Shown: positions 1-64,000 of the stretch, in pieces | Layout: each line of letters begins with the position of its first letter | How positions within the stretch are numbered: position 1 is the stretch's first letter | Source of the DNA: Aquabacterium sp. | GTDB lineage: Bacteria > Pseudomonadota > Gammaproteobacteria > Burkholderiales > Burkholderiaceae_C | Assembly (NCBI RefSeq): GCF_016234775.1 | Contig: NZ_JACRAH010000021.1 | Coordinates: 1 to 64,000 of the forward strand | Reading direction: 5' to 3' | Length of the DNA: 64,000 nt | Made by a program: the position numbers and the translations under genes | Notes under the pieces: model-generated | The model's input: the letters and a program-made list of their open reading frames with translations, nothing else | Told to the model about the DNA's origin: nothing | Database searches by the model: none

Positions 1-1194
1 ACCACACTGGCCGACATCGAAGCGGCCGATGTGTCGCGCACGCCCACCAGCCTGGAAGAGCTGGATCGCGTCCTGGGCGGCGGCATCGTCGCCGGTGGCG
101 TGGTGCTGATCGGCGGCGACCCCGGCATCGGCAAGTCCACCTTGCTGTTGCAGGCACTCGACGCCCTGTCTCGCCAGATGCCGGTGTTGTATGTCACCGG
201 CGAAGAAAGCGGCGCCCAGGTCGCACTGCGCGCCAGACGCCTGGGGCTGGATGGCTCGCATGTGCGTGTGCAGGCCGAAATCCAGCTGGAGAACATCATC
301 GCCACGCTGGCCGCTGAAAAGCCGGCCTTTTGCGTGATCGACTCGATCCAGACGGTATTTTCGGATCAGCTGACCTCGGCACCGGGCTCCGTGGCCCAGG
401 TGCGTGAATGCGCGGCCCACCTGACCCGCGTTGCCAAGTCCAGCGGCTGCACCATGGTGCTGGTGGGCCATGTGACCAAGGAAGGCGCCCTGGCAGGCCC
501 ACGCGTGCTGGAGCACATCGTCGACACCGTGCTGTATTTCGAGGGCGACACGCACAGCAGCTTCCGCCTGATCCGCGCGATCAAGAACCGCTTCGGCGCC
601 GTCAATGAAATCGGCGTGTTCGCCATGACGGACAAAGGCCTCAAGGGCGTGACCAACCCCAGCGCCATCTTCCTGTCTACCCACAGCGAGCCGGTGCCCG
701 GCTCCTGCGTGCTGGTGACGCTGGAAGGCACACGCCCCCTGCTGGTAGAGATTCAAGCGTTGGTGGATGCAGGCGGCCCCAGCCCGCGCCGACTGAGCGT
801 GGGCCTGGAGCGAGATCGCCTGGCCATGCTGCTGGCCGTGCTGCACCGCCACGCCGGCATGGCCTGTTTTGATCAGGATGTGTTCGTCAATGCCGTGGGC
901 GGTGTGCGCATCAGCGAACCCGCGGCCGACCTGGCCGTGCTGCTGGCGATTCAGAGCAGCCTGCGCGGCCGCCCCTTGCCCAAGGGCTTCATCGCCTTTG
1001 GCGAAGTCGGGCTGGCGGGCGAGATCCGCCCCGCCCCACGTGGTCAGGATCGCTTGAAGGAAGCGGCCAAGCTGGGCTTCTCGATCGCGGTGGTGCCCAA
1101 GGCCAACGCGCCCAAGAAACCCATTGAAGGCCTGACCATCCACGCCGTGGACCGAGTGGAAGAGGCCATCGAGCTGGTGCGCTCACTGATGTGA
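1..1194 (+). CDS. radA: DNA repair protein RadA, 5' end outside window
   Basis: RadA is a RecA-like ATPase that helps branch migration and processing of recombination intermediates in the cytoplasm. The frame is open from base 1, so the start and the N-terminal C4 zinc finger lie outside the window. Visible parts are the Walker A box GGDPGIGKST (bases about 112-141), the Walker B stretch CVIDSIQTV, the RadA-specific KNRFG motif in AIKNRFGAVNEIGVF, and the C-terminal Lon-protease-like domain ending in EEAIELVRSLM. A GTG at 31 could be mistaken for a start, but the in-frame residues before it (LADIEAADVSR) belong to the usual RadA linker. It converges on murJ with 5 bp between the stop codons. 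Confidence 0.95.
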   Translation, partial: TTLADIEAADVSRTPTSLEELDRVLGGGIVAGGVVLIGGDPGIGKSTLLLQALDALSRQMPVLYVTGEESGAQVALRARRLGLDGSHVRVQAEIQLENIIATLAAEKPAFCVIDSIQTVFSDQLTSAPGSVAQVRECAAHLTRVAKSSGCTMVLVGHVTKEGALAGPRVLEHIVDTVLYFEGDTHSSFRLIRAIKNRFGAVNEIGVFAMTDKGLKGVTNPSAIFLSTHSEPVPGSCVLVTLEGTRPLLVEIQALVDAGGPSPRRLSVGLERDRLAMLLAVLHRHAGMACFDQDVFVNAVGGVRISEPAADLAVLLAIQSSLRGRPLPKGFIAFGEVGLAGEIRPAPRGQDRLKEAAKLGFSIAVVPKANAPKKPIEGLTIHAVDRVEEAIELVRSLM

Positions 1195-1199
1195 GCTGA

Positions 1200-2762
1200 T
1201 CAGCGCCGAATGGCCTTCTTCAAGTTCAGCCCCGTGGCCGCCAAGGTGCCGAAATACACCAGGCCGGCACCAACGAGGCAAGCCGCCATCGCGCCGATGC
1301 GCCACATGGGCTGAGCGCGCAGCCCAATCCAGTCAATGTGCTGCGTGGCCAGCCAAAGCCCGCCCCCCAGCACGGCGGTGGCCAGCACCACGCGCAAGCC
1401 AAACAACAACCAGCCAGGTGCAGGCTGATAGCGCCCAGCCCTGCGCAACCCCACCAGCAACCAGATGGCGTTGACCAGTGAACCCAGCCCGATCGACAGC
1501 GCCAGCCCCGCATGCCCCAGGATCGGCACAAAGACCACATTGAAGATCTGCGTAATCACCAAGACCGTGATGCCGATGCGAACGGGCGTCCTGATGTCCT
1601 GAGTGGCATAAAAACCAGGCGCCAGCACCTTGACACCGATCAGCCCCATCAACCCCACGCCATAACAGGACAAGGCCAACACGGTCTGCTGAACGTCCTG
1701 GGGTGTGAAACGACCATAGTGATAGAGCACGGCCACGAGCGGTTTGGCAAACAACAACAGGGCAATGGCGCTGGGCAAGGCCAACAGCACAACCAACCGC
1801 AATCCCCAATCCAGCAAGTCTGAGAAACGCCCGGTATCACCCTCTGCCTGAGCGCGAGACAACTGGGGTAACAGGACCACACCCAAAGCCACCCCCAACA
1901 TCGCGGTCGGGAACTCCATCAAGCGGTCGGCATAAGTCAGCCAGGACACCGACCCGGCCCCCAGGTGCGACGCAATCTGCGTGTTGATCAACAATGACAC
2001 CTGGGCCACCGACACGCCCAAAATGGCAGGCGCCATCTGGCGCAGAACACGTTTGACACCCGGATGCGACCAGGCCCGTCGCCAGGCCGACAGGCTGACA
2101 CCAATGCGCGGCACCATACCAATCTTGAGCAAAGCAGGCACCTGCACGCCCAGTTGCAGCATGCCCCCCACCATGACGCCCACGGCCAAGGCATAGACCG
2201 GCTCGACGCCATGTTCGCCGAACACCGGCGCCACGAACAACGCGGCCGTGATCGTGCACAGATTGAGCAAGACGGGCGTCGCCGCCGGGACAGCGAAACG
2301 CCCCCAGGTGTTGAGAATGCCCGCACTCAAAGCCACCAGGGACATGAAGCCAATATAGGGAAACATCCAGCGGGTCATGACCACGGCCGCATCAAAACCG
2401 CCGGACTCTTTCAGACCCGAAGCCATCAGCCACACCAGCACGGGCGCACCTGCGACACCCAGCACGCAGGTCACAAGCAAGGCGCCAAACAACACCGTTC
2501 CCACGGCGTTGACCAGCTCATGCGTGGCCTGCTCGCCATTTTTTGAGCGATTTTCAGCAAGGATGGGAACAAATGCCTGCGAAAAGGCGCCTTCTGCGAA
2601 CAGGCGGCGCAACAAATTCGGAATCCGGAACGCCACGTTGAAGGCGTCTGTCGTCGCACTGGCACCAAAAGCCGCCGCAATCAGCAACTCCCGAACCAGG
2701 CCGGTGATGCGTGACGCCAGGGTCAACAGCGAGACGATGGAGGCAGATTTCAGCAGGCTCAT
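1200..2762 (-). CDS. murJ: Lipid II flippase MurJ
   Basis: MurJ is the MOP-superfamily inner-membrane flippase that moves the peptidoglycan precursor lipid II to the periplasmic face. The 520-residue length and about 14 hydrophobic segments fit the family. The N-terminus MSLLKSASIVSLL followed by SRITGLVRELLIAAAFG and the IPNLLRRLFAEGAFSQAFVP block are its most conserved regions. The frame continues 13 codons upstream, but the ATG at 2762 matches the standard MurJ N-terminus and is preferred. Its 5' end is only about 32 bp from the -35 box of the divergent rpsT promoter. Confidence 0.95.
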   Translation of the reverse strand: MSLLKSASIVSLLTLASRITGLVRELLIAAAFGASATTDAFNVAFRIPNLLRRLFAEGAFSQAFVPILAENRSKNGEQATHELVNAVGTVLFGALLVTCVLGVAGAPVLVWLMASGLKESGGFDAAVVMTRWMFPYIGFMSLVALSAGILNTWGRFAVPAATPVLLNLCTITAALFVAPVFGEHGVEPVYALAVGVMVGGMLQLGVQVPALLKIGMVPRIGVSLSAWRRAWSHPGVKRVLRQMAPAILGVSVAQVSLLINTQIASHLGAGSVSWLTYADRLMEFPTAMLGVALGVVLLPQLSRAQAEGDTGRFSDLLDWGLRLVVLLALPSAIALLLFAKPLVAVLYHYGRFTPQDVQQTVLALSCYGVGLMGLIGVKVLAPGFYATQDIRTPVRIGITVLVITQIFNVVFVPILGHAGLALSIGLGSLVNAIWLLVGLRRAGRYQPAPGWLLFGLRVVLATAVLGGGLWLATQHIDWIGLRAQPMWRIGAMAACLVGAGLVYFGTLAATGLNLKKAIRR

Positions 2763-2794
2763 GAGCCCATTATAGGAAGCGCCCCGAGCCCGGC

Positions 2795-2823
2795 TTGGCA
2801 AGGGCGTTCAGTCGAGCTATAAT
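2795..2823 (+). promoter_or_regulatory. Sigma-70 promoter of rpsT
   Basis: TTGGCA (2795-2800) and a perfect TATAAT (2818-2823) are separated by exactly 17 bp. Transcription should begin near 2830, giving a leader of about 95 nt before the rpsT ATG. This is the best housekeeping promoter I found in the window, as expected for a ribosomal protein gene. Confidence 0.85.
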
Positions 2824-2924
2824 CTTCGGTTTTCCAACCAACTTAGCCCTGTGGGGTGCGAATTGGCTGACTTGGCGACCTCACCGTTGCCCGAGCAGGC
2901 AGGCATTCGCAGGGCTCGAAAATC

Positions 2925-3218
2925 ATGGCATCTGCATCCAAAGCCAAAAAGACCGTTCGTATTGCCTCGGGCCGCAAGCGCGCTCGTCAAGACGTCAAGC
3001 TGAACGCCGCCAACTCGGCTCTGCGCTCCAAGTTCCGTACCGCCATCAAGGGCGTGCTCAAGGCTGTGCAAGCTGGCGACAAGTCCAAGGCTTCTGAAGC
3101 CTTCAAGACTGCTCAAAGCGTGATCGACTCGATCGCCGACAAGGGCATCTTCCACAAGAACAAGGCCGCTCGTCACAAGAGCCGCCTGTCGGCCAAGATC
3201 AAGGCCATCGCCGCCTGA
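2925..3218 (+). CDS. rpsT: 30S ribosomal protein S20
   Basis: S20 binds 16S rRNA and assists 30S subunit assembly. The 97-residue, strongly basic, alanine-rich helical protein opens [19 protein letters not shown] and carries the family block [17 protein letters not shown] at the C-terminus. It is transcribed alone, between a consensus promoter and an intrinsic terminator. Codon use is biased toward highly expressed forms. The murJ/rpsT divergent arrangement is common in Burkholderiales. The ribosome binding site is weak (CAGGG about 11 bp upstream), and the leader of about 95 nt could allow translational feedback, which is inference only. Confidence 0.97.
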
Positions 3219-3235
3219 TTTCGGTTTGACCGCAC

Positions 3236-3261
3236 AAAAGCCCGCTTGCGCGGGCTTTTTT
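3236..3261 (+). terminator. Intrinsic terminator of rpsT
   Basis: A 10-bp perfect stem, AAAAGCCCGC (3236-3245) with GCGGGCTTTT (3250-3259), closes a TTGC loop and runs into six T residues. It begins 18 bp after the rpsT stop and is a textbook Rho-independent terminator. Confidence 0.92.
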
Positions 3262-3301
3262 CATTGGCGCAGCTGAAAAGACATCCGCCTGTCGGGTCGG
3301 T

Positions 3302-4834
3302 TCACACCCGAAACACGGTTACAGACTGTGCGAGCCGTTGCGCCTGATCTCTCAAGCTCTCCGCAGCGGCCGCCGACTGCTCCACCAGCGCCGCATTCTG
3401 CTGCGTCATCTGATCAAGCTGCGACACCGCGCCACTGATCTGAGCAATGCCGTCACTCTGCTCCAGACTACCTGCGGTGATTTCCCCGATGATGTCCGTC
3501 ACACGCTGGACACCCGCCACGATGTCGCTCATGGTCGATCCCGCATCCGCAACGAGTTTGGACCCCGTCTCCACCTTGTCCACGCTGGCGCCAATCAAGG
3601 CCTTGATTTCCTTCGCGGCCTCGGCGCTGCGCTGAGCCAGCGATCGGACCTCTCCGGCTACCACCGCAAATCCCCGCCCCTGCTCACCCGCACGAGCGGC
3701 CTCCACGGCCGCATTCAGCGCCAGAATATTGGTCTGAAACGCAATGCCATCAATCGTCCCGATGATGTCGCCGATGCGGCGGCTGGACTGATTGATGTCC
3801 TCCATCGTCGACACCACCTGAGATACAACCTCGCCACCGCGCATGGCCACGGATGCCGCCGACTCAGCGAGTTGATTGGCAGTCCGTGCTGATTCGGCCG
3901 AGTGACGCACCGTACCTGTCAACTGCTCCATGGACGACGCAGCCTGCTGAAGGTTGGAGGCCGTTTGTTCGGTTCGCTGACTGAGATCGGCATTGCCCGT
4001 CGCCACTTCGGCACTGGCCACCTGGATGCTGTCTGCCGTCTGGCGAATGTCCCCCACCAGCATCGCCAACGAGGTTCGCATATCGGTCAGAGAGGACATC
4101 AACTCACCCAGTTCGTCATGCCGATCTGCAACCGGTCTATCAGACAGATCACCATCTGCAATCGCCTTGGACAGCTCGCCAGCCTGACGCAAACCGGTCA
4201 TCACACTGCGCGTGGTCCACATCATGATGAGCAACATGCTCCCGGCCAGCAAGCAGGCTACGACAACGGCCAGAACGGCCGACTGGCGGTTCTCGATGAC
4301 GGCATGTTCATAGGTAGCCTTTGCACCAGCCTCCTGCAAAGGAATCGCTGCCTGCAAATGTTTGATGAATGCCTTGTGCGCAGTTGGCCAAGCCGTCTGC
4401 AACAGATCATCCACGCGATTGCGATCACCAGTGTCGTAGGCCTTGTCCAACGCATCCAGCATCGACACAACCGTTGGCCACCCCTCACGCAACTGCTTCA
4501 ACAGCGTGCCATGCTCGTCATTGGTAGCCGACTGGGTTGAGGCCTGGGCCCAGGCTTCATCAACCAGTTTGCGAACCTGCCGCAGGTGCGTCAGATTGCC
4601 TGGCGCCGCGTATTGGTCGAGCAACAAGCCCGCAGCACGGGCCCGCACAGAACTGAGCGAACCATCAATGCGCTGAAGCGCCACCAATGGCTTCACACTG
4701 CCTTCCAGCATGGCCTCCAGCGCGCGCCCTCCCCGCTGCACCCCCAGCAAGGTCAGTACGGCAAGCAGCACCGCCCCGACAACGGCCACCAAGGCTGCGA
4801 ATCGCAACCTGGCGCGAATAGTCAAGTGACTCAT
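3302..4834 (-). CDS. Methyl-accepting chemotaxis protein, transmembrane
   Basis: This is a classical inner-membrane chemoreceptor of 510 residues. It has TM1 (about 11-30), a periplasmic four-helix-bundle ligand domain, TM2 (about 185-206), HAMP (about 207-260), and a cytoplasmic signalling hairpin with the conserved tip [20 protein letters not shown]. The start at 4834 is chosen because GGAGGG lies 6 bp upstream of the ATG for [10 protein letters not shown]. An ATG 42 bp further out lacks such a site. There is no NWETF-type C-terminal pentapeptide for CheR/CheB tethering (it ends AQSVTVFRV). The ligand cannot be told. The gene lies 48 bp downstream of the rhodanese gene on the same strand, and I saw no sigma-28 box in that gap. 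Confidence 0.93.
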
Positions 4835-4882
4835 GAACCCTCCCTCTGATTGCATCGTGACGCGACGAGGCGCCAAAGGCGC

Positions 4883-5335
4883 TTATTGCGTAGGCAAGCC
4901 CTTGCTTTCCCACTCGGGCAAACCGCCACGCAGCCAGTGGACCTGCTTGTAGCCGGCATCCCGGGCCATCACGGCCGCTTTGTAGCTCTTCCAGCAAGTT
5001 CCCGCATTGCAAAACAAGACAAAGGTCGCCGCTTTGTCTGTCGGCAATTTGCCAAGATCAAAACTGTCCTGACTCTTGTCAAACACGGGATCCTTGGCGC
5101 TCTTTTCCTTGTAGGGCACGCTGACGGCACCCTTGATGGTTTTTTCGGCGTATTCGTTCGCCGCGCGCGCATCAATCATCGGCGCGCCTTTGGCAGCCAG
5201 GTCACGCGCCTGCTCCGCAGTCACGACTTTGACGCCATCCAATTTGGTTGGCGTCTCGGGCGCAGCCCAAGCCGGGCTCAAGAGGCAAGCAGACAGAGCC
5301 GCAAGAGGCAGCCAGCGCAGGAAATTTGTACCCAT
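4883..5335 (-). CDS. Periplasmic rhodanese-domain protein
   Basis: This is a single-domain rhodanese of 150 residues with an export signal (MGTNFLRWLPLAALSACLLS, cleaved about AWA/APE). The active-site loop FCNAGTCWKS places the catalytic cysteine first, as in periplasmic PspE-type sulfurtransferases. A second cysteine lies five residues later. The IDARAANEYAEKTIKGAVSVPY segment is the conserved first half of the fold. The start at 5335 is supported by AAAGGA 7 bp upstream and by the signal peptide beginning there; the longer frame to 5485 has no such support. Its substrate is unknown. It sits between DUF3579 and the chemoreceptor on the same strand. Confidence 0.88.
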   Translation of the reverse strand: MGTNFLRWLPLAALSACLLSPAWAAPETPTKLDGVKVVTAEQARDLAAKGAPMIDARAANEYAEKTIKGAVSVPYKEKSAKDPVFDKSQDSFDLGKLPTDKAATFVLFCNAGTCWKSYKAAVMARDAGYKQVHWLRGGLPEWESKGLPTQ

Positions 5336-5453
5336 GTCCAGTCCTTTCGACGCCATGCAGGCATACACACAGACAACATGTCGACGAAAACGGACGGGAA
5401 CTTGAGCACTGCATGTGGACCAAACGCCGCGCAGATGCATCAAATTTGGCGAT

Positions 5454-5951
5454 TCAACCCCTGCGATCAGGCAACAAACACGCATCTACGACCTGCAGGT
5501 CGTTGTCTCGCGCGAAGTTCATGACGAAATCCCAGGCCATGGGCTCCAGGTCTCGCAAGGCTTCGTTAACGACCACGCACTTCACATCGCCCATGCTCGT
5601 GGGCACGCAATACGGCGAATAACCGATGTGCGCAGCGATACCCATGGCGGCTCCGCCGGGGCGGAAACTGGACATGGCGCCAGCCAGTCGCTCGGCCCAA
5701 TCGCTGGGGCGAAAGGTTCTGCCGTTGCTGGTGACGCCTTGGATGAAGACTTCGCGTGGTTTGGTGGGGATGGGGGAGGTAGAAGGTGGGGGCGTCGACA
5801 CGGTGGCGCTTCCGACGGGCTGTGCAATGGGTGAATTGACAGGCGCAGCGACAGATTGTGTCTGGCGGCTGCGGGGAACAAGGGCAGACCCGGACGGGTA
5901 GTCCTGGCCCGGCACCTTGGTGATGGACACGGCCTCAATGAGCGTTTCCAT
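5454..5951 (-). CDS. DUF3579 domain protein
   Basis: This 165-residue protein has a C-terminal DUF3579 domain, seen in REVFIQGVTSNGRTFRPSDW and AWDFVMNFARDNDLQVVDAC, a family of unknown function common in Beta-proteobacteria. Residues about 25-65 form a Ser/Pro/Thr-rich linker that is longer than I expect for the family. The start at 5951 (METLIEAVSITKVPG) has GGAGGA 9 bp upstream. The frame stays open upstream to 6296 but carries no recognisable protein there. It is divergent from argD, a neighbourhood recurrent in Burkholderiales, which hints at a link with arginine metabolism or simply an old gene order. Confidence 0.82.
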   Translation of the reverse strand: METLIEAVSITKVPGQDYPSGSALVPRSRQTQSVAAPVNSPIAQPVGSATVSTPPPSTSPIPTKPREVFIQGVTSNGRTFRPSDWAERLAGAMSSFRPGGAAMGIAAHIGYSPYCVPTSMGDVKCVVVNEALRDLEPMAWDFVMNFARDNDLQVVDACLLPDRRG

Positions 5952-6269
5952 GCGTGACAGTCCTCCATTGTCGCGGTCGAATTGATCTCCCGCAACATTG
6001 ATGCCAAGAGTCCGCGCCCTCAAGTGGGTCACCGACTTGACACCCGCCCGTGCGCAGCCCATCGCACGCACCACAAGGGCAATGTCGGCGAGCCTGTCAG
6101 GCACCTGAAGCGATTGCGCCCCGCTGCGCACCCGGGATCTGCACGGAAATCGCTGGTGCGTGAACGATGCCCGCATTCCTGAGCAGCCGCCTTTTACATA
6201 GAATAGGCTCTGGCGCAGTGCCTGCTGCGCCATTTTTCTTTTGCAAACGAACCTGAGATCCCTCTCACC
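5952..6269. other. Divergent intergenic region DUF3579/argD
   Basis: These 318 bases hold no convincing gene. Near argD there is a possible TAGAAT -10 box (6199-6204) with a poor -35 (TTCCTG, 6176-6181, 17-bp spacing). A terminator-like hairpin follows, listed separately. Short open frames on both strands have no recognisable product. Confidence 0.5.
6212..6243 (+). terminator. Terminator-like hairpin in argD leader
   Basis: GGCGCAG (6212-6218) and CTGCGCC (6225-6231) form a perfect 7-bp stem with a 6-nt loop, followed by ATTTTTCTTTTG. It ends 26 bp before the argD ATG. No plus-strand gene lies upstream, so it is more likely an attenuator or 5' stabilising stem for argD than the end of another transcript. 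That role is inference. Confidence 0.55.
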
Positions 6270-7472
6270 ATGAACGCTCCCGTGTCGATGCCCCATGTGA
6301 TGCCCACCTACGGCCGCCTGCCGATTGCGCTATCGCACGGCGAAGGCGTGCGCGTCTGGGACACCGATGGCCGACGCTATCTGGATGCGCTCGCGGGCAT
6401 CGCGGTCAACACCCTGGGCCACAAGCATCCCAAGCTGGTCCCCGCCCTGCAGGATCAGGTCGAGAAGATGATCCACTGCTGCAACTACTACCAGGTGCCG
6501 CTGCAGGAGGAACTCGCCCGTCTGCTGGTCGAGCGTTCGGGCATGACCAATGTCTTCTTCTGCAACTCAGGTCTGGAAGCCAATGAGGCCGCCCTGAAGA
6601 TCGCGCGCAAGTTCGGCCACGACAAAGGCATTCACCGCGCCGAGGTGGTGGTGTACGAAAAGGCCTTCCATGGCCGGTCGATTGCCACGCTGTCGGCCAC
6701 GGGCAACCCCAAGGTGCACGCCGGCTTCGAGCCGCTGGTCGAAGGTTTCGTGCGCGTGCCGCTCAACGACATCGCCGCGCTGGAAGAGGTCGCCCGCACC
6801 CGTCCCAATGTCACCGCCGTGTTCCTGGAAGTGATCCAGGGCGAAGGCGGCATCAATCCCGCCCGCGCCGAGTACCTGCAGGCCGTGCGCGCCCTGTGCG
6901 ACAAGCAAGGCTGGCTGCTGATGCTCGACGAGGTGCAATGCGGCATGGGCCGCACCGGTAAGTGGTTTGCCCACCAATGGGCTGGCATCCAGCCCGACGT
7001 GATGCCCCTGGCCAAGGGCCTGGGCTCTGGCGTGCCGATTGGTGCTGTGGTCTGCGGCCCCAAGGCCGCCAACGTGCTGCAGCCCGGCAACCACGGCACC
7101 ACCTTTGGCGGCAACCCGCTGGCCATGCGTGCCGGCGTGGAAACCATCAAGATCATCGAAGAAGAGCAATTGCTGGCCAATGCCGACCGCATCGGCAAGC
7201 ACATTCATGACGCACTGGTTCGCGAACTGGGCGAGCTCAAGGGTGTGAGCGAAATCCGTGGCCAAGGCCTGATGATCGGCATCGAGCTGGACCGCCCGTG
7301 CGGCGTGCTGCTGCAACGCGCGGTCGATGCCGGCCTGCTGCTGAGCATCACCGCCGACAAGGTCATCCGCCTGCTGCCGGCTTTGATCATCACTGCGGAA
7401 GAAGCTGACGAGATCGTGGCCACCCTGGTGCCCCTGGTCAAGACCTTCCTGTCTGAAACAAGCGCTGCTTAA
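6270..7472 (+). CDS. argD: Acetylornithine aminotransferase
   Basis: ArgD is a PLP-dependent class III aminotransferase that converts N-acetylglutamate semialdehyde and glutamate to N-acetylornithine and 2-oxoglutarate in arginine synthesis. The 400 residues show the class III pattern: FFCNSGLEANEAALK (about 96-110), AFHGRS (132-137), LDEVQCGMGRTG with Asp220, and the PLP lysine Lys249 in MPLAKGLGSGVPIGA. Length and motifs fit ArgD well. AstC of arginine catabolism is similar in sequence, but the adjacent argF favours biosynthesis. The gap to argF is 18 bp, so the two are surely co-transcribed. A hairpin with a U-tract sits in the leader. Confidence 0.93.
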   Translation: MNAPVSMPHVMPTYGRLPIALSHGEGVRVWDTDGRRYLDALAGIAVNTLGHKHPKLVPALQDQVEKMIHCCNYYQVPLQEELARLLVERSGMTNVFFCNSGLEANEAALKIARKFGHDKGIHRAEVVVYEKAFHGRSIATLSATGNPKVHAGFEPLVEGFVRVPLNDIAALEEVARTRPNVTAVFLEVIQGEGGINPARAEYLQAVRALCDKQGWLLMLDEVQCGMGRTGKWFAHQWAGIQPDVMPLAKGLGSGVPIGAVVCGPKAANVLQPGNHGTTFGGNPLAMRAGVETIKIIEEEQLLANADRIGKHIHDALVRELGELKGVSEIRGQGLMIGIELDRPCGVLLQRAVDAGLLLSITADKVIRLLPALIITAEEADEIVATLVPLVKTFLSETSAA

Positions 7473-7490
7473 CCTGATCGCAGAATTCGC

Positions 7491-8423
7491 ATGAAGCCCG
7501 GTATGAGCCTGATCAAACACTACCTCCAGTTCAAGGACCTGCGCGAACAGGAGTACGTCTACCTGTTCGAACGGGCGGCCATCATCAAGAAGCGCTTCAA
7601 GAACTACGAGAAGTACACGCCGCTGGTAGACCGCACCCTGGCCATGATCTTCGAGAAGGCTTCCACGCGCACCCGCGTGAGCTTTGAAGCCGGCATGTAC
7701 CAGATGGGCGGGTCCGTGGTGCACCTGACCACGGATGGCAGCCAGCTGGGCCGCAGCGAACCGATTGAAGACAGCGCCAAGGTGATCTCGCGCATGGTCG
7801 ACATCGTGATGATCCGCACCTACGAGCAGTCCAAGCTGGTGAAGTTTGCCGCCAACTCGCGTGTGCCGGTCATCAACGGCCTGACCAACGAGTACCACCC
7901 CTGCCAGATCCTGGCCGACATCTTCACCTACATCGAGCACCGTGGCTCGATCAAGGGCAAGGTCGTGGCCTGGGTAGGAGACGGCAACAACATGGCCAAC
8001 ACCTGGCTGCAGGCTGCAGAGATCCTGGGCTTCACGGTGCATGTGAGCACGCCCAGCGGCTACGAGATCGACCCGGCCGTGGCCGGCATCAACGACACCA
8101 GCTGCTACAAGGTCTTCAAGGACCCGATGGACGCCTGCCGTGGTGCGCATCTGGTCACCACCGATGTGTGGACGAGCATGGGCTTCGAAGCCGAGAACGA
8201 AGAACGCAAGAAGGCCTTTGCCGACTGGTGCGTGGACGCCGACATGATGGCCGTGGCCGCACCCGATGCCCTGTTCATGCACTGCCTGCCGGCGCACCGT
8301 GGCGAAGAGGTCGAGGCCGACGTGATCGATGGCCCGCAATCCGTGGTGTGGGACGAGGCTGAGAACCGCTTGCACGTGCAGAAGGTACTCATGGAGTACC
8401 TTCTGCTGGGGCGCATTGGCTGA
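7491..8423 (+). CDS. argF: Ornithine carbamoyltransferase
   Basis: ArgF joins ornithine and carbamoyl phosphate to give citrulline. The 310 residues carry the carbamoyl-phosphate site FEKASTRTRVSFE, the EYHPCQILAD loop, and the ornithine-site HCLPAHRGEEV. Translation may start at 7491 (MKPGMSLIKHY) or at the internal ATG 7503; neither has a strong ribosome site. The last codons are odd: the stretch coding VQKVLMEYLLL uses GTA, CTC and CTT in a gene that otherwise prefers G/C-ending forms. It forms a 13-bp perfect palindrome. This tail is duplicated after the stop codon at 8526-8585. Confidence 0.95.
   Translation: MKPGMSLIKHYLQFKDLREQEYVYLFERAAIIKKRFKNYEKYTPLVDRTLAMIFEKASTRTRVSFEAGMYQMGGSVVHLTTDGSQLGRSEPIEDSAKVISRMVDIVMIRTYEQSKLVKFAANSRVPVINGLTNEYHPCQILADIFTYIEHRGSIKGKVVAWVGDGNNMANTWLQAAEILGFTVHVSTPSGYEIDPAVAGINDTSCYKVFKDPMDACRGAHLVTTDVWTSMGFEAENEERKKAFADWCVDADMMAVAAPDALFMHCLPAHRGEEVEADVIDGPQSVVWDEAENRLHVQKVLMEYLLLGRIG
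8364..8423 (+). repeat. Direct repeat copy A (argF 3' end)
   Basis: This 60-bp direct repeat covers the last 19 codons and the stop of argF. It matches copy B (8526-8585) at 57 of 60 positions. Inside it, GCAGAAGGTACTC (8378-8390), loop ATG, and GAGTACCTTCTGC (8394-8406) form a perfect 13-bp hairpin. Confidence 0.95.
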
Positions 8424-8525
8424 AGGCCAATGTGAACCTGGGCCGACAGGCCCGCAAGCGGTTCCGGCGAAGGCTCACATCACGCCAGTGATGTGAAGCC
8501 GCCGAAGGCGGCGGGCCGTAGCCAA
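8424..8525. repeat. Hairpin-rich spacer between argF-tail repeats
   Basis: The 102 bp between the two repeat copies is packed with inverted repeats. GGGCC/GGCCC pair at 8440-8444 and 8449-8453. TCACATCAC/GTGATGTGA form a perfect 9-bp stem with a 4-nt loop (8475-8496), extendable by GGC/GCC past one bulge. GCCGCC/GGCGGC pair at 8498-8512. GCAAGCGGTT (8454-8463) is the reverse complement of the first 10 bases of both flanking repeats. No protein is coded. It looks like a small structured, possibly mobile, repetitive element, but no second copy of it is visible in the window. Confidence 0.7.
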
Positions 8526-8585
8526 AACCGCTTGCACGTGCAAAAGGTACTCATGGAGTACCTTTTGCTGGGACGCATTGGCTGA
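8526..8585 (+). pseudogene. Duplicated argF 3' end (copy B), remnant
   Basis: These 60 bp would still encode the last 19 residues and stop of ArgF but have no start or upstream gene body. The three differences from copy A are all synonymous: CAG to CAA, CTG to TTG and GGG to GGA. The first two are a compensating pair that keeps the 13-bp hairpin perfect: GCAAAAGGTACTC (8540-8552), loop ATG, GAGTACCTTTTGC (8556-8568). It ends 6 bp from the stop codon of the convergent chemoreceptor gene. Confidence 0.85.
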
Positions 8586-8591
8586 CCGTAT

Positions 8592-9959
8592 TCAGAACCG
8601 ATAAGCCAGGCGCAAGCCACCCCAGTGCTTGCCAGCAACCGTGATCGGTGCGGCCACTTCCTTGAGCAGCACGAACTTGCCGCCTCCCATGTCGCGGCGA
8701 TAGGTCTGCAGCAGGAACGGGCGCTTGTTGCGCGCCGAAGCCAGGCCTGTGCGGTCATTGAAAATGCGACGCCAACGTGAATTGGCGGTGTTCCACACCA
8801 CATCGCCCGGCCTTTGTAGCTGGCAGTAGATGTGGTTGTGCGTAGAGATATAGCCGTTGCGATCCGCCGCAATGCAGAAAACCACGTCCGGCAGGGCCTT
8901 GATCGCTTCTTCCTGTATGGCGGGAAACAGTTCGTCCGTCAGCGCATTGAAGCGTGTGGCGTGCTGCTGAGGTTGCGTGCCGGCCATGGCCTGGTAGTTC
9001 TCATCGAACAGATGCTCCAACGAGATGCGCCGAGATGCCACGGCCGCTTCGAGCGTGGCGGCGATCTTGCCCGCGGTCAGCTGCACGAGTTCGATGTAGG
9101 GCGTGTCCGACGTACGCACGCCAGAGCCCGCAATCATCTCCATCAGGCGCTCGGATACGGTCAGCACGGCATCGCTGCGCTTGAATGCAGCAGATAGCTC
9201 CTGGCGAGCCTTGCCCACCTCACCCTCCATGAGGCTGACTTCCTGATTCACACTCTGCGTCAACGCGCGGCTCGCATCGGCGGCGGCACTGATGCGTTGA
9301 ACACCCTCTTCCACGCCATGCAAGGCCGCATGAAAGGTCCTGCGACCTTGCTCGTGCTTGGCCGAGCCATCAGCCTGATCGGTCAAGTCGCTGGCCAGCG
9401 ATTGAATACGTTGATCGAGTTGCCCGATCGTGCTCATGATGGCCTTGGAAATGGACTCAACCTGGGTGGACAGATCCTTCACGGCATCCGCCACAACAGA
9501 GAAACCTGCGCCGGCTTCACCAGCACGCTTGGCTTCAACGGACGCATTGAACGCCACCAACCGCGTCTGCAAGGCCACCTGGGTAATCTGCTGAGCGGCA
9601 TCGGACACCTGATGCAAGGTTTCGACCACACCGCTGACTTCCCGGCCCACGTGGGCCACCGATTCGCGCGCCTGCTGCATGGAGGCCATGCCGCCAACGG
9701 TCTCGGCGTGAATCTGATCCTGCGAACGAACGATGTCGTGCAGCTTGGCCACGAGGCTGGCCAGGGTTTCGGTCTGGTGATTGGCCACCGCCGTGGTGTC
9801 TTCCAGGCTGCCACGCAATTGCGCTGCCTCGCAGCCTAGCCCGCTGGTGTCACGCTCTAGCGTCTCTGCCAGTTGAATCAACTCCAGATTCATCGCGGAC
9901 GCAGGTTCAGGCTTGATCACGTCAGCCTCTACCGGCTTGCGATTGAACAACTTGAACAT
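8592..9959 (-). CDS. Soluble chemoreceptor with C-terminal sensor domain
   Basis: This 455-residue protein has no transmembrane segment and the reverse of the usual receptor order. A short MCP signalling region comes first (tip about residues 130-157, ALQTRLVAFNASVEAKRAGEAGAGF), then a helical linker. A C-terminal Cache/PAS-like domain from about 340 contains VVFCIAADRNGYISTHN and RNKRPFLLQTYRRDMGGGKF. Such cytoplasmic receptors occur in Beta-proteobacteria, and the ligand is unknown. It starts 31 bp downstream of fliA and is probably the last gene of the flhBAFG-fliA transcript, which fits a flagellar or chemotaxis role. The start at 9959 (MFKLFNRKPVEAD) has no close alternative. Confidence 0.85.
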   Translation of the reverse strand: MFKLFNRKPVEADVIKPEPASAMNLELIQLAETLERDTSGLGCEAAQLRGSLEDTTAVANHQTETLASLVAKLHDIVRSQDQIHAETVGGMASMQQARESVAHVGREVSGVVETLHQVSDAAQQITQVALQTRLVAFNASVEAKRAGEAGAGFSVVADAVKDLSTQVESISKAIMSTIGQLDQRIQSLASDLTDQADGSAKHEQGRRTFHAALHGVEEGVQRISAAADASRALTQSVNQEVSLMEGEVGKARQELSAAFKRSDAVLTVSERLMEMIAGSGVRTSDTPYIELVQLTAGKIAATLEAAVASRRISLEHLFDENYQAMAGTQPQQHATRFNALTDELFPAIQEEAIKALPDVVFCIAADRNGYISTHNHIYCQLQRPGDVVWNTANSRWRRIFNDRTGLASARNKRPFLLQTYRRDMGGGKFVLLKEVAAPITVAGKHWGGLRLAYRF

Positions 9960-9990
9960 GGTCGTGCCCCTACAGTCACTCAGCTAACAC

Positions 9991-10704
9991 TCACCACTCG
10001 CGCAGCTTGACGCGCAGGCGGGCAATGGACTGGCTGTGCAACTGGCACACGCGGGATTCGGTCACACCCAACACAGCGGCAATCTCCTTGAGGTTCATAT
10101 CCTGCTCGTAGTACATGCTCATCACATACTGCTCGCGCTCAGGCAGGTTCTTGATGGCCTCGACCAGCGCATGTCGCATGCGGTGATCCTGCAGCAGGCT
10201 CAAGGGGTCGTTGCCCTCATCGGTCACATGGCGATCCAGATAGTCGTTGTCGCCATCTTCGCCGCTCATGTCTTCCAGGTAGATCAGCTGGGTACCGCGC
10301 ACCTTGCCGAGCATCTCCTGGTAGTCAGGCAGGGTCATGCCCATTTCCTGGGCGATTTCGCTTTCCTGCGGGGCTCGGCCCAGGCGCTGCTCCAGCCTGT
10401 GCACCGCGCCTTCAATGTCGCGCTGCTGTTTGCGGGTACCGCGGCTGAGCCAGTCTGCACCGCGCAATTCGTCCAGCATGGCGCCGCGAATCCGCTGGGT
10501 GGCAAAGGTTTCGAACTGCACGCCCTGCCCCGCATCAAAGCGCGTCAAAGCATCGGTCAGGCCAATCATGCCGACCTGAATCAGGTCATCGATCTCGACG
10601 TTGGCCGGCAGTTTGGCAATCATCTGGTGCGCCAGGCGTCGCACGAGAGGACTGTATTGGCGCAACATCGCGTCGATCTCAAGTCGTCCTTTGGCGGTGT
10701 ACAT
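9991..10704 (-). CDS. fliA: Flagellar sigma factor 28 (FliA)
   Basis: FliA directs RNA polymerase to late flagellar and chemotaxis promoters. The 237-residue protein shows sigma-70 region 2 (SPLVRRLAHQMIAKLP to FDAGQGVQFETFATQRIRGAMLDELR), region 3, and a region 4 helix-turn-helix (LPEREQYVMSMYYEQDMNLKEIAAVLGVTESRV, split across about residues 185-220). The start at 10704 (MYTAKGRLE) follows GGAG with 6-bp spacing and matches the usual Betaproteobacterial N-terminus. An ATG at 10722 overlaps the flhG stop as TGATG, so translational coupling from flhG is also possible. Confidence 0.95.
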   Translation of the reverse strand: MYTAKGRLEIDAMLRQYSPLVRRLAHQMIAKLPANVEIDDLIQVGMIGLTDALTRFDAGQGVQFETFATQRIRGAMLDELRGADWLSRGTRKQQRDIEGAVHRLEQRLGRAPQESEIAQEMGMTLPDYQEMLGKVRGTQLIYLEDMSGEDGDNDYLDRHVTDEGNDPLSLLQDHRMRHALVEAIKNLPEREQYVMSMYYEQDMNLKEIAAVLGVTESRVCQLHSQSIARLRVKLREW

Positions 10705-10721
10705 GCTCTGCTCCATGAACA

Positions 10722-11564
10722 TCAATTCAGTACGGGGGCGGCGCAAGAAGGCAAGGCTGCCCCCGGCGACATCAGGTGGTCAAAGGCCGTGTCGCTCAGA
10801 GCGAGCGGCAAGGCGGTGCGCAGCAGACCTGCTGCCAGTTCCAGAAAACGGGGATGCGGATCAGCGGCAGCAGGCTCGCGCGGATCCAGCAATTGCCAGT
10901 CACGTTGGGCAACACCCAGAAAATCATCGGCGCAACGGGCCAGGCGCTCGGCCACAGGCTGGGCCTGCTGGCTGCGCGTGGTGGCACACACAAGCAGGTC
11001 GTAGGCCATCCAGGCCCCGCGCTGGCTGATGATCTTGACGGCCGAGTACGCCTCCTTGAGGCCCTCAGCCAGGTCGTTGGTGAACAGCAAGGGGCGCAGA
11101 TTGGTACCACGGGCACGCTGCGAGAACAGGCGAACGATCTCGCTGGCAGAGGCGTGCACGATCACCACATCGTATTGCGGTGCCGTGTTGGCGATGGTGT
11201 CGAGCAGGCTGCTGCACGAACCACGGGCATCCACATAGCGCAGCGGCAAGCCACGTGCAGGCATGTAGCTGACCTGGTCCGACAACTCCTCGATGCCTTC
11301 GGCCAAGTCAAACTCGGCCAGCTCACCTGGCGGGCGCGCCTGCTCGCTGGCATCCACCACCAGCACCTTGAGGTTGAAGCTGGTGTAGGCCGCGCACAAG
11401 CGCTCCAGCACCAAGCCACCACAAGCCGTTGCGGCATTGGCCACCACAGGCACAAAACGCAAAACCCTGGAGGCAAACATCTGCCTCAAACCCTGGGCTT
11501 GATCCACCGGGTGGTGGGCACGGGTACCGCTTGTGCTGACCTGATGGCTGTCGTTGCGGATCAT
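10722..11564 (-). CDS. flhG: FlhG-like flagellar number regulator, degenerate ATPase
   Basis: By position between flhF and fliA this is FlhG (FleN/YlxH), the MinD-type partner of FlhF that sets flagellar number. The N-terminal DQAQGLRQMF (21-30) is the DQAxxLR helix known to activate FlhF. The deviant Walker A KGGxGKT expected near residues 40-50 is absent and is replaced by VANAATACGGLVLERL. The VLVVDAS that follows is the expected strand. ATP binding and ATP-driven dimerisation are therefore doubtful. The 280 residues have the length of the family. It is 45 bp downstream of flhF. Similar Walker-less versions exist, to my knowledge, in related Burkholderiales. Confidence 0.8.
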   Translation of the reverse strand: MIRNDSHQVSTSGTRAHHPVDQAQGLRQMFASRVLRFVPVVANAATACGGLVLERLCAAYTSFNLKVLVVDASEQARPPGELAEFDLAEGIEELSDQVSYMPARGLPLRYVDARGSCSSLLDTIANTAPQYDVVIVHASASEIVRLFSQRARGTNLRPLLFTNDLAEGLKEAYSAVKIISQRGAWMAYDLLVCATTRSQQAQPVAERLARCADDFLGVAQRDWQLLDPREPAAADPHPRFLELAAGLLRTALPLALSDTAFDHLMSPGAALPSCAAPVLN

Positions 11565-11609
11565 GTGTGGCTGTCTTTTTTATTGGTTCGAGTGGGTGAC
11601 AAGCGGTGA

Positions 11610-13391
11610 TCAGACGTGACGCGGAGAGGCCATGGCATCTGCCGTCACCTGCGCAGAGAACACCAGGCTGACCTCGTTGGGATCGAGCCGGTAAGCAGGG
11701 TTGAGGCTGGCTCGCAGGGCGCGGTGCACCAGCGCTTGTGCCGACAGACGATGCCAATCTTCGGGCACGCGTTGGCCATTGGCCACACCCAACACTTTCA
11801 ACTTGTGACGAATTAACGCATCCAGAGCCGGACCGAGCTTGACTGCCTCATCCAGCTTGGACAGCACCACGCCCGCACAGGCTTCGGCGTGATACGAATG
11901 CATCACATCCTCAATCGAATCACCTTGCGCTGCGGTGTTGATGACCAGCAGTTTTCGGATGCTGGGATGGGCCAGCATGTCCAGCAGTTCCTTGGTGCGG
12001 CCATCGCGTTGGGCCATGCCGGCCGTGTCGATCAGGATCAGCTTCTTGCCCGAGAGCAGCTCCAGCAGGTCTTCCAGTGCGGCACGGTCATGGGCCATGT
12101 GCACGGGCACACCCAGGATGCGGCCATAGGCACGCAGTTGCTCGTGTGCACCGACGCGATAGGCGTCCAGCGTGATCAGGCCGAGATTCGTTGCGCCGTG
12201 TTTGGCAGCAAACGTGGCAGCGAGCTTGGCGGTGGATGTCGTCTTGCCCACACCTGTCGAGCCGATCAGGGCGAACACGCCGCCTTGATCTTCAATGGGC
12301 AATTCGTGGTCGGCTGTGTTCAGGTTGCGCTGCAGCACTTGCGTGGCCCATTGCACTTCGTCGTGGGCGCCATTGCACACTTCTGCGGGCATGGCATCCA
12401 GCATCTTGCGGATCAGCACGGCCGAGAAACCCGCATCCAGCAGGCGTTGCGCCAGTTGCGCTTGTGAAGGTGTGCGGCCGAGCTTTTCGATGAAAGCCAT
12501 CGTCTCGAAGCGCTCCTTCATCATGGCGCGCATGGCACGCAGCTCACCCAGCATCGAGGCATTCGCATCTTGCGCGGCCTTCAGTGCAGCCAGGGTGGCG
12601 GCATCAGGTTGCGCCACACGGATGGCATCACGAGCGGGCGTGACCTTGTCCATGGTCAGGTCGGCGTGCTCGCTGCGCAGCGGCACCACTTGCGCGGGCT
12701 TGGGCTGTGGTGTTGCGACTTGCTGAGGGCGGGCCTGAGGCGCGGCCTGACGCGGTGCAACCGGTGCCTGACGAGGTGCAGGCGGCGCCCACTGGCCCAT
12801 GTCTTCATCAACCTGGGGTGCCGCGCGACCACGCATGGCCTCGCCCGTCAGGTCAACAGAGGTTGACACAGCGGGCTTGGTGGCCTTGGGCTGAGCAAAG
12901 CGCTGGTTGAGTTGCTCTTCGGGCGGCAAGGCCATGGCCGGCTCGGTGCGAGCCTGCATGGCGGCCTGGCGGCGCTTGAGCATGCGTTCGCGCACATAGT
13001 CCTGGAAGGACAGCGTGCTCATCGCCAGTTGCTTGACGTCGTCCTGCACGGTGCTGGCCAGGTTGGCCATGGTTTCCTTGGCTTGCTTGGCGGCGCCCTT
13101 CTTGAGAGGCAGGCTCACGGATTCATCGCGGGACTCCACGCGAAGCTCGGCACGGGAGTCGTGGCGAGTGTCTGCACGCGATTCAGCACGTTGAGGCACC
13201 AACTCAGGCGCATCCTTTTCCACGGCATAGTGGTCCATCGCAGGCACGCTGTCAGCGGCCATGGCCAGGATCTCGATGCCACCTTCAGCAGCAGGTTTGG
13301 TCGACAGCACCACAGCGTCATTGCCGAATGCGGCCTTGACCTTCTGCATGGCCTCACGGCTGTTCCGTCCAGTAAAGCGTTTGACGTTCAT
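11610..13391 (-). CDS. flhF: Flagellar SRP-type GTPase FlhF
   Basis: FlhF is the SRP-like GTPase that places polar flagella by recruiting early export and basal-body parts to the pole. The 593 residues comprise an N-terminal B domain (MNVKRFTGRNSREAMQKVK), a long Ala/Pro/Gln-rich linker (about 150-260) and the NG GTPase. The GTPase shows the P-loop GSTGVGKTTSTAKLA, the LITLDAYRVGAHEQL effector segment, DTAGMAQRD (G3) and SKLDEAVKLG (G4). Its ATG overlaps the flhA stop by 4 bp (ATGA), which implies translational coupling. Presence of flhF suggests polar flagellation. Confidence 0.95.
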   Translation of the reverse strand: MNVKRFTGRNSREAMQKVKAAFGNDAVVLSTKPAAEGGIEILAMAADSVPAMDHYAVEKDAPELVPQRAESRADTRHDSRAELRVESRDESVSLPLKKGAAKQAKETMANLASTVQDDVKQLAMSTLSFQDYVRERMLKRRQAAMQARTEPAMALPPEEQLNQRFAQPKATKPAVSTSVDLTGEAMRGRAAPQVDEDMGQWAPPAPRQAPVAPRQAAPQARPQQVATPQPKPAQVVPLRSEHADLTMDKVTPARDAIRVAQPDAATLAALKAAQDANASMLGELRAMRAMMKERFETMAFIEKLGRTPSQAQLAQRLLDAGFSAVLIRKMLDAMPAEVCNGAHDEVQWATQVLQRNLNTADHELPIEDQGGVFALIGSTGVGKTTSTAKLAATFAAKHGATNLGLITLDAYRVGAHEQLRAYGRILGVPVHMAHDRAALEDLLELLSGKKLILIDTAGMAQRDGRTKELLDMLAHPSIRKLLVINTAAQGDSIEDVMHSYHAEACAGVVLSKLDEAVKLGPALDALIRHKLKVLGVANGQRVPEDWHRLSAQALVHRALRASLNPAYRLDPNEVSLVFSAQVTADAMASPRHV

Positions 13392-15496
13392 GCGTGGCCT
13401 CCGATCAGGGTACCGATGCGAATCGAATGAGTCTCAGGAATCTCGCTGTGTCCCAGCACCTTGAGACGAGGTGCGGCGCGCTTGAGCAGTCGAGCCACCG
13501 ATGGGCGGATGACATCCGGCACCAACAGGCAGGCCGGGTGGCCCATGTTTTCCTGACGTTGCGTGGCCTCGGAGGCCTGGCGGGTCAGGTGGTCGGCCAC
13601 ACCCGGGTCGAGCATGGGGCCGCTGGGCGAAGTCAGGGCTTGGGTCAGAAGACGTTCCAGATCCGGGTCGATGGCGATCACATCGAGTTCGCGCACTGGG
13701 CCGTAGATCTGCTGCACGATGGCCGGGGCCAGACCGATGCGGATGCGACGGGCCAGCTCGGCCGGGTCGTTCACCACATTGGGGCTGGAAGCAGCGTGCT
13801 CGGCCACGGTTTCGATGATGGAACGCATATCGCGGATATGCACGCCTTCTTCGAGCAGAAGCTGCAGCACTTTTTGCAGGGTGGAGATGCCGACCATCTT
13901 GGGAACCACGTCTTCGATGAGTTTGGGGGCCAGTTTCGTCACATGCTCTACCAGTTGTTGGGTCTCTACGCGTCCCAGCAACTTGGCTGCATGGAGTTGC
14001 ATCAAGTGTGAAAGATGGGTGGCCACCACGGTCGAGGGATCAACGACCGTGTAGCCGGCCATTTGCGCGGCATCCCGCTGGCGCTCTTCCACCCACACGG
14101 CGGGCAGGCCGAAGGCGGGGTCCACGGCCGCGGTACCCGGTATCGGGTTGACCACATGGCCGGGGTTGATGGCCATCAGCATGTTGGGGAAGACCTCGCC
14201 CTCACCCACCACGGCACCGCGCAAGGTGATGCGGTAGAAGCTGGGCTTGAGCTCCAGGTTGTCCTTGATGTGCACAGATGGCGGCAAAAAGCCGACTTCT
14301 TGCGCGAACTTGCGGCGAACGCCCTTGATCCGGGTCAGCAGGTCGCCGCCACGCTCCTTGTCCACCAGCTGGATCAGGCGGTAGCCGACCTCCAGGCCCA
14401 GGGTGTCGACCGGCTGCAGGTCTTCCCAGGTGGCTTCGCCGTTGGGGTTGGCCACTTCCGAAGCGGGCTTGTCGACCGGCTTGGGCGCATTGCGGATCGC
14501 CTCTTGCTTTTGCGCCATCTTCCAGGCCCACCAACCCAGGCCACCGCCGATGGGCAGGAACACAAAGGAAGGCATGCCAGGGATCACACCCAGCAGCCCC
14601 AGGATGCCACCAGCCACGCCGATGACCTTGGGGTTCTCGAACATCTGCCCCATGATCTGGGCGCCCACGTCCTGGTCCTTGCCGACGCGCGACACCACCA
14701 TGGCGGCGGCCACCGAGATCAACAGACCTGGGATCTGCGCGACCAGCGCGTCACCAACCGCCAGCAGCACGTAGGAACTGGCGGCATCTCCGGGAGACAG
14801 GCCGTGCTGCACCACGCCGATCACGAAGCCGCCGATGATGTTGATGAACAGGATCAGGATGCCGGCAACCGCGTCACCCCGCACGAACTTCGAGGCACCG
14901 TCCATGGAGCCATGGAACTCGGCCTCTTCGCCCACTTCCAGGCGACGGCGCTTGGCTTCCTTCTCGTCAATCAGGCCGGCGTTCAGGTCGGCGTCGATCG
15001 CCATCTGCTTGCCGGGCATGGCGTCCAAGGTGAACCGGGCGCTCACTTCAGCGATACGCTCAGAGCCCTTGGTGATCACCACGAAGTTGATCACCACCAG
15101 GATCGCGAACACGATCAAACCAACCGCGAAGTTGCCGCCAATCAGGAAGTGGCCGAAGGACTCGATCACATGGCCGGCGGCACCTGCGCCCGTGTGCCCT
15201 TCCAGCAGCACAACCCGGGTAGAGGCCACGTTCAGCGACAGGCGCAACAAGGTGGTCAACAGCAGCACCGTCGGAAAGGCTGCGAAGTCCAGCGGGCGCA
15301 ACATGGTGGCCGCCACCATCATCACCATCAAGGCCGCAGCGATGTTGAACGTGAAAAACACATCCAGCATGAAGGGCGGCAGTGGCAGCACCATCAACGC
15401 CAGCACGCAGACCACCACCAGGGGCGCGGCCATCACCTGCATGTTCTTGTGCTGCCCGCCGAGGGCGGACTGGAGCTTCATGACCATCGCGTTCAT
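13388..15496 (-). CDS. flhA: Flagellar type III export apparatus protein FlhA
   Basis: FlhA forms the nonameric export-gate ring of the flagellar secretion system. The 702 residues have about eight N-terminal transmembrane helices (about 25-310), including the conserved cytoplasmic loop GSERIAEVSARFTLDAMPGK and the segment IDADLNAGLIDEKEAKRRR. A large cytoplasmic domain docks chaperone-substrate complexes (for example VVDPSTVVATHLSHLM near residue 500). Length and motifs are standard. Its start overlaps the flhB stop by 4 bp and its stop overlaps the flhF start by 4 bp, so the three genes form a coupled unit. Confidence 0.97.
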   Translation of the reverse strand: MNAMVMKLQSALGGQHKNMQVMAAPLVVVCVLALMVLPLPPFMLDVFFTFNIAAALMVMMVAATMLRPLDFAAFPTVLLLTTLLRLSLNVASTRVVLLEGHTGAGAAGHVIESFGHFLIGGNFAVGLIVFAILVVINFVVITKGSERIAEVSARFTLDAMPGKQMAIDADLNAGLIDEKEAKRRRLEVGEEAEFHGSMDGASKFVRGDAVAGILILFINIIGGFVIGVVQHGLSPGDAASSYVLLAVGDALVAQIPGLLISVAAAMVVSRVGKDQDVGAQIMGQMFENPKVIGVAGGILGLLGVIPGMPSFVFLPIGGGLGWWAWKMAQKQEAIRNAPKPVDKPASEVANPNGEATWEDLQPVDTLGLEVGYRLIQLVDKERGGDLLTRIKGVRRKFAQEVGFLPPSVHIKDNLELKPSFYRITLRGAVVGEGEVFPNMLMAINPGHVVNPIPGTAAVDPAFGLPAVWVEERQRDAAQMAGYTVVDPSTVVATHLSHLMQLHAAKLLGRVETQQLVEHVTKLAPKLIEDVVPKMVGISTLQKVLQLLLEEGVHIRDMRSIIETVAEHAASSPNVVNDPAELARRIRIGLAPAIVQQIYGPVRELDVIAIDPDLERLLTQALTSPSGPMLDPGVADHLTRQASEATQRQENMGHPACLLVPDVIRPSVARLLKRAAPRLKVLGHSEIPETHSIRIGTLIGGHA

Positions 15497-16677
15497 ACTT
15501 CAAACTCCGATTCTTCTTGTTCGACCTTGGCCTTCAGCTTGGCTGCGTGCTGGGGGTCCAGCTCGGCAGGCACATCCAGATCAGGCAGGTTGCCAGGCAG
15601 GGGTGAGCGGCCAGCCAGCGCATTGCGCAGCTGGAACACATAGGCCAGCACCTGCGCCACGGCGCTGTAGAGCGCCACAGGCACTTCCTGGTCCACTTCC
15701 GTGTTGGCATAAAGCGCACGTGCCAGAGGCGGGGCCTCCAGCACGGGTACGCGGTTCTCGACGGCCAGATCGCGGATCTTCAAGGCCAGCAGGTCCAGCC
15801 CCTTGGCGACCACACGGGGCGCGCCCATCGTGGCCTCGTCGTACTTGAGCGCCACCGCATAGTGGGTCGGGTTCATCACGACCAGATCGGCCGTGGGGAT
15901 GGCGGCCAGCATGCGCTTGCGGGCCATCTCGCGCATCTTCTGCTTGATCCTGCCCTTGACCTCGCCGTTGCCTTCTTGCTGCTTGTATTCGTCCTTCATG
16001 TCCTGGTGGCTCATCTTCATCTTCTGGGCGAAGAGGAACTTCTGCAGCGGCCAGTCGATGATGGCAAACGCCGCCATCACCAGCAGCATGGAGCCCAGCA
16101 CCTGCCCCAGGGTCACGCCCAGGTCATGGATGGCAGAAGGCAAAGGTTGCGACAGCAGGCCCATCAAACCGGGCCAGGCCTTGTACAGGAAGGTCGCGCC
16201 CGCCGCGCCCAGAATCAGCCCCAGCGCCGACGCCTTGAGGGCATCGATCATCTGCTGCTTGGAAAACAGGTTGCCGAAGCCGGCGATCGGGTTGAGCTTG
16301 CCGAAATTGGGGTAGACCACCTTGAAGGACATCACCCAGCCACCGGCCATGACGCTTGCTGCGGCAGACGCCAGGGCGATGCTCAGGCTGAATGGCACCA
16401 CGATCATCAGCGCTTCCGTGGCCCACTGGCTGAGCCGATCCAGCATCACACCGTCATTGGCCACCATGCGGGCATCGAAACGCAAGCCGGCATGCAGCAG
16501 GTTCTGCATCTTGTCCATCCAGACCGGCGTCAAGCCCATGAGCACGCCCGTGGCCGCCAGGATCACCAGAAAGTGGCCCAAATCCTTGGAGCGAACGACC
16601 TGGCCCTCTTCGCGCGCTTTCTCAAGCTTGCGCGCCGAGGCTGGTAATTGCTTGTCTTGGGAACCTTGATCGGACAT
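15493..16677 (-). CDS. flhB: Flagellar export switch protein FlhB
   Basis: FlhB is the export-gate component that switches substrate specificity from rod/hook to filament by self-cleavage. The 394 residues show four transmembrane helices and a cytoplasmic domain with the autocleavage motif NPTH in VVMNPTHYAVALKYD. A charged N-terminus (ASARKLEKAREEGQV) is typical. The C-terminal tail (about 345-394) is longer than in enteric FlhB. It is the first gene of the minus-strand operon flhB-flhA-flhF-flhG-fliA. Its promoter must lie in 16678-16790. A possible weak sigma-28-like element there was not convincing. Confidence 0.96.
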   Translation of the reverse strand: MSDQGSQDKQLPASARKLEKAREEGQVVRSKDLGHFLVILAATGVLMGLTPVWMDKMQNLLHAGLRFDARMVANDGVMLDRLSQWATEALMIVVPFSLSIALASAAASVMAGGWVMSFKVVYPNFGKLNPIAGFGNLFSKQQMIDALKASALGLILGAAGATFLYKAWPGLMGLLSQPLPSAIHDLGVTLGQVLGSMLLVMAAFAIIDWPLQKFLFAQKMKMSHQDMKDEYKQQEGNGEVKGRIKQKMREMARKRMLAAIPTADLVVMNPTHYAVALKYDEATMGAPRVVAKGLDLLALKIRDLAVENRVPVLEAPPLARALYANTEVDQEVPVALYSAVAQVLAYVFQLRNALAGRSPLPGNLPDLDVPAELDPQHAAKLKAKVEQEESEFEV

Positions 16678-16794
16678 GGTGTGCGAAGGACTGCTGCTTG
16701 ATAGGCATTCTTCGCGAGCACCGGCAAATCTTTAGCCGGATAAGAGGGGTGCGCAGCAGGCTATTCAACGAGCGTTTTGCCTGGCGCAAATGCA

Positions 16795-16834
16795 GATCGG
16801 GCCAGGTGTGAACTGCGTCACGCCTGGCCCGATC
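16795..16834. terminator. Long hairpin between flhB and the binding-protein gene
   Basis: Two 17-nt arms (16795-16811 and 16818-16834) pair with a single G-T wobble around a 6-nt loop, ACTGCG. The hairpin starts 29 bp past the stop of the minus-strand binding-protein gene and lies upstream of flhB. There is no T-run on either side, so it may be a processing or Rho-blocking stem rather than a classical terminator. It probably insulates the flagellar operon. Confidence 0.55.
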
Positions 16835-16863
16835 AAGCCGGAAATCGCAAATACGAAAATCGG

Positions 16864-17268
16864 TCAGTTGATGGACATCAAGACTTTCACTGAAGCATCG
16901 GCCTGGGTCTTGTCGATATACCCGATCGCCTTGGGATCAGTGGCCACGGCCTTCTTGATGGCATCGGCATCCGGCAGCATCAGTGGCGCCTGGCCTTTAC
17001 CGGTGAACACCACGCGCGCCCAGACGGCTTTCATCTGTGAGGGTTCACGGTCGGTGACCTTTTTGTAGAACTGATCACGCATCGCGTTGCCTTCCGGCAT
17101 GTCGATCAGCTTGCGATCAAAGGTTCGGCCCAGATACAAGTTGGTTAATTGGTCTTTGTTCAACGGGTCAGCATTAGGGCCACCCACGACCACGATGTCA
17201 GCATGCGCGGCGCCGAACAGCCCCACCAATACAAGTGCTGCCAGGGATTTCGTCATAAGCTTGTTCAT
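16864..17268 (-). CDS. Small periplasmic phosphate-binding-like protein
   Basis: This 134-residue exported protein has a signal peptide (MNKLMTKSLAALVLVGLFG, cleaved about AHA/DIV). The mature part resembles the PBP-like fold of phosphate ABC substrate-binding proteins: GGPNADPLNKDQLTNLYLGR, VWARVVFTGKGQAP and DPKAIGYIDKTQAD. At half the size of PstS it is probably a one-lobe relative, not a full transporter component, and no ABC genes are near. AAGGAG 6 bp upstream of the ATG sets the start. It follows the porin gene by 15 bp and is co-transcribed with it, so the pair may act together in anion uptake or sensing (inference). Confidence 0.75.
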   Translation of the reverse strand: MNKLMTKSLAALVLVGLFGAAHADIVVVGGPNADPLNKDQLTNLYLGRTFDRKLIDMPEGNAMRDQFYKKVTDREPSQMKAVWARVVFTGKGQAPLMLPDADAIKKAVATDPKAIGYIDKTQADASVKVLMSIN

Positions 17269-17283
17269 GTTTGACTCCTTGGC

Positions 17284-18492
17284 TTAGAAAACGAAATCGA
17301 GCGCGACGCTCATGACGTTTATTTTTTTGTTGGCAACACTTGGTGACGCAGTGTCCGTAAATATATATGTCGAGTTATTTTTATACTGCGCCAACTCAGC
17401 CTTCAAGGCCACGCTACCGCCCAACTCATATCGAGCACCAAATGCCAAGCCCTTAGCCTTGGGAGGAAGCCCTCCCTCACTGATCGTAAAGGTTTCTTTG
17501 TATTCACTGACCATGACATAAGGCATGACCGAGTCAAACCGATAGCCGGCGGCGATATACCACCCCTTGCTGTCTTGGACCTTCTCGTCACTGGTCGAAC
17601 GACTGACATGCTCGGCCATCACAACAGTCTTGCCATCATCATACTGCAGACCGAATTCCGTGAACTTATCCTTGAAGCTCTTCGAACTATCCAGGGTCGC
17701 TGGCTGTCCGATCAGGAGATATGGTGGGGGAGTAATCAAGGAAATATTGATATTCGTGCGATCACTTATTTGAGAGGCACGAACTGTCCAATCGCCCCAC
17801 TCCACGGCAACGTTAAAGCCATGTATATTATTCGTCTCTGTTTTGGTGGTATTTTGCTGGTAATAGACCGGATCCCCACCCACCATACCCATGACCATAT
17901 TGGGCACCGCAGTAACACCAGAACTGCTTCCAGTAGAGTTGCCGTATGTCAATTGACCGGAAACAACGACTGGGCCAAATGCATGCCGGACCGTTGCTTG
18001 CCCCCCATCCACATTAGAGAGCGGCATCATGGCGTAAACCAATGGCGAAACGCGCAGCCAGGGCGTGGCGTAACCTACCAATCGAGAATCCGAAACAAGG
18101 AAGGCCGGCAACACAACTCGCCCGGCCTTCACGTCCAAGCCATCAATACCGGTGTACTGGGCGTAGGCCCATTCAAATCCCAACTCAAACTCTTCGCCAC
18201 CACGTCTTGAACCCAAGACCTGTGAAGTCAGCGTAACACCATTACTGAAAATCGCAGACCCCTGCGCAGCCAGCTTGGAGTCAACCCCAAGATCCGGCTT
18301 TCTGCCGGCTCCACGGACCTGCTCGACACTGGTTCTGAACTCAGTTTCATCGGTGTTCGTCTTGGCGGCACCCAAAGTGCCAAACCCACTGAACTTGTAT
18401 TGCACGTCAGCCAGCGAAGGGGCAGCCCAAGCGCCCAAACCCACGGCGCAGAGCAACACCACCAGGCGCCGCGGTTGCGGATGTTTTGTCAT
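17284..18492 (-). CDS. Outer-membrane porin-like beta-barrel protein
   Basis: This 402-residue exported protein has a signal peptide (VVLLCAVGLGAWAAPSLA, cleaved before DVQYKFSG). It has many alternating amphipathic strands and ends in a C-terminal phenylalanine (VMSVALDFVF), the signature used by the Bam machinery. The sequence does not closely match classical Gram-negative porins such as OmpC, and the substrate is unknown. The start at 18492 (MTKHPQPRR) is preferred over the ATG 12 bp upstream because GGAG lies 6 bp before it. Base composition between about 17,320 and 17,960 is visibly more AT-rich than the surroundings, suggesting diversification or acquisition of the barrel-encoding part. 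Confidence 0.8.
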   Translation of the reverse strand: MTKHPQPRRLVVLLCAVGLGAWAAPSLADVQYKFSGFGTLGAAKTNTDETEFRTSVEQVRGAGRKPDLGVDSKLAAQGSAIFSNGVTLTSQVLGSRRGGEEFELGFEWAYAQYTGIDGLDVKAGRVVLPAFLVSDSRLVGYATPWLRVSPLVYAMMPLSNVDGGQATVRHAFGPVVVSGQLTYGNSTGSSSGVTAVPNMVMGMVGGDPVYYQQNTTKTETNNIHGFNVAVEWGDWTVRASQISDRTNINISLITPPPYLLIGQPATLDSSKSFKDKFTEFGLQYDDGKTVVMAEHVSRSTSDEKVQDSKGWYIAAGYRFDSVMPYVMVSEYKETFTISEGGLPPKAKGLAFGARYELGGSVALKAELAQYKNNSTYIFTDTASPSVANKKINVMSVALDFVF

Positions 18493-18845
18493 CGATTTCT
18501 CCATTCAAGACAAGAATAAGAAGACAGGTTCGGACATATCGAGTGGATACCTGAGCGCGATCAAGCGCGCTTTTCCTGGCCTGTCCGAAAGAACCCAACA
18601 ATTCACGCAGGCACCAGCCTACTGCACCCCCCGCATTCCAGGGGGTCTATTTTTCCCTGTATTGAAAAAATGCAACACCGCAGAAGGGTCATGTGCGCCT
18701 CGCCCGCGAGTGCGCCCTCGCGCCTGGTTTGTTTTCGAGACGCTCGTCACACAGGCGCAGCCTTTTCACCAGTTGAAGAGGCAAGGCGTTTCAGCTTGCA
18801 CCCCATGCGCCGAGGAAACGATCAGTTACTCGAACACGCAGGACC
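18493..18845. other. Divergent intergenic region porin/DUF1631
   Basis: These 353 bases hold the porin leader and the promoters of both genes, but no clear -35/-10 pair. Two stem-loops are visible. AGCGCG/CGCGCT (18554-18571) is followed by TTTCC. ACCCCC/GGGGGT (18626-18646) is followed by CTATTTTTCC and looks like a plus-strand terminator without an upstream gene. No coding sequence was recognised. Confidence 0.45.
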
Positions 18846-20945
18846 ATGGCCGACTCGCCTCCCTATCAACAGCATCGCGATTACCTGCTGGGCCGCTCGC
18901 CCGAACTGGCTGGCCTGATCGTGGACAACACGCAGGCGACCATGCGTGCCTGCGGCACCGACACGATGCTGGCTACCGATCGCAGCCTGCTGTTTCAGGT
19001 GGCGGAAGCCGTCCAGACGCATCGCATCACCTTTCAAAATGCCCTGACACGCCACATTCAACAGGCCATCCAGGAGCACGGCCAGGCGGGCAACGGCGGC
19101 CTGAGTCTGAACACCGTCGTCAACCTGGACGAACTCACCTTGGTAGACGAGGACCAGGCCGAACAAGAGATTGAGGTGTCCCGAACCGTCCAACTGGTTG
19201 AATTGAGCGCTGAATGGGAGCTGCGTGAATTGCAGGCCTTCACCTCAACCTTGCAGGGCGAAACCAGATTGCGCCCCCAAGACAACCCGTTCAGGCCGGC
19301 GGCCTACGCCAAGGCCTTGAGCGCCGCCGTCAGAGAACTGGCCTTGACGCCCAATGAGCGCCAATTCTTGCTGCGGCTCAGTGGCAAGGTTCTGGCAGAA
19401 CAACTGAAAAAACTTTACGCCCAAGCGTGCGAGCGCCTGCGCCAACAAGGGCTCAGGCCGCTGGCTTACAAAGCTGCCATCTCGCCCAGACGCGCGCCAC
19501 CACGGTCAGACGTCAACGTCACCCAGCCCGGCGCCTTGGAAGCGCTGCTGGGCAAGTTGCCCGCCTCGGTAGAGCCGGCTACCGCAGCGAGCGGCGCTGG
19601 CGTCCCTTCGGACATGGCGGCAAACAAGACCAGTGATGGCAGTGCCCTGACCTTTCAAACCTTGTTGGACAGCCCACCACGGTTTCGACAAACAGCACCG
19701 ACACGCACCTACACACCAGAACAGGTCAGCCACCTGCTGAGCAGGCTGTTCGCGCAAATGCATCACGATCAAGAAGTGCAACCTGCCGTGCGCAGCATGA
19801 TTGAGCAGTTGCAGCCCGCCGTGATGCGCGTGGCCCACCACGACCCGCAGATCCTGCGCTCGGACCAGCATCCCGCCTGGCGACTGATCAATCAGCTGGC
19901 GTCTTACGCATCAGGTTATGGCGACGCTGATCATGCGGAGCTGACCGCGTTCCTGCAATTTGCCCAAGCGCGCATTCAGCAACTGGTGCCACCACCAGGC
20001 CCGACGATGGCGCAGCTCGAAACCACGCTGGCCGAGATGCAGCGCTTCATCGACACGCAGACCCAGGCGCAGCTTGAGTCGACCCCGCAGGCCATCGCGC
20101 ACATGCAAGAGGCCGACCTTCGCCTGTCCGTGCGGCCTGTGCTTCGACAACAAGTCGAGCAACAAATTGGCAGCGCGAAGGTCAAGCCCACCATCCAGGA
20201 CTTCCTGCTCGGCCCGTGGGTAGACGTGCTCACACACCTCATGGCGTGCGGCTCCAGTTCGGAAGAAGAGATACAAGCCATGATGGCCTGCGTCGACGAC
20301 TTGCTGCACAGCCTGCAACGTCCCCGCACCTTGGACGAGCGCGAAGCCTTGCGCCAATCCTTGCCAGACCTGATCGACAGGCTCAAGCGGGGAATGGCCC
20401 ACATTGATTGGCCGATGGATCAACAAGAAGCCATCCTCAATGAATTGATGCGCATCCATGGTCATCACCTGGTGGCGCAACCCAAGGCCGCCAAGCCGCA
20501 AGAAGAGCCCACAGCAGCCGATCTCGTGGCCCAGATGCGCGAAGACATGGATGCCGATCATCGGTGCCATGCGCGCTCTGGCCGACACGCACAACTGGTC
20601 GACACCAATTTGGGCACCCTGCCGACAGTGCCCATGGCTTATGGTGAAGACATGCCTCATGCCCAGCAGGCCATCCCACCACAGACCCCAGCCGAGTGGA
20701 CTGAATCCCTGCACAAGGGCATGTGGTGCAAGCTCTTCCTGCAAGGTCAGTGGGCCACGGCCCACCTGCTGTGGACCAGCTCGAACCGCCAGTTCTTCAT
20801 GTTTACCAGCGAACACGCTGGCCGCATGCACGCCATGACACGGCGCGCGCTGGAACGCTTGCGCTCGGAAGGCCTGGCCACCAACTTGGAAGACCGCAGC
20901 CTGATGCAACGTGCGGTAGACAGCTTGCTGCAGGACCTGGCCTGA
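18846..20945 (+). CDS. DUF1631 family protein
   Basis: This is a large cytoplasmic, mostly helical protein of 699 residues matching the DUF1631 family, which is widespread in Beta- and Gammaproteobacteria. Recognisable parts are the N-terminal region with LSLNTVVNLDELTLVDEDQAEQEIEVSRT (split over about residues 86-114), a variable Pro/Ala linker (about 205-270), and a C-terminal segment MWCKLFLQGQWATAHLLWTS. That last segment resembles the PilZ-like end often seen in this family. The function is unknown; a c-di-GMP connection would be speculative. It is preceded by AGGA near the ATG and has no close co-directional neighbour. Confidence 0.75.
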   Translation: MADSPPYQQHRDYLLGRSPELAGLIVDNTQATMRACGTDTMLATDRSLLFQVAEAVQTHRITFQNALTRHIQQAIQEHGQAGNGGLSLNTVVNLDELTLVDEDQAEQEIEVSRTVQLVELSAEWELRELQAFTSTLQGETRLRPQDNPFRPAAYAKALSAAVRELALTPNERQFLLRLSGKVLAEQLKKLYAQACERLRQQGLRPLAYKAAISPRRAPPRSDVNVTQPGALEALLGKLPASVEPATAASGAGVPSDMAANKTSDGSALTFQTLLDSPPRFRQTAPTRTYTPEQVSHLLSRLFAQMHHDQEVQPAVRSMIEQLQPAVMRVAHHDPQILRSDQHPAWRLINQLASYASGYGDADHAELTAFLQFAQARIQQLVPPPGPTMAQLETTLAEMQRFIDTQTQAQLESTPQAIAHMQEADLRLSVRPVLRQQVEQQIGSAKVKPTIQDFLLGPWVDVLTHLMACGSSSEEEIQAMMACVDDLLHSLQRPRTLDEREALRQSLPDLIDRLKRGMAHIDWPMDQQEAILNELMRIHGHHLVAQPKAAKPQEEPTAADLVAQMREDMDADHRCHARSGRHAQLVDTNLGTLPTVPMAYGEDMPHAQQAIPPQTPAEWTESLHKGMWCKLFLQGQWATAHLLWTSSNRQFFMFTSEHAGRMHAMTRRALERLRSEGLATNLEDRSLMQRAVDSLLQDLA

Positions 20946-21112
20946 ACCACTGTAGGCAAAGCCCGGGCCACAGCGGCCATCAAAGGGATATCGAAAACCA
21001 TCTCTGGCTGGATGCCTACAATCGGCCCATACTTGACTGCTTCGCTGACCAAATTAACGCCAGGGGCAAGTGATGCCAAAGCGTCAATCAATCGACAGGC
21101 AGCCATAGATCG

Positions 21113-21144
21113 GCTCGCCGCAGGCTATTCAAAATGAGGCGAGC
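21113..21144 (+). promoter_or_regulatory. Hairpin covering the start site of the 21145 gene
   Basis: GCTCGCC (21113-21119) pairs perfectly with GGCGAGC (21138-21144). The 3' arm ends directly at the ATG (21145) and includes part of the only purine-rich ribosome site (ATGAGG, 21134-21139). The stem could hide the start from ribosomes. Confidence 0.4.
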
Positions 21145-21570
21145 ATGAGCCATTTGTCCCGAATATTCGTCGTAAAAATTGCGCTGACAGCCCTTCTTTG
21201 GGGTGGGCCACTGCTGCTGTTTCCGTCCAGCTGGCTGCATTGGCTTGGCTTTCCCGTTCCCGAGCCTCAGATTTTTTTGCGCCTACTCGGCATGGCTTAT
21301 CTGGCACTGTTGGTTGGGTACGCTTTCGGTCTTCGCATGTCATTGCACCATGGCTATCCTGCTGGCGCCGTCTGGGTTGGCATTGTCAGCAACGGCGGGG
21401 CGTTTTTCCTGCTGGCGGTCGCCGCAGTTCTCGGTGTTTGGGCATCGTGGGGTGTCTTGGCTCAATCCTTCATGTGGGTCTCGGCCATCGGAACCGGCTG
21501 CATCACGGTTGGGCTGGTGTGGTTGGGCCCACTTGGCTCGCATGACGCTCGGCGCGATTCCTGCGCATAA
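21145..21570 (+). CDS. Small four-helix membrane protein
   Basis: This 141-residue protein consists almost entirely of four hydrophobic segments: about 9-28 (IALTALLWGGPLLLFPSSW), 43-62, 76-100 and 105-127. The hydrophobic pattern, the SSWLHWLGFPVPEP turn and the conserved-looking GMAYLALLVGYAFG helix indicate a real inner-membrane protein. I recognise no family of known function. It is flanked by non-coding stretches of about 200 and 265 bp and appears to be transcribed alone. A hairpin abuts its start codon. Confidence 0.7.
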   Translation: MSHLSRIFVVKIALTALLWGGPLLLFPSSWLHWLGFPVPEPQIFLRLLGMAYLALLVGYAFGLRMSLHHGYPAGAVWVGIVSNGGAFFLLAVAAVLGVWASWGVLAQSFMWVSAIGTGCITVGLVWLGPLGSHDARRDSCA

Positions 21571-21836
21571 ATGGCGCATTCTCACGCGCGCACAACGGTA
21601 TACGACACACCCAACACATTAAGCTTTGGCTTGCCTTGCCCTTCGCATTAACCGTGACGGCCATTCATTCGCACAACGGCTTCAGCCTAGGGAAACCCCG
21701 ATGCATGCAGGTCGACATTAATGGTCACGAGGCGCCAGAATGCCGCCAACCATTGCAGATGGACTGTTAGATTGATGCCGAATCAAGTGCGCATCAACAG
21801 TCAATCGGCAGACACAGCTCTTTGTATTGGCGCACC

Positions 21837-22883
21837 ATGTTGATCTCTCCCATTAACCTTCGTGTTCTGGCAACGACCCTGGACATGGAAGGCTATGACT
21901 CCAAGGTCGTGTTGAACGAATGCGGAATCCAGTCGCTTGAGGATCTCGATGACACGATCTGGCTACCGCTTGGGCTCTATGAGCGCATGGTTCAGGCCGC
22001 GCTGAAACACACGCAAACACCAGGCTTCGGCTTGACGGCAGGCACCAGCCTGGCCAATCAACGCTATGGCTTGCACCCGATGCTGGTCATGCACATGCCC
22101 AGCTTGCGCCAAGGGCTGCAGGATGTGATTCGCTTCACCCCTTTGTTGCTGGCACAACCAGAGTTGTCGCTGCAAGAGTGCAACGACAAAGCCAAGCTGA
22201 TCATCGCGCCTATCTTGAAGCAGGGGGCAGCCGCCATATACCGCGCCGAGTTCATCGCGGTTTGCATGCTTCAAATGCTGAGGTATGGCAGCGGCAACTC
22301 GATCAAGGTCTCGCAGATTCATTTTGCACACCCGGCACCCGCACATGAATCGCGGTACAACGAGGCTTTCGGCTCAGGCATCTTCTTCAACTCGCCAGAA
22401 AACGCCATCATCTTCAACAGCGAGGTGCTGGATCAACCGCTGCCATGGCACGACCGCGTGAGTTACCTCGAATACAAGACCAAAGCAGAGTTGAGCCTGA
22501 GCGCTTCGTTGCATCAGGTGGACCTGGTACAACGCGCGAAGAACGTATTGATCAACGCGTTCCCCAACGCGCCGTCCATGGATGAGGTCGCGTCGCAAAT
22601 GGGCACCAGCAAACGCAGCTTGCGCAGACACCTGGCCTACCGGGGAACCAGCCACACAGAGTTGGTCAAGGAGTGCCGCCAACTCATCGCAGAACACAGG
22701 CTGTCAGACACCAACTCGTCACTCAAACAGATTGCTGGTGAACTGGGTTTCTCGTCGGTCACCTGTTTCCATCGGGCCTTCAAGAACTGGACGGGAAGGA
22801 CGCCACAGGAATGGCGCGACGAGCAGGTGTTGGCGGTGCGCCGCTCACCAGACCTGGCGCCTCAGGCCGCCAACCCGTCGTGA
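21837..22883 (+). CDS. AraC-family transcriptional regulator (tandem copy 1)
   Basis: This 348-residue regulator has an N-terminal ligand domain of the type found in OruR/ArgR-like and virulence-regulator AraC proteins (INLRVLATTLDMEGYDS to the HAPAPAHESRYNEAFG strand; HPAPAHESRYNEAFGSGIFF in sequence). A C-terminal double helix-turn-helix covers about residues 245-335 (MDEVASQMGTSKRSLRRHLA and KQIAGELGFSSVTCFHRAFK). The start is the ATG at 21837, because the downstream paralogue begins at the equivalent residue; a TTG 15 bp upstream is less likely. It is 73 bp upstream of a paralogue of the same size. Target and ligand are unknown. Confidence 0.88.
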   Translation: MLISPINLRVLATTLDMEGYDSKVVLNECGIQSLEDLDDTIWLPLGLYERMVQAALKHTQTPGFGLTAGTSLANQRYGLHPMLVMHMPSLRQGLQDVIRFTPLLLAQPELSLQECNDKAKLIIAPILKQGAAAIYRAEFIAVCMLQMLRYGSGNSIKVSQIHFAHPAPAHESRYNEAFGSGIFFNSPENAIIFNSEVLDQPLPWHDRVSYLEYKTKAELSLSASLHQVDLVQRAKNVLINAFPNAPSMDEVASQMGTSKRSLRRHLAYRGTSHTELVKECRQLIAEHRLSDTNSSLKQIAGELGFSSVTCFHRAFKNWTGRTPQEWRDEQVLAVRRSPDLAPQAANPS

Positions 22884-22956
22884 TCGACCTTGACCGCATG
22901 CAGCGACGAACGACAGACCATTCGATACGCCTCGCCAAGCCGGCATCACGACGCAT

Positions 22957-24012
22957 ATGCATGTATCACCACTGAATCTCCAAGTGCTGGCCTATACGCT
23001 GGATGTGGAGGGTTTCAACTCCGAGGGGGTGCTACAGCGGTGCGGCCTGCGGCTTTCGGTGGAGCTCAATGAGAACGGTGAATGGATCCCGATTGAAGCC
23101 TATGAGCGGATGATCGAGGACGTGCTGGAGACAACCCAGGATCCCTCATTCGGATTGGTCGCAGGCAAGAGCCTGGCATTGATGCGCTACGGGGTGATGG
23201 TCCCCATATCGATGTTCACACCCAGCCTGCGGCAGTTGCTGACCGACATTGCCCGGTTCGCCGCACTGGTCATGGATCGAGCGGAAATCAACTTGGACGA
23301 AGCCCCCGGCAAGGCTCGTCTTGTTGTGTGCCCGATTGTTCGCGAAGGCGCCGCAGGCAAATTCCGATACGAATTGGCGGCGACCAGCGCCTTGCAGATG
23401 CTCAAGTTCGCAGGCCTGGACAACGATGACATCTATGACGTGAGTTTTCCTTACGCCTGCCCTGCAGGCATGGCACGCCGTTACGAGGGCGTATTTGGGC
23501 CGCATTTGCAGTTCAACCAAGCCCAATGCGCCATCGATTTCGATCCACTGTGCCTGGATAAGCCCTTGCCATCGCATGACCCGGTCTCCTATGCGGCAGC
23601 TTGCACGCGCGCGGAATCAGCACTGCTCGCCCGACAAAGTCAGATCGATACGGCCGAGCGTGTGCGGCAACGCATATTGGCGGCCTTTCCTCAGCAGCCA
23701 GGCATAGCGGACATCGCCAGAGCGCTCGGCATGAGTGAACGAAGCTTGCGCAGGCACTTGGCCACACTGGGCACAACTCATCAGGAACTGATGCGTGAGT
23801 GTCAGTATCTCAAGGCGGGCCAATTGCTCTGCGCCAATCAACTGTCGATCAAGCAAATTGCCGACGCATTGGGCTTCTCTTCGGTCACAAGTTTCCACCG
23901 TGCGTTCAAACGATGGTCAGGCACGACGCCCCTGGGATGGCTGACCTCGCAAACTGGAGGCGATCAGGCCGACAACAATCCAGGCAACTCGCTCAAGATC
24001 AAAAACGACTGA
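22957..24012 (+). CDS. AraC-family transcriptional regulator (tandem copy 2)
   Basis: This 351-residue paralogue of the preceding gene has the same architecture: a ligand-binding N-terminus (MHVSPLNLQVLAYTLDVEGF) and a C-terminal AraC helix-turn-helix pair (DIARALGMSERSLRRHLATL and KQIADALGFSSVTSFHRAFK). The two align along their whole length with roughly 40% identity by eye, so this is a tandem duplication with strong divergence in the sensor part. It converges on the diguanylate cyclase gene at 24017 with 4 bp between stops. Regulation of the neighbouring signalling island is possible but unproved. Confidence 0.88.
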   Translation: MHVSPLNLQVLAYTLDVEGFNSEGVLQRCGLRLSVELNENGEWIPIEAYERMIEDVLETTQDPSFGLVAGKSLALMRYGVMVPISMFTPSLRQLLTDIARFAALVMDRAEINLDEAPGKARLVVCPIVREGAAGKFRYELAATSALQMLKFAGLDNDDIYDVSFPYACPAGMARRYEGVFGPHLQFNQAQCAIDFDPLCLDKPLPSHDPVSYAAACTRAESALLARQSQIDTAERVRQRILAAFPQQPGIADIARALGMSERSLRRHLATLGTTHQELMRECQYLKAGQLLCANQLSIKQIADALGFSSVTSFHRAFKRWSGTTPLGWLTSQTGGDQADNNPGNSLKIKND

Positions 24013-24016
24013 AGTA

Positions 24017-25165
24017 TCAAGCTAGCGCGCTTTGAGCCCGCCCGTTGGCCTTTGCGCCGTACATGGCCTGATCCCCCCGTTCGAGCAGTTCACTGAGCGT
24101 TTCCTGTCCATCCCATGCGGCAATGCCCGCAGAGAAGCTCACCCGCAGGTCAGGGTAAGTAGGAGAAACCTCGCAGGACCTCATCTTCTCCTGAATTCGA
24201 TCGAGCACCATCTTGGCATCGTGCACGGATGAGTCAGGCAACAAGAGCAGGAATTCCTCCCCACCCCACCTTATCAGGACGTCCGTTGTCCTCAGCGCTT
24301 GCGTCAGGACCGCCGCCACACCAGACAGCACCTCGTCACCGATGTGATGCCCGCGTTGATCGTTGACGCGTTTGAAATGGTCAATGTCCAACATCGACAA
24401 ACAGATCGGCGTGCCGCTCCGCGCATGCCGCGCAAGGGCCAGCTCTGCCAGTTCGGTGCCCCTGCGCCGGTTGTACAAGCCCGTCAACTCATCGGTCATG
24501 GCCAATTGCTCAGCCTCCGCCGCCAGTGATTGAAGCTGATTGCGTTGGGCGCGCAGTGCGCCTCTCAGCTTGCAGAAATGGCTGAGCAAGCGAGACATGA
24601 CCACCATGATGAAGGCAGCGCCAACAGCGGGCATGCCATCGGACGACAATGAATAGGCTCCGCCTTTCATGACAGCCAGCAGCACGGCAGCGCTCAGTGG
24701 GCAGAGCGCCAGCAACAGGCCCATACGAACGGATTGCGCAGCCGTCAGGCTGAAGGTACCAAACACCAAAGTCAGGCACATCGTCTGCAAGGCAGCGGCC
24801 CGCATCTGAGGAATATGGACATAGATGCCGCACATGCAAAGTGTCGCAAAGACCATCTGCGCCCGTGTCAGGCCGACATCCTCGAAGCGCAACGACCAGC
24901 CAGATCGAATGGCCACGTTGAAGATCATCACGCCACCGACGTTGAACAACGCGATGGACTCAAACCCCACTTGGGACACGTTGCCAAGCAAATACACAAA
25001 CCAGGCAATAAGGGTCCAGACCATGCACACCAGACTGGCCATCAAGGTCCGTTTGTATGCCAACTCCACCCTACGGTCCGTTCCGAACAGCAGGCGCAAG
25101 GTTGTGCTGCGGCTGGTCAGGCGTCCGGTTTCGGAATCGAACGAGGGCGACGTCTTGTAGGTCAC
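24017..25165 (-). CDS. Membrane diguanylate cyclase, third of a paralogous trio
   Basis: This 382-residue protein has six predicted transmembrane helices (about 40-210) followed by a GGDEF domain with an intact IRWGGEEF active site. An RTTD inhibitory site lies five residues upstream, so product inhibition by c-di-GMP is expected. The sensor carries the trio's shared motif around the first helix (a basic RR..YKR stretch) and RSGWSLRFEDVGLTRAQ. The start is GTG at 25165, which overlaps the upstream gene's stop in a GTGA quartet. The longer frame to 25267 lies inside the neighbour. It is the last gene of a three-cyclase operon. Confidence 0.88.
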   Translation of the reverse strand: MTYKTSPSFDSETGRLTSRSTTLRLLFGTDRRVELAYKRTLMASLVCMVWTLIAWFVYLLGNVSQVGFESIALFNVGGVMIFNVAIRSGWSLRFEDVGLTRAQMVFATLCMCGIYVHIPQMRAAALQTMCLTLVFGTFSLTAAQSVRMGLLLALCPLSAAVLLAVMKGGAYSLSSDGMPAVGAAFIMVVMSRLLSHFCKLRGALRAQRNQLQSLAAEAEQLAMTDELTGLYNRRRGTELAELALARHARSGTPICLSMLDIDHFKRVNDQRGHHIGDEVLSGVAAVLTQALRTTDVLIRWGGEEFLLLLPDSSVHDAKMVLDRIQEKMRSCEVSPTYPDLRVSFSAGIAAWDGQETLSELLERGDQAMYGAKANGRAQSALA

Positions 25166-26337
25166 AGCGCGGCCACGCAAATGCAGTTGCGGCCTTGGGC
25201 CTTGGCTTGATACAACGCGCTGTCGGCACGCGACTGAACGCCCGCCAAGGCTTCTCCGGCCAAGCACTGAGCAAGCCCCACCGAAAAGGTCACATTCCGC
25301 GGGCTCGCTGTGCCATCGCCCACCAGAAATGAAAAAGTGGCCTTCATGTCTTCCAGTGTTCGCTGAGCCTGGAGCAAATCACACTCTGGCATCAAGATGA
25401 GAAACTCTTCGCCACCCCAACGTGCAACCTGATCCGGCCTTTTCACGAACTTGATGGCATGCGTTGCCAGCGCCATCAATGCGCGGTCTCCCTCGTAATG
25501 ACCAAAATCGTCGTTGACGCGCTTGAAGTGATCGACGTCCACCATGGCCAGACAAAACGATCGCCCATGTCGCTTGAACCGCAGGTACTCCTCCAGCATG
25601 GTGGCATTGATGCTTCGCCGATTGACCACCCCGGTCAGTTCGTCTCGTGTTGCCAGCTCCCTCAAATCCCCAATCAGTTTGACCAGATGGTCTTTCTGCT
25701 GATCCAGGCGATCCCGCCACTCCTTGACCTGACGGGACACTGACGCGAAAACGGGCAAGCTCAAGGCGGCCATGATCAGGTTGATGGACTCTTGCATGAC
25801 GTCAACAGTTGCCGCGCGAAGCAGGTAAGCATGCGCAAAGGCGAGGACCAGCATGGCCGTGGCCGACAGCCCGCAAATCATCGTTTGCCGTGGGGACAGT
25901 CGGGACAGCAAGGCAAACGTCAAGGCCAGACTTAACAAGGGCAAGGTCAAGCTGCGCGCGCCTGGAATCAGGCTATAGCTCATCACCACGGCCCCCAAGC
26001 CATGAATGATCTGCAGCATGGTCAGGGACGGATCCATGCATCTCAGACTGAATTCAGACCGAATCGCCAGATAGAAAAACCCAAATCCCAGCGACTCATA
26101 TGCCACCAGCAAGATGGCCGACGTGCGTTCGACAAGACCCTCATGGACGCCACCGGCCAGAAACAAAGCACCGCCAAGATAGATCAGCCCGGCCACGAGC
26201 GTGCGCCGTACCCGGACACGCTGTTTGGGGTCGCGCCCCAGCAACCAAGCCAATTGGCCCGCGTCACGCACATCCACCTGGTTTGCCGCCGCTGTGGAAA
26301 CCTGAGCGTTCGACACGATGGCCTCAGGCGACGGCAT
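25162..26337 (-). CDS. Membrane diguanylate cyclase, second of a paralogous trio
   Basis: This 391-residue protein has a 6-helix membrane sensor introduced by GRDPKQRVRVRR and containing RSEFSLRCMDPSLTMLQ. A coiled linker follows, then a GGDEF domain with VARWGGEEF. The inhibitory-site position reads KRPD rather than RxxD, so feedback inhibition may be weakened. The start is placed at the ATG 26337, inside the 3' end of the upstream gene (14-bp overlap); a GTG at 26367 is the alternative. Its stop overlaps the next gene's GTG by 4 bp. Overlaps on both sides point to tight co-translation. Confidence 0.87.
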   Translation of the reverse strand: MPSPEAIVSNAQVSTAAANQVDVRDAGQLAWLLGRDPKQRVRVRRTLVAGLIYLGGALFLAGGVHEGLVERTSAILLVAYESLGFGFFYLAIRSEFSLRCMDPSLTMLQIIHGLGAVVMSYSLIPGARSLTLPLLSLALTFALLSRLSPRQTMICGLSATAMLVLAFAHAYLLRAATVDVMQESINLIMAALSLPVFASVSRQVKEWRDRLDQQKDHLVKLIGDLRELATRDELTGVVNRRSINATMLEEYLRFKRHGRSFCLAMVDVDHFKRVNDDFGHYEGDRALMALATHAIKFVKRPDQVARWGGEEFLILMPECDLLQAQRTLEDMKATFSFLVGDGTASPRNVTFSVGLAQCLAGEALAGVQSRADSALYQAKAQGRNCICVAAL

Positions 26338-28021
26338 AGGTCTTGTCACGCCCGGTTTGTTTGGCACGATACAGGCCTCGGTCAGCGCGCTCGATCACGG
26401 CTTCGCTTGCCTCACCGCACACACGCTCAGTCACCCCTGCGGAAAAGGTCACCTTCAATGTCGGCATGGATTTGCTCAAACTGGCGTCATTGATCACGCG
26501 ATGAATGCGTTGCAGGCACGCCTGAGCATGCGCCAGTCGGCAATCCGTGAGCACCAGCAGGAACTCTTCCCCGCCCCACCGCGCAAAATAGTCGGAAGAG
26601 CCGATGGCGTTTTGAACCAATTGCGCAAAGTGCCTCAGAACCTCGTCGCCAACGCCATGCCCGTGCATGTCGTTCACGGACTTGAACAGGTCAATGTCAA
26701 TGAGCACCACACAAAAAACACGCCCACCGCCATCGGCAACCTTCGCTTGTTGCACGAGCACGTCCATCATGTGTCGCCGGTTATAAAGCCCAGTCAGCTC
26801 GTCTCTGGTTGCCAGCGTCTGTATGCGCTCCAGCGCCAAGGTCAGATCATCCTTGCGCTGGCGCAATCGCTCCCGCAAGTCACTCAACTGCCCTGAAAGC
26901 AAGGAAATCGTCGGCAACACCGTACAGGCGAAGAGGAAGTGGATCAACTCCTGACGCGGCGTGAAGTACCCTGGCTGCCAGTGCACCAGCCCCCACATGG
27001 CGGCCCCCTGCAGCGACAAGGCGAACAGCGAAGCAAACCTCGCCTGGCGGGCTGTCAGGTTGAACATCCCAAACACCAGCACCATCACCAACAGCATCAA
27101 GGACGCCCCCCTTGAATCCCGGAGGATGGCGTAAGAGCCAACCACACAGGTGATCGCGACAATGATCTGCGGAAAGGTCAAGGACGGGTCAGGAAAACGC
27201 AAGTTCAGACCGCTTCGCAATACCACGTAGAACAGCACGCTCTGGGTGGTCATGTAAGCGCTCAACATGGCCCCCGCCTGCCGATCAACCGCACCCGTGC
27301 GGATGGCATACAGCAACACCACGGTGCAAATCGCAAAATTGGTCGCGGCCACCAGAAATCGCTGCAAGCGCAATCGCTGTTTGGGATCCCCCGTCAGAAC
27401 CAGCGTCAGCAAGCGCTCCAGCCACGAGTCCTCGTCGTCGCCACGGTCTTGCGTAGACTGCCAGATCAAAAAGATCACGAGCGCCAGCAACATGAAGCGC
27501 AACAGTTCGCCACCCATGTCATATTGACCGGCTCGCCAGAGCATCAAGTACACCATGGCTGAACCAAGGCTGGCCAGAGCGTACAAGCTGACCAGACGAA
27601 TCTGCCTGGCTCGCAAAAAGTGAAAACCCCAGGCCAGCAAGGGACAGACGACCAGCAATATGGCGTCGCGCAAATAGCCGCCCAGCGAATAGATCCAGGC
27701 AGCAAAACTGACCGCCACCATCAATTGCGGCATGGTCATGGCAGGATCTTTGAAAATCCTGTTCAAACCACAGCGAATCAAAAGCAAAAAGAAAACAGGT
27801 GCCAGCCCCAAACCCCACAGCAAGGCATATGCGGGCCTGATCATCACCCAGTGTTGCTCATCCGCCAACACAAGCACGCCAATGGCCAACGCATACCCCA
27901 ACGCAGACATCATCGAGCGTTGAAGGCGAAGTCTTTGTTTCCAGTCCTGTCCTAGACATAACGCAGCAAGCATGCGAGAACATCGTCCATACGTCGACCA
28001 ATCTTGATTGCTGTCGAACAC
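26324..28021 (-). CDS. Membrane diguanylate cyclase with duplicated sensor, first of the trio
   Basis: This 565-residue cyclase has two head-to-tail copies of the trio's membrane sensor. Copy 1 (about 28-165) has KQRLRLQR and RCGLNRIFKDPAMTMPQ. Copy 2 (about 214-350) has KQRLRLQR and RSGLNLRFPDPSLTFPQ. Equivalent motifs are exactly 186 residues apart. The C-terminal GGDEF domain has ARWGGEEF (483-487), with GSSD where the inhibitory RxxD would be, so product inhibition is probably lost. The start is GTG at 28021 by comparison with the 25-35 residue leaders of the paralogues; ATG 27973 is a fair alternative. The sensor does not match a named MASE domain that I recognise. Confidence 0.85.
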   Translation of the reverse strand: MFDSNQDWSTYGRCSRMLAALCLGQDWKQRLRLQRSMMSALGYALAIGVLVLADEQHWVMIRPAYALLWGLGLAPVFFLLLIRCGLNRIFKDPAMTMPQLMVAVSFAAWIYSLGGYLRDAILLVVCPLLAWGFHFLRARQIRLVSLYALASLGSAMVYLMLWRAGQYDMGGELLRFMLLALVIFLIWQSTQDRGDDEDSWLERLLTLVLTGDPKQRLRLQRFLVAATNFAICTVVLLYAIRTGAVDRQAGAMLSAYMTTQSVLFYVVLRSGLNLRFPDPSLTFPQIIVAITCVVGSYAILRDSRGASLMLLVMVLVFGMFNLTARQARFASLFALSLQGAAMWGLVHWQPGYFTPRQELIHFLFACTVLPTISLLSGQLSDLRERLRQRKDDLTLALERIQTLATRDELTGLYNRRHMMDVLVQQAKVADGGGRVFCVVLIDIDLFKSVNDMHGHGVGDEVLRHFAQLVQNAIGSSDYFARWGGEEFLLVLTDCRLAHAQACLQRIHRVINDASLSKSMPTLKVTFSAGVTERVCGEASEAVIERADRGLYRAKQTGRDKTYAVA

Positions 28022-28398
28022 ACTCGCAGCACCAAGCGGGAATACGTTTCATTTCGAGCGGCATGCTCGTGAATCAGTATGAGCGAAGCCAAGACTCGGG
28101 CACAGTCAGCAGGTCAATCGTGCAAATCAATGGCCGCGCAGGCGAGTCGATTGCGGGCGCGCCCCATTGCGTATCAACATGGCGCCCTCGCCTTTCGGCA
28201 AATTGTCACACTGAGGCATCCATCCCTGTGACAGGCTACACGCTTGGCCTAAAGATCTCGCCGTTCAAGGCCGTTAAGGAAGCAAATGGTGTCGCCATCC
28301 CGATGACACCCGCACGGCCTGTGCTGGGCCGCCAACGCGCCGAAAGGGTATGAAGATGCTCCCTTGCTTCTGCCGACTCAACCAGCGAGGCTGACCTC
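28022..28398. other. Divergent intergenic region between signalling operons
   Basis: These 377 bases separate the minus-strand cyclase trio from the plus-strand cheX-like cluster. They contain a near-consensus sigma-28 promoter (28250-28277). Just downstream is a 6-bp hairpin GGTGTC/GACACC (28288-28310) in the expected leader. A 96-codon open frame at 28063-28353 has no recognisable product and spans the promoter. I judged it non-coding. Confidence 0.5.
28250..28277 (+). promoter_or_regulatory. Candidate sigma-28 (FliA) promoter
   Basis: TAAAG (28250-28254) and GCCGTTAA (28270-28277) match the flagellar consensus TAAAGTTT-N11-GCCGATAA at the -35 core and 7 of 8 positions of the -10. The spacing is one base longer than the E. 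coli optimum. It lies about 120 bp before the cheX-like gene and could make the cluster a late flagellar target of the FliA encoded at 9991-10704. Confidence 0.55.
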
Positions 28399-28986
28399 AT
28401 GGACGCCCAAGCCGCCACACAGGCCAACGTCGACAACTTGCGTGAACTGTTGCGCAACGCGTCCGTCATCCAGGCCAGCCAGTACTTCAACGGGCAACCC
28501 GTGCAACTGGTCGCCACACCACCCGATCACAAGCTGGGCCAGGTTCTGACCCGCTACATCGCCATGGTGCTGCTGACCTGCAACGAATTGCGCATCGTCT
28601 TCAAGGTGCACTTCAATCCGGAGCAGATCCGGGCCTACCGCCAGTCGCGCGGTGCATCCGCGGAAGACTTGACCGACAAACAGCTGATCGACTTCATGAA
28701 GGAGCTCAGCAATCAGATGGGTGGCCGGGTATGCCGAATCTTTGATGCACACCAGATCGCCATCGGCATGAGTGTTCCTCTTTGCACACGTGGCATCTAC
28801 GAGATCTATGCCGACTACCAGGCCAAGTCAGGTGCCATCACCAAGTTCGGCGACTTCTGGCGCCTGGATGGCCCCTTCGAGACCATCTACTGCAGCTGCT
28901 TCGTCGAAATCATGGGCAAAGACGACTTCTCCAACATCAAGGCCGCCGACGAAGTGGCAGAGGAAGGCGAGCTGGACTTCCTATGA
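28399..28986 (+). CDS. CheX-like chemotaxis phosphatase
   Basis: This 195-residue cytoplasmic protein resembles CheX, which dephosphorylates CheY-P. The catalytic pattern [DS]xxxExxN followed about 22 residues later by P is met by Asp98, Glu102, Asn105 and Pro127 (DFMKELSNQMGG ... SVPLCT), one residue short of the usual spacing. The N-terminal 90 residues are less typical and may be an added segment. A CheY-like receiver is encoded two genes downstream, making it the obvious substrate. Its stop overlaps the next start by 4 bp (ATGA). GAGG 8 bp upstream of ATG supports the start. Confidence 0.72.
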   Translation: MDAQAATQANVDNLRELLRNASVIQASQYFNGQPVQLVATPPDHKLGQVLTRYIAMVLLTCNELRIVFKVHFNPEQIRAYRQSRGASAEDLTDKQLIDFMKELSNQMGGRVCRIFDAHQIAIGMSVPLCTRGIYEIYADYQAKSGAITKFGDFWRLDGPFETIYCSCFVEIMGKDDFSNIKAADEVAEEGELDFL

Positions 28987-30389
28987 ACAACCACAACGAA
29001 CTCATCGCCTCGCACCGCGTGCTCTCCATGCTGGAGAGTGCCTGCGAATACAACGAGCAAATCCTGGACAACATCCCGAGCGTGTTCGTCATGCTCAATG
29101 CGGACAACCGGGTCATCCGCGCCAACCAGGCGTTCTGTGATCTGGTTGGCTGCACGATGGAAGGCGCCTTGCATCTGGATTTCACGGCTTACTTCACCAG
29201 TGAAAACGCCGACATCCTGTTGCACCACCTGCAGCACCTGCGCGACAAATCCACCAAGGAATCCAGTGTCCGCATCAAGCTGGAAATTGCCGGTACCAGC
29301 GAAGATCAACCCGCCAAGCCCTTTTTCTGGCGCGTGTTCAGGCTAGGCCATATCAGCGAAGCCGAAGGCCAGGTCATCTCACTCGTGGGCGACGACCTGT
29401 CGGTGCTATACCAGTCCGAGCTCAAGCTGATGAGCATCTTCTCCAGCATTCCGCTGGGGCTGATGGTGGTGGACAGCTCAGGCACGATCACCGAAGTGCT
29501 GTCCGAGTATTGCCACGTGCTGCTCAACAAACACCAATTGGTGGGCACACGACTGCAGGACACGCTGAACCGGCACAACCCGGAACTGCACAACGAAATC
29601 AAGCAGGCCTTTGACATTCTGGAAGACTGTGCAGGCAAGTTCATGCCGCATTTCACGGCACGCGAATCGTCTCTGGGACGCATCGGCCAACTGAAGATCG
29701 AAGGCGCGGCTTACTCCGACAAGTGGATCAAGCCCCGTTTCCAGCCCATTGCCAAGAACAACACGGTTGACCGTTACATGGTCATCCTGGAAGACATCAC
29801 CGCCAGCTATCTGGCGCAGCGTCAGATCGAGAAGGCCGACATGCTGGGCAAGCAGGCGCAGGCCCTGTACGACTGTGCGATCCGCGACCCATTGTCTGGC
29901 CTCTACACGCGGCTGTTCATGAACGACAGCGTGAGCCGCCTGATTGCCTCGGCCAAACGCGGCAGCCTGCATGAGTTGTCCATCGTGATGTTCGATCTGG
30001 ACAGCTTCAAGAGCGTCAATGACACCTATGGCCACGATGCTGGCGACCGGGTGATCCGGGCGTTCGGCAACATCATCCGCGCCTGTACGCGGGACACGGA
30101 TGTCTGCGTGCGCTTTGGTGGTGAGGAGTTCGTGCTGGCCCTGCCCTGCAACAACACGAACGAACAAGGTGGCGCCATCGTCGCCGAACGCATCCGAGCC
30201 AAACTGGCGTCCACCCCCATTGACATCGGTGACGGCAAGACGCTGAACGTCACAACCAGCTGCGGCGTGGCCTACTGCCACAAGTCCGACACGCTCGAGA
30301 CCCTCTTGCAGCGCTCGGACAAATACCTGTATGTAGCCAAGCACAACGGCAAGAACCAGGTGTGCATTGAATCGGCCGAAGGAGAGTGA
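28983..30389 (+). CDS. PAS-PAS-GGDEF diguanylate cyclase
   Basis: This 468-residue soluble protein has two PAS domains (about 25-135, ILDNIPSVFVMLNADNRV; and about 148-275, IPLGLMVVDSSGTITEV) and a GGDEF domain with an intact GGEEF (379-383) and inhibitory site RDTD (370-373). It should make c-di-GMP in response to a PAS-bound signal. The ATG at 28983 overlaps the cheX-like stop; the frame is open further upstream only as a shadow of that gene. The CheY-like gene starts 3 bp after its stop. With its neighbours it would link a phosphorelay to c-di-GMP. Confidence 0.9.
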   Translation: MNNHNELIASHRVLSMLESACEYNEQILDNIPSVFVMLNADNRVIRANQAFCDLVGCTMEGALHLDFTAYFTSENADILLHHLQHLRDKSTKESSVRIKLEIAGTSEDQPAKPFFWRVFRLGHISEAEGQVISLVGDDLSVLYQSELKLMSIFSSIPLGLMVVDSSGTITEVLSEYCHVLLNKHQLVGTRLQDTLNRHNPELHNEIKQAFDILEDCAGKFMPHFTARESSLGRIGQLKIEGAAYSDKWIKPRFQPIAKNNTVDRYMVILEDITASYLAQRQIEKADMLGKQAQALYDCAIRDPLSGLYTRLFMNDSVSRLIASAKRGSLHELSIVMFDLDSFKSVNDTYGHDAGDRVIRAFGNIIRACTRDTDVCVRFGGEEFVLALPCNNTNEQGGAIVAERIRAKLASTPIDIGDGKTLNVTTSCGVAYCHKSDTLETLLQRSDKYLYVAKHNGKNQVCIESAEGE

Positions 30390-30392
30390 ACC

Positions 30393-30758
30393 ATGCCCAG
30401 GATACTCGTCATCGATGACGCCAAGACCATGCGCGACACGCTCAAGGATCTGTTGATTCCCAACGGCTACGAGGTGGTGGAAGCAGAAAACGGCGAACAA
30501 GGCCTGGAAATGATGGCCAAACACGCCATCGATCTGGTCATATCCGACCTCAACATGCCCGGCATGGATGGGCTGACCATGTGCAGCCACATCAAGGAAC
30601 AGGGCTATCACGCACCCATTTTCATGCTGACCACGCAGACCAGTCCTGAACTCAAGGCCAAGGCCAAGGAATTCGGCGTGGTGGCCTGGATCGTCAAGCC
30701 GCACAAGGATGACATCCTGCTCAAAGGTATTCAAAAGGTACTGCACCTGCCCGTTTGA
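30393..30758 (+). CDS. CheY-like single-domain response regulator
   Basis: This 121-residue stand-alone receiver has all key residues: the acidic pair Asp8/Asp9, the phosphorylation site Asp52 (SDLNMPGMDG), Thr80/Thr81 and Lys102 (IVKPHK). It has no output domain, so it acts by protein contact, for instance on a motor, the adjacent cyclase or a kinase. It is preceded by GGAG and lies 3 bp after the cyclase gene. The CheX-like protein is the likely phosphatase and the PAS-GAF-PAS kinase 114 bp downstream the likely phosphodonor (inference from position). Confidence 0.92.
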   Translation: MPRILVIDDAKTMRDTLKDLLIPNGYEVVEAENGEQGLEMMAKHAIDLVISDLNMPGMDGLTMCSHIKEQGYHAPIFMLTTQTSPELKAKAKEFGVVAWIVKPHKDDILLKGIQKVLHLPV

Positions 30759-30872
30759 AGATGGGGCAAGCCGTGAGCAAATGGCGCTTTTGCCCGGCCC
30801 GAACAGACAGCGCCACGCCTGCTGCCTAGAATCATGTGTGGGGGAATGTCCCTCATCTTCTCAGGAGGCTGG

Positions 30873-32906
30873 ATGAACCCGGTGGCCACGCTACCCGATG
30901 TCCAGGCGCTGATGGCGCAGGTGGAGGCATTGACCGCCGAAGTCGAAGCCTGCAGGATGATCGGACTGGTCGCGCGCAACTCGGACAATGCGCTCATCGT
31001 CACCGACAGGCATGGTCTGGCCTGCTGGATCAACCCCACGTTTGAACGACTGACGGGCTATGCGCTGGCAGATCTCACAGGCCGCAAACCCGGCGAGTTG
31101 CTGCAGACTCGGGAAACAGACCCGGCCACCATCGCCTACATACGAGAGCAGCTTGGGCAAGGCTTGCCCTTCGAGACCGACATACTCAATCGGCGCAAGG
31201 ACGGCACCAACTATTGGGCACACATCTCCGCCAAACCATTGAATGACGATGGCGGCCAGATCAAGTGGTTCATGGCCATTCAACGTGATGTCACCGCATT
31301 GCGCCGAGACCAGTCACGCTTGTCTTTTCACCACGAAGCCATTCAGCTTCTGACTCAAGCCAAGGACGTTGACGTTCTGATTCCGCAGTTGCTCGAACGC
31401 ATGGCCCAATTCATTGGCTGGCCCATTGCGATTGCCTGGGAGGTCAAAACCCAAAGATGGGTGGGCGATGTCAATATGATCTGCGCGCACCAGTGGTCCA
31501 GCAATACGATGCGATATGCAGGATTCCTTGGTGCCTCTCAGCGGGCCACATGGGAAAAAGGCGTGGCAGTCCTGGGAGAAGCATGGGATAAGGGCCGGAG
31601 CACCTTTATGCCCGACATATCGCAGCAGCATGACCCCCACCGAGGCAAACAAGCCATCAAGGAAGGACTGAGTTCCGCCCTGGTGATCCCCATCAACTCA
31701 GGCAACCGCGTCACCTACTTGCTCGAGTTTGTGGCTCCCTGCATGCAGGCCCTGGATGGGGAATCGCTCGCCATGCTGGAAGGCCTGTGCGCACAGGTGT
31801 CGCAGTTCATCGATCGGCGCCGAGATGAACTGCGTGTGCGCCAGTTCATGACCGAGTTCGATTGCCTGTTCAAACTCTCGCCTGACGGCTTTGTCGTTTT
31901 CAACACCGAAGGCATTCGCTCCTATGGCAACCCCGCCTTCTACGCCATGACAGGCTTGACGCGCGAGCGGCTTGATGGCGTCACGGAGACACAGTTCGAC
32001 GAAATCCTCGCCACACTCTGCGCCCCTCAGAATCGCCCGGTGCCCATTGCTGAAAGGGCCCACTGCGATGACAGTGATCGCCTGCAACTGATACAGCCCA
32101 AGCCATCGGTCCTCCAGCGATCGGTCAAAGACATGTACGACAGCAGCGGCCACTACATCGGGCGCGCCGTCTATCTGCGCGACATCACCCGGGAAATGGA
32201 AGTGGACCGCATGAAGAGCGAGTTCCTCTCCACGGCGGCACATGAACTGCGGACCCCCATGGTCAGCGTGCATGGTTTCTCCGAACTGCTGCTCAAACGC
32301 CCTTTCAGCGAGGAAAAGAAGCGCGACATCTACGAAACCATCCACCGGCAGTCCAAGCTGCTGGTCAACATGGTCACGGAACTGCTGGACCTGGCCCGCA
32401 TCGAATCACGGGCAGGCAAGGACTTTCACATCCAGGCCCTGGATGTCTCGCCCATCGTGGATCAAGCGGTCAACGCGCTGCTGGTTCAGGGAGACACGCG
32501 CATGGTGCAGATGCACATCCCCGCTGGTCTGCCACGCGTGTTCGCCGACCGGGACAACCTGATCAGAGCGTTGACCAACATCCTGTCCAATGCCTACAAA
32601 TACTCGCCACATGGCGGTGAGATCGCCCTGAATGTACTCACACGCACACAGGCTGGTCAAAGCCAGCTGGGCATACGCGTCACCGATCACGGCATCGGCA
32701 TGACGCCCGAGCAACTGGCCCGCGTGTGTGAACGCTTCTACCGCGCCGACCCCTCCTGCAACATCCCGGGAACGGGCCTGGGCATGTCGCTGGTCAAGGA
32801 GATCATGTCCTTGATGGGTGGTGAGGTGGAATTGAGCAGCGTGGCAGGCGAAGGCACACAGGCCACGCTCTGGTTGCGCACCGTGACAGATGGCTATAGA
32901 GCATGA
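30873..32906 (+). CDS. PAS-GAF-PAS sensor histidine kinase
   Basis: This 677-residue soluble kinase has PAS1 (about 30-142, with NRRKDGTNYWAHISAKPL), GAF (about 155-315), PAS2 (about 330-440) and a HisKA domain with phospho-acceptor His457 in STAAHELRTPM. The HATPase domain has its N box (NILSNAYKYSP), DHGIGM and GTGLGMSLVKE. The start at 30873 follows AGGAGG with 4-bp spacing; an in-frame codon 39 bp upstream has no such site. It has no receiver domain of its own, so the CheY-like protein just upstream is the natural partner. The flavin-like PAS motif NCRFLQ is not present, so blue-light sensing by PAS1 is unlikely. Confidence 0.9.
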   Translation: MNPVATLPDVQALMAQVEALTAEVEACRMIGLVARNSDNALIVTDRHGLACWINPTFERLTGYALADLTGRKPGELLQTRETDPATIAYIREQLGQGLPFETDILNRRKDGTNYWAHISAKPLNDDGGQIKWFMAIQRDVTALRRDQSRLSFHHEAIQLLTQAKDVDVLIPQLLERMAQFIGWPIAIAWEVKTQRWVGDVNMICAHQWSSNTMRYAGFLGASQRATWEKGVAVLGEAWDKGRSTFMPDISQQHDPHRGKQAIKEGLSSALVIPINSGNRVTYLLEFVAPCMQALDGESLAMLEGLCAQVSQFIDRRRDELRVRQFMTEFDCLFKLSPDGFVVFNTEGIRSYGNPAFYAMTGLTRERLDGVTETQFDEILATLCAPQNRPVPIAERAHCDDSDRLQLIQPKPSVLQRSVKDMYDSSGHYIGRAVYLRDITREMEVDRMKSEFLSTAAHELRTPMVSVHGFSELLLKRPFSEEKKRDIYETIHRQSKLLVNMVTELLDLARIESRAGKDFHIQALDVSPIVDQAVNALLVQGDTRMVQMHIPAGLPRVFADRDNLIRALTNILSNAYKYSPHGGEIALNVLTRTQAGQSQLGIRVTDHGIGMTPEQLARVCERFYRADPSCNIPGTGLGMSLVKEIMSLMGGEVELSSVAGEGTQATLWLRTVTDGYRA

Positions 32907-32936
32907 GTGCACGGCCCCTCGTAGGCCCTTGCCACC

Positions 32937-34493
32937 TCACTCCATGGATGCAGGCACCACCGTCCACTGCTGGCGGATATCGCCGATGCCATTGACGCTT
33001 TCCATGTGAACAGGGAAGCCCCACAGCCGTGCCACATGCTTGAGCACTTCGCGCGTGCTGTCGTGCAGCGGTCGATCGTTGTGCTGGGTATGGCGCAAGG
33101 TCAGGGAACGATCGCCACGCAGGTTCACGCTCCAGACCTGAATGTTGGGCTCGCGTGAGCCCAGGTCATATTGCCGCGACAGCGTCTCACGCAGTTGGCG
33201 ATAGCCGCCTTCATCGTGGATGGCAGAGACCTCGTACTCGCTTTCCTGCTCGTCATCACGGATGGCGAACAATCGGAAGTCACGCATCACCTTGGGCGAC
33301 AGAAACTGACCGATAAAGCTCTCGTCCTTGAAGTTGCGCATGGCGTAGTCCAGCGTCTTGAGCCAGGCGCGGTCCTTCGGATCGGCGCCTTCTGCGGAGC
33401 CCGCAAAATCAGGGAACCACAGGCGGTCTTCTGGCGTGGGCTTTTCGCAGATGCGCTTGAGATCCGTGTACATGGCAAAGCCCAATGCATATGGGTTCAG
33501 GCCGCTGTAAGCGCGGTGCCCGACAGGCGGCTGGAACACCACATTGGTATGCGACTGCAGCCACTCGATCATGATGCCGTCGGTCAGATAACCTTCGTCA
33601 TACATGGTGTTGAGCAGGGTGTAGTGCCAGAACGTGGCCCAGCCTTCGTTCATGACCTGGGTCTGGCGCTGCGGGTAGAAGTACTGCGCCACCTTGCGCA
33701 CGATGCGCACGATCTCGCGCTGCCAGGGCTCCAGCAAGGGTGCGTGCTTCTCGATGAAGTACAGCAGGTTCTCTTGTGGTTCGGCCGGAAAGCGACGAAC
33801 AGCCTCTTCTTCCGGGCGATCGGCACGGCGGGGCAAGGTGCGCCACAGGTCGTTGACCTGCTGCTGCAGATAGGCCTCGCGCTCTTCGCGACGCGCCAGT
33901 TCCTTGTCCAGCGACAACTTGCCGGGGCGACGATAGCGGTCCACCCCATGGTTCATCAGGGCATGGCAGGAGTCCAGCAACTCTTCCACCGCATCCACGC
34001 CATGGCGCTCTTCGCAGCGCGCCACGTAGTTCTTGGCATAGACCAGGTAGTCGATGATGGAGCCGGCATCCGTCCACATGCGGAACAGATAGTTGCCCTT
34101 GAAGAAGCTGTTGTGGCCATAGGCCGCGTGCGCAATCACCAGGGCCTGCATGGCCATGGTGTTTTCTTCCATCAGGTAACTGATGCAGGGGTTCGAGTTG
34201 ATGACGATTTCATAAGCCAGGCCCATGAAGCCACGGCGGTAGTTCTTCTCCGTGGCGATGAATTCCTTGCCGTAAGACCAGTGCCGGTAGTTCACCGGCA
34301 TGCCCACGCTGGCATAGGCGTCCATCATCTGCTCGGCCGTGATGATCTCAAGCTGATTGGGGTAGGTGTCCAGCTTGAAGCTCTCTGCCGTCGCGCGGAT
34401 CACATCGTGGTACTGCTCGATCAGATCGAAGGACCAGTCGGAAGGCCCGGGCAACTGATGGCCTTGCACGCCATAAGCTTGATGTGCACTCAT
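32937..34493 (-). CDS. SpoVR family protein (YcgB)
   Basis: This 518-residue cytoplasmic protein of the SpoVR/YcgB family has the conserved MPVNYRHWSYGKEF, YEIVINSNPCISYLMEEN and MNEGWATFWHY segments. Its biochemistry is unknown; in Enterobacteria the family belongs to the RpoS/nitrogen-stress regulon with YeaG and YeaH. The true start is the ATG at 34493, which overlaps the yeaH stop by 4 bp; the frame continues upstream only as a shadow. It is last in the minus-strand operon prkA-yeaH-spoVR and converges on the histidine kinase gene with 30 bp between. Confidence 0.93.
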   Translation of the reverse strand: MSAHQAYGVQGHQLPGPSDWSFDLIEQYHDVIRATAESFKLDTYPNQLEIITAEQMMDAYASVGMPVNYRHWSYGKEFIATEKNYRRGFMGLAYEIVINSNPCISYLMEENTMAMQALVIAHAAYGHNSFFKGNYLFRMWTDAGSIIDYLVYAKNYVARCEERHGVDAVEELLDSCHALMNHGVDRYRRPGKLSLDKELARREEREAYLQQQVNDLWRTLPRRADRPEEEAVRRFPAEPQENLLYFIEKHAPLLEPWQREIVRIVRKVAQYFYPQRQTQVMNEGWATFWHYTLLNTMYDEGYLTDGIMIEWLQSHTNVVFQPPVGHRAYSGLNPYALGFAMYTDLKRICEKPTPEDRLWFPDFAGSAEGADPKDRAWLKTLDYAMRNFKDESFIGQFLSPKVMRDFRLFAIRDDEQESEYEVSAIHDEGGYRQLRETLSRQYDLGSREPNIQVWSVNLRGDRSLTLRHTQHNDRPLHDSTREVLKHVARLWGFPVHMESVNGIGDIRQQWTVVPASME

Positions 34494-35791
34494 GCGTCCA
34501 CCCCTTCCTTCTTGAACAGTTCGCGGAACACCGGGTAGATCTGCGAGGGATCCAGCACCTTGCGCATGGCGAAGTGCTTGTGCATCTCGCTGAGCGCCAG
34601 GTACTCGTCCCACAGGTTCTGCTCGGTCTGCGCCACCTGCACATAAGCGTAGTAGCGAACCAGCGGCAAGATCTTCTGCTCGATGATCTCGCGGCAACGG
34701 CTGGAGTCATGGTGCCAGTTGTCACCGTCGGAGGACTGGGCCACATACAGGTTCCACTCGCTGGTGGGATAGCGAGCCTGGATGATCTCGTCGAGCAGCA
34801 CCAGGGCGCTGGACACCACCGTGCCACCGGTTTCAGTCGCGTGGAAGAACTCGTCCTCCGTCACTTCCTGGGCCTGCGTATGGTGACGGATGAAGACCAG
34901 CTCGATCTTGTCGTAGTGCCGGGTCAGGAACAGGTACAGCAGGATGAAGAAGCGCTTGGACAACTCCTTGCGCTGCTCGTCCATCGAGCCGGATACGTCC
35001 ATCACGCAGAACATCACGGCCTTGGTGGTGGGCACCGGCACCTTGACGCGACTGCGGAAACGCAGGTCGATCGGATCAAGGAAGGGGATACCCTTCATGC
35101 GGCCATACAGATGGGCCAGTTGGGCCTCTATCTCTTCGATCTCGGCCGCGCGCTTGCGGGTCAAGGCGTCATCGCCCGTGACAGGTTGAGCGCGCAGTTC
35201 TGCAAGACGCTCTTCCAGTTCCTTGATCTCGCGGCGTGAGGAGGCCCCCAGGGCAATACGCCGGCCCAGCGCACCACGCATGGAGCGCACAACGTGCAGG
35301 TTGTTGGGCGTGCCGTCGCTGCTGAAGCCAGCGCGGTGGCTCTTCCACTCGGGCACCTCGGCCAGGGCAGTGCGAACCAGGTTAGGCAAGGCCAGGTCTT
35401 CAAAGAAGACCTGCATGAACTCTTCCTTGCTCAGGCTGAAAACAAAGTCGTCTTCACCCTCTCCGGAATCGCTGGCCTGGCCAGACCCGCTGCCCTGCCC
35501 TTGCCCGCCTTGTGGCTTCTCGATTCGGTCGCCCCGAACATACTCTTTATTGCCCGGGTGCACCACCTCCCGTGTGCCGCCTTGACCATGACCGAAAACG
35601 GGCTCGGACAGGTCGCGCTTGGGAATGGTGATGTCCTCACCCTTTTCAAGATCGCGGATGCTGCGCCCGTTGATGGCACGCTGCACTGCTTCACGCACTT
35701 GGTCTTTGTATCGCCGCAGGAAGCGTTCACGGTTGCCGATCGACTTGTTCTTGCCGGCCAGCCGTCTGTCGATGATGTGTTGCCTAGTCAT
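34490..35791 (-). CDS. YeaH/YhbH family VWA-like protein (DUF444)
   Basis: This 433-residue DUF444 protein is homologous to E. coli YeaH. The N-terminus has the basic RRLAGKNKSIGNRERFLRRY region. A Gly/Gln/Ser-rich linker (about 93-112) follows, then a von Willebrand-like fold with the metal-site motif DVSGSMDE near residue 265 and TETGGTVVSSAL. It probably works with the PrkA kinase in stress adaptation; no catalytic activity is established. It is 117 bp downstream of prkA, separated by a hairpin, and coupled to spoVR by a 4-bp overlap. Confidence 0.93.
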   Translation of the reverse strand: MTRQHIIDRRLAGKNKSIGNRERFLRRYKDQVREAVQRAINGRSIRDLEKGEDITIPKRDLSEPVFGHGQGGTREVVHPGNKEYVRGDRIEKPQGGQGQGSGSGQASDSGEGEDDFVFSLSKEEFMQVFFEDLALPNLVRTALAEVPEWKSHRAGFSSDGTPNNLHVVRSMRGALGRRIALGASSRREIKELEERLAELRAQPVTGDDALTRKRAAEIEEIEAQLAHLYGRMKGIPFLDPIDLRFRSRVKVPVPTTKAVMFCVMDVSGSMDEQRKELSKRFFILLYLFLTRHYDKIELVFIRHHTQAQEVTEDEFFHATETGGTVVSSALVLLDEIIQARYPTSEWNLYVAQSSDGDNWHHDSSRCREIIEQKILPLVRYYAYVQVAQTEQNLWDEYLALSEMHKHFAMRKVLDPSQIYPVFRELFKKEGVDA

Positions 35792-35841
35792 GTCGACCCT
35801 TCGCTCAAGGCGCTCTGCCGTCGATCCTCTACAGGGATCTT

Positions 35842-35870
35842 GTTCAACCCGAGGATCACCCGGGTTGAAC
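35842..35870 (-). promoter_or_regulatory. Intercistronic hairpin prkA/yeaH
   Basis: GTTCAACCCG (35842-35851) and CGGGTTGAAC (35861-35870) form a perfect 10-bp stem with a 9-nt loop, between the prkA stop and the yeaH start. There is no T-run, so partial termination, RNA processing or mRNA stabilisation is more likely than full termination. It could set prkA expression above that of the distal genes. Confidence 0.55.
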
Positions 35871-35908
35871 GTGCTGACACCTTCGCGGTGAACAACATTG
35901 GTCTGCTA

Positions 35909-37831
35909 TCAGGATGATTTGCGCACTCGCAGATACCACTCGCACAGCAAGCGAACTTGCTTGGCCGTATAGCCCTTCTGGACCATGCGGTTGACGAAGT
36001 CCTCGTGCTTCTTGACCTCATCGGCGCTGGCCTTGGCGTTGAAGCTGATGACCGGCAACAACTCTTCGGTGTTGCTGAACATCTTCTTCTCGATCACGGT
36101 GCGCAGCTTCTCGTAGCTGGTCCACAGCGGGTTCTTGCCGCCGTTGTTGGCGCGAGCCCGCAGCACGAAGTTGACGATCTCGTTACGGAAGTCCTTCGGG
36201 TTGGCAATGCCGGCAGGCTTTTCGATCTTCTCCAGCTCGGCATTCAGCGCGCCGCGGTCGAAGATTTCACCGGTGTCCGTGTCGCGGTATTCCTGATCCT
36301 GGATCCAGTAATCCGCATACGTCACGTAGCGATCGAAGATGTTCTGGCCGTACTCGGAATAGCTTTCCAGGTAAGCCGTCTGGATCTCCTTGCCGATGAA
36401 CTCGGCGTAGCGCGGTGCCAGCGACTCCTTGATGTAGGAGATGTACTTCTGCTCCAGCTCGGCGGGGAACTGCTCGCGCTCGATCTGCTGCTCCAGCACA
36501 TACATCAGGTGCACCGGGTTGGCAGCCACTTCCTGGCTGTCGAAGTTGAACACCTTGGAGATGATCTTGAAGGCGAAACGCGTGGAGATGCCGCTCATGC
36601 CCTCGTCCACACCGGCGTAGTCGCGGTACTCCTGGATGGACTTGGCCTTGGGGTCGGTGTCCTTGAGGTTCTCGCCGTCATACACCTGCATCTTGGAGTA
36701 GAGGCTGGAGTTTTCGGGCTCCTTCAGGCGGGTCAGGATGGCGAACTGGCTCATCATCTTCAGCGTGCCAGGGGCGCAAGGCGCGGCGGCCAGCGAAGAG
36801 GTGCGAACCAGCTTCTCGTAGATCTTGATTTCTTCCGAGGCACGCAGGCAATAAGGCACCTTGACGATGTAGATCCGGTCAAGGAAGGCCTCGTTGTTCT
36901 TGTTGTTGCGGAAGGCCTTCCACTCGCTTTCGTTCGAGTGAGCCAGCACGACGCCGTCAAACGGAATGGCACCGAAGCCTTCCGTACCCTTGAAGTTGCC
37001 TTCCTGGGTGGCAGTCAGCAGGGGGTGCAGCACCTTGATGGGCGCCTTGAACATTTCCACGAATTCGAGCAAGCCCTGGTTGGCCAGGCACAGGCCACCG
37101 GAGTAGCTGTAGGCGTCCGGGTCATCCTGAGCGTAGGTTTCGAGTTTGCGGATGTCGACCTTGCCGACCAGGGCGCTGATGTCCTGGTTGTTTTCGTCAC
37201 CGGGCTCGGTCTTGGCAATACCCACCTGCTTGAGGATGCTGGGGTAGCGCTTGACGACCTTGAACTTGCGGATGTCGCCACCGAACTCTTCCAGACGCTT
37301 CACGGCCCAGGGGCTCAGGATGCGCTGCAGGTAACGGCGAGGGATGCCGTATTCCTTTTCCAGAATAGGGCCATCTTCCGTCGGGTCAAACAACCCCAGG
37401 GGCGACTCGTTGACGGGCGAGCCCTTGATGGCATAGAAGGGTACTTTTTCGGCGAGCAACTTGAGCCGCTCGGCAATCGAGGACTTGCCGCCACCGACAG
37501 GGCCCAGCAAGTACAAGATCTGCTTCTTTTCTTCCAGGCCTTGCGCGGCATGGCGGAAGTAGCTGACGACCTGCTCAATGGCATCTTCCATGCCATAGAA
37601 CTCTTCGAACGCGGGGTAGATCTTGATCACCTTGTTGGTGAAGATCCGAGACAGGCGCGGGTCATTGCGCGTGTCGATCATCTGCGGCTCGCCGATCGCC
37701 TGGAGCATGCGCTCTGCCGCGGTGGCGAAGGCCGACTTGTCTTTCTTGCAGATCTCGAGGTATTCCTCGAGGGTGAATTCTTCTTCGCGAGTGCGCTCGT
37801 AGCGAGCTGCGAAGTTGCTGATCACGTCCAT
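35909..37831 (-). CDS. prkA: PrkA/YeaG serine protein kinase
   Basis: This 640-residue PrkA family protein has an N-terminal AAA+ module with Walker A LGPVGGGKSS (about residues 108-117) and a C-terminal kinase-like region. In E. coli YeaG modulates the response to sustained nitrogen starvation. Conserved stretches include RLSRIFTNKVIKIYPAF, the ESPLGLFDP loop and GAIPFDGVVLAHSNESEW. The start at 37831 (MDVISNFAARYER) follows GGAGG with 5-bp spacing. It leads the operon with yeaH and spoVR, the same trio order seen in many Proteobacteria. The 261-bp gap upstream should hold the promoter, but I could not assign one. Confidence 0.95.
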   Translation of the reverse strand: MDVISNFAARYERTREEEFTLEEYLEICKKDKSAFATAAERMLQAIGEPQMIDTRNDPRLSRIFTNKVIKIYPAFEEFYGMEDAIEQVVSYFRHAAQGLEEKKQILYLLGPVGGGKSSIAERLKLLAEKVPFYAIKGSPVNESPLGLFDPTEDGPILEKEYGIPRRYLQRILSPWAVKRLEEFGGDIRKFKVVKRYPSILKQVGIAKTEPGDENNQDISALVGKVDIRKLETYAQDDPDAYSYSGGLCLANQGLLEFVEMFKAPIKVLHPLLTATQEGNFKGTEGFGAIPFDGVVLAHSNESEWKAFRNNKNNEAFLDRIYIVKVPYCLRASEEIKIYEKLVRTSSLAAAPCAPGTLKMMSQFAILTRLKEPENSSLYSKMQVYDGENLKDTDPKAKSIQEYRDYAGVDEGMSGISTRFAFKIISKVFNFDSQEVAANPVHLMYVLEQQIEREQFPAELEQKYISYIKESLAPRYAEFIGKEIQTAYLESYSEYGQNIFDRYVTYADYWIQDQEYRDTDTGEIFDRGALNAELEKIEKPAGIANPKDFRNEIVNFVLRARANNGGKNPLWTSYEKLRTVIEKKMFSNTEELLPVISFNAKASADEVKKHEDFVNRMVQKGYTAKQVRLLCEWYLRVRKSS

Positions 37832-38092
37832 ACAGACCTCCAAACCATCGACTTACGCCATCGATGCCTCGTGATCTGCGCCGTAACCACCTGGTGACCT
37901 CGGCGCGACCACACAAGCATCGCCTTCACACCAAAGATCGAGGAAATCACTGTTCTTGCAAGCCCGGATAACACCCCGGAAACTGCCCCAGATCAATGAC
38001 TTCGTTGTTGTCTATCTTGCACCTTTTTTGATTCATGCGTGCTGCTTGCACACAACAAGGCACGCTTTCATCACATTCCTACCCTCACGACA

Positions 38093-40672
38093 CTAAATAT
38101 TGCTGCTGGCACGCACCTCTTCCATGCTCGTTATGCCGGAGAGGACTTTCTCTATGCCATCTTGTCGCAAGGTGCGCATGCCCTCTTTCAGCGATTGATT
38201 GAGCAAGGCTTCGGCGTTCGCACCAGTCTGGATCATGCGGCGCACCTCGCGGCTGACCGACAGCAGTTCGTGCAGGCCGGCACGGCCCTTGTAGCCGGTG
38301 TGGTTGCACTGCGGGCAGCCTTTGGCGGTGTGGGTCATGAGCACGCCATCGCGCCCCAGGCGCTGCTGCCAGTCGGCCTGCACGGCTTCGGCCGTGATGT
38401 GTTCCTGGTGCTCGGGGAACACGAACATGTATTCCTTCATCAGGTCGTCAATGTAGGCCTGTGAGGCTGGTTCGGACACCTTGCACGCGCTGCACAAACG
38501 GCGCACCAGACGCTGCGCCAGCACGACCAGCAGCGCATCGGCGAAATTGAACGGGTCCATGCCCATGTCCAGCAGCCGGGTAACCGTTTCTGGTGCACTG
38601 TTGGTGTGCAGCGTGGTCAGCACCAGGTGGCCGGTCAATGAGGCCTCGATGCCCATATCGGCCGTTTCATGGTCACGGATTTCGCCCACCATGATCACAT
38701 CCGGATCGGCACGCAGGAAGGCCCGCAGCGCCTTGGCGAAGGTCCAGTCAATCTTGGGATTGATCTGCACCTGCCGCAAGCCTGGTTGGGTGATTTCAAC
38801 CGGGTCTTCGGCCGTCCAGATCTTGCGCTCCGGCACGTTGATGAAGCTCAGCGCCGAATGCAAGGTGGTGGTCTTGCCCGAACCGGTTGGGCCCACGCAC
38901 AGGATCATGCCGTAAGGCCGCTCCAGAGCGCTTTTCAGTCGCGTCAAATTGAGTTCACTCAGGCCGATCTTGTCCAGCGGCAGGGGGCGCGCGGAACTCA
39001 GAATCCGCATGACCACATCTTCCAGGCCGTTGTTGGTCGGGATGGTGGCCACCCGCAACTCCAGCCTGTACTGCGGCACGAAACGCGCAAAGTTGATCTT
39101 GCCGTCCTGAGGCTTGCGACGCTCGGAAATGTCCAGGTCGCACATGATTTTGATGCGGGCGATCATGGCACTGCGGTAGTTGTGCGGCAGCTCCAGGTAA
39201 GGCACCAGGCCGCCGTCCTTGCGGAAGCGGATCTTGATCTTGTCGCGCCCAGGGTAGCTCTCGATGTGGATGTCGGAGACGCCCTGGGTGTAGGCCTCCA
39301 CGATCATGGTGTTGATCAGACGCACCAGCGAGTTGTCGCTTTGCTCGATGGGCCGGTCTTCCTCCTGGAAAGACTTGTTGTCCAGGCCTTCCTTTTCCAG
39401 GTCTTCGACCAGCTTGCCGGAGTCGATGGCGTCCAACTCCAGCTCAGCCGGCTCGGCAAAAGCGGTGAACATCACCGAGGTTACATCGGCGCCCAATTTG
39501 GCGTAGGCATCCCGAATCGACCACTCCAGTTGGCTCTGATTGGCCAGCACGGGCACGATCTTGCACTGCGTGACGAACTCCAGTTCGGCCAGCACACTGC
39601 GCTTGCTGGGATCCTCCACGGCCACGATCAGCATGGATTCGTGCAGCAGCAATGGCGCCACGAGCAAGCGTGCCGCCACATTGAACGGCACCCGGTGCAG
39701 CGCATCCGGATCGGCGGGGAACTTGTCCAGGTCTACAAGGGGGTAGCCCATCTTGCGGGCCAGCGCACTCAGCAAGTCCTGCCGCGACACCATGCCCAGG
39801 CGCACCAACAGCTCACCCAGCGGCACGGTTCGGTCATGCTGTTGCTGTTTGAGCGCAATCTGCAGTTGATCGTCAGAGATCAGGCCCAGCGCGATCAAGG
39901 CCTCGCCAATGCGCACCATCGGCATGTGGCTCTGGCGCTGAATGGCATCGATCAACTGCTCGGGCGACACCACTTTCTGCGTCAGCAAGATGTCGCCCAG
40001 CTTCTGATTGCGCAGGTTTTGCTGCACGTCGATGGCTTGCTGCACGTCGTCGGGCGTGACGGCCTGCGCGTCGATCAAGGCCTGGCCGATCAGCGGGCCG
40101 ATTTCCACACCCGCGATGATGTCGGCGGGCACAAACAGCCGGCTGACCGCACCTTTTTCATCCACCGGAGGGAACAGGAACAGCCCATATTCGTTGTCGA
40201 CATGGCCAATCGTGTCGCCTTCCAGCGTACCGCCCGCCACCAGATGCACGCGGTAATCGGTAACCGGGCGCTCGGTGAGCACACCGCCATCGTGTTGCGC
40301 CACTTCGTGGCTCACCGCCGTGGGCTCCAGCGCCCTGGTCAGCAAGAGGGTGCGGAACTGGTTGAAGCGCAGCGGCATGGTCGTGCGAGCCGGCGGCACC
40401 TGGATGTGCGCCACCCGTTCGGTCGGCACGAAAAAGTTCAGACGCCCCTGCATGACGCGACCATTGAGCCCGACGATCTGACAAGGCTCGGACTCCTGCT
40501 GCGCGGTCGCCACCGGGTAGGTGGCAAAGGGGGGCGTCGGCCAGCGAAACGCCCCATTGGTAACGTCGCCGGCGTCTGCATCACCAAAGCCCGCGTCCTG
40601 AAAGTCGGCGACTTTCTGCGGTGCTGGCGGGCCAGCGTCGTTTCGGGCGGCGTGATCAGGGTAATCAGACAT
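38093..40672 (-). CDS. PilB/GspE-type secretion ATPase with N-terminal repeats
   Basis: This 859-residue hexameric-type ATPase belongs to the type II secretion / type IV pilus extension family. It has Walker A GPTGSGKTT, an Asp box (WTAEDPVEIT), Walker B (DPDVIMVGEIRD), and a zinc-type CSAC...CPQC pair. The N-terminal half is unusual. Residues 65-190 form a beta-rich domain of unknown type. Residues 195-308 are four helical repeats of exactly 30 residues beginning IGQAL, LGDIL, IGEAL and LGELL. The T2SSE N-terminal domain follows. Starting at 40672, it has AAGGA 5 bp upstream of the ATG. No pilin, GspF or secretin gene is nearby, so it is an orphan. Confidence 0.88.
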   Translation of the reverse strand: MSDYPDHAARNDAGPPAPQKVADFQDAGFGDADAGDVTNGAFRWPTPPFATYPVATAQQESEPCQIVGLNGRVMQGRLNFFVPTERVAHIQVPPARTTMPLRFNQFRTLLLTRALEPTAVSHEVAQHDGGVLTERPVTDYRVHLVAGGTLEGDTIGHVDNEYGLFLFPPVDEKGAVSRLFVPADIIAGVEIGPLIGQALIDAQAVTPDDVQQAIDVQQNLRNQKLGDILLTQKVVSPEQLIDAIQRQSHMPMVRIGEALIALGLISDDQLQIALKQQQHDRTVPLGELLVRLGMVSRQDLLSALARKMGYPLVDLDKFPADPDALHRVPFNVAARLLVAPLLLHESMLIVAVEDPSKRSVLAELEFVTQCKIVPVLANQSQLEWSIRDAYAKLGADVTSVMFTAFAEPAELELDAIDSGKLVEDLEKEGLDNKSFQEEDRPIEQSDNSLVRLINTMIVEAYTQGVSDIHIESYPGRDKIKIRFRKDGGLVPYLELPHNYRSAMIARIKIMCDLDISERRKPQDGKINFARFVPQYRLELRVATIPTNNGLEDVVMRILSSARPLPLDKIGLSELNLTRLKSALERPYGMILCVGPTGSGKTTTLHSALSFINVPERKIWTAEDPVEITQPGLRQVQINPKIDWTFAKALRAFLRADPDVIMVGEIRDHETADMGIEASLTGHLVLTTLHTNSAPETVTRLLDMGMDPFNFADALLVVLAQRLVRRLCSACKVSEPASQAYIDDLMKEYMFVFPEHQEHITAEAVQADWQQRLGRDGVLMTHTAKGCPQCNHTGYKGRAGLHELLSVSREVRRMIQTGANAEALLNQSLKEGMRTLRQDGIEKVLSGITSMEEVRASSNI

Positions 40673-40916
40673 GTCGATCCTTGCATCCGGGATGAGACAC
40701 TGACACCCCGGGTTGATTGCCATGCTATGAAACTGACTGCATCATGATGGGCGCAAAAACGGCAGAAATACCGGGCTTTGCACGCCGACCTGCCGGCCTC
40801 AAGGTCGCCACTTTGCGTTTTTTTGAAGAAACAGTGTCAGATTTCGAGGTGCTGTACGACAGACACCAGGCGAGGCTTGCTCGCGTATCCTTGAAACTGA
40901 ATCACCGGACATCGAC

Positions 40917-41213
40917 ATGAACCAACGTCAACTGCTGTCTTCTGCACTCGCTTCCGTATTGGCGCTTGGCGCCGCCACGGCCCAGGCTCACGACGAACCC
41001 GCCCCGAAGGACAAGGAGAAGTGCTACGGCATCGTCAAGGCGGGCCAGAACCACTGCGCCAACCTGTCGGGCACCCACTCCTGCGCCGGCGAGGCCAAGA
41101 CCGACAACGCCCCATCGGAGTGGAAGCTCGTGGCCAAGGGCAGTTGCGCGAAGATGGGCGGCATGAATGCCGAGCAAGCCAAGGCCGCCCTGGCCAAGAC
41201 AGGCTCCAAGTAA
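40917..41213 (+). CDS. bufA1: Bufferin BufA1 (DUF2282) precursor
   Basis: This 98-residue exported peptide has a signal sequence (cleaved about AQA/HDEP) and four cysteines at 36, 47, 56 and 77 (DKEKCYG, NHCANL, SHTCAG-like [14 protein letters not shown]). This is the DUF2282/bufferin-1 pattern. Bufferins are ribosomally made peptides whose cysteines are oxidised by the BufB/BufC pair to copper-binding thiooxazole groups, protecting the periplasm from copper. bufB and bufC follow directly. The start at 40917 is set by the signal peptide. The 244-bp upstream gap contains no promoter I can assign. The copper role comes from the family, not from this sequence. Confidence 0.88.
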
Positions 41214-41243
41214 ACCAGGCCATCTGGTCGGTCTATCTCCCAG

Positions 41244-42197
41244 ATGCATCGCTCGCCTGCTTCCCTGATCGGCATCGGCCTGCGGCAGCCTCATGCCCAG
41301 GCCTTGTTGACGCAACGCCCTGCTCTGGGCTTTGTCGAGGTGCACTCGGAGAATTTCTTCGCCGAAGGCGGCAGTGCCATCCAGGCCTTGCTGGATGTCC
41401 GGGCGCACTACCCTGTCAGCCTGCACGGCGTGGGGCTGTCGCTGGGCTCGGCCAGTGGGCTGGACGAGCCCCATCTGGAGCGGCTGGCCAGGCTGGTCGA
41501 GCAGATCGACCCGGTTCGGGTGTCGGATCACGCCAGCTTTGCACGCGCCCAGCCTGCCAGCCCCACGTCACCGGGTGCCGTGCATGCCAGTGATCTGCTG
41601 CCGCTGGCGTTCACGCCCGCGTCGCAAGATGCGCTGGTCGCCAATATCCAGCGGGTCCAGGATCGCCTGCGTCGCCCCATCCTGATCGAGAACCTGTCGG
41701 CCTACATGGCGTACGAGGACGATCAGATCCCCGAAGTCGAGTTCCTCATCCAGACGTGCCGACGGGCAGGTTGCCAGTTGCTGCTGGATCTGAACAACCT
41801 GGTCGTCAACGGCCTGAACCGGGCGCGGCGCCTGCACTGGCAGGATTCGCCGGGCAGCGAGCCTGATCGCGAGCGAGCAACCTACCAGGCACGTGCCGAG
41901 GCACTGGATGTCGTCTGGTCGATGCCGCCTGGCATGGTCGGGCAGATTCACCTCGCCGGATTCCGCTGGCCTGCACAGCCCGATCAGTTGGTCATCGACG
42001 ACCACAGCCAGCGCGTCAGCCCAGCCGTCTGGGACGCGTATGACATGGCGCTGAACCACCTGGGCGAGGTGCCCACCTTGATGGAGTGGGATGTGGACCT
42101 GCCCCCGCTGGCCGTTTTGCTGGACGAGGCCAGGCTGGCCGCCGAGGTGATCGCCCAATCCCGCGGCGAGCCCGACATGATGGACTTCGACGAATGA
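41244..42197 (+). CDS. bufB: MNIO family iron enzyme BufB (DUF692)
   Basis: This 317-residue DUF692 protein is a multinuclear non-heme iron oxidase with a TIM-barrel fold. Metal-ligand regions are visible: GFVEVHSENFF, LHGVGLSLGS, VSDHASF, LIENLSAYM, LLLDLNNLVVN and the GQIHLAGFR histidine. It modifies cysteines of the BufA1 precursor with help from BufC. It lies 30 bp after bufA1, and its stop overlaps the bufC ATG by 4 bp. Motifs and length are standard for the family. Confidence 0.92.
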   Translation: MHRSPASLIGIGLRQPHAQALLTQRPALGFVEVHSENFFAEGGSAIQALLDVRAHYPVSLHGVGLSLGSASGLDEPHLERLARLVEQIDPVRVSDHASFARAQPASPTSPGAVHASDLLPLAFTPASQDALVANIQRVQDRLRRPILIENLSAYMAYEDDQIPEVEFLIQTCRRAGCQLLLDLNNLVVNGLNRARRLHWQDSPGSEPDRERATYQARAEALDVVWSMPPGMVGQIHLAGFRWPAQPDQLVIDDHSQRVSPAVWDAYDMALNHLGEVPTLMEWDVDLPPLAVLLDEARLAAEVIAQSRGEPDMMDFDE

Positions 42198-42991
42198 GCC
42201 TCGAAGAGGAACTGGCCCGGCAACAGGCTGTTCTGGCGGCCCTGCAGCAAGGCTGGCCTGCGATCCACACCGCGCGGCTGCAGACCGATGCGGCAGGCCT
42301 GCGCGCCTACCAGGTCAATGCACGGGCGACCGCGCAGCGGGTCTTGCTGGCGCACTTCCCCACCGTGGCCGCCATGCTCGGCGACGAAGCATTGGGCATG
42401 CTGGCCATACTGCTGTGGAAGCAATCGCCCCCCTCCAGTGGTGATCTGGGGCAATGGGGTGGCGGCCTGCCGGATCTCATCGGCACACGGGCTGAACTGA
42501 CCGACTGGCCCTGGCTGGCCGACTGCGCCCGGCTGGACTGGGCGCGCCACCTCTGCGAGCGTGCCGCCGACGCTCAACAGGATCACGGCAGCTTGCACAG
42601 GCTGGGCGACAGTGCACCCCGATCACTGCGCCTGCACCTGCAGCCCTGCGTGCAGGTGATCACATCGCCATGGCCTCTGGCGGCTTTGTGGGCGGCGCAT
42701 CAGTTGCCGGAATCGGCGCAGGCGGCTGCGGCTGAAACGGCCTTGCAGTCGGGCCAGGGCATGCGCGCCACGGTTGTGTGGCGCTCACCATGGCAGTTGC
42801 AGATGAGTGAGATTTCAGCCCAGGACGGTCATTGGATGCAGCTGCTGCTTGAGGCAAGCCAGCACGATGGCGCCGACGTATCACTGGGTAGCTTGCTCAA
42901 TCATGCACCGGCCGGCTTCGACTTCAGCGCCTGGCTGACCACCGCCGTGATGCAGGGCTGGCTATGGCGCATCACAACGACCACGGAGTGA
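42194..42991 (+). CDS. bufC: BufC, DNA-binding-domain-like partner (DUF2063)
   Basis: This 265-residue protein of the DUF2063 family, the partner of MNIO enzymes, binds the precursor peptide and presents it. The N-terminal helical half shows AYQVNARATAQRVLLAHFPTVAAMLGDEAL-type sequence (about residues 33-62). The C-terminal half is a winged-helix-like peptide-recognition domain. The start at 42194 is fixed by the ATGA overlap with bufB; the longer frame to 42086 is a shadow. It closes the bufA1-bufB-bufC operon and converges on tolA with 53 bp between. Confidence 0.87.
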   Translation: MSLEEELARQQAVLAALQQGWPAIHTARLQTDAAGLRAYQVNARATAQRVLLAHFPTVAAMLGDEALGMLAILLWKQSPPSSGDLGQWGGGLPDLIGTRAELTDWPWLADCARLDWARHLCERAADAQQDHGSLHRLGDSAPRSLRLHLQPCVQVITSPWPLAALWAAHQLPESAQAAAAETALQSGQGMRATVVWRSPWQLQMSEISAQDGHWMQLLLEASQHDGADVSLGSLLNHAPAGFDFSAWLTTAVMQGWLWRITTTTE

Positions 42992-43044
42992 GTGGCCTGC
43001 GTGCCCGATAGTCAGTCCACCCAAACCGGGAGTCAGAACCCGGC

Positions 43045-43902
43045 TCAGAAGTCCTTGTAGCGGAAGCCCAGTTGCATGGAGATGGGCACCTCGCCCTGCT
43101 CGTTCTTGGGCAGCACTTCGGTCTTGTCGATGGCACGCATCACAGCCTCATCCCATGAGGGCACACCGGAAGGCTCGATGAGCTTGCGCGCGATGATGCG
43201 ACCATCCGGCGAGCAATGCACCTCCACCACCGCACGCGGGTCACCGCTGATGCTCTCGGTGAAGATGATGTTGGGCTTGACGCGCGCCACGATGCGCCCG
43301 GCATAGGCTGCGCTGGGGCCCGCTGAACGGTTGGCCGCACCCAGAGATGCTTCCAACTGAGCCATGATGCCCTTGAGCGGCGCGTTCTGCTGCGAGCCGG
43401 GCTTGCCCTGGCTGTCCGTGCGGCTTGTCGTTTTCGAGTTCACCGGCTTGGTGGCAGGCTCGGGCTTCTTCGGTGGGGTCTTCTCTGGCTTCTTGACAGA
43501 CTTGACCGGCTCATCCGTGATGAAGACCTCGCGAGGCTCCTGAGGCTTGCGCTTCTTGGGCTCTTTCTTGGGCTTGCGCTCGACCACCACATCGGGAACG
43601 GGCTCGGGCGCAGGCGGCTCAGGTTCCACCGCCTTGACCGGCTCCGGTGGTGGCTCAACGGGCGGTGTCTCCACCTTGGGCGGCGGTGGCGGCGCCTCGG
43701 GCGCGGCCGCACGCGGGATCTCGGCCCAGACTTCAGCTTCCACCACGTCCGGCGTGCTCATCTTCCAGCGCACGCCCAGCGCCAGCGCCGCCACCAGCAT
43801 CAGGTGAACGCCCAGGGCCAGCGCGCCGCCCAGCCCCCAGCCATCCGCCGAGCGGGGGCGGAGAACGGGGCCGGAGCCCTGGCTGACGGCGTCGGCGTTC
43901 AA
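43045..43902 (-). CDS. tolA: Cell-envelope protein TolA
   Basis: TolA is the periplasm-spanning link of the Tol-Pal system. It has one N-terminal transmembrane helix (about 26-46), a long Pro/Glu/Lys-rich stalk (about 60-190), and a C-terminal TonB/TolA domain with VVEVHCSPDGRIIARKLIE and PSWDEAVMRAIDK. The 285 residues start at a TTG codon (43902) that follows GGAGG with 8-bp spacing, 4 bp after the tolR stop. No ATG or GTG gives a better start that keeps the membrane helix. tolB and pal, which normally follow, are absent here; the next gene is the convergent bufC. Confidence 0.88.
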   Translation of the reverse strand: MNADAVSQGSGPVLRPRSADGWGLGGALALGVHLMLVAALALGVRWKMSTPDVVEAEVWAEIPRAAAPEAPPPPPKVETPPVEPPPEPVKAVEPEPPAPEPVPDVVVERKPKKEPKKRKPQEPREVFITDEPVKSVKKPEKTPPKKPEPATKPVNSKTTSRTDSQGKPGSQQNAPLKGIMAQLEASLGAANRSAGPSAAYAGRIVARVKPNIIFTESISGDPRAVVEVHCSPDGRIIARKLIEPSGVPSWDEAVMRAIDKTEVLPKNEQGEVPISMQLGFRYKDF

Positions 43903-43906
43903 GGCA

Positions 43907-44350
<444 letters not shown>

Positions 44351-44352
44351 GG

Positions 44353-45078
44353 TCAGCGCCCCTGAGGCTGGCTGCGCCCGGCGTCCACCGCGGAGGGCGG
44401 GCTGGCGGGCGCGGCGCTGCGGGCCAGGATGTTGGAGAACTCTTCCATGAAGGACTCCATCTGGATGGCGATGCGGTCGATGTCACGCGCCAGGCGGTTG
44501 TAGGCCAGCACGGCGGGGATGGCGGCAAACAGGCCGATGGCCGTGGCCACCAGGGCTTCGGCGATGCCGGGTGCCACCGTGGCCAGGGTCACCTGCTGCA
44601 TGTTGGACAGGCCCGTGAATGCGTGCATGATCCCCCACACGGTGCCGAACAGGCCGATGTAGGGCGACACCGAACCCACCGAACCCAGGAAATCAAGCCG
44701 CGCTTCGATGACGTCCATCTCGCGCTGAAAGCTGGCGCGCATGGCGCGGCGGGCGCCGTCCAGCAGGCTGGGTACATCCGTGATGCGGCGCTCGCGCAGC
44801 TTCATGAACTCGCGCATGCCGGCGGCAAAGATGCGCTCCTGCGGCGAAGGCGGGCCATCGCCACGCTGGGCGTCCTGAAACAGCTCCTGCAGCGTGCGCC
44901 CGGCCCAGAACTCGCGGTCGAACTCGTCGTTGTCTTCCCGCACCCGCTTGAGGCCGATCAGCTTGCTGAAGATCACGCTCCAGCTGGCCACGGACACCAG
45001 CAGCAACAGCGCCAGCACGATCTGCACCACGGCGCTGGCATGCAACACCAGGGCAATGATGGACAAGTCTTGGTTCAT
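44353..45078 (-). CDS. tolQ: Tol-Pal system proton channel TolQ
   Basis: This 241-residue MotA/TolQ/ExbB protein has three transmembrane helices (about 8-35, 135-160 and 170-195). It carries the family signature VSPYIGLFGTVWGIMHAF and TVAPGIAEALVATAIGLFAAIPAVLAYN (about residues 167-194). It forms the pentameric channel around TolR. The C-terminal extension after residue 218 is Ala/Pro-rich. It lies 6 bp downstream of ybgC in the standard order ybgC-tolQ-tolR-tolA. Confidence 0.96.
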   Translation of the reverse strand: MNQDLSIIALVLHASAVVQIVLALLLLVSVASWSVIFSKLIGLKRVREDNDEFDREFWAGRTLQELFQDAQRGDGPPSPQERIFAAGMREFMKLRERRITDVPSLLDGARRAMRASFQREMDVIEARLDFLGSVGSVSPYIGLFGTVWGIMHAFTGLSNMQQVTLATVAPGIAEALVATAIGLFAAIPAVLAYNRLARDIDRIAIQMESFMEEFSNILARSAAPASPPSAVDAGRSQPQGR

Positions 45079-45084
45079 GAAAGG

Positions 45085-45579
45085 TCAACCTCCGGAGGCT
45101 TGAATCGGTGTGGGCAAAACGGCCAGGATGCGCTCGGGGATGCGGCCAGGCCTGAGGCTGTCCTGCCCGGCCTTGGACTGCACCCAGCCGATGCGAACCC
45201 GCCCGTGTGTGAGCAGGGTCTCGCCGCGCCAGACATCTTGTTGGAAAGCCACGCTGGAGCGGCCGACTTCGCTGACGGTCACCGTCACGGTCAGGCGGTC
45301 ATCCAGTCGGGCGGGTTTGAGGAAGTGCATCTGCGTATCGGCCACCACGAACATGCCCTCGCCCGACTGGCGCATGTCTTCCTGCTCGAAGCCCAGGGAG
45401 GACAGCCACTCGGTACGGGCGCGCTCCATGAACTTCAGGTAATTGCCGTAGAAAACGATGCCGCCCGCGTCGGTGTCTTCCCAGTAAACGCGCACCGGAT
45501 GCCGGAAATGGGCGTTCGCCAGGTCTGGTGGCGTGGCGGCAGGCGAGACAGGAGAGGCAGCAACGGACGACAGGCTCAT
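45085..45579 (-). CDS. ybgC: Acyl-CoA thioesterase YbgC
   Basis: This hotdog-fold thioesterase associated with the Tol-Pal operon hydrolyses acyl-CoA/acyl-ACP in phospholipid metabolism. The catalytic Asp lies in VYWEDTDAGGIVFYGNYLKF, followed by FMERARTEWL. The start is uncertain: ATG 45579 gives 164 residues with a 25-residue Ala/Ser/Pro-rich leader before the fold; ATG 45588 and codons up to 45639 are also in frame. It heads the tol operon. Confidence 0.92.
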   Translation of the reverse strand: MSLSSVAASPVSPAATPPDLANAHFRHPVRVYWEDTDAGGIVFYGNYLKFMERARTEWLSSLGFEQEDMRQSGEGMFVVADTQMHFLKPARLDDRLTVTVTVSEVGRSSVAFQQDVWRGETLLTHGRVRIGWVQSKAGQDSLRPGRIPERILAVLPTPIQASGG

Positions 45580-45672
45580 GGCCGCCATTATCCAGGGGAT
45601 CCGGGCAGATCGCCCGCCCGCTGCACCATCGCTGGTCAAGAGATGTAAAGCAAGCGGCGACCTGGCCCTTGC

Positions 45673-46191
45673 CTAGAGGAAATCGGGCGTCTGCACGGCA
45701 TGCAGCGTGACGCTGGTTTCGCCATCACGCTCGCGGCTGCGCAACCACCACACGGCCCCCTTGCGCACCGACCAGGCCAAGTCCTGCCCAGTCAGCAAGC
45801 GTGCGGCCAGCATGCCCAACGTGGGTTGATGCCCGACGATCAGGACGGGGTCCTTGTTGCGGGGCCAACGGGCTGCGGCCAGCAGATCATCCACGCTGGC
45901 TTGCGGATCGATCGACCGCACGGTCTTGTAGGAGCGCCCCAGGGCCATGGCGGTCTGCTGGGTGCGCTGCGCGGGGCTGACGAGCACGCGTGTGGTGTCG
46001 GGCAGGCGTTGGTTGAGCCAGTGCGCCATGCGCTCGGCCTGGCGCTCACCTTTGGGTGTGAGGGTGCGGGCCAGATCCTGCGCCAGGTCGATGTGCACGG
46101 TGAGGTCTTCGCCCGCCGCCGCACGGGTTTGCAGTTCCTCGTCCAGCGGCAAGGCATGCGCCTGCGCGTGGCGCCACAGGATCAGATCCAT
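45673..46191 (-). CDS. sixA: Phosphohistidine phosphatase SixA-like
   Basis: This 172-residue histidine phosphatase of the SixA branch has the catalytic RHA motif in LILWRHAQAHAL, Arg in SPAQRTQQTA and the second histidine in LIVGHQPTLG. SixA removes phosphate from phosphohistidine domains, in E. coli NPr of the nitrogen phosphotransferase system; here the substrate is not evident. It lies 102 bp downstream of ppk1 on the same strand. Pairing of sixA with polyphosphate kinase is seen in several Proteobacteria. Confidence 0.87.
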   Translation of the reverse strand: MDLILWRHAQAHALPLDEELQTRAAAGEDLTVHIDLAQDLARTLTPKGERQAERMAHWLNQRLPDTTRVLVSPAQRTQQTAMALGRSYKTVRSIDPQASVDDLLAAARWPRNKDPVLIVGHQPTLGMLAARLLTGQDLAWSVRKGAVWWLRSRERDGETSVTLHAVQTPDFL

Positions 46192-46293
46192 CGCGAGCTC
46201 CTCGTATTCATGTGCGACACCCGATCATGCGCGCGCACCGTGGACAAGCACTATGGACGCACACTGGGGCAGCTTGATGACAAGCCGAACTTG

Positions 46294-48339
46294 TCAGGGC
46301 TGAGCCTGGTGGCGCGCCATCAAGGCCTGCTGCGCGCTGACGCCCTCTTGCGAGACGCGTTCATACCGGCCATTGCCATGCTGGATCCAGGCATCGCGGA
46401 CATCCAGCAGATAGGGCACCAGACACTCGTCAATCACACGCTGACGCAGGGCCGCATCCCGAACGGGCCAGGCGGCCTCGATCCGGCGCGTCATGTTGCG
46501 GTTCATCCAGTCTGCGCTGGACAGGTACAGGACTTCGTCCTTGTCCGACTCACCCCAGCGGAAGTACAGCACGCGGGTGTGCTCCAGCATGCGGCCTACG
46601 ATGGAGCGCACGCGGATGTTGTCCGACAGCCCCGGCACACCCGGCGGCAGGATGCAGGCACCGCGCACGATCAGGTCAATCGATGCGCCAGCCTGCCCCG
46701 CTTCCAGCAAGGCGGCGATCAAGGGCTCGTCCGTCAGGGAGTTGAGCTTGAGCACGATGCGCGCGGGATGCCCGGCAGCGGCCGCATCGGCCACCCGATT
46801 GATGGTGCGCACCATCTGCGTCTGCATGCTGAACGGTGCCAGCAGCAACTGTTTGGTCGACTTCTGATGCGTCAGGCTGGACAGCTGCTGAAACACCATG
46901 TCGACGTCGGCGGTGACCTCGGCATTGCTGGTGAGGTAGCCGATATCGGTATACAGGCGCGCGGTCTTGGGGTTGTAGTTGCCGGTCGACAAGTGCGCGT
47001 AACGCTTGAGGCGGTTGCCCTCCCGGCGCGTGACCAGCATCATCTTGGCGTGGGTCTTCAGCCCCACGATGCCGTACACCACCTGAGCCCCCAGGGCCTC
47101 CAGGCGTTCGGCCCAGTTGATGTTGGCCTCTTCGTCAAAGCGCGCTTTGAGCTCCACCACGGCCAGTACTTCCTTGCCCCGGCGCACGGCTTCCAGCAGC
47201 AACTCCATCAGCACGGACTCGCTGCCCGTGCGGTAGATGGTCTGCTTGATGGCCAGCACATCGGGGTCGTAAACCGCCTCGCGCAGAAACTGCACCACCG
47301 CATCGAAAGATTCAAACGGGTGATGCAGCAGGCAATCGTGCTGACGCAGGTGGTCGATCATGCCCGCTTGCGGCAGGCTCTCGGGCCAGCTGGGCAGGTA
47401 ATTGGCAAAGCGCAGGTTATCGGCATCGGCCTGGTCGATCAACTGCGTCAGGCGCACAAGGTTGACGGGGCCATTTACCTGGTACAGCGCCTGGTGATCC
47501 AGACCGAACTGCTCCAGCAGGAAGTCAGACAGGTCCTTGGGGCAGTTGAACACCACCTCCAGGCGCACCGACTGGCCGAACTGGCGCGTGCTCATCTTGG
47601 AGCGCAAGGCCTGACGCAAATCGGTGACATCGTCTTCATCGACATCGATATCCGAATCCCGCGTAAGGCGGAACTGCGAGAAGGCCTTCATCTCTCGGCC
47701 GGCAAACAACTCGCCCAGATGCGAGCGGATCACGCTGGACAGCAACACGAAGCATTGCTTGCCATCGGAGAGCTCCGGCGGCAGCTTGATCACGCGAGGC
47801 AACACCCGCGGGATGCGCACGATGGCGATGTCGTTGTCGCGCCCGAACGCATCGCGGCCGCCAAGCTGCACGATGAAGTTCAGCGTCTTGTTGGCAACTT
47901 GCGGGAACGGGTGAGAGGGATCCAGCCCGATGGGCACCAGCAAAGGCTGCACCTGGCGATGGAAGAAGTTGGCCACCCACTCGCGCTGTGCCTCGTTGCG
48001 ATGCGCGTGGTTGAGGATGTAAATGCCCGCGTCACGCAGCGCCGGACCGACCACCTCATTGAAGATCTGATATTGATCCTCGACCAGCTGCCGGGCTTCC
48101 CTGGCAACATCGGCCAGGTACTGCGGATCGATGCCCGTGCCGCGCGTACGCGAGGCTTCCAGCACATCGGCAAAGCGCACCTCGAAGAACTCATCGAGGT
48201 TGGACGACACGATGCAGATGTAGCGCAGGCGCTCCAGCAAGGGGACATCCTCGCGCTGGGCTTGCGCCAGAACTCGGCGGTTGAATTCGAGAATGGCCTG
48301 TTCGCGGCTCAACAACTTCAAACGCGGGGCGGGAGACAC
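46294..48339 (-). CDS. ppk1: Polyphosphate kinase 1
   Basis: Ppk1 makes inorganic polyphosphate from ATP. The 681-residue protein has the N domain (LSREQAILEFNRRVLAQA), the H domain, and two phospholipase-D-like C domains with the autophosphorylated histidine in GLKTHAKMMLVTRR and the ARLYTDIGYLT segment. The HHPFESFDAVVQFLREA stretch is diagnostic. Translation starts at GTG 48339 with AGGA about 10 bp upstream; no ATG start is available nearby. The 131 bp up to polA should hold its promoter. Confidence 0.95.
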   Translation of the reverse strand: MSPAPRLKLLSREQAILEFNRRVLAQAQREDVPLLERLRYICIVSSNLDEFFEVRFADVLEASRTRGTGIDPQYLADVAREARQLVEDQYQIFNEVVGPALRDAGIYILNHAHRNEAQREWVANFFHRQVQPLLVPIGLDPSHPFPQVANKTLNFIVQLGGRDAFGRDNDIAIVRIPRVLPRVIKLPPELSDGKQCFVLLSSVIRSHLGELFAGREMKAFSQFRLTRDSDIDVDEDDVTDLRQALRSKMSTRQFGQSVRLEVVFNCPKDLSDFLLEQFGLDHQALYQVNGPVNLVRLTQLIDQADADNLRFANYLPSWPESLPQAGMIDHLRQHDCLLHHPFESFDAVVQFLREAVYDPDVLAIKQTIYRTGSESVLMELLLEAVRRGKEVLAVVELKARFDEEANINWAERLEALGAQVVYGIVGLKTHAKMMLVTRREGNRLKRYAHLSTGNYNPKTARLYTDIGYLTSNAEVTADVDMVFQQLSSLTHQKSTKQLLLAPFSMQTQMVRTINRVADAAAAGHPARIVLKLNSLTDEPLIAALLEAGQAGASIDLIVRGACILPPGVPGLSDNIRVRSIVGRMLEHTRVLYFRWGESDKDEVLYLSSADWMNRNMTRRIEAAWPVRDAALRQRVIDECLVPYLLDVRDAWIQHGNGRYERVSQEGVSAQQALMARHQAQP

Positions 48340-48470
48340 CTGAAACGACTTCCTGAGAGTGAAAAACGGGGGCTTTCAGTTTAGACCCCGACACCCTTCA
48401 GGATGATGACAGTTTCGTGTCAGTGTGTCCCTGGGCAACGTTGCGCTCGTCAACGTCGCCTCCAGATGCG

Positions 48471-51341
48471 TCAGTGCGCCGCTTCCCAGTTAGGGCCAGC
48501 CCCTAGTTCGGCCAGCAGGGGCACCCGCAACTGCGCCACACCCGCCATCAGGCGCGGCACCTCGGCCCTGATCCAGTCCAGCTCGGCCTCGGGCACCTGG
48601 AACACCAGTTCGTCGTGCACCTGCATGATCATCAGGCTGGCCTTGCCCTGGGCGTCCAGCGTGTCCTGCACCGCCACCATGGCGAGCTTGATCAGGTCGG
48701 CTGCCGTGCCCTGCATGGGCGCGTTGATGGCCGCGCGCTCGGCACCGGCCCGGCTGGGGCCATTGGGGCTGTTGATCTCGGGCAGCCACAAGCGACGGCC
48801 AAACACGGTTTCCACGTAGCCCTTTTCTTTGGCCAGGGCGCGGGTGTCATCCATGTAGCGCTTAACGCCGGGATAGCGCTGGAAGTAGCGCTCGATATAG
48901 GCCGACGCCGCCGAGCGCTCGATGCCCAGGTTGGAGGCCAGTCCAAAAGCGCTCATGCCGTAGATCAGGCCGAAGTTGATGACCTTGGCATAACGGCGCT
49001 GCTCGCTGGTGACCTCGTCAGGCGTCACGCCGAAGACCTCGCCGGCGGTGGCGCGGTGCACGTCCATGCCTTCGGAGAAGGCGCGCAGCAGGTTCTCGTC
49101 TTGCGAGATGTGGGCCATGATGCGCAGCTCGATCTGCGAATAGTCGGCCGAGACGATGACATGGCCCGGCGGCGCGATGAAGGCCTCGCGGATGCGGCGG
49201 CCTTCCGCCGTGCGCACCGGGATGTTCTGCAGGTTCGGGTCGTTGCTCGACAGGCGGCCCGTCACGGCCACGGCCTGCGCGTAGTTGGTGTGCACCCGGC
49301 CCGTTGTCGCGTTGATCATCAGCGGCAGCTTGTCCGTGTAAGTGGACTTGAGCTTGGCCATGCTGCGGTACTCGAGGATGCGGGCTGGCAACGGGTAATC
49401 CTCGGCCAGCTTTTCCAGCACCTCCTCGTTGGTGGAAGGGGCGCCGGATGCCGTCTTCTTGACGATGGGCAGGCCCTGCTTGACGAACAGGATCTCGCCG
49501 AGCTGCTTGGGCGAGCCCAGATTGAACGGTTGCCCTGCCAGCGCGTAAGCCTCCTGCTCCAGCGCCATGATGCGCTGGCCCAGTTCATGGCTTTGTTGCT
49601 GCAACAAGGCCTTGTCGATCAACACACCATTGCGCTCGATGCGCTGCAGCACGCGCGATGCGGGCATCTCGAAGCGCTGGTAGATGTCCTGCAAGGCGGG
49701 CTCGGCCTGCAGGCGCGGCCACAGGGTTTGATGCACGTGCAATGTCAGGTCACTGTCCTCGCTGGAATACAGCGATGCGCGGTCAACCGCCACTTGCGCA
49801 AACGGGATCTGTTGAGCGCCCTTGCCTGCCACTTCTTCGTAGCTCAAGCCAGCGCGGTTCACGTGGCGCAAGGCCAGGTCACCCAGGTTGTGCCGGCGGT
49901 GCGCTTCCAGCACATAGCTTTGCAGCATGGTGTCGTGCGCGTAACCTTGAATGCGGATACCATGGTTGGCCAGCACATGCGTGTCGTACTTGATGTTCTG
50001 CCCCACCTTGGGCTTGCTGGCATCTTCCAGCCAGGGCTTGAGCCTGGCCAACACCTCATCCAGCGGCAACTGCTCAGGTGCATCGGGGCCTTCGTGACGC
50101 AGCGGGATGTAGCAGGCGCTGCCCACCTTGTCGCTGAAGGACAAGCCCACGATGCGGGCGTTCAAGGGTTCGAGCGAATCGGTCTCGGTGTCGAAGGCGA
50201 CCAGTTCAGCCGCGTTGAGGCGGGCCAGCCATTGATCGAATGCCGCCCAGTCGAGGATGGTGTCGTAATGGGTTTCGATCTGGGTCAAGCCGGACGCAAC
50301 AGCATGGCCACCATCAGCGGGCGAGGCATCAGCAGCATCGGCTGCAGCAGGATCCGCGTCGTTCCCGAACAGATCACCCGTGGCACTGGGCTTCGCTGCC
50401 TTGGGCGCCTTGGCTGCTTTGGCGGCAGGCGCGGTTGCACCACCACCCAGCAGCTTTTCAACTTCTGCGCGGGCACCGCGGAAGCCATAGCGTGTATAGA
50501 AATCCAGCAAGCCAGGCAGATCGGGCGCCTTCAAGGCCAGGGCATCCAGGGAGGGCCACTGCGGCACATGTTCCGTGAGGTCGCAATCCAGCTTGACCGT
50601 GATGAGGCGGCGGCCTTGCGGCAACCAGTCCAGGGCCTTGCGCAGGTTCTCACCCACCACGCCCTTGATGCTGTCCGCTGCGGCCATCACGCCTTCCAGC
50701 GTGTCGTATTCAGCCAGCCATTTCACGGCGGTCTTGGGGCCCACCTTCTCGACGCCGGGCACGTTGTCCACCGCATCGCCGATCAGGGTCAGGTAATCGA
50801 TGATGCGCTCAGGCGGCACGCCGAACTTGGCCTGCACGCCGGGGATGTCCAGCACCTCGGGCGGCTTGGCCATGGTGTTGATCAAGGAGACCTGCGGGTT
50901 GACCAGTTGGGCCAGGTCCTTGTCGCCCGTCGAGATGACGACCCGATGGCCTGAGGCCGCGGCCACACGGGCAAGCGTGCCGATGGCGTCATCCGCTTCG
51001 ATACCCGGCACTTCAAGTACCGGCCAGCCCAACAGCTTGACGACTTCATGGATGGGTTCGATCTGCGAACGCAGGTCGTCCGGCATCGAGGGGCGATGCG
51101 CCTTGTACTCGGGGTACCACTCGTCGCGAAAGGTAGGGCCTTTGGCGTCAAACACACACACGGCGTGCTCGGCACCAATGTGCTCACGCAACCATCCCAT
51201 CATGTTGACCACGCCGTGCATGGCGCCAGTCGGCTCGCCATTGGGCCCGCGCAGGTCGGGCATGGCGTGGAATGCGCGATAGAGGTAGCTGGAACCGTCT
51301 ACCAGCAGCAGGGTGGGTGTGGTGGGGCTTATCGTGGTCAT
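48471..51341 (-). CDS. polA: DNA polymerase I
   Basis: PolA fills gaps and removes RNA primers. The 956 residues contain a 5'-3' exonuclease (LLLVDGSSYLYRAFHAMPDL to GDAVDNVPGVEKVGPKTA), a 3'-5' exonuclease that appears intact (VAFDTETDSLEPLNARIVG), and a family A polymerase with VSADYSQIELRIMAHIS (motif A), RRYAKVINFGLIYGM (motif B) and MIMQVHDELVFQVPE (motif C). An Ala/Asp-rich linker (about 300-350) between the first two domains is long and of low complexity. The ATG at 51341 is preferred to GTG 51359. Confidence 0.97.
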   Translation of the reverse strand: MTTISPTTPTLLLVDGSSYLYRAFHAMPDLRGPNGEPTGAMHGVVNMMGWLREHIGAEHAVCVFDAKGPTFRDEWYPEYKAHRPSMPDDLRSQIEPIHEVVKLLGWPVLEVPGIEADDAIGTLARVAAASGHRVVISTGDKDLAQLVNPQVSLINTMAKPPEVLDIPGVQAKFGVPPERIIDYLTLIGDAVDNVPGVEKVGPKTAVKWLAEYDTLEGVMAAADSIKGVVGENLRKALDWLPQGRRLITVKLDCDLTEHVPQWPSLDALALKAPDLPGLLDFYTRYGFRGARAEVEKLLGGGATAPAAKAAKAPKAAKPSATGDLFGNDADPAAADAADASPADGGHAVASGLTQIETHYDTILDWAAFDQWLARLNAAELVAFDTETDSLEPLNARIVGLSFSDKVGSACYIPLRHEGPDAPEQLPLDEVLARLKPWLEDASKPKVGQNIKYDTHVLANHGIRIQGYAHDTMLQSYVLEAHRRHNLGDLALRHVNRAGLSYEEVAGKGAQQIPFAQVAVDRASLYSSEDSDLTLHVHQTLWPRLQAEPALQDIYQRFEMPASRVLQRIERNGVLIDKALLQQQSHELGQRIMALEQEAYALAGQPFNLGSPKQLGEILFVKQGLPIVKKTASGAPSTNEEVLEKLAEDYPLPARILEYRSMAKLKSTYTDKLPLMINATTGRVHTNYAQAVAVTGRLSSNDPNLQNIPVRTAEGRRIREAFIAPPGHVIVSADYSQIELRIMAHISQDENLLRAFSEGMDVHRATAGEVFGVTPDEVTSEQRRYAKVINFGLIYGMSAFGLASNLGIERSAASAYIERYFQRYPGVKRYMDDTRALAKEKGYVETVFGRRLWLPEINSPNGPSRAGAERAAINAPMQGTAADLIKLAMVAVQDTLDAQGKASLMIMQVHDELVFQVPEAELDWIRAEVPRLMAGVAQLRVPLLAELGAGPNWEAAH

Positions 51342-51397
51342 GAGTCGATTGTCCACCAATCAACTCATGCCACCCACAAGCCCGTCAGGGCCACAGA

Positions 51398-52549
51398 TCA
51401 GAAATCCGCCTGAGCGCCCAGGGTGACCAAGCGCACCGTTGCGCGACCCAGCGACATGTTCGCCTTCGAGGCATCAATCGAGCCGGTCAGCTTGAGGTCC
51501 TTGGTCAAACCGTATTCGAGGCCATAACCCCAGAACGGCTGCATGCTGTCATCAGCCACGTTACCCGATGCGGTTCCTACAGTCGATTTCAAGCTTGTTC
51601 GCACATAGGCAACACCCAGTCGACCAACGCCAGTCAGGTCAGGCACCACCTCTGTCGGCAAACGCAATGCGCCCCCCAAAACCAAAGCTTCAGCCTTTGC
51701 ATCCAGGCTGTACGGGGTGCTACCACCAACCAAGCCGGACGCTCTGACGCTCCCCAGACGCATGGCATTGACCTCCAAGGCAACGTTAGAGGTAATCTTC
51801 TTACCCATGTAGACCTTGCCACCCATGCGCGTATTGTCGCAATTCTCCACGCCTGCGCAACTGAGTTTTGACACGGAACCTTGGCCCAGCGCACCGCCAA
51901 CATAGGTCTTACCGAACTCGGAAGACCGCTTATCCGATTGCAGGTCGGCCACCATGCCTACCGAGAACAGATGATGGCTATTGTGACCACCAATCAGAAA
52001 ATCGTAGTTGGAGAACAAGCGAACGTCGCTTGTCAGACTGAATTCCAGCCCCGCACCGAGGTAGGGCATGCCGCTGTATTCATTGCGCCGAGTCGCGACG
52101 CCACTGGGCGACAAAGAGAGGATTTCGCGCCGCGTATAGGCCCATCCCAGGCGAATCTGGTTTGTAAATCCGTGCAGCAACTCGACCTCCCAGTTGATAC
52201 CAAGAGCCGTTGCGTCCATAGATTCACGGGTAGATGCCACGCCGGTAGACGTGGCAACAGGATCCGCATTCGCCCTGTCCAAGCCACGGAAATAGAACTG
52301 GTTCAACTCGGCGGCCAAGCCCGGGGTCAGGCGCACACCACCAAAAATCTTCTGACTGAAGTTCGTACGATTGCAAGACGGAGCAGCACCGCACGAGCGC
52401 GCATCGACACCAACACCTGCACCCGCGCCAACATACACGCCCTCAATTTCAGCTTGAGCGGCATTCATGACCACTCCGCAGGCAAGGGCAACCAACCCCA
52501 GTCCGATGTGCTTGCTGGTCAGCGTTGGCTTAAAAATTTGTGTATTCAT
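51398..52549 (-). CDS. Outer-membrane protein with two tandem OmpA-like barrels
   Basis: This 383-residue exported protein has a signal peptide (about 1-33, cleaved NAAQA/EIEG). The mature chain is two similar halves of about 177 residues. GVYVGAGAGVGVDARSCGAAPSC (37-59, given in part) matches KTYVGGALGQGSVSKLSCAG (214-233). Each has a CxxxxxC pair (53/59 and 231/237), RLGWAYTR matches RLGVAYVR, and YLGAGLEFSLTSDVRL matches WGYGLEYGLTKDLKL. Each half looks like an 8-stranded OmpA/OmpX-type barrel, and the chain ends in Phe. It lies between polA and thrB, on the polA strand. Function unknown. Confidence 0.78.
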   Translation of the reverse strand: MNTQIFKPTLTSKHIGLGLVALACGVVMNAAQAEIEGVYVGAGAGVGVDARSCGAAPSCNRTNFSQKIFGGVRLTPGLAAELNQFYFRGLDRANADPVATSTGVASTRESMDATALGINWEVELLHGFTNQIRLGWAYTRREILSLSPSGVATRRNEYSGMPYLGAGLEFSLTSDVRLFSNYDFLIGGHNSHHLFSVGMVADLQSDKRSSEFGKTYVGGALGQGSVSKLSCAGVENCDNTRMGGKVYMGKKITSNVALEVNAMRLGSVRASGLVGGSTPYSLDAKAEALVLGGALRLPTEVVPDLTGVGRLGVAYVRTSLKSTVGTASGNVADDSMQPFWGYGLEYGLTKDLKLTGSIDASKANMSLGRATVRLVTLGAQADF

Positions 52550-52644
52550 GATCGAGAGCTATCTCCACACAGTCAGTCTTTGAGCACCCCCCAGGGCGGA
52601 GGGCAATGTTTTACAAATTCTGTCGAGTCTGCCACAGCGACTCC

Positions 52645-52650
52645 TACAAT
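52645..52650 (+). promoter_or_regulatory. Possible -10 box for thrB
   Basis: TACAAT (52645-52650) is a good -10 hexamer, but the region 17-18 bp upstream (GTCGAG/TGTCGA) is a poor -35. If used, transcription would start near 52657 and cross the hairpin at 52705-52727 before thrB. Confidence 0.35.
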
Positions 52651-52704
52651 CACACGCTCGTCTTCCCCCGGACCCTGAGGGTTTACGCCTAGGTCATGAG
52701 GCAT

Positions 52705-52727
52705 CGCAACATCTGGTTGCGGTTTTT
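52705..52727 (+). terminator. Terminator-like hairpin in thrB leader
   Basis: CGCAAC (52705-52710) and GTTGCG (52716-52721) form a perfect 6-bp stem with a 5-nt loop, followed by GTTTTTC. It lies 61 bp before the thrB ATG, with no plus-strand gene upstream, so it may be an attenuator. A 17-codon frame at 52696-52749 overlaps it but contains no threonine codon, so classical ribosome-mediated threonine attenuation is not supported. Confidence 0.5.
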
Positions 52728-52787
52728 CGGCCCCGGCGCACCTTTTTGAAGCGTGGGAACCTGTCCTTTCGATGCTTGACCTGTCAC

Positions 52788-53756
52788 ATGGCCGTTTTCA
52801 CTGAAGTGTCCCCGCAAGAAGCGGCTGGACTGCTGTCCGACCTGGATCTTGGCACCTTGCAATCCATGCAAGGGTGCGCCTCCGGCATCGAAAACACGAA
52901 CTACTTTGTCAGTTCGGACAAGGGCGACTACGTGCTCACCTTGTTCGAGCGCCTGAGTTTCGAGCAGTTGCCCTTCTACCTGAACCTGATGCACCACCTG
53001 GCCAACCGCGGCATCCCGGTGCCGGCGCCACAGGCCAATGCGAAGGGCGACATCCTGCACACGCTCAAGGACAAGCCCGCCGCCGTGGTGACACGCCTGA
53101 AAGGCCGCAATCAGCTGGCGCCGCAGGCAGCAGACTGCGCCCAGGTTGGCGCCATGCTGGCCCGCATGCACGAGGCCGGCCAGGACTATCCACATGAGCA
53201 GCCCAACCTGCGTGGCCTGGCCTGGTGGACAGAAACCGTTCCGGTCGTCATGCCCCATCTGAATGCGGATCAGTCCACGCTGATCCAGTCGGAGCTGGCT
53301 TTCCAGCAATCGCTCGCCGACTCAGCCAGCTACAAGGTCCTACCCCGCGGCCCCATTCACGCAGACCTGTTCCGCGACAACGTGATGTTCGATGGCCCGG
53401 TGCTGTCGGGCTTCTTCGATTTCTATTTCGCAGGCTGCGACACCTTCGGCTTCGACATCGCCGTGTGCCTCAATGACTGGTGCATCGACCTGGCCACGGG
53501 CGAGCTCGACCCGGTTCGCGCGCAGGCCTTCGTGGCGGCCTACGACGCCCAACGCCGCCTGACCGATGACGAGCTGGTGCTGCTGCCTTCACTGCTGCGC
53601 TCCGCCGCCCTGCGCTTCTGGACCTCGCGCCTGTGGGACTTCTACCTGCCCCGCGATGCCGCCATGCTCCAACCCCATGACCCCACCCACTTCGAGCGGG
53701 TTCTGACCCTGCGTCGCAACAAGCCCTGGTCCTACCAGCGCAGCACTGCGGCCTGA
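52788..53756 (+). CDS. thrB: Homoserine kinase, ThrB type II
   Basis: This 322-residue homoserine kinase of the aminoglycoside-phosphotransferase-like (type II) family phosphorylates homoserine in threonine synthesis. Family features are MAVFTEVSPQEAAGLLSDLD at the start, SGIENTNYFV, the catalytic-loop GPIHADLFRDNVMFDG and the Mg-binding GFFDFYFAG. The true start is the ATG at 52788; the frame upstream is non-coding. The membrane-protein gene follows after 2 bp, an arrangement common in Burkholderiales. A hairpin with U-tract precedes the gene. Confidence 0.93.
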   Translation: MAVFTEVSPQEAAGLLSDLDLGTLQSMQGCASGIENTNYFVSSDKGDYVLTLFERLSFEQLPFYLNLMHHLANRGIPVPAPQANAKGDILHTLKDKPAAVVTRLKGRNQLAPQAADCAQVGAMLARMHEAGQDYPHEQPNLRGLAWWTETVPVVMPHLNADQSTLIQSELAFQQSLADSASYKVLPRGPIHADLFRDNVMFDGPVLSGFFDFYFAGCDTFGFDIAVCLNDWCIDLATGELDPVRAQAFVAAYDAQRRLTDDELVLLPSLLRSAALRFWTSRLWDFYLPRDAAMLQPHDPTHFERVLTLRRNKPWSYQRSTAA

Positions 53757-53758
53757 AC

Positions 53759-54553
53759 ATGAAACTCAAACTGGTCAAGGCCTCGCAAGGCCTGGTGTGG
53801 ATTCGCCAAGGCATGCTCGCCTGCCGTCAGCAACCGCTGGGCTACATCGGCTTGTTGGGGCTGTCGTTCATGGTCGCCACCCTGATGACAGCCCTGCTGG
53901 GTGAGGTCGGCGTGGCGCTGGCCACCTGTCTGGCACCAGCCATCTGGATGGGCTTCATGTTGGGCACACGCCGCGTCCTGACGGGGCAAATGGTCACACC
54001 CACGGTCATGATCGAGCCGTTCAAGACGGACGCCCCCACACGCAAGGCATTCATTTTGCTGGGCGTGGCTTATGGCCTGGCCATGCTGGCCACCGTGAGC
54101 GTGGCCACCTCGCTGGGCCCTGATCCCGCCTTGTTGGACGACGTCAAAGCCAAGGCCAAGGACATTGGCGACATGATCGGTGACCCACTGGTGCAGCAGG
54201 TGCTGCTGCTGGAGTTGCTGCTGACACTGCCCTTGACCCTGGCCTTCCTGCATGCACCAGCTCTGATCCTGTGGGCGCACATGCCGGCGGCCAAAGCGCT
54301 GTTCTTCAGCTTCATGGCCAGTTGGCGTAACCTGGGCGCCTTTGTGGTGTTCGGGCTGGGCTGGTTTGGCGTGCTGTGCGGCGTGGCGCTGCTGGCCACG
54401 GCCATTGCCGCCATCTTGCCGGTACCCATGCTGGTCAGCGTGCTGATGATGACGGCCAGCATGTGGGTGGCTGCCTCGTTCTACGCCTCGCTGTACTTCA
54501 CGGTGGTGGACTGTTTCGAGCCTCATCAGCCGGAAGTCAAGCCGGCAGCCTGA
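53759..54553 (+). CDS. BPSS1780-like integral membrane protein
   Basis: This 264-residue inner-membrane protein has about six hydrophobic segments (about 30-47, 49-70, 96-115, 146-165, 193-215 and 220-245). It resembles the uncharacterised membrane-protein family typified by BPSS1780, usually found beside thrB in Burkholderiales. The N-terminal VWIRQGMLACRQQPLGYIGL is characteristic. No enzymatic motif is visible. It is co-transcribed with thrB (2-bp gap) and converges on oxyR with 20 bp between. Confidence 0.75.
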   Translation: MKLKLVKASQGLVWIRQGMLACRQQPLGYIGLLGLSFMVATLMTALLGEVGVALATCLAPAIWMGFMLGTRRVLTGQMVTPTVMIEPFKTDAPTRKAFILLGVAYGLAMLATVSVATSLGPDPALLDDVKAKAKDIGDMIGDPLVQQVLLLELLLTLPLTLAFLHAPALILWAHMPAAKALFFSFMASWRNLGAFVVFGLGWFGVLCGVALLATAIAAILPVPMLVSVLMMTASMWVAASFYASLYFTVVDCFEPHQPEVKPAA

Positions 54554-54573
54554 GCGGCCTCACGCCAAATGCA

Positions 54574-55497
54574 TCAGGCCGACAGGCGCGTCACACCCTC
54601 CAGCGGGCAGGCGTAAATGGCATTGCGCAAGGCGGCAATGGCCTCGTAGCGCGTGAAACTGCGGCGCCATGCCAGCACCACACGACGTGTCGGGACGGGG
54701 TCTTCGAACGGCACGAACACGAGGTGGGGATGCGGTTCGGGCGGCACAGAAAGCATCGGTACCACGGTCACGCCCATGCCGGCGGCCACCATGTGCTTGA
54801 TGGTCTCCAGCGAGGAGCCTTCGAAGCTTTTGCGAATGCCTTCTGCGTCACTGGAGAAACGCGCGAACTCCGGGCAAACCTCCAGCACATGATCACGGAA
54901 GCAGTGGCCGGCACCCAGCAACAGCATGGTCTCGCGCTTGAGTTCTTCCGCGCTGATGCTGGCCCTCTGGGCCAAGGGATGCGAACGCGGCACCGCCACC
55001 ATGAAGGGCTCGTCGTACAAGGGCGCCATGGCCAGGTTGGTGTCCATGAAAGGCTCAGCCAGAATGGCGCAATCGAGCTCGCCGGCACGCAACATTTCCA
55101 GCAGCTTGACGGTGAAGTTCTCCTGCAGCATCAAGGGCATCTGCGGCACGCGGGCAATGGCCGAGCGAACCAGATCCGGCAGCAGATAGGGCCCGATGGT
55201 GTAGATCACCCCCAGACGCAAGGCGCCCGCCAGGGGATCCTTGCCGCGCTTGGCGATTTCCTTGATGGCCTGGGCCTGCTCCAGCACGGCCTGCGCCTGA
55301 CGCACGATTTCCTCGCCCAGCGGCGTGACGGTGATCTCGGAACTGCCGCGCTCGAACAGCTTCACGTCCAGCTCGTCTTCCAGCTTCTTGACGGCCACGG
55401 ACAAGGTCGGCTGAGACACGAAACAGGCCTCTGCGGCGCGCCCGAAATGGCGTTCGCGCGCAACGGCGACGATGTAGCGAAGTTCGGTCAGGGTCAT
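54574..55497 (-). CDS. oxyR: Hydrogen-peroxide-sensing LysR regulator OxyR
   Basis: OxyR is a LysR-type activator of peroxide defence. The 307-residue protein has an N-terminal helix-turn-helix (TELRYIVAVARERHFGRAA, VSQPTLSVAVKKLEDEL). It has the two redox cysteines at exactly Cys199 and Cys208 (GHCFRDHVLEVC), the same numbers as in E. coli OxyR. The start at 55497 (MTLTELRY) is the conserved one. It follows recG by 43 bp on the same strand, the recG-oxyR pairing known from several Proteobacteria. Confidence 0.93.
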   Translation of the reverse strand: MTLTELRYIVAVARERHFGRAAEACFVSQPTLSVAVKKLEDELDVKLFERGSSEITVTPLGEEIVRQAQAVLEQAQAIKEIAKRGKDPLAGALRLGVIYTIGPYLLPDLVRSAIARVPQMPLMLQENFTVKLLEMLRAGELDCAILAEPFMDTNLAMAPLYDEPFMVAVPRSHPLAQRASISAEELKRETMLLLGAGHCFRDHVLEVCPEFARFSSDAEGIRKSFEGSSLETIKHMVAAGMGVTVVPMLSVPPEPHPHLVFVPFEDPVPTRRVVLAWRRSFTRYEAIAALRNAIYACPLEGVTRLSA

Positions 55498-55540
55498 GCT
55501 ACCGATTGTGCTTGATCTGCGCGAGGCGCGCAGTATCGGG

Positions 55541-57697
55541 TCAAGCCTTGAGGTATTCCGATTTCTGCCCCAGCCAGCGGGCCACATGCCTTTGCGCCGC
55601 ATCGGGGTGATCACGCAGCATGGTCTCGGCCACCTGGCGCGCCCGGGCCACCAGCCCCTGGTCCTCGTTCAAGTCGGCAAAACGCAACAAGGCGGCACCG
55701 GATTGCCGCGAGCCCATGAATTCACCCGGGCCGCGAATCTCCAGATCCCGGCGCGCGATCTCGAAGCCATCCGTGGTCTCGGCCATGGCCTTGAGACGCT
55801 GCTTGCCGGAATCAGACAAGGGCGAGGCATAGAGCAGCACGCACACGCTGGCCACGGCGCCCCGCCCCACCCGGCCACGCAACTGGTGCAACTGGCTCAG
55901 GCCAAAGCGCTCGGCGTGTTCGATCACCATCAGGCTGGCGTTGGGTACGTCCACACCCACTTCGATCACCGTGGTGGCCACCAGCACGGACAACTCGCCA
56001 CTGGCAAAGCGGGCCATCACGTCGGCTTTCTCGGCCGCCGGCAAACGCCCGTGCAGCAGGCCCACGCCGAAGCCCGCCAGTGATTCACCGAGCTCCTGAT
56101 GGGTCTGCGTGACGTTGCTCAAATCCAGCGGCGGGCGGCTGTTGCTGGCGCGCCCGGCGGCCTCATCGGCGGCCTGGTCGCTGTCTTCGGTTTCGTCGAT
56201 CAAGGGGCAGACCCAGTAGACCTGACGCCCTCGCGCCACCTCATCGCGGATGCGCTCGATCACCTCGGGGCGGCGCGTGTCGGCAAACACCTTGGTGACG
56301 ATGGGCGTGCGGCCGGGTGGCAATTCGTCGATGGTGCTGACCTCCAGATCGGCCAGATAGGTCATGGCCAGGGTACGGGGAATGGGCGTGGCGCTCATCA
56401 TCAGCAGATGCGGCTCCAACTCGCTGCTCTCCAGCTTGCGGCGCAACTGCAGGCGCTGGGCGACGCCGAAGCGATGCTGTTCGTCGATCAAGGCCAGGCC
56501 CAGTCGCGCGAAGGTGACCTGATCCTGGATCACGGCATGCGTACCCACCACCAGTTGAGCCTCACCGGAGGCCACTGCCGCGATCTGTTCGCGCTTGGCT
56601 TTGGCCTTGAGGCTGCCCGTGAGCCAGGCCACCTTGATGCCCAGGGGCTCCAGCCAGCCCACCAGCTTGCGGAAATGCTGCTCGGCCAGGATTTCGGTGG
56701 GGGCCATCAGCGCACACTGCCAGCCGGCATCCATGGCCACGGCAGCAGCCAGGGCGGCCACCACGGTCTTGCCCGAGCCCACATCGCCTTGCAGCAATCG
56801 GTGCATGGGCTGAGGCTTGTGCAGATCCAGCGCGATTTCTTCGCACACCTTGCGCTGGGCCCCGGTCAGCTCAAAAGGCAACACGCCCAGCAGGCGATCA
56901 CGCAGCCCTTGGGGTGTGGCACTCAAGACCGGCGCCTTCAGGTGCGCTCGTTCGGCGCGCGCCTTCATCTGTGACACTTGCTGAGCCAGCAGCTCTTCAA
57001 ACTTCAGGCGTTGCCAGGCGGGGTGGCTGTGGTCTTCCAGTGCCAGCAGGGACACCTCAGGTGAGGGGTGGTGCAGGAAGTCCAGCGCCTCGCGCAAACG
57101 AGGCCAGCGCCCAGGCAGCAGTTCGGGAGGGATCAGCTCCTCCAAGGGCGCCCGAGTCAAGGCGGAGGCCACGGCCTTGCGCAGATAGGCCTGGGGCAGG
57201 CCGGCGCTGGTCGGGTAGACGGGCGTGAGCGACGACGCCAGCGGCGTGTTGCCGCTGACGATGCGCACGGTCGGGTGCACCATCTCCCGGCCCCAGAAAC
57301 CATGGCGAAGTTCGCCTCGAACGCGCAAACGCACGCCGGGCGCCCAGCTCTTTTGTTGCGAACCGTAAAAGTTCAAGAAGCGCAACAGGACCTCGCCGGT
57401 GCCGTCATCGAGCCGCACGATCAACTGGCGGCGGCCTCGTGCTTCGATGCGGTTGTCCGACACCACGCCCTCGATCTGCACCGTCTGGCCATCTCGGGCA
57501 TCGCGCAACAAGGTCAGGCGGGTTTCGTCTTCATAGCGCAGCGGCAGGTGCAGGGCCAGATCGATGTCTCGCACCAGGCCCAGCTTGTCCATCGCTTTTT
57601 GCGGCGCCGAGCGCGCAGGCGCGGCCACACGCCCATCGGTGGACGCGCTGGCTTCCTGTTTGCTGGACTTGCTGCTGGCAGACGCAGATTGCGCCAC
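55541..57697 (-). CDS. recG: ATP-dependent DNA helicase RecG
   Basis: RecG remodels stalled replication forks and branched DNA. The 718-residue protein shows the wedge/OB domain (LHLPLRYEDETRL, VRLDDGTGEVLLRFLNFYG), Walker A GDVGSGKTVVA, the DEQH box in LIDEQHRFGV, and C-terminal motifs (VLVATTVIEVGVDVPNA, QLHQLRGRVGRG). The start is taken as GTG 57697, which follows GGGGAG by 6 bp. An Ala/Ser-rich leader of about 35 residues then precedes the fold, so a downstream ATG for MDKLGLVRDIDLAL is possible. It is divergent from queA. Confidence 0.94.
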   Translation of the reverse strand: MAQSASASSKSSKQEASASTDGRVAAPARSAPQKAMDKLGLVRDIDLALHLPLRYEDETRLTLLRDARDGQTVQIEGVVSDNRIEARGRRQLIVRLDDGTGEVLLRFLNFYGSQQKSWAPGVRLRVRGELRHGFWGREMVHPTVRIVSGNTPLASSLTPVYPTSAGLPQAYLRKAVASALTRAPLEELIPPELLPGRWPRLREALDFLHHPSPEVSLLALEDHSHPAWQRLKFEELLAQQVSQMKARAERAHLKAPVLSATPQGLRDRLLGVLPFELTGAQRKVCEEIALDLHKPQPMHRLLQGDVGSGKTVVAALAAAVAMDAGWQCALMAPTEILAEQHFRKLVGWLEPLGIKVAWLTGSLKAKAKREQIAAVASGEAQLVVGTHAVIQDQVTFARLGLALIDEQHRFGVAQRLQLRRKLESSELEPHLLMMSATPIPRTLAMTYLADLEVSTIDELPPGRTPIVTKVFADTRRPEVIERIRDEVARGRQVYWVCPLIDETEDSDQAADEAAGRASNSRPPLDLSNVTQTHQELGESLAGFGVGLLHGRLPAAEKADVMARFASGELSVLVATTVIEVGVDVPNASLMVIEHAERFGLSQLHQLRGRVGRGAVASVCVLLYASPLSDSGKQRLKAMAETTDGFEIARRDLEIRGPGEFMGSRQSGAALLRFADLNEDQGLVARARQVAETMLRDHPDAAQRHVARWLGQKSEYLKA

Positions 57698-57853
57698 GAT
57701 GGACTCCCCGGCCCGGAAAACTGACAGGCACCGATTGTGCCGTGTTCGCACAGGGCAGCCCCCTCACTCCGATGGGCGAGTCACACCGCGACCCGCGCTT
57801 GGGGTGACAATATCGGGTTTCCTTGGCACGGGACTCGTCCGTCCCTCAATGGC

Positions 57854-58903
57854 ATGACCATCTCCTCTTCCTATTCCCTGAGCGATTTCGATTTCGAGCT
57901 GCCGCCCGAGCTGATCGCCCAGCACCCGGCCGCCGAACGCAGCGCTTCCAGACTGCTCGATGGCCGAGGCCCCACCCCCGTAGACCGCGTTTTCCGAGAC
58001 CTGCCCGATCTGCTGCAGCCCGGGGATCTGCTGGTCTTCAACAACACCCGCGTGATCAAGGCGCGCCTGTACGGCCACAAGGCCACCGGCGGCGCGGTCG
58101 AAGCGCTGGTCGAGCGCGTCTTGCCTGGCAACGAGGTCTGGGCGCATTTGCGCGCCAGCAAATCACCCAAACCCGGCAGCAAGCTGCGATTCGCCGAAGC
58201 ATTCAACGCTGAAGTGCTGGGGCGCTGCGGGCCTGACGACGGCATGTTCCACCTGCGTTTCGAAGCTGATCCGCTCGTCTTGCTGGAACAACACGGCCAC
58301 GTGCCCCTGCCGCCCTACATCACGCACGCAGATGAGGCAGATGACGTACGCCGCTATCAGACCGTGTTCGCCTCTCAGCCTGGCGCAGTGGCGGCACCTA
58401 CCGCCGCCTTGCACTTTGACGAGGCCGTGCTGAGCCGGTTGGAGGCCAGAGGCATCCGCACCGCCGAAGTGACGCTGCATGTGGGTGCAGGCACCTTCCA
58501 GCCGGTGCGCACCGACAACCTGGCCGAGCACAAGATGCACAGCGAGTGGTTCAACGTGCCTGAATCGACCGTGGCGGCCATCGAGGCCACCAAGGCAGCA
58601 GGGGGCCGCGTGGTGTCAGTTGGCACCACCACCTTGCGCGCGCTGGAGTCTGCGGCGCTGAATGTGCCAGAAGGCCATATCCTGCAGGCCGGCAGCCGTG
58701 ACACCACCATCTTCATCACACCGGGCTTTCAGTTCAAGGTGGTGGATGTGCTGGTCACGAACTTCCACCTGCCCAAGAGCACCCTGATGATGTTGGTCAG
58801 CGCCCTGGCAGGCTACGAGCATGTTCGACAGCTGTATCGGCATGCCATCGCACAGAAGTACCGCTTCTTCAGCTACGGCGACGCCATGCTGATCCAACGA
58901 TAA
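57854..58903 (+). CDS. queA: tRNA preQ1(34) S-adenosylmethionine ribosyltransferase-isomerase
   Basis: QueA transfers and isomerises the ribose of S-adenosylmethionine to preQ1 in tRNA, giving epoxyqueuosine. The 349 residues carry the standard [17 protein letters not shown] start, [42 protein letters not shown] and [12 protein letters not shown] motifs. The ATG 57854 begins the conserved N-terminus; the frame further upstream is non-coding. tgt, the preceding step of the pathway, lies 2.4 kb downstream on the same strand, with a hybrid kinase gene between them. Confidence 0.96.
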
Positions 58904-58914
58904 AACATCACATC

Positions 58915-62455
<3,541 letters not shown>

Positions 62456-62515
62456 ACGGTTCCAGACCAGGGCGGCCGGACACAAAACTTCACAGCCAGG
62501 GCCCATACTGCCAGC

Positions 62516-63061
62516 ATGCTTACCAACCTGTTGACCGTACTCAAGCGTGTCCTCAAGGGGCTGATTTCAGGCATAGGCCGCGCCATCTCCACGGTCGGCA
62601 TCTGGCTGATCGCCCTGGTGCTGCTGTTCGAAGAATGGGGCTGGGAATACCTGGCGGCCATCGTCGCCTGGTTCGGGCGACTGCCCGGCCTGCGATGGAT
62701 AGAGGGCCGCATTCGCGGTCTCCCGCCTTACGGCGCACTGGCGCTCTTCGTCGTGCCCGCTCTCACGTTGCTGCCAGTCAAGCTGCTGGCGCTCTACTGG
62801 CTAGGGAACGGGCATACCGTTCTGGGCGTCAGCCTCATCGTGGCAGCCAAACTGGGTGGCACCGCCATCACCGCTCGCCTGTTCATGCTGACTCGCCCCA
62901 CACTCATGAGGCTAGCCTGGTTTGCAATTGGATTCAACAGGTGGATGGCCTTCAAGGAGCGCGTGCTGACGCGCGTGAAATCAAGCCAAGCCTGGCACCA
63001 GTGGCATGCATTCAAGGTCAGCGTCAAACACCTGGTTCAACGCATACGCGCACTCTTCTAG
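62516..63061 (+). CDS. Hypothetical membrane protein
   Basis: This 181-residue protein has three or four hydrophobic segments (about 24-40, 72-95 and 100-125) and strongly basic ends, including a C-terminal basic helix (about 145-181). The segment AISTVGIWLIALVLLFEEWGWE and the LPPYGALALFVVPALTLLP stretch are the most regular. I recognise no family with known function. It lies 60 bp after tgt on the same strand and may be transcribed with it. It converges on the phosphatase-family gene with 21 bp between. Confidence 0.68.
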   Translation: MLTNLLTVLKRVLKGLISGIGRAISTVGIWLIALVLLFEEWGWEYLAAIVAWFGRLPGLRWIEGRIRGLPPYGALALFVVPALTLLPVKLLALYWLGNGHTVLGVSLIVAAKLGGTAITARLFMLTRPTLMRLAWFAIGFNRWMAFKERVLTRVKSSQAWHQWHAFKVSVKHLVQRIRALF

Positions 63062-63082
63062 CGTGCATCACAGCATCAAGGC

Positions 63083-64000
63083 TCATTGGCGGACCAACAA
63101 CAAGTCCGCAATCACTGGCCGATGCTCTGAGGCTGTCTTGCCGCCCACCTCGGCGCTCGCTACACCGATGCTGTCGCTGACCAGGATGTGATCAATGCGC
63201 AGCAACGAGATCCCCAGTTTGAGCGAATGGCCATGGGTATAGCCATAACCCCAGCCCGCAGACGAATACACATCCCGCAATCCGGTGTTGAGCAAGAGCT
63301 TCACCACCTCCGAGGATTCCGGCGCATTCAGATCACCCGCCACGATGCGTGGGCGAGGTTTGTAGTGCCGCAGCTGCTCCACCATCAACGCCGACTGACT
63401 CATGCGGTTGCTGACGTTCTCGCCCCAGACCTTCAAGCCCTTGCGCCCCTCGAATCGCGTGGCGTTCAGGCCTTGACGCGGCGTCACGAAGTGCACGGTC
63501 ACCACATCGACCTCCTGGCCGTGGGCCTCTATCACGCAATGCACAAAGCTGTGCATTCGCTTGTTGTAGGGTATCCAACCCGGCCCGCATTCCTTGATAG
63601 GATATCGGCTGGCGACCACATACTGCTCATACAGATAGGTGTGGCGATCACCCACGATCGCGCGAAACCGTTCTGGCTGGTACTGTTTCATGTCGCCCAT
63701 CTCGTTGGCATCCTGCATCACCAGCACATCGGGATCGTGTTGCAGCACCTCCATGGCCAACTCATAGTATCCGTTGGGGCGCGCCGCGGCGTAGAACGTC
63801 TTGGCGTTGTAGGTCATGAAACGGATCCGATCATGCCCCTCGTCCGCTTGGCCCACGCACAAACCCATGATCGCCGTCAACACCACGATCAGCGAGACTG
63901 CCGACAAGGCTCGCCAGAACCACCCCAGATAGAACGACAGGCCCAGTGCTACCGCGGCTGGGCCCAGGTACACGGGATAGGGCAGGTACTGCATCAGGGC
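63083..64000 (-). CDS. Endonuclease/exonuclease/phosphatase family protein, partial at right edge
   Basis: The protein carries two or more N-terminal hydrophobic segments (LGPAAVALGLSFYLGWFW, LSAVSLIVVLTAIMGLC). An EEP-fold domain follows with its landmarks FMTYNAKTF, DVLVMQDANE, VVTVHFVTPRQG, RIVAGDLNAP and ASEHRPVIADLLL. A metal-dependent phosphodiesterase acting at the membrane is likely, but the substrate is unknown. An ATG occurs at 63994, but the frame remains open to the last base, so more membrane segments may lie outside the window. Confidence 0.8.
   Translation of the reverse strand, partial: ALMQYLPYPVYLGPAAVALGLSFYLGWFWRALSAVSLIVVLTAIMGLCVGQADEGHDRIRFMTYNAKTFYAAARPNGYYELAMEVLQHDPDVLVMQDANEMGDMKQYQPERFRAIVGDRHTYLYEQYVVASRYPIKECGPGWIPYNKRMHSFVHCVIEAHGQEVDVVTVHFVTPRQGLNATRFEGRKGLKVWGENVSNRMSQSALMVEQLRHYKPRPRIVAGDLNAPESSEVVKLLLNTGLRDVYSSAGWGYGYTHGHSLKLGISLLRIDHILVSDSIGVASAEVGGKTASEHRPVIADLLLVRQ

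Follow-up and report, generated by a model that had tools for sequence, protein, structure and literature searches.

The doubled 3' end of argF in Aquabacterium sp. exemplifies a small, folding repeat that is widespread at the ends of housekeeping genes in the Burkholderiales. We consider it likely that the region is a small structured repeat that was inserted into the 3' end of argF and replaced its tail, with the means of its movement unidentified. By computation, we establish a family of core sequences, their fold, their recurrence at particular genes, the duplication of gene tails, a pairing between gene codons and an arm of the element that we call X, and the mostly synonymous divergence of the tails. 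All coordinates refer to the forward strand of the window, by which we mean the whole 64,000-nucleotide stretch of DNA that was analyzed (contig NZ_JACRAH010000021.1). Descriptions of small bacterial repeats usually place them between genes. The present element seems to change the 3'-terminal sequence of argF, metK, ftsW, and other housekeeping genes, and this would account for unusual codon choice and tandem repeats at the ends of genes throughout a bacterial order. The two tail copies of each event would be a record in which the donor and recipient ends can be read directly, and the element provides a natural setting in which to test how DNA that lacks an enzyme of its own can spread.

The argF tail is duplicated downstream of its stop codon

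argF, a listed open reading frame at 7491 to 8423, encodes an ornithine carbamoyltransferase of 310 amino acids that exceeds the cut-offs of two NCBIfam models (NF001986, E = 1.2e-139; TIGR00658, E = 5.7e-107). A repeat search pairs the final 19 codons and stop codon of the gene (tail copy 1, 8364 to 8423) with an untranslated sequence past the stop (tail copy 2, 8526 to 8585). The two 60-nt copies are spaced 162 nt apart and are 95% identical (57/60), and a codon comparison gives 17 identical, three synonymous, and no nonsynonymous pairs. Both the repeat and the silent character of its three differences had been claimed in a preliminary description of this DNA, and both are confirmed. The perfect 13-bp hairpin that it placed in each copy is likewise recovered, as inverted repeats of 100% identity with a 3-nt gap (8378-8390/8394-8406 and 8540-8552/8556-8568). 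Hairpin 1 (8378 to 8406) lies within argF and has an ATG loop; its counterpart in copy 2 (8540 to 8568) is also perfect and bears a paired change from G-C to A-T. The two opposed differences reported in the palindrome are therefore present, and three random differences in 60 sites would strike both sides of at least one of 13 pairs with P = 0.022. Taken by itself, the paired change is modest evidence.

The argF 3' region has a strong predicted fold that crosses the stop codon

The region from 8350 to 8600 folds at -140.2 kcal/mol (z = -9.1), and none of 200 dinucleotide shuffles folds as well; the fold of the region as a whole is not a chance product. The predicted fold has four parts, namely, a stem and three hairpins. 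The stem, 11 bp and exact, joins an arm within argF codons (x', 8364 to 8373) to the X arm (8454 to 8463). X reverse-complements the beginning of the argF tail, emerges from the repeat search and the fold, and is backed by codon covariation at related loci. Beyond hairpin 1, hairpin 2 (8414 to 8432) has a 7-bp stem with arms at 8414 to 8420 and 8426 to 8432, and its loop contains the stop codon of argF. Hairpin 3 (8440 to 8453) lies in the intergenic linker, and hairpins of different sequence are seen by eye in the same place in genomes G003 and G019. The core of the dispersed element (8459 to 8529) is defined by two covariance models and by covariation over 109 distinct copies; its ends overlap the X arm and the second tail copy. 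The preliminary proposal of a maintained fold is upheld in substance, but the fold is not confined to hairpin 1: it continues beyond the stop codon and takes in part of the 3' flank. The stop-spanning hairpin, the stem between argF codons and the 3' flank, and the repeated core were missed in the preliminary description.

By eye and without a terminator scan, no T run follows hairpin 1, 2, or 3 or the core, and we rejected an intrinsic terminator for lack of such a run. No Rfam family reached its gathering score between positions 7000 and 10000 of the window, where the sole match (Chlorobi-1, over part of the core) scored 19.4 bits against a gathering score of 50, and no family matched seven element loci at E ≤ 0.5.

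The core belongs to a family dispersed across the Burkholderiales

We built covariance models from six aligned copies of the core (R1) and from thirteen (R2). The genome that contains the window has three core copies in total, the other two at C26:5812-5881 and C16:242547-242619. At E ≤ 0.01, R1 found matches in 7 of the 42 genomes in the genus, with G010 giving only a weak hit. R2 matched at least 159 of 399 genomes of the family, in 68 of 141 genera, at E ≤ 1e-4, and at least 89 of 399 genomes of the order, in 48 of 159 genera, at E ≤ 1e-6. The family and order searches scored 12 candidates per genome, so these counts and the copy numbers are lower bounds. Several genomes carry tandem core copies with periods specific to the locus (for example, 89, 157, and 160 bp). 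A repeated, possibly mobile, sequence, one of the options raised in the preliminary description, is thus real and widespread, except that its dispersed part is the core between the tail copies and not the tail. The 60-bp tail itself has no further copy in the window's genome, the next matches having E ≥ 0.4.

The family is united by a covarying two-hairpin fold. Our alignment, with 109 distinct copies among 113 matches drawn from 100 sources, covers only part of the fetched loci and was fitted to the covariance model, which favors the pairing figures. Within it, 97.6% of core cells form standard pairs, compared with 32 to 41% when the partner is slid, and changes on both sides of a pair number 317, compared with 87 in shuffles. 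Outside the outer arm, G-U combinations exceed A-C combinations by 61 to 3, with one pair giving 46 of the 61. Because of this excess, we infer that the folding form is the forward strand in a single-stranded state, most simply RNA, with single-stranded DNA as the other option. The nearest neighbor of a core lies at the same gene in another genus in 62 of 95 cases (permuted mean, 17; maximum, 30). Such likeness is expected of gene-specific lineages and fits homing and old vertical inheritance with loss alike.

Gene tails are repeated around the core at several housekeeping genes

We collected 125 loci from genus, family, and further genome searches and classified each by the motif near its core. 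The largest named classes are the 5' side of lepA, in antisense (23 loci), metK (22), argF (19), and ftsW (16), followed by glmS, proB, and a flavin-reductase-like gene (4 each) and cysH (3); another 30 loci adjoin other genes. One example each of argF, metK, ftsW, and cysH, and also of proB and sucC, scored above its NCBIfam cut-off; a glmS fragment scored below it, and the lepA label rests on a start motif only. Against a null of pairs from different genes, the upstream tail recurs on the 3' side of the core with a score beyond the 99th percentile at 58 of the 125 loci. The repeat is frequent at ftsW (14/16), argF (15/19), glmS (3/4), proB (3/4), and cysH (2/3), is found at half of the metK loci (11/22), and occurs at one of the four flavin-reductase-like loci and 9 of the 30 others. 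It does not pass this threshold at the remaining 67 of 125 loci, including all 23 of lepA. Among 20 high-scoring loci from other families of the order, 15 exceed the same threshold, for which the null was not recomputed, and some of these are whole tandem units. At ftsW loci, the second tail copy runs on into the next gene, which follows closely and which we take, from its position, to be murG.

Several loci depart from this arrangement. The 23 antisense cores upstream of lepA lack tail duplication, and at the five lepA-class loci that were printed (e.g., L208, L228, and L250), an A run follows the core, so that the other strand resembles the end of an intrinsic terminator. At one of the two additional copies in the window's genome (L157, C16:242547-242619), the cysH frame extends 50 nt into the core and the element encodes the last CysH residues; a similar read-in of the gene frame is seen at L192. 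By eye, the core at L312 (G501:C1:142325-142393) apparently lies inside mpl and not at a gene end, where a hairpin made of the mpl-like gene's own codons and their inverse copy precedes it. At L101 (UWPOB_BURK1, about 3560 to 3700), the second argF tail is broken by another GC-rich palindromic stretch.

Codons of the host gene covary with the element

At argF and ftsW loci, the X base opposite the Glu wobble position tracks the choice between GAA and GAG in 31 of 37 cases (Fisher P = 5.5e-5). X likewise matches the AAC/AAT wobble of Asn at 35 of these 37 loci and, at 31 of them, the initial base of Arg codons (38 loci were tried, and L167 was left out for lack of a pattern match). Complementarity between X and the upstream tail exceeds the 95th percentile of a null at 41 of 121 loci, comprising 15/22 at metK, 11/19 at argF, 7/16 at ftsW, 3/3 at glmS, 1/3 at cysH, 1/23 at lepA, and 3/27 at other genes, with none of four at either proB or the flavin-reductase-like gene. 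The pairing fails at the other 80 of 121 loci, including 24 of 27 at other genes and all four of proB. The final 24 nt ahead of the core, which hold the proB stem, fall outside this test; at three of the four proB loci, a perfect 15-bp stem joins the tail to the stretch past the stop, across the stop codon. Between X and the downstream copy of the tail, complementarity shows just a slight enrichment (16/125; 5% expected).

We compared 22 argF loci with the element to 111 without it. Hairpin 1 has a median of 12 of 13 pairs with the element and 9 without (P = 9e-7), which bears out the earlier suggestion of a maintained fold. Stop-spanning stems (6 versus 3) and P1 stems (9.5 versus 5) are also longer with the element (both P < 1e-6); within the genus, the P1 stem is not significantly longer (5 versus 34 loci, P = 0.095). 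For G019, G003, and UWPOB_BURK1, which are counted as having the element, a short core was assigned by eye and was unreported by the genome model searches, and L015 reached only 23 bits in model scoring. Duplicates were removed (L148 = L018, L149 = L035, and L187 = L084). The loci are phylogenetically nonindependent, which makes the P values optimistic. L086, an Acidovorax argF end (3366 to 3469), has an 11-bp stop-spanning stem and 12 of 13 hairpin 1 pairs with no core detected; it was placed among the loci without the element despite its stems, since no core was found on its short contig, and it may be a remnant or have a diverged core.

These patterns could also belong to a host RNA of the 3' untranslated region that controls stability, processing, or the end of translation and is inherited with its gene, under selection and with little mobility. 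The sense orientation at many housekeeping gene ends, the strand-specific G-U bias, the gene-specific core lineages, and the codon-level covariation would all be at home in such an RNA. Its patchy presence within the genus and the locus-specific tandem arrays would not, nor would the placement of the element between ftsW and the closely following gene, the core apparently within an mpl-like reading frame (by eye), or the imported-looking tails (G019 and the synonymous excess, described below). We regard a purely host-inherited RNA as rather unlikely, while noting that a host function and mobility can coexist.

The upstream tail is probably the newcomer

We compared the codons of copies 1 and 2 at 55 loci, of which 17 with a score below 44 were not counted and one (L182) was set aside because the gene was not found. 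The remaining 37 loci have 118 synonymous and 14 nonsynonymous codon differences, with synonymous and nonsynonymous counts of 55 and 4 at argF (16 loci), 33 and 9 at metK (9 loci), and 30 and 1 at ftsW (12 loci); the chance expectation is 25 to 37% synonymous. This excess suggests that both tail copies were coding until recently. The cut-off of 44 removes decayed relics from the count, and constraint from the fold could be a partial source of the excess. In arrays (e.g., L161, L252, L263, L268, and G019), copy 2 is part of the next unit and not a bare relic.

The translated tail of G019 differs from the window's at 10 of 60 positions and its untranslated second tail at 3 of 60, with gene bodies 92.5% identical over the 293 bp available. 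Within G019, the first two tails are 13/60 apart, and the second is 2 to 3/60 from the tails of other species. In two congeners compared at 57 sites, copies 1 differ by 6 and copies 2 by 4, with crosswise differences of 7 to 12. G013, which has the element, and G009, in which none was found, have identical tails and a body identity of 92.1%. These data are most simply read as arrival of the upstream tail together with the element, the downstream tail being the older end. In the window, we accordingly infer from the repeat and the synonymous excess, here and at related loci, that the translated copy (8364 to 8423) arrived with the element and that the untranslated copy (8526 to 8585) is the former end of argF. 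The preliminary idea that a repeat rebuilt the gene end gains support here, as the tail looks imported.

A local tandem or target-site duplication would dispense with any import: a hairpin repeat inserted near the end of argF would have doubled 35 to 60 bp of host sequence, and the copies would have diverged in place. At a number of loci, the repeat does run from the core boundary to the stop codon, the copies in the window are only 3/60 apart, and some pairs are nearly identical (L161, L268, and L223). However, an untranslated copy drifting in place should gather nonsynonymous changes, and the mostly synonymous divergence of the tails (only 4 nonsynonymous differences against 55 at argF) therefore speaks against a target-site duplication of this kind. 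The first two tails of G019, far apart from each other with the second close to the tails of other species, are also at odds with it, and we judge a local duplication improbable.

Template-switch mutagenesis during replication could have made perfect a quasi-palindrome that is encoded by the amino acids QK[AV]LMEYLLL, and paired changes could then arise without selection for the fold. A loop of 3 nt is well suited to such switching, and even where the element is absent, argF tails pair at 4 to 13 of 13 positions. Hairpin 2, the X arm, the covariation of the core, and the higher pairing beside the element are left unexplained by this process, which is a poor candidate for the region as a whole; as the origin of the perfect palindrome in hairpin 1 alone, it is not excluded. 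A decayed second argF gene, suggested only by the argF sequence of the second copy, can be dismissed, since just the last 60 bp are present, the same arrangement of core and tail recurs at other genes, and no longer second copy of argF was seen among the argF loci listed.

A proposed mechanism of gene-end replacement

Returning to import of the tail with the element, we propose a unit that would comprise, from 5' to 3', a substitute argF tail (with the x' arm, hairpin 1, and the stop codon in hairpin 2), a short linker, X, and the two-hairpin core. The unit would insert just before the old argF tail, at a target whose start resembles GANAA (by eye, from listings). The incoming tail would supply the full C terminus of the protein, and the old tail would stay behind as an untranslated relic. 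Repeated insertion may then produce tandem arrays whose period varies by locus. Movement of this tail-linker-X-core unit between the same gene of different strains or bacteria, with replacement of the gene's 3' end, is inferred; it could proceed by recombination within the tail that both copies share, by uptake of DNA, or by a recombinase that is unidentified. By eye, the X arm seems to be a copy of the upstream tail; together with the GANAA-like target start, this hints at fold-back copying at some stage. We advance only tentatively, and with somewhat less than even confidence, the fuller picture of minimal mobile units without a protein of their own, whose fold is partly host coding sequence and whose recoded tail is gene specific, which home to their gene, swap its last codons, and set its codon choice. 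If it is true, the element and not the host determines which synonymous codons stand at gene ends.

Without a dedicated recombinase search, we saw no integrase, circle, or movement. We compared transposases of the Y1 type and reverse transcriptases between 30 of 35 genomes with at least 5 hits and 19 of 20 genomes listed as element free, and in the window's genome. Y1 transposases occur in 19/30 and 13/19 genomes, respectively, and are absent in 5 of 8 genomes with at least 12 hits, giving no consistent tie to the element. Reverse transcriptases lean toward element-rich genomes (15/30 versus 4/19) and are absent from the window's genome and from 4 of 8 genomes with at least 12 hits.

Relation to known repeat systems

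No description of this element was found in the open-access literature that we searched, and our claim of novelty reaches only that far. REPs, integron attC sites, Rickettsia palindromic elements, and gene-end-restoring islands share only single traits with it. Some integrative elements use the 3' end of a gene as an attachment site that the insert restores. They resemble the present element in supplying a replacement tail and leaving the native tail downstream, a likeness that our data support indirectly, through divergence patterns. Unlike them, this unit of about 90 to 160 bp has no room for an integrase gene, has an RNA-like fold, and uses several target genes. Rickettsia palindromic elements are palindromic repeats that enter reading frames as in-frame insertions; here, in contrast, a hairpin encloses the stop codon, and the element includes the gene tail. 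The integron attC site is a folded recombination site with arms that vary in sequence, but by eye, our element has no attC-type R boxes. REP and REPIN sequences, with their Y1-type RAYT, are likewise short dispersed hairpins near genes, and REPs usually exceed 100 copies per genome, according to the part of the source available to us (PMC2817692). Of the present element, the window's genome has three copies, with counts in the family and order searches capped at 12 per genome. It differs from REPs in its recoded gene tail, its longer fold, and the lack of a link to Y1 genes.

The closest parallel in size, tandem habit, and hosts is the Beta-proteobacterial repeat element, or BRE (Hot et al. 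2011, PMC3110155). In the portion of that report available to us, BRE is described as a tandem repeat of about 90 bp with variable copy number, reported from Bordetella and Polaromonas, that is mostly intergenic in Burkholderiales, including Comamonadaceae, overlaps the ends of some open reading frames, and is suspected of mobility. The words "duplication" and "stop codon" are absent from its main text. R2 at E ≤ 1e-4 matched none of 15 genomes of the Bordetella genus set and neither of two Polaromonas genomes, with no positive control within these sets. Apparently, then, our element is not the published BRE, with the caveat that the BRE sequence itself was not compared. In a Bordetella-group genome (L195), an 82-bp GC-rich tandem repeat without the core motif, by eye, lies downstream of lexA; it fits BRE by place and size and is possibly the published BRE.
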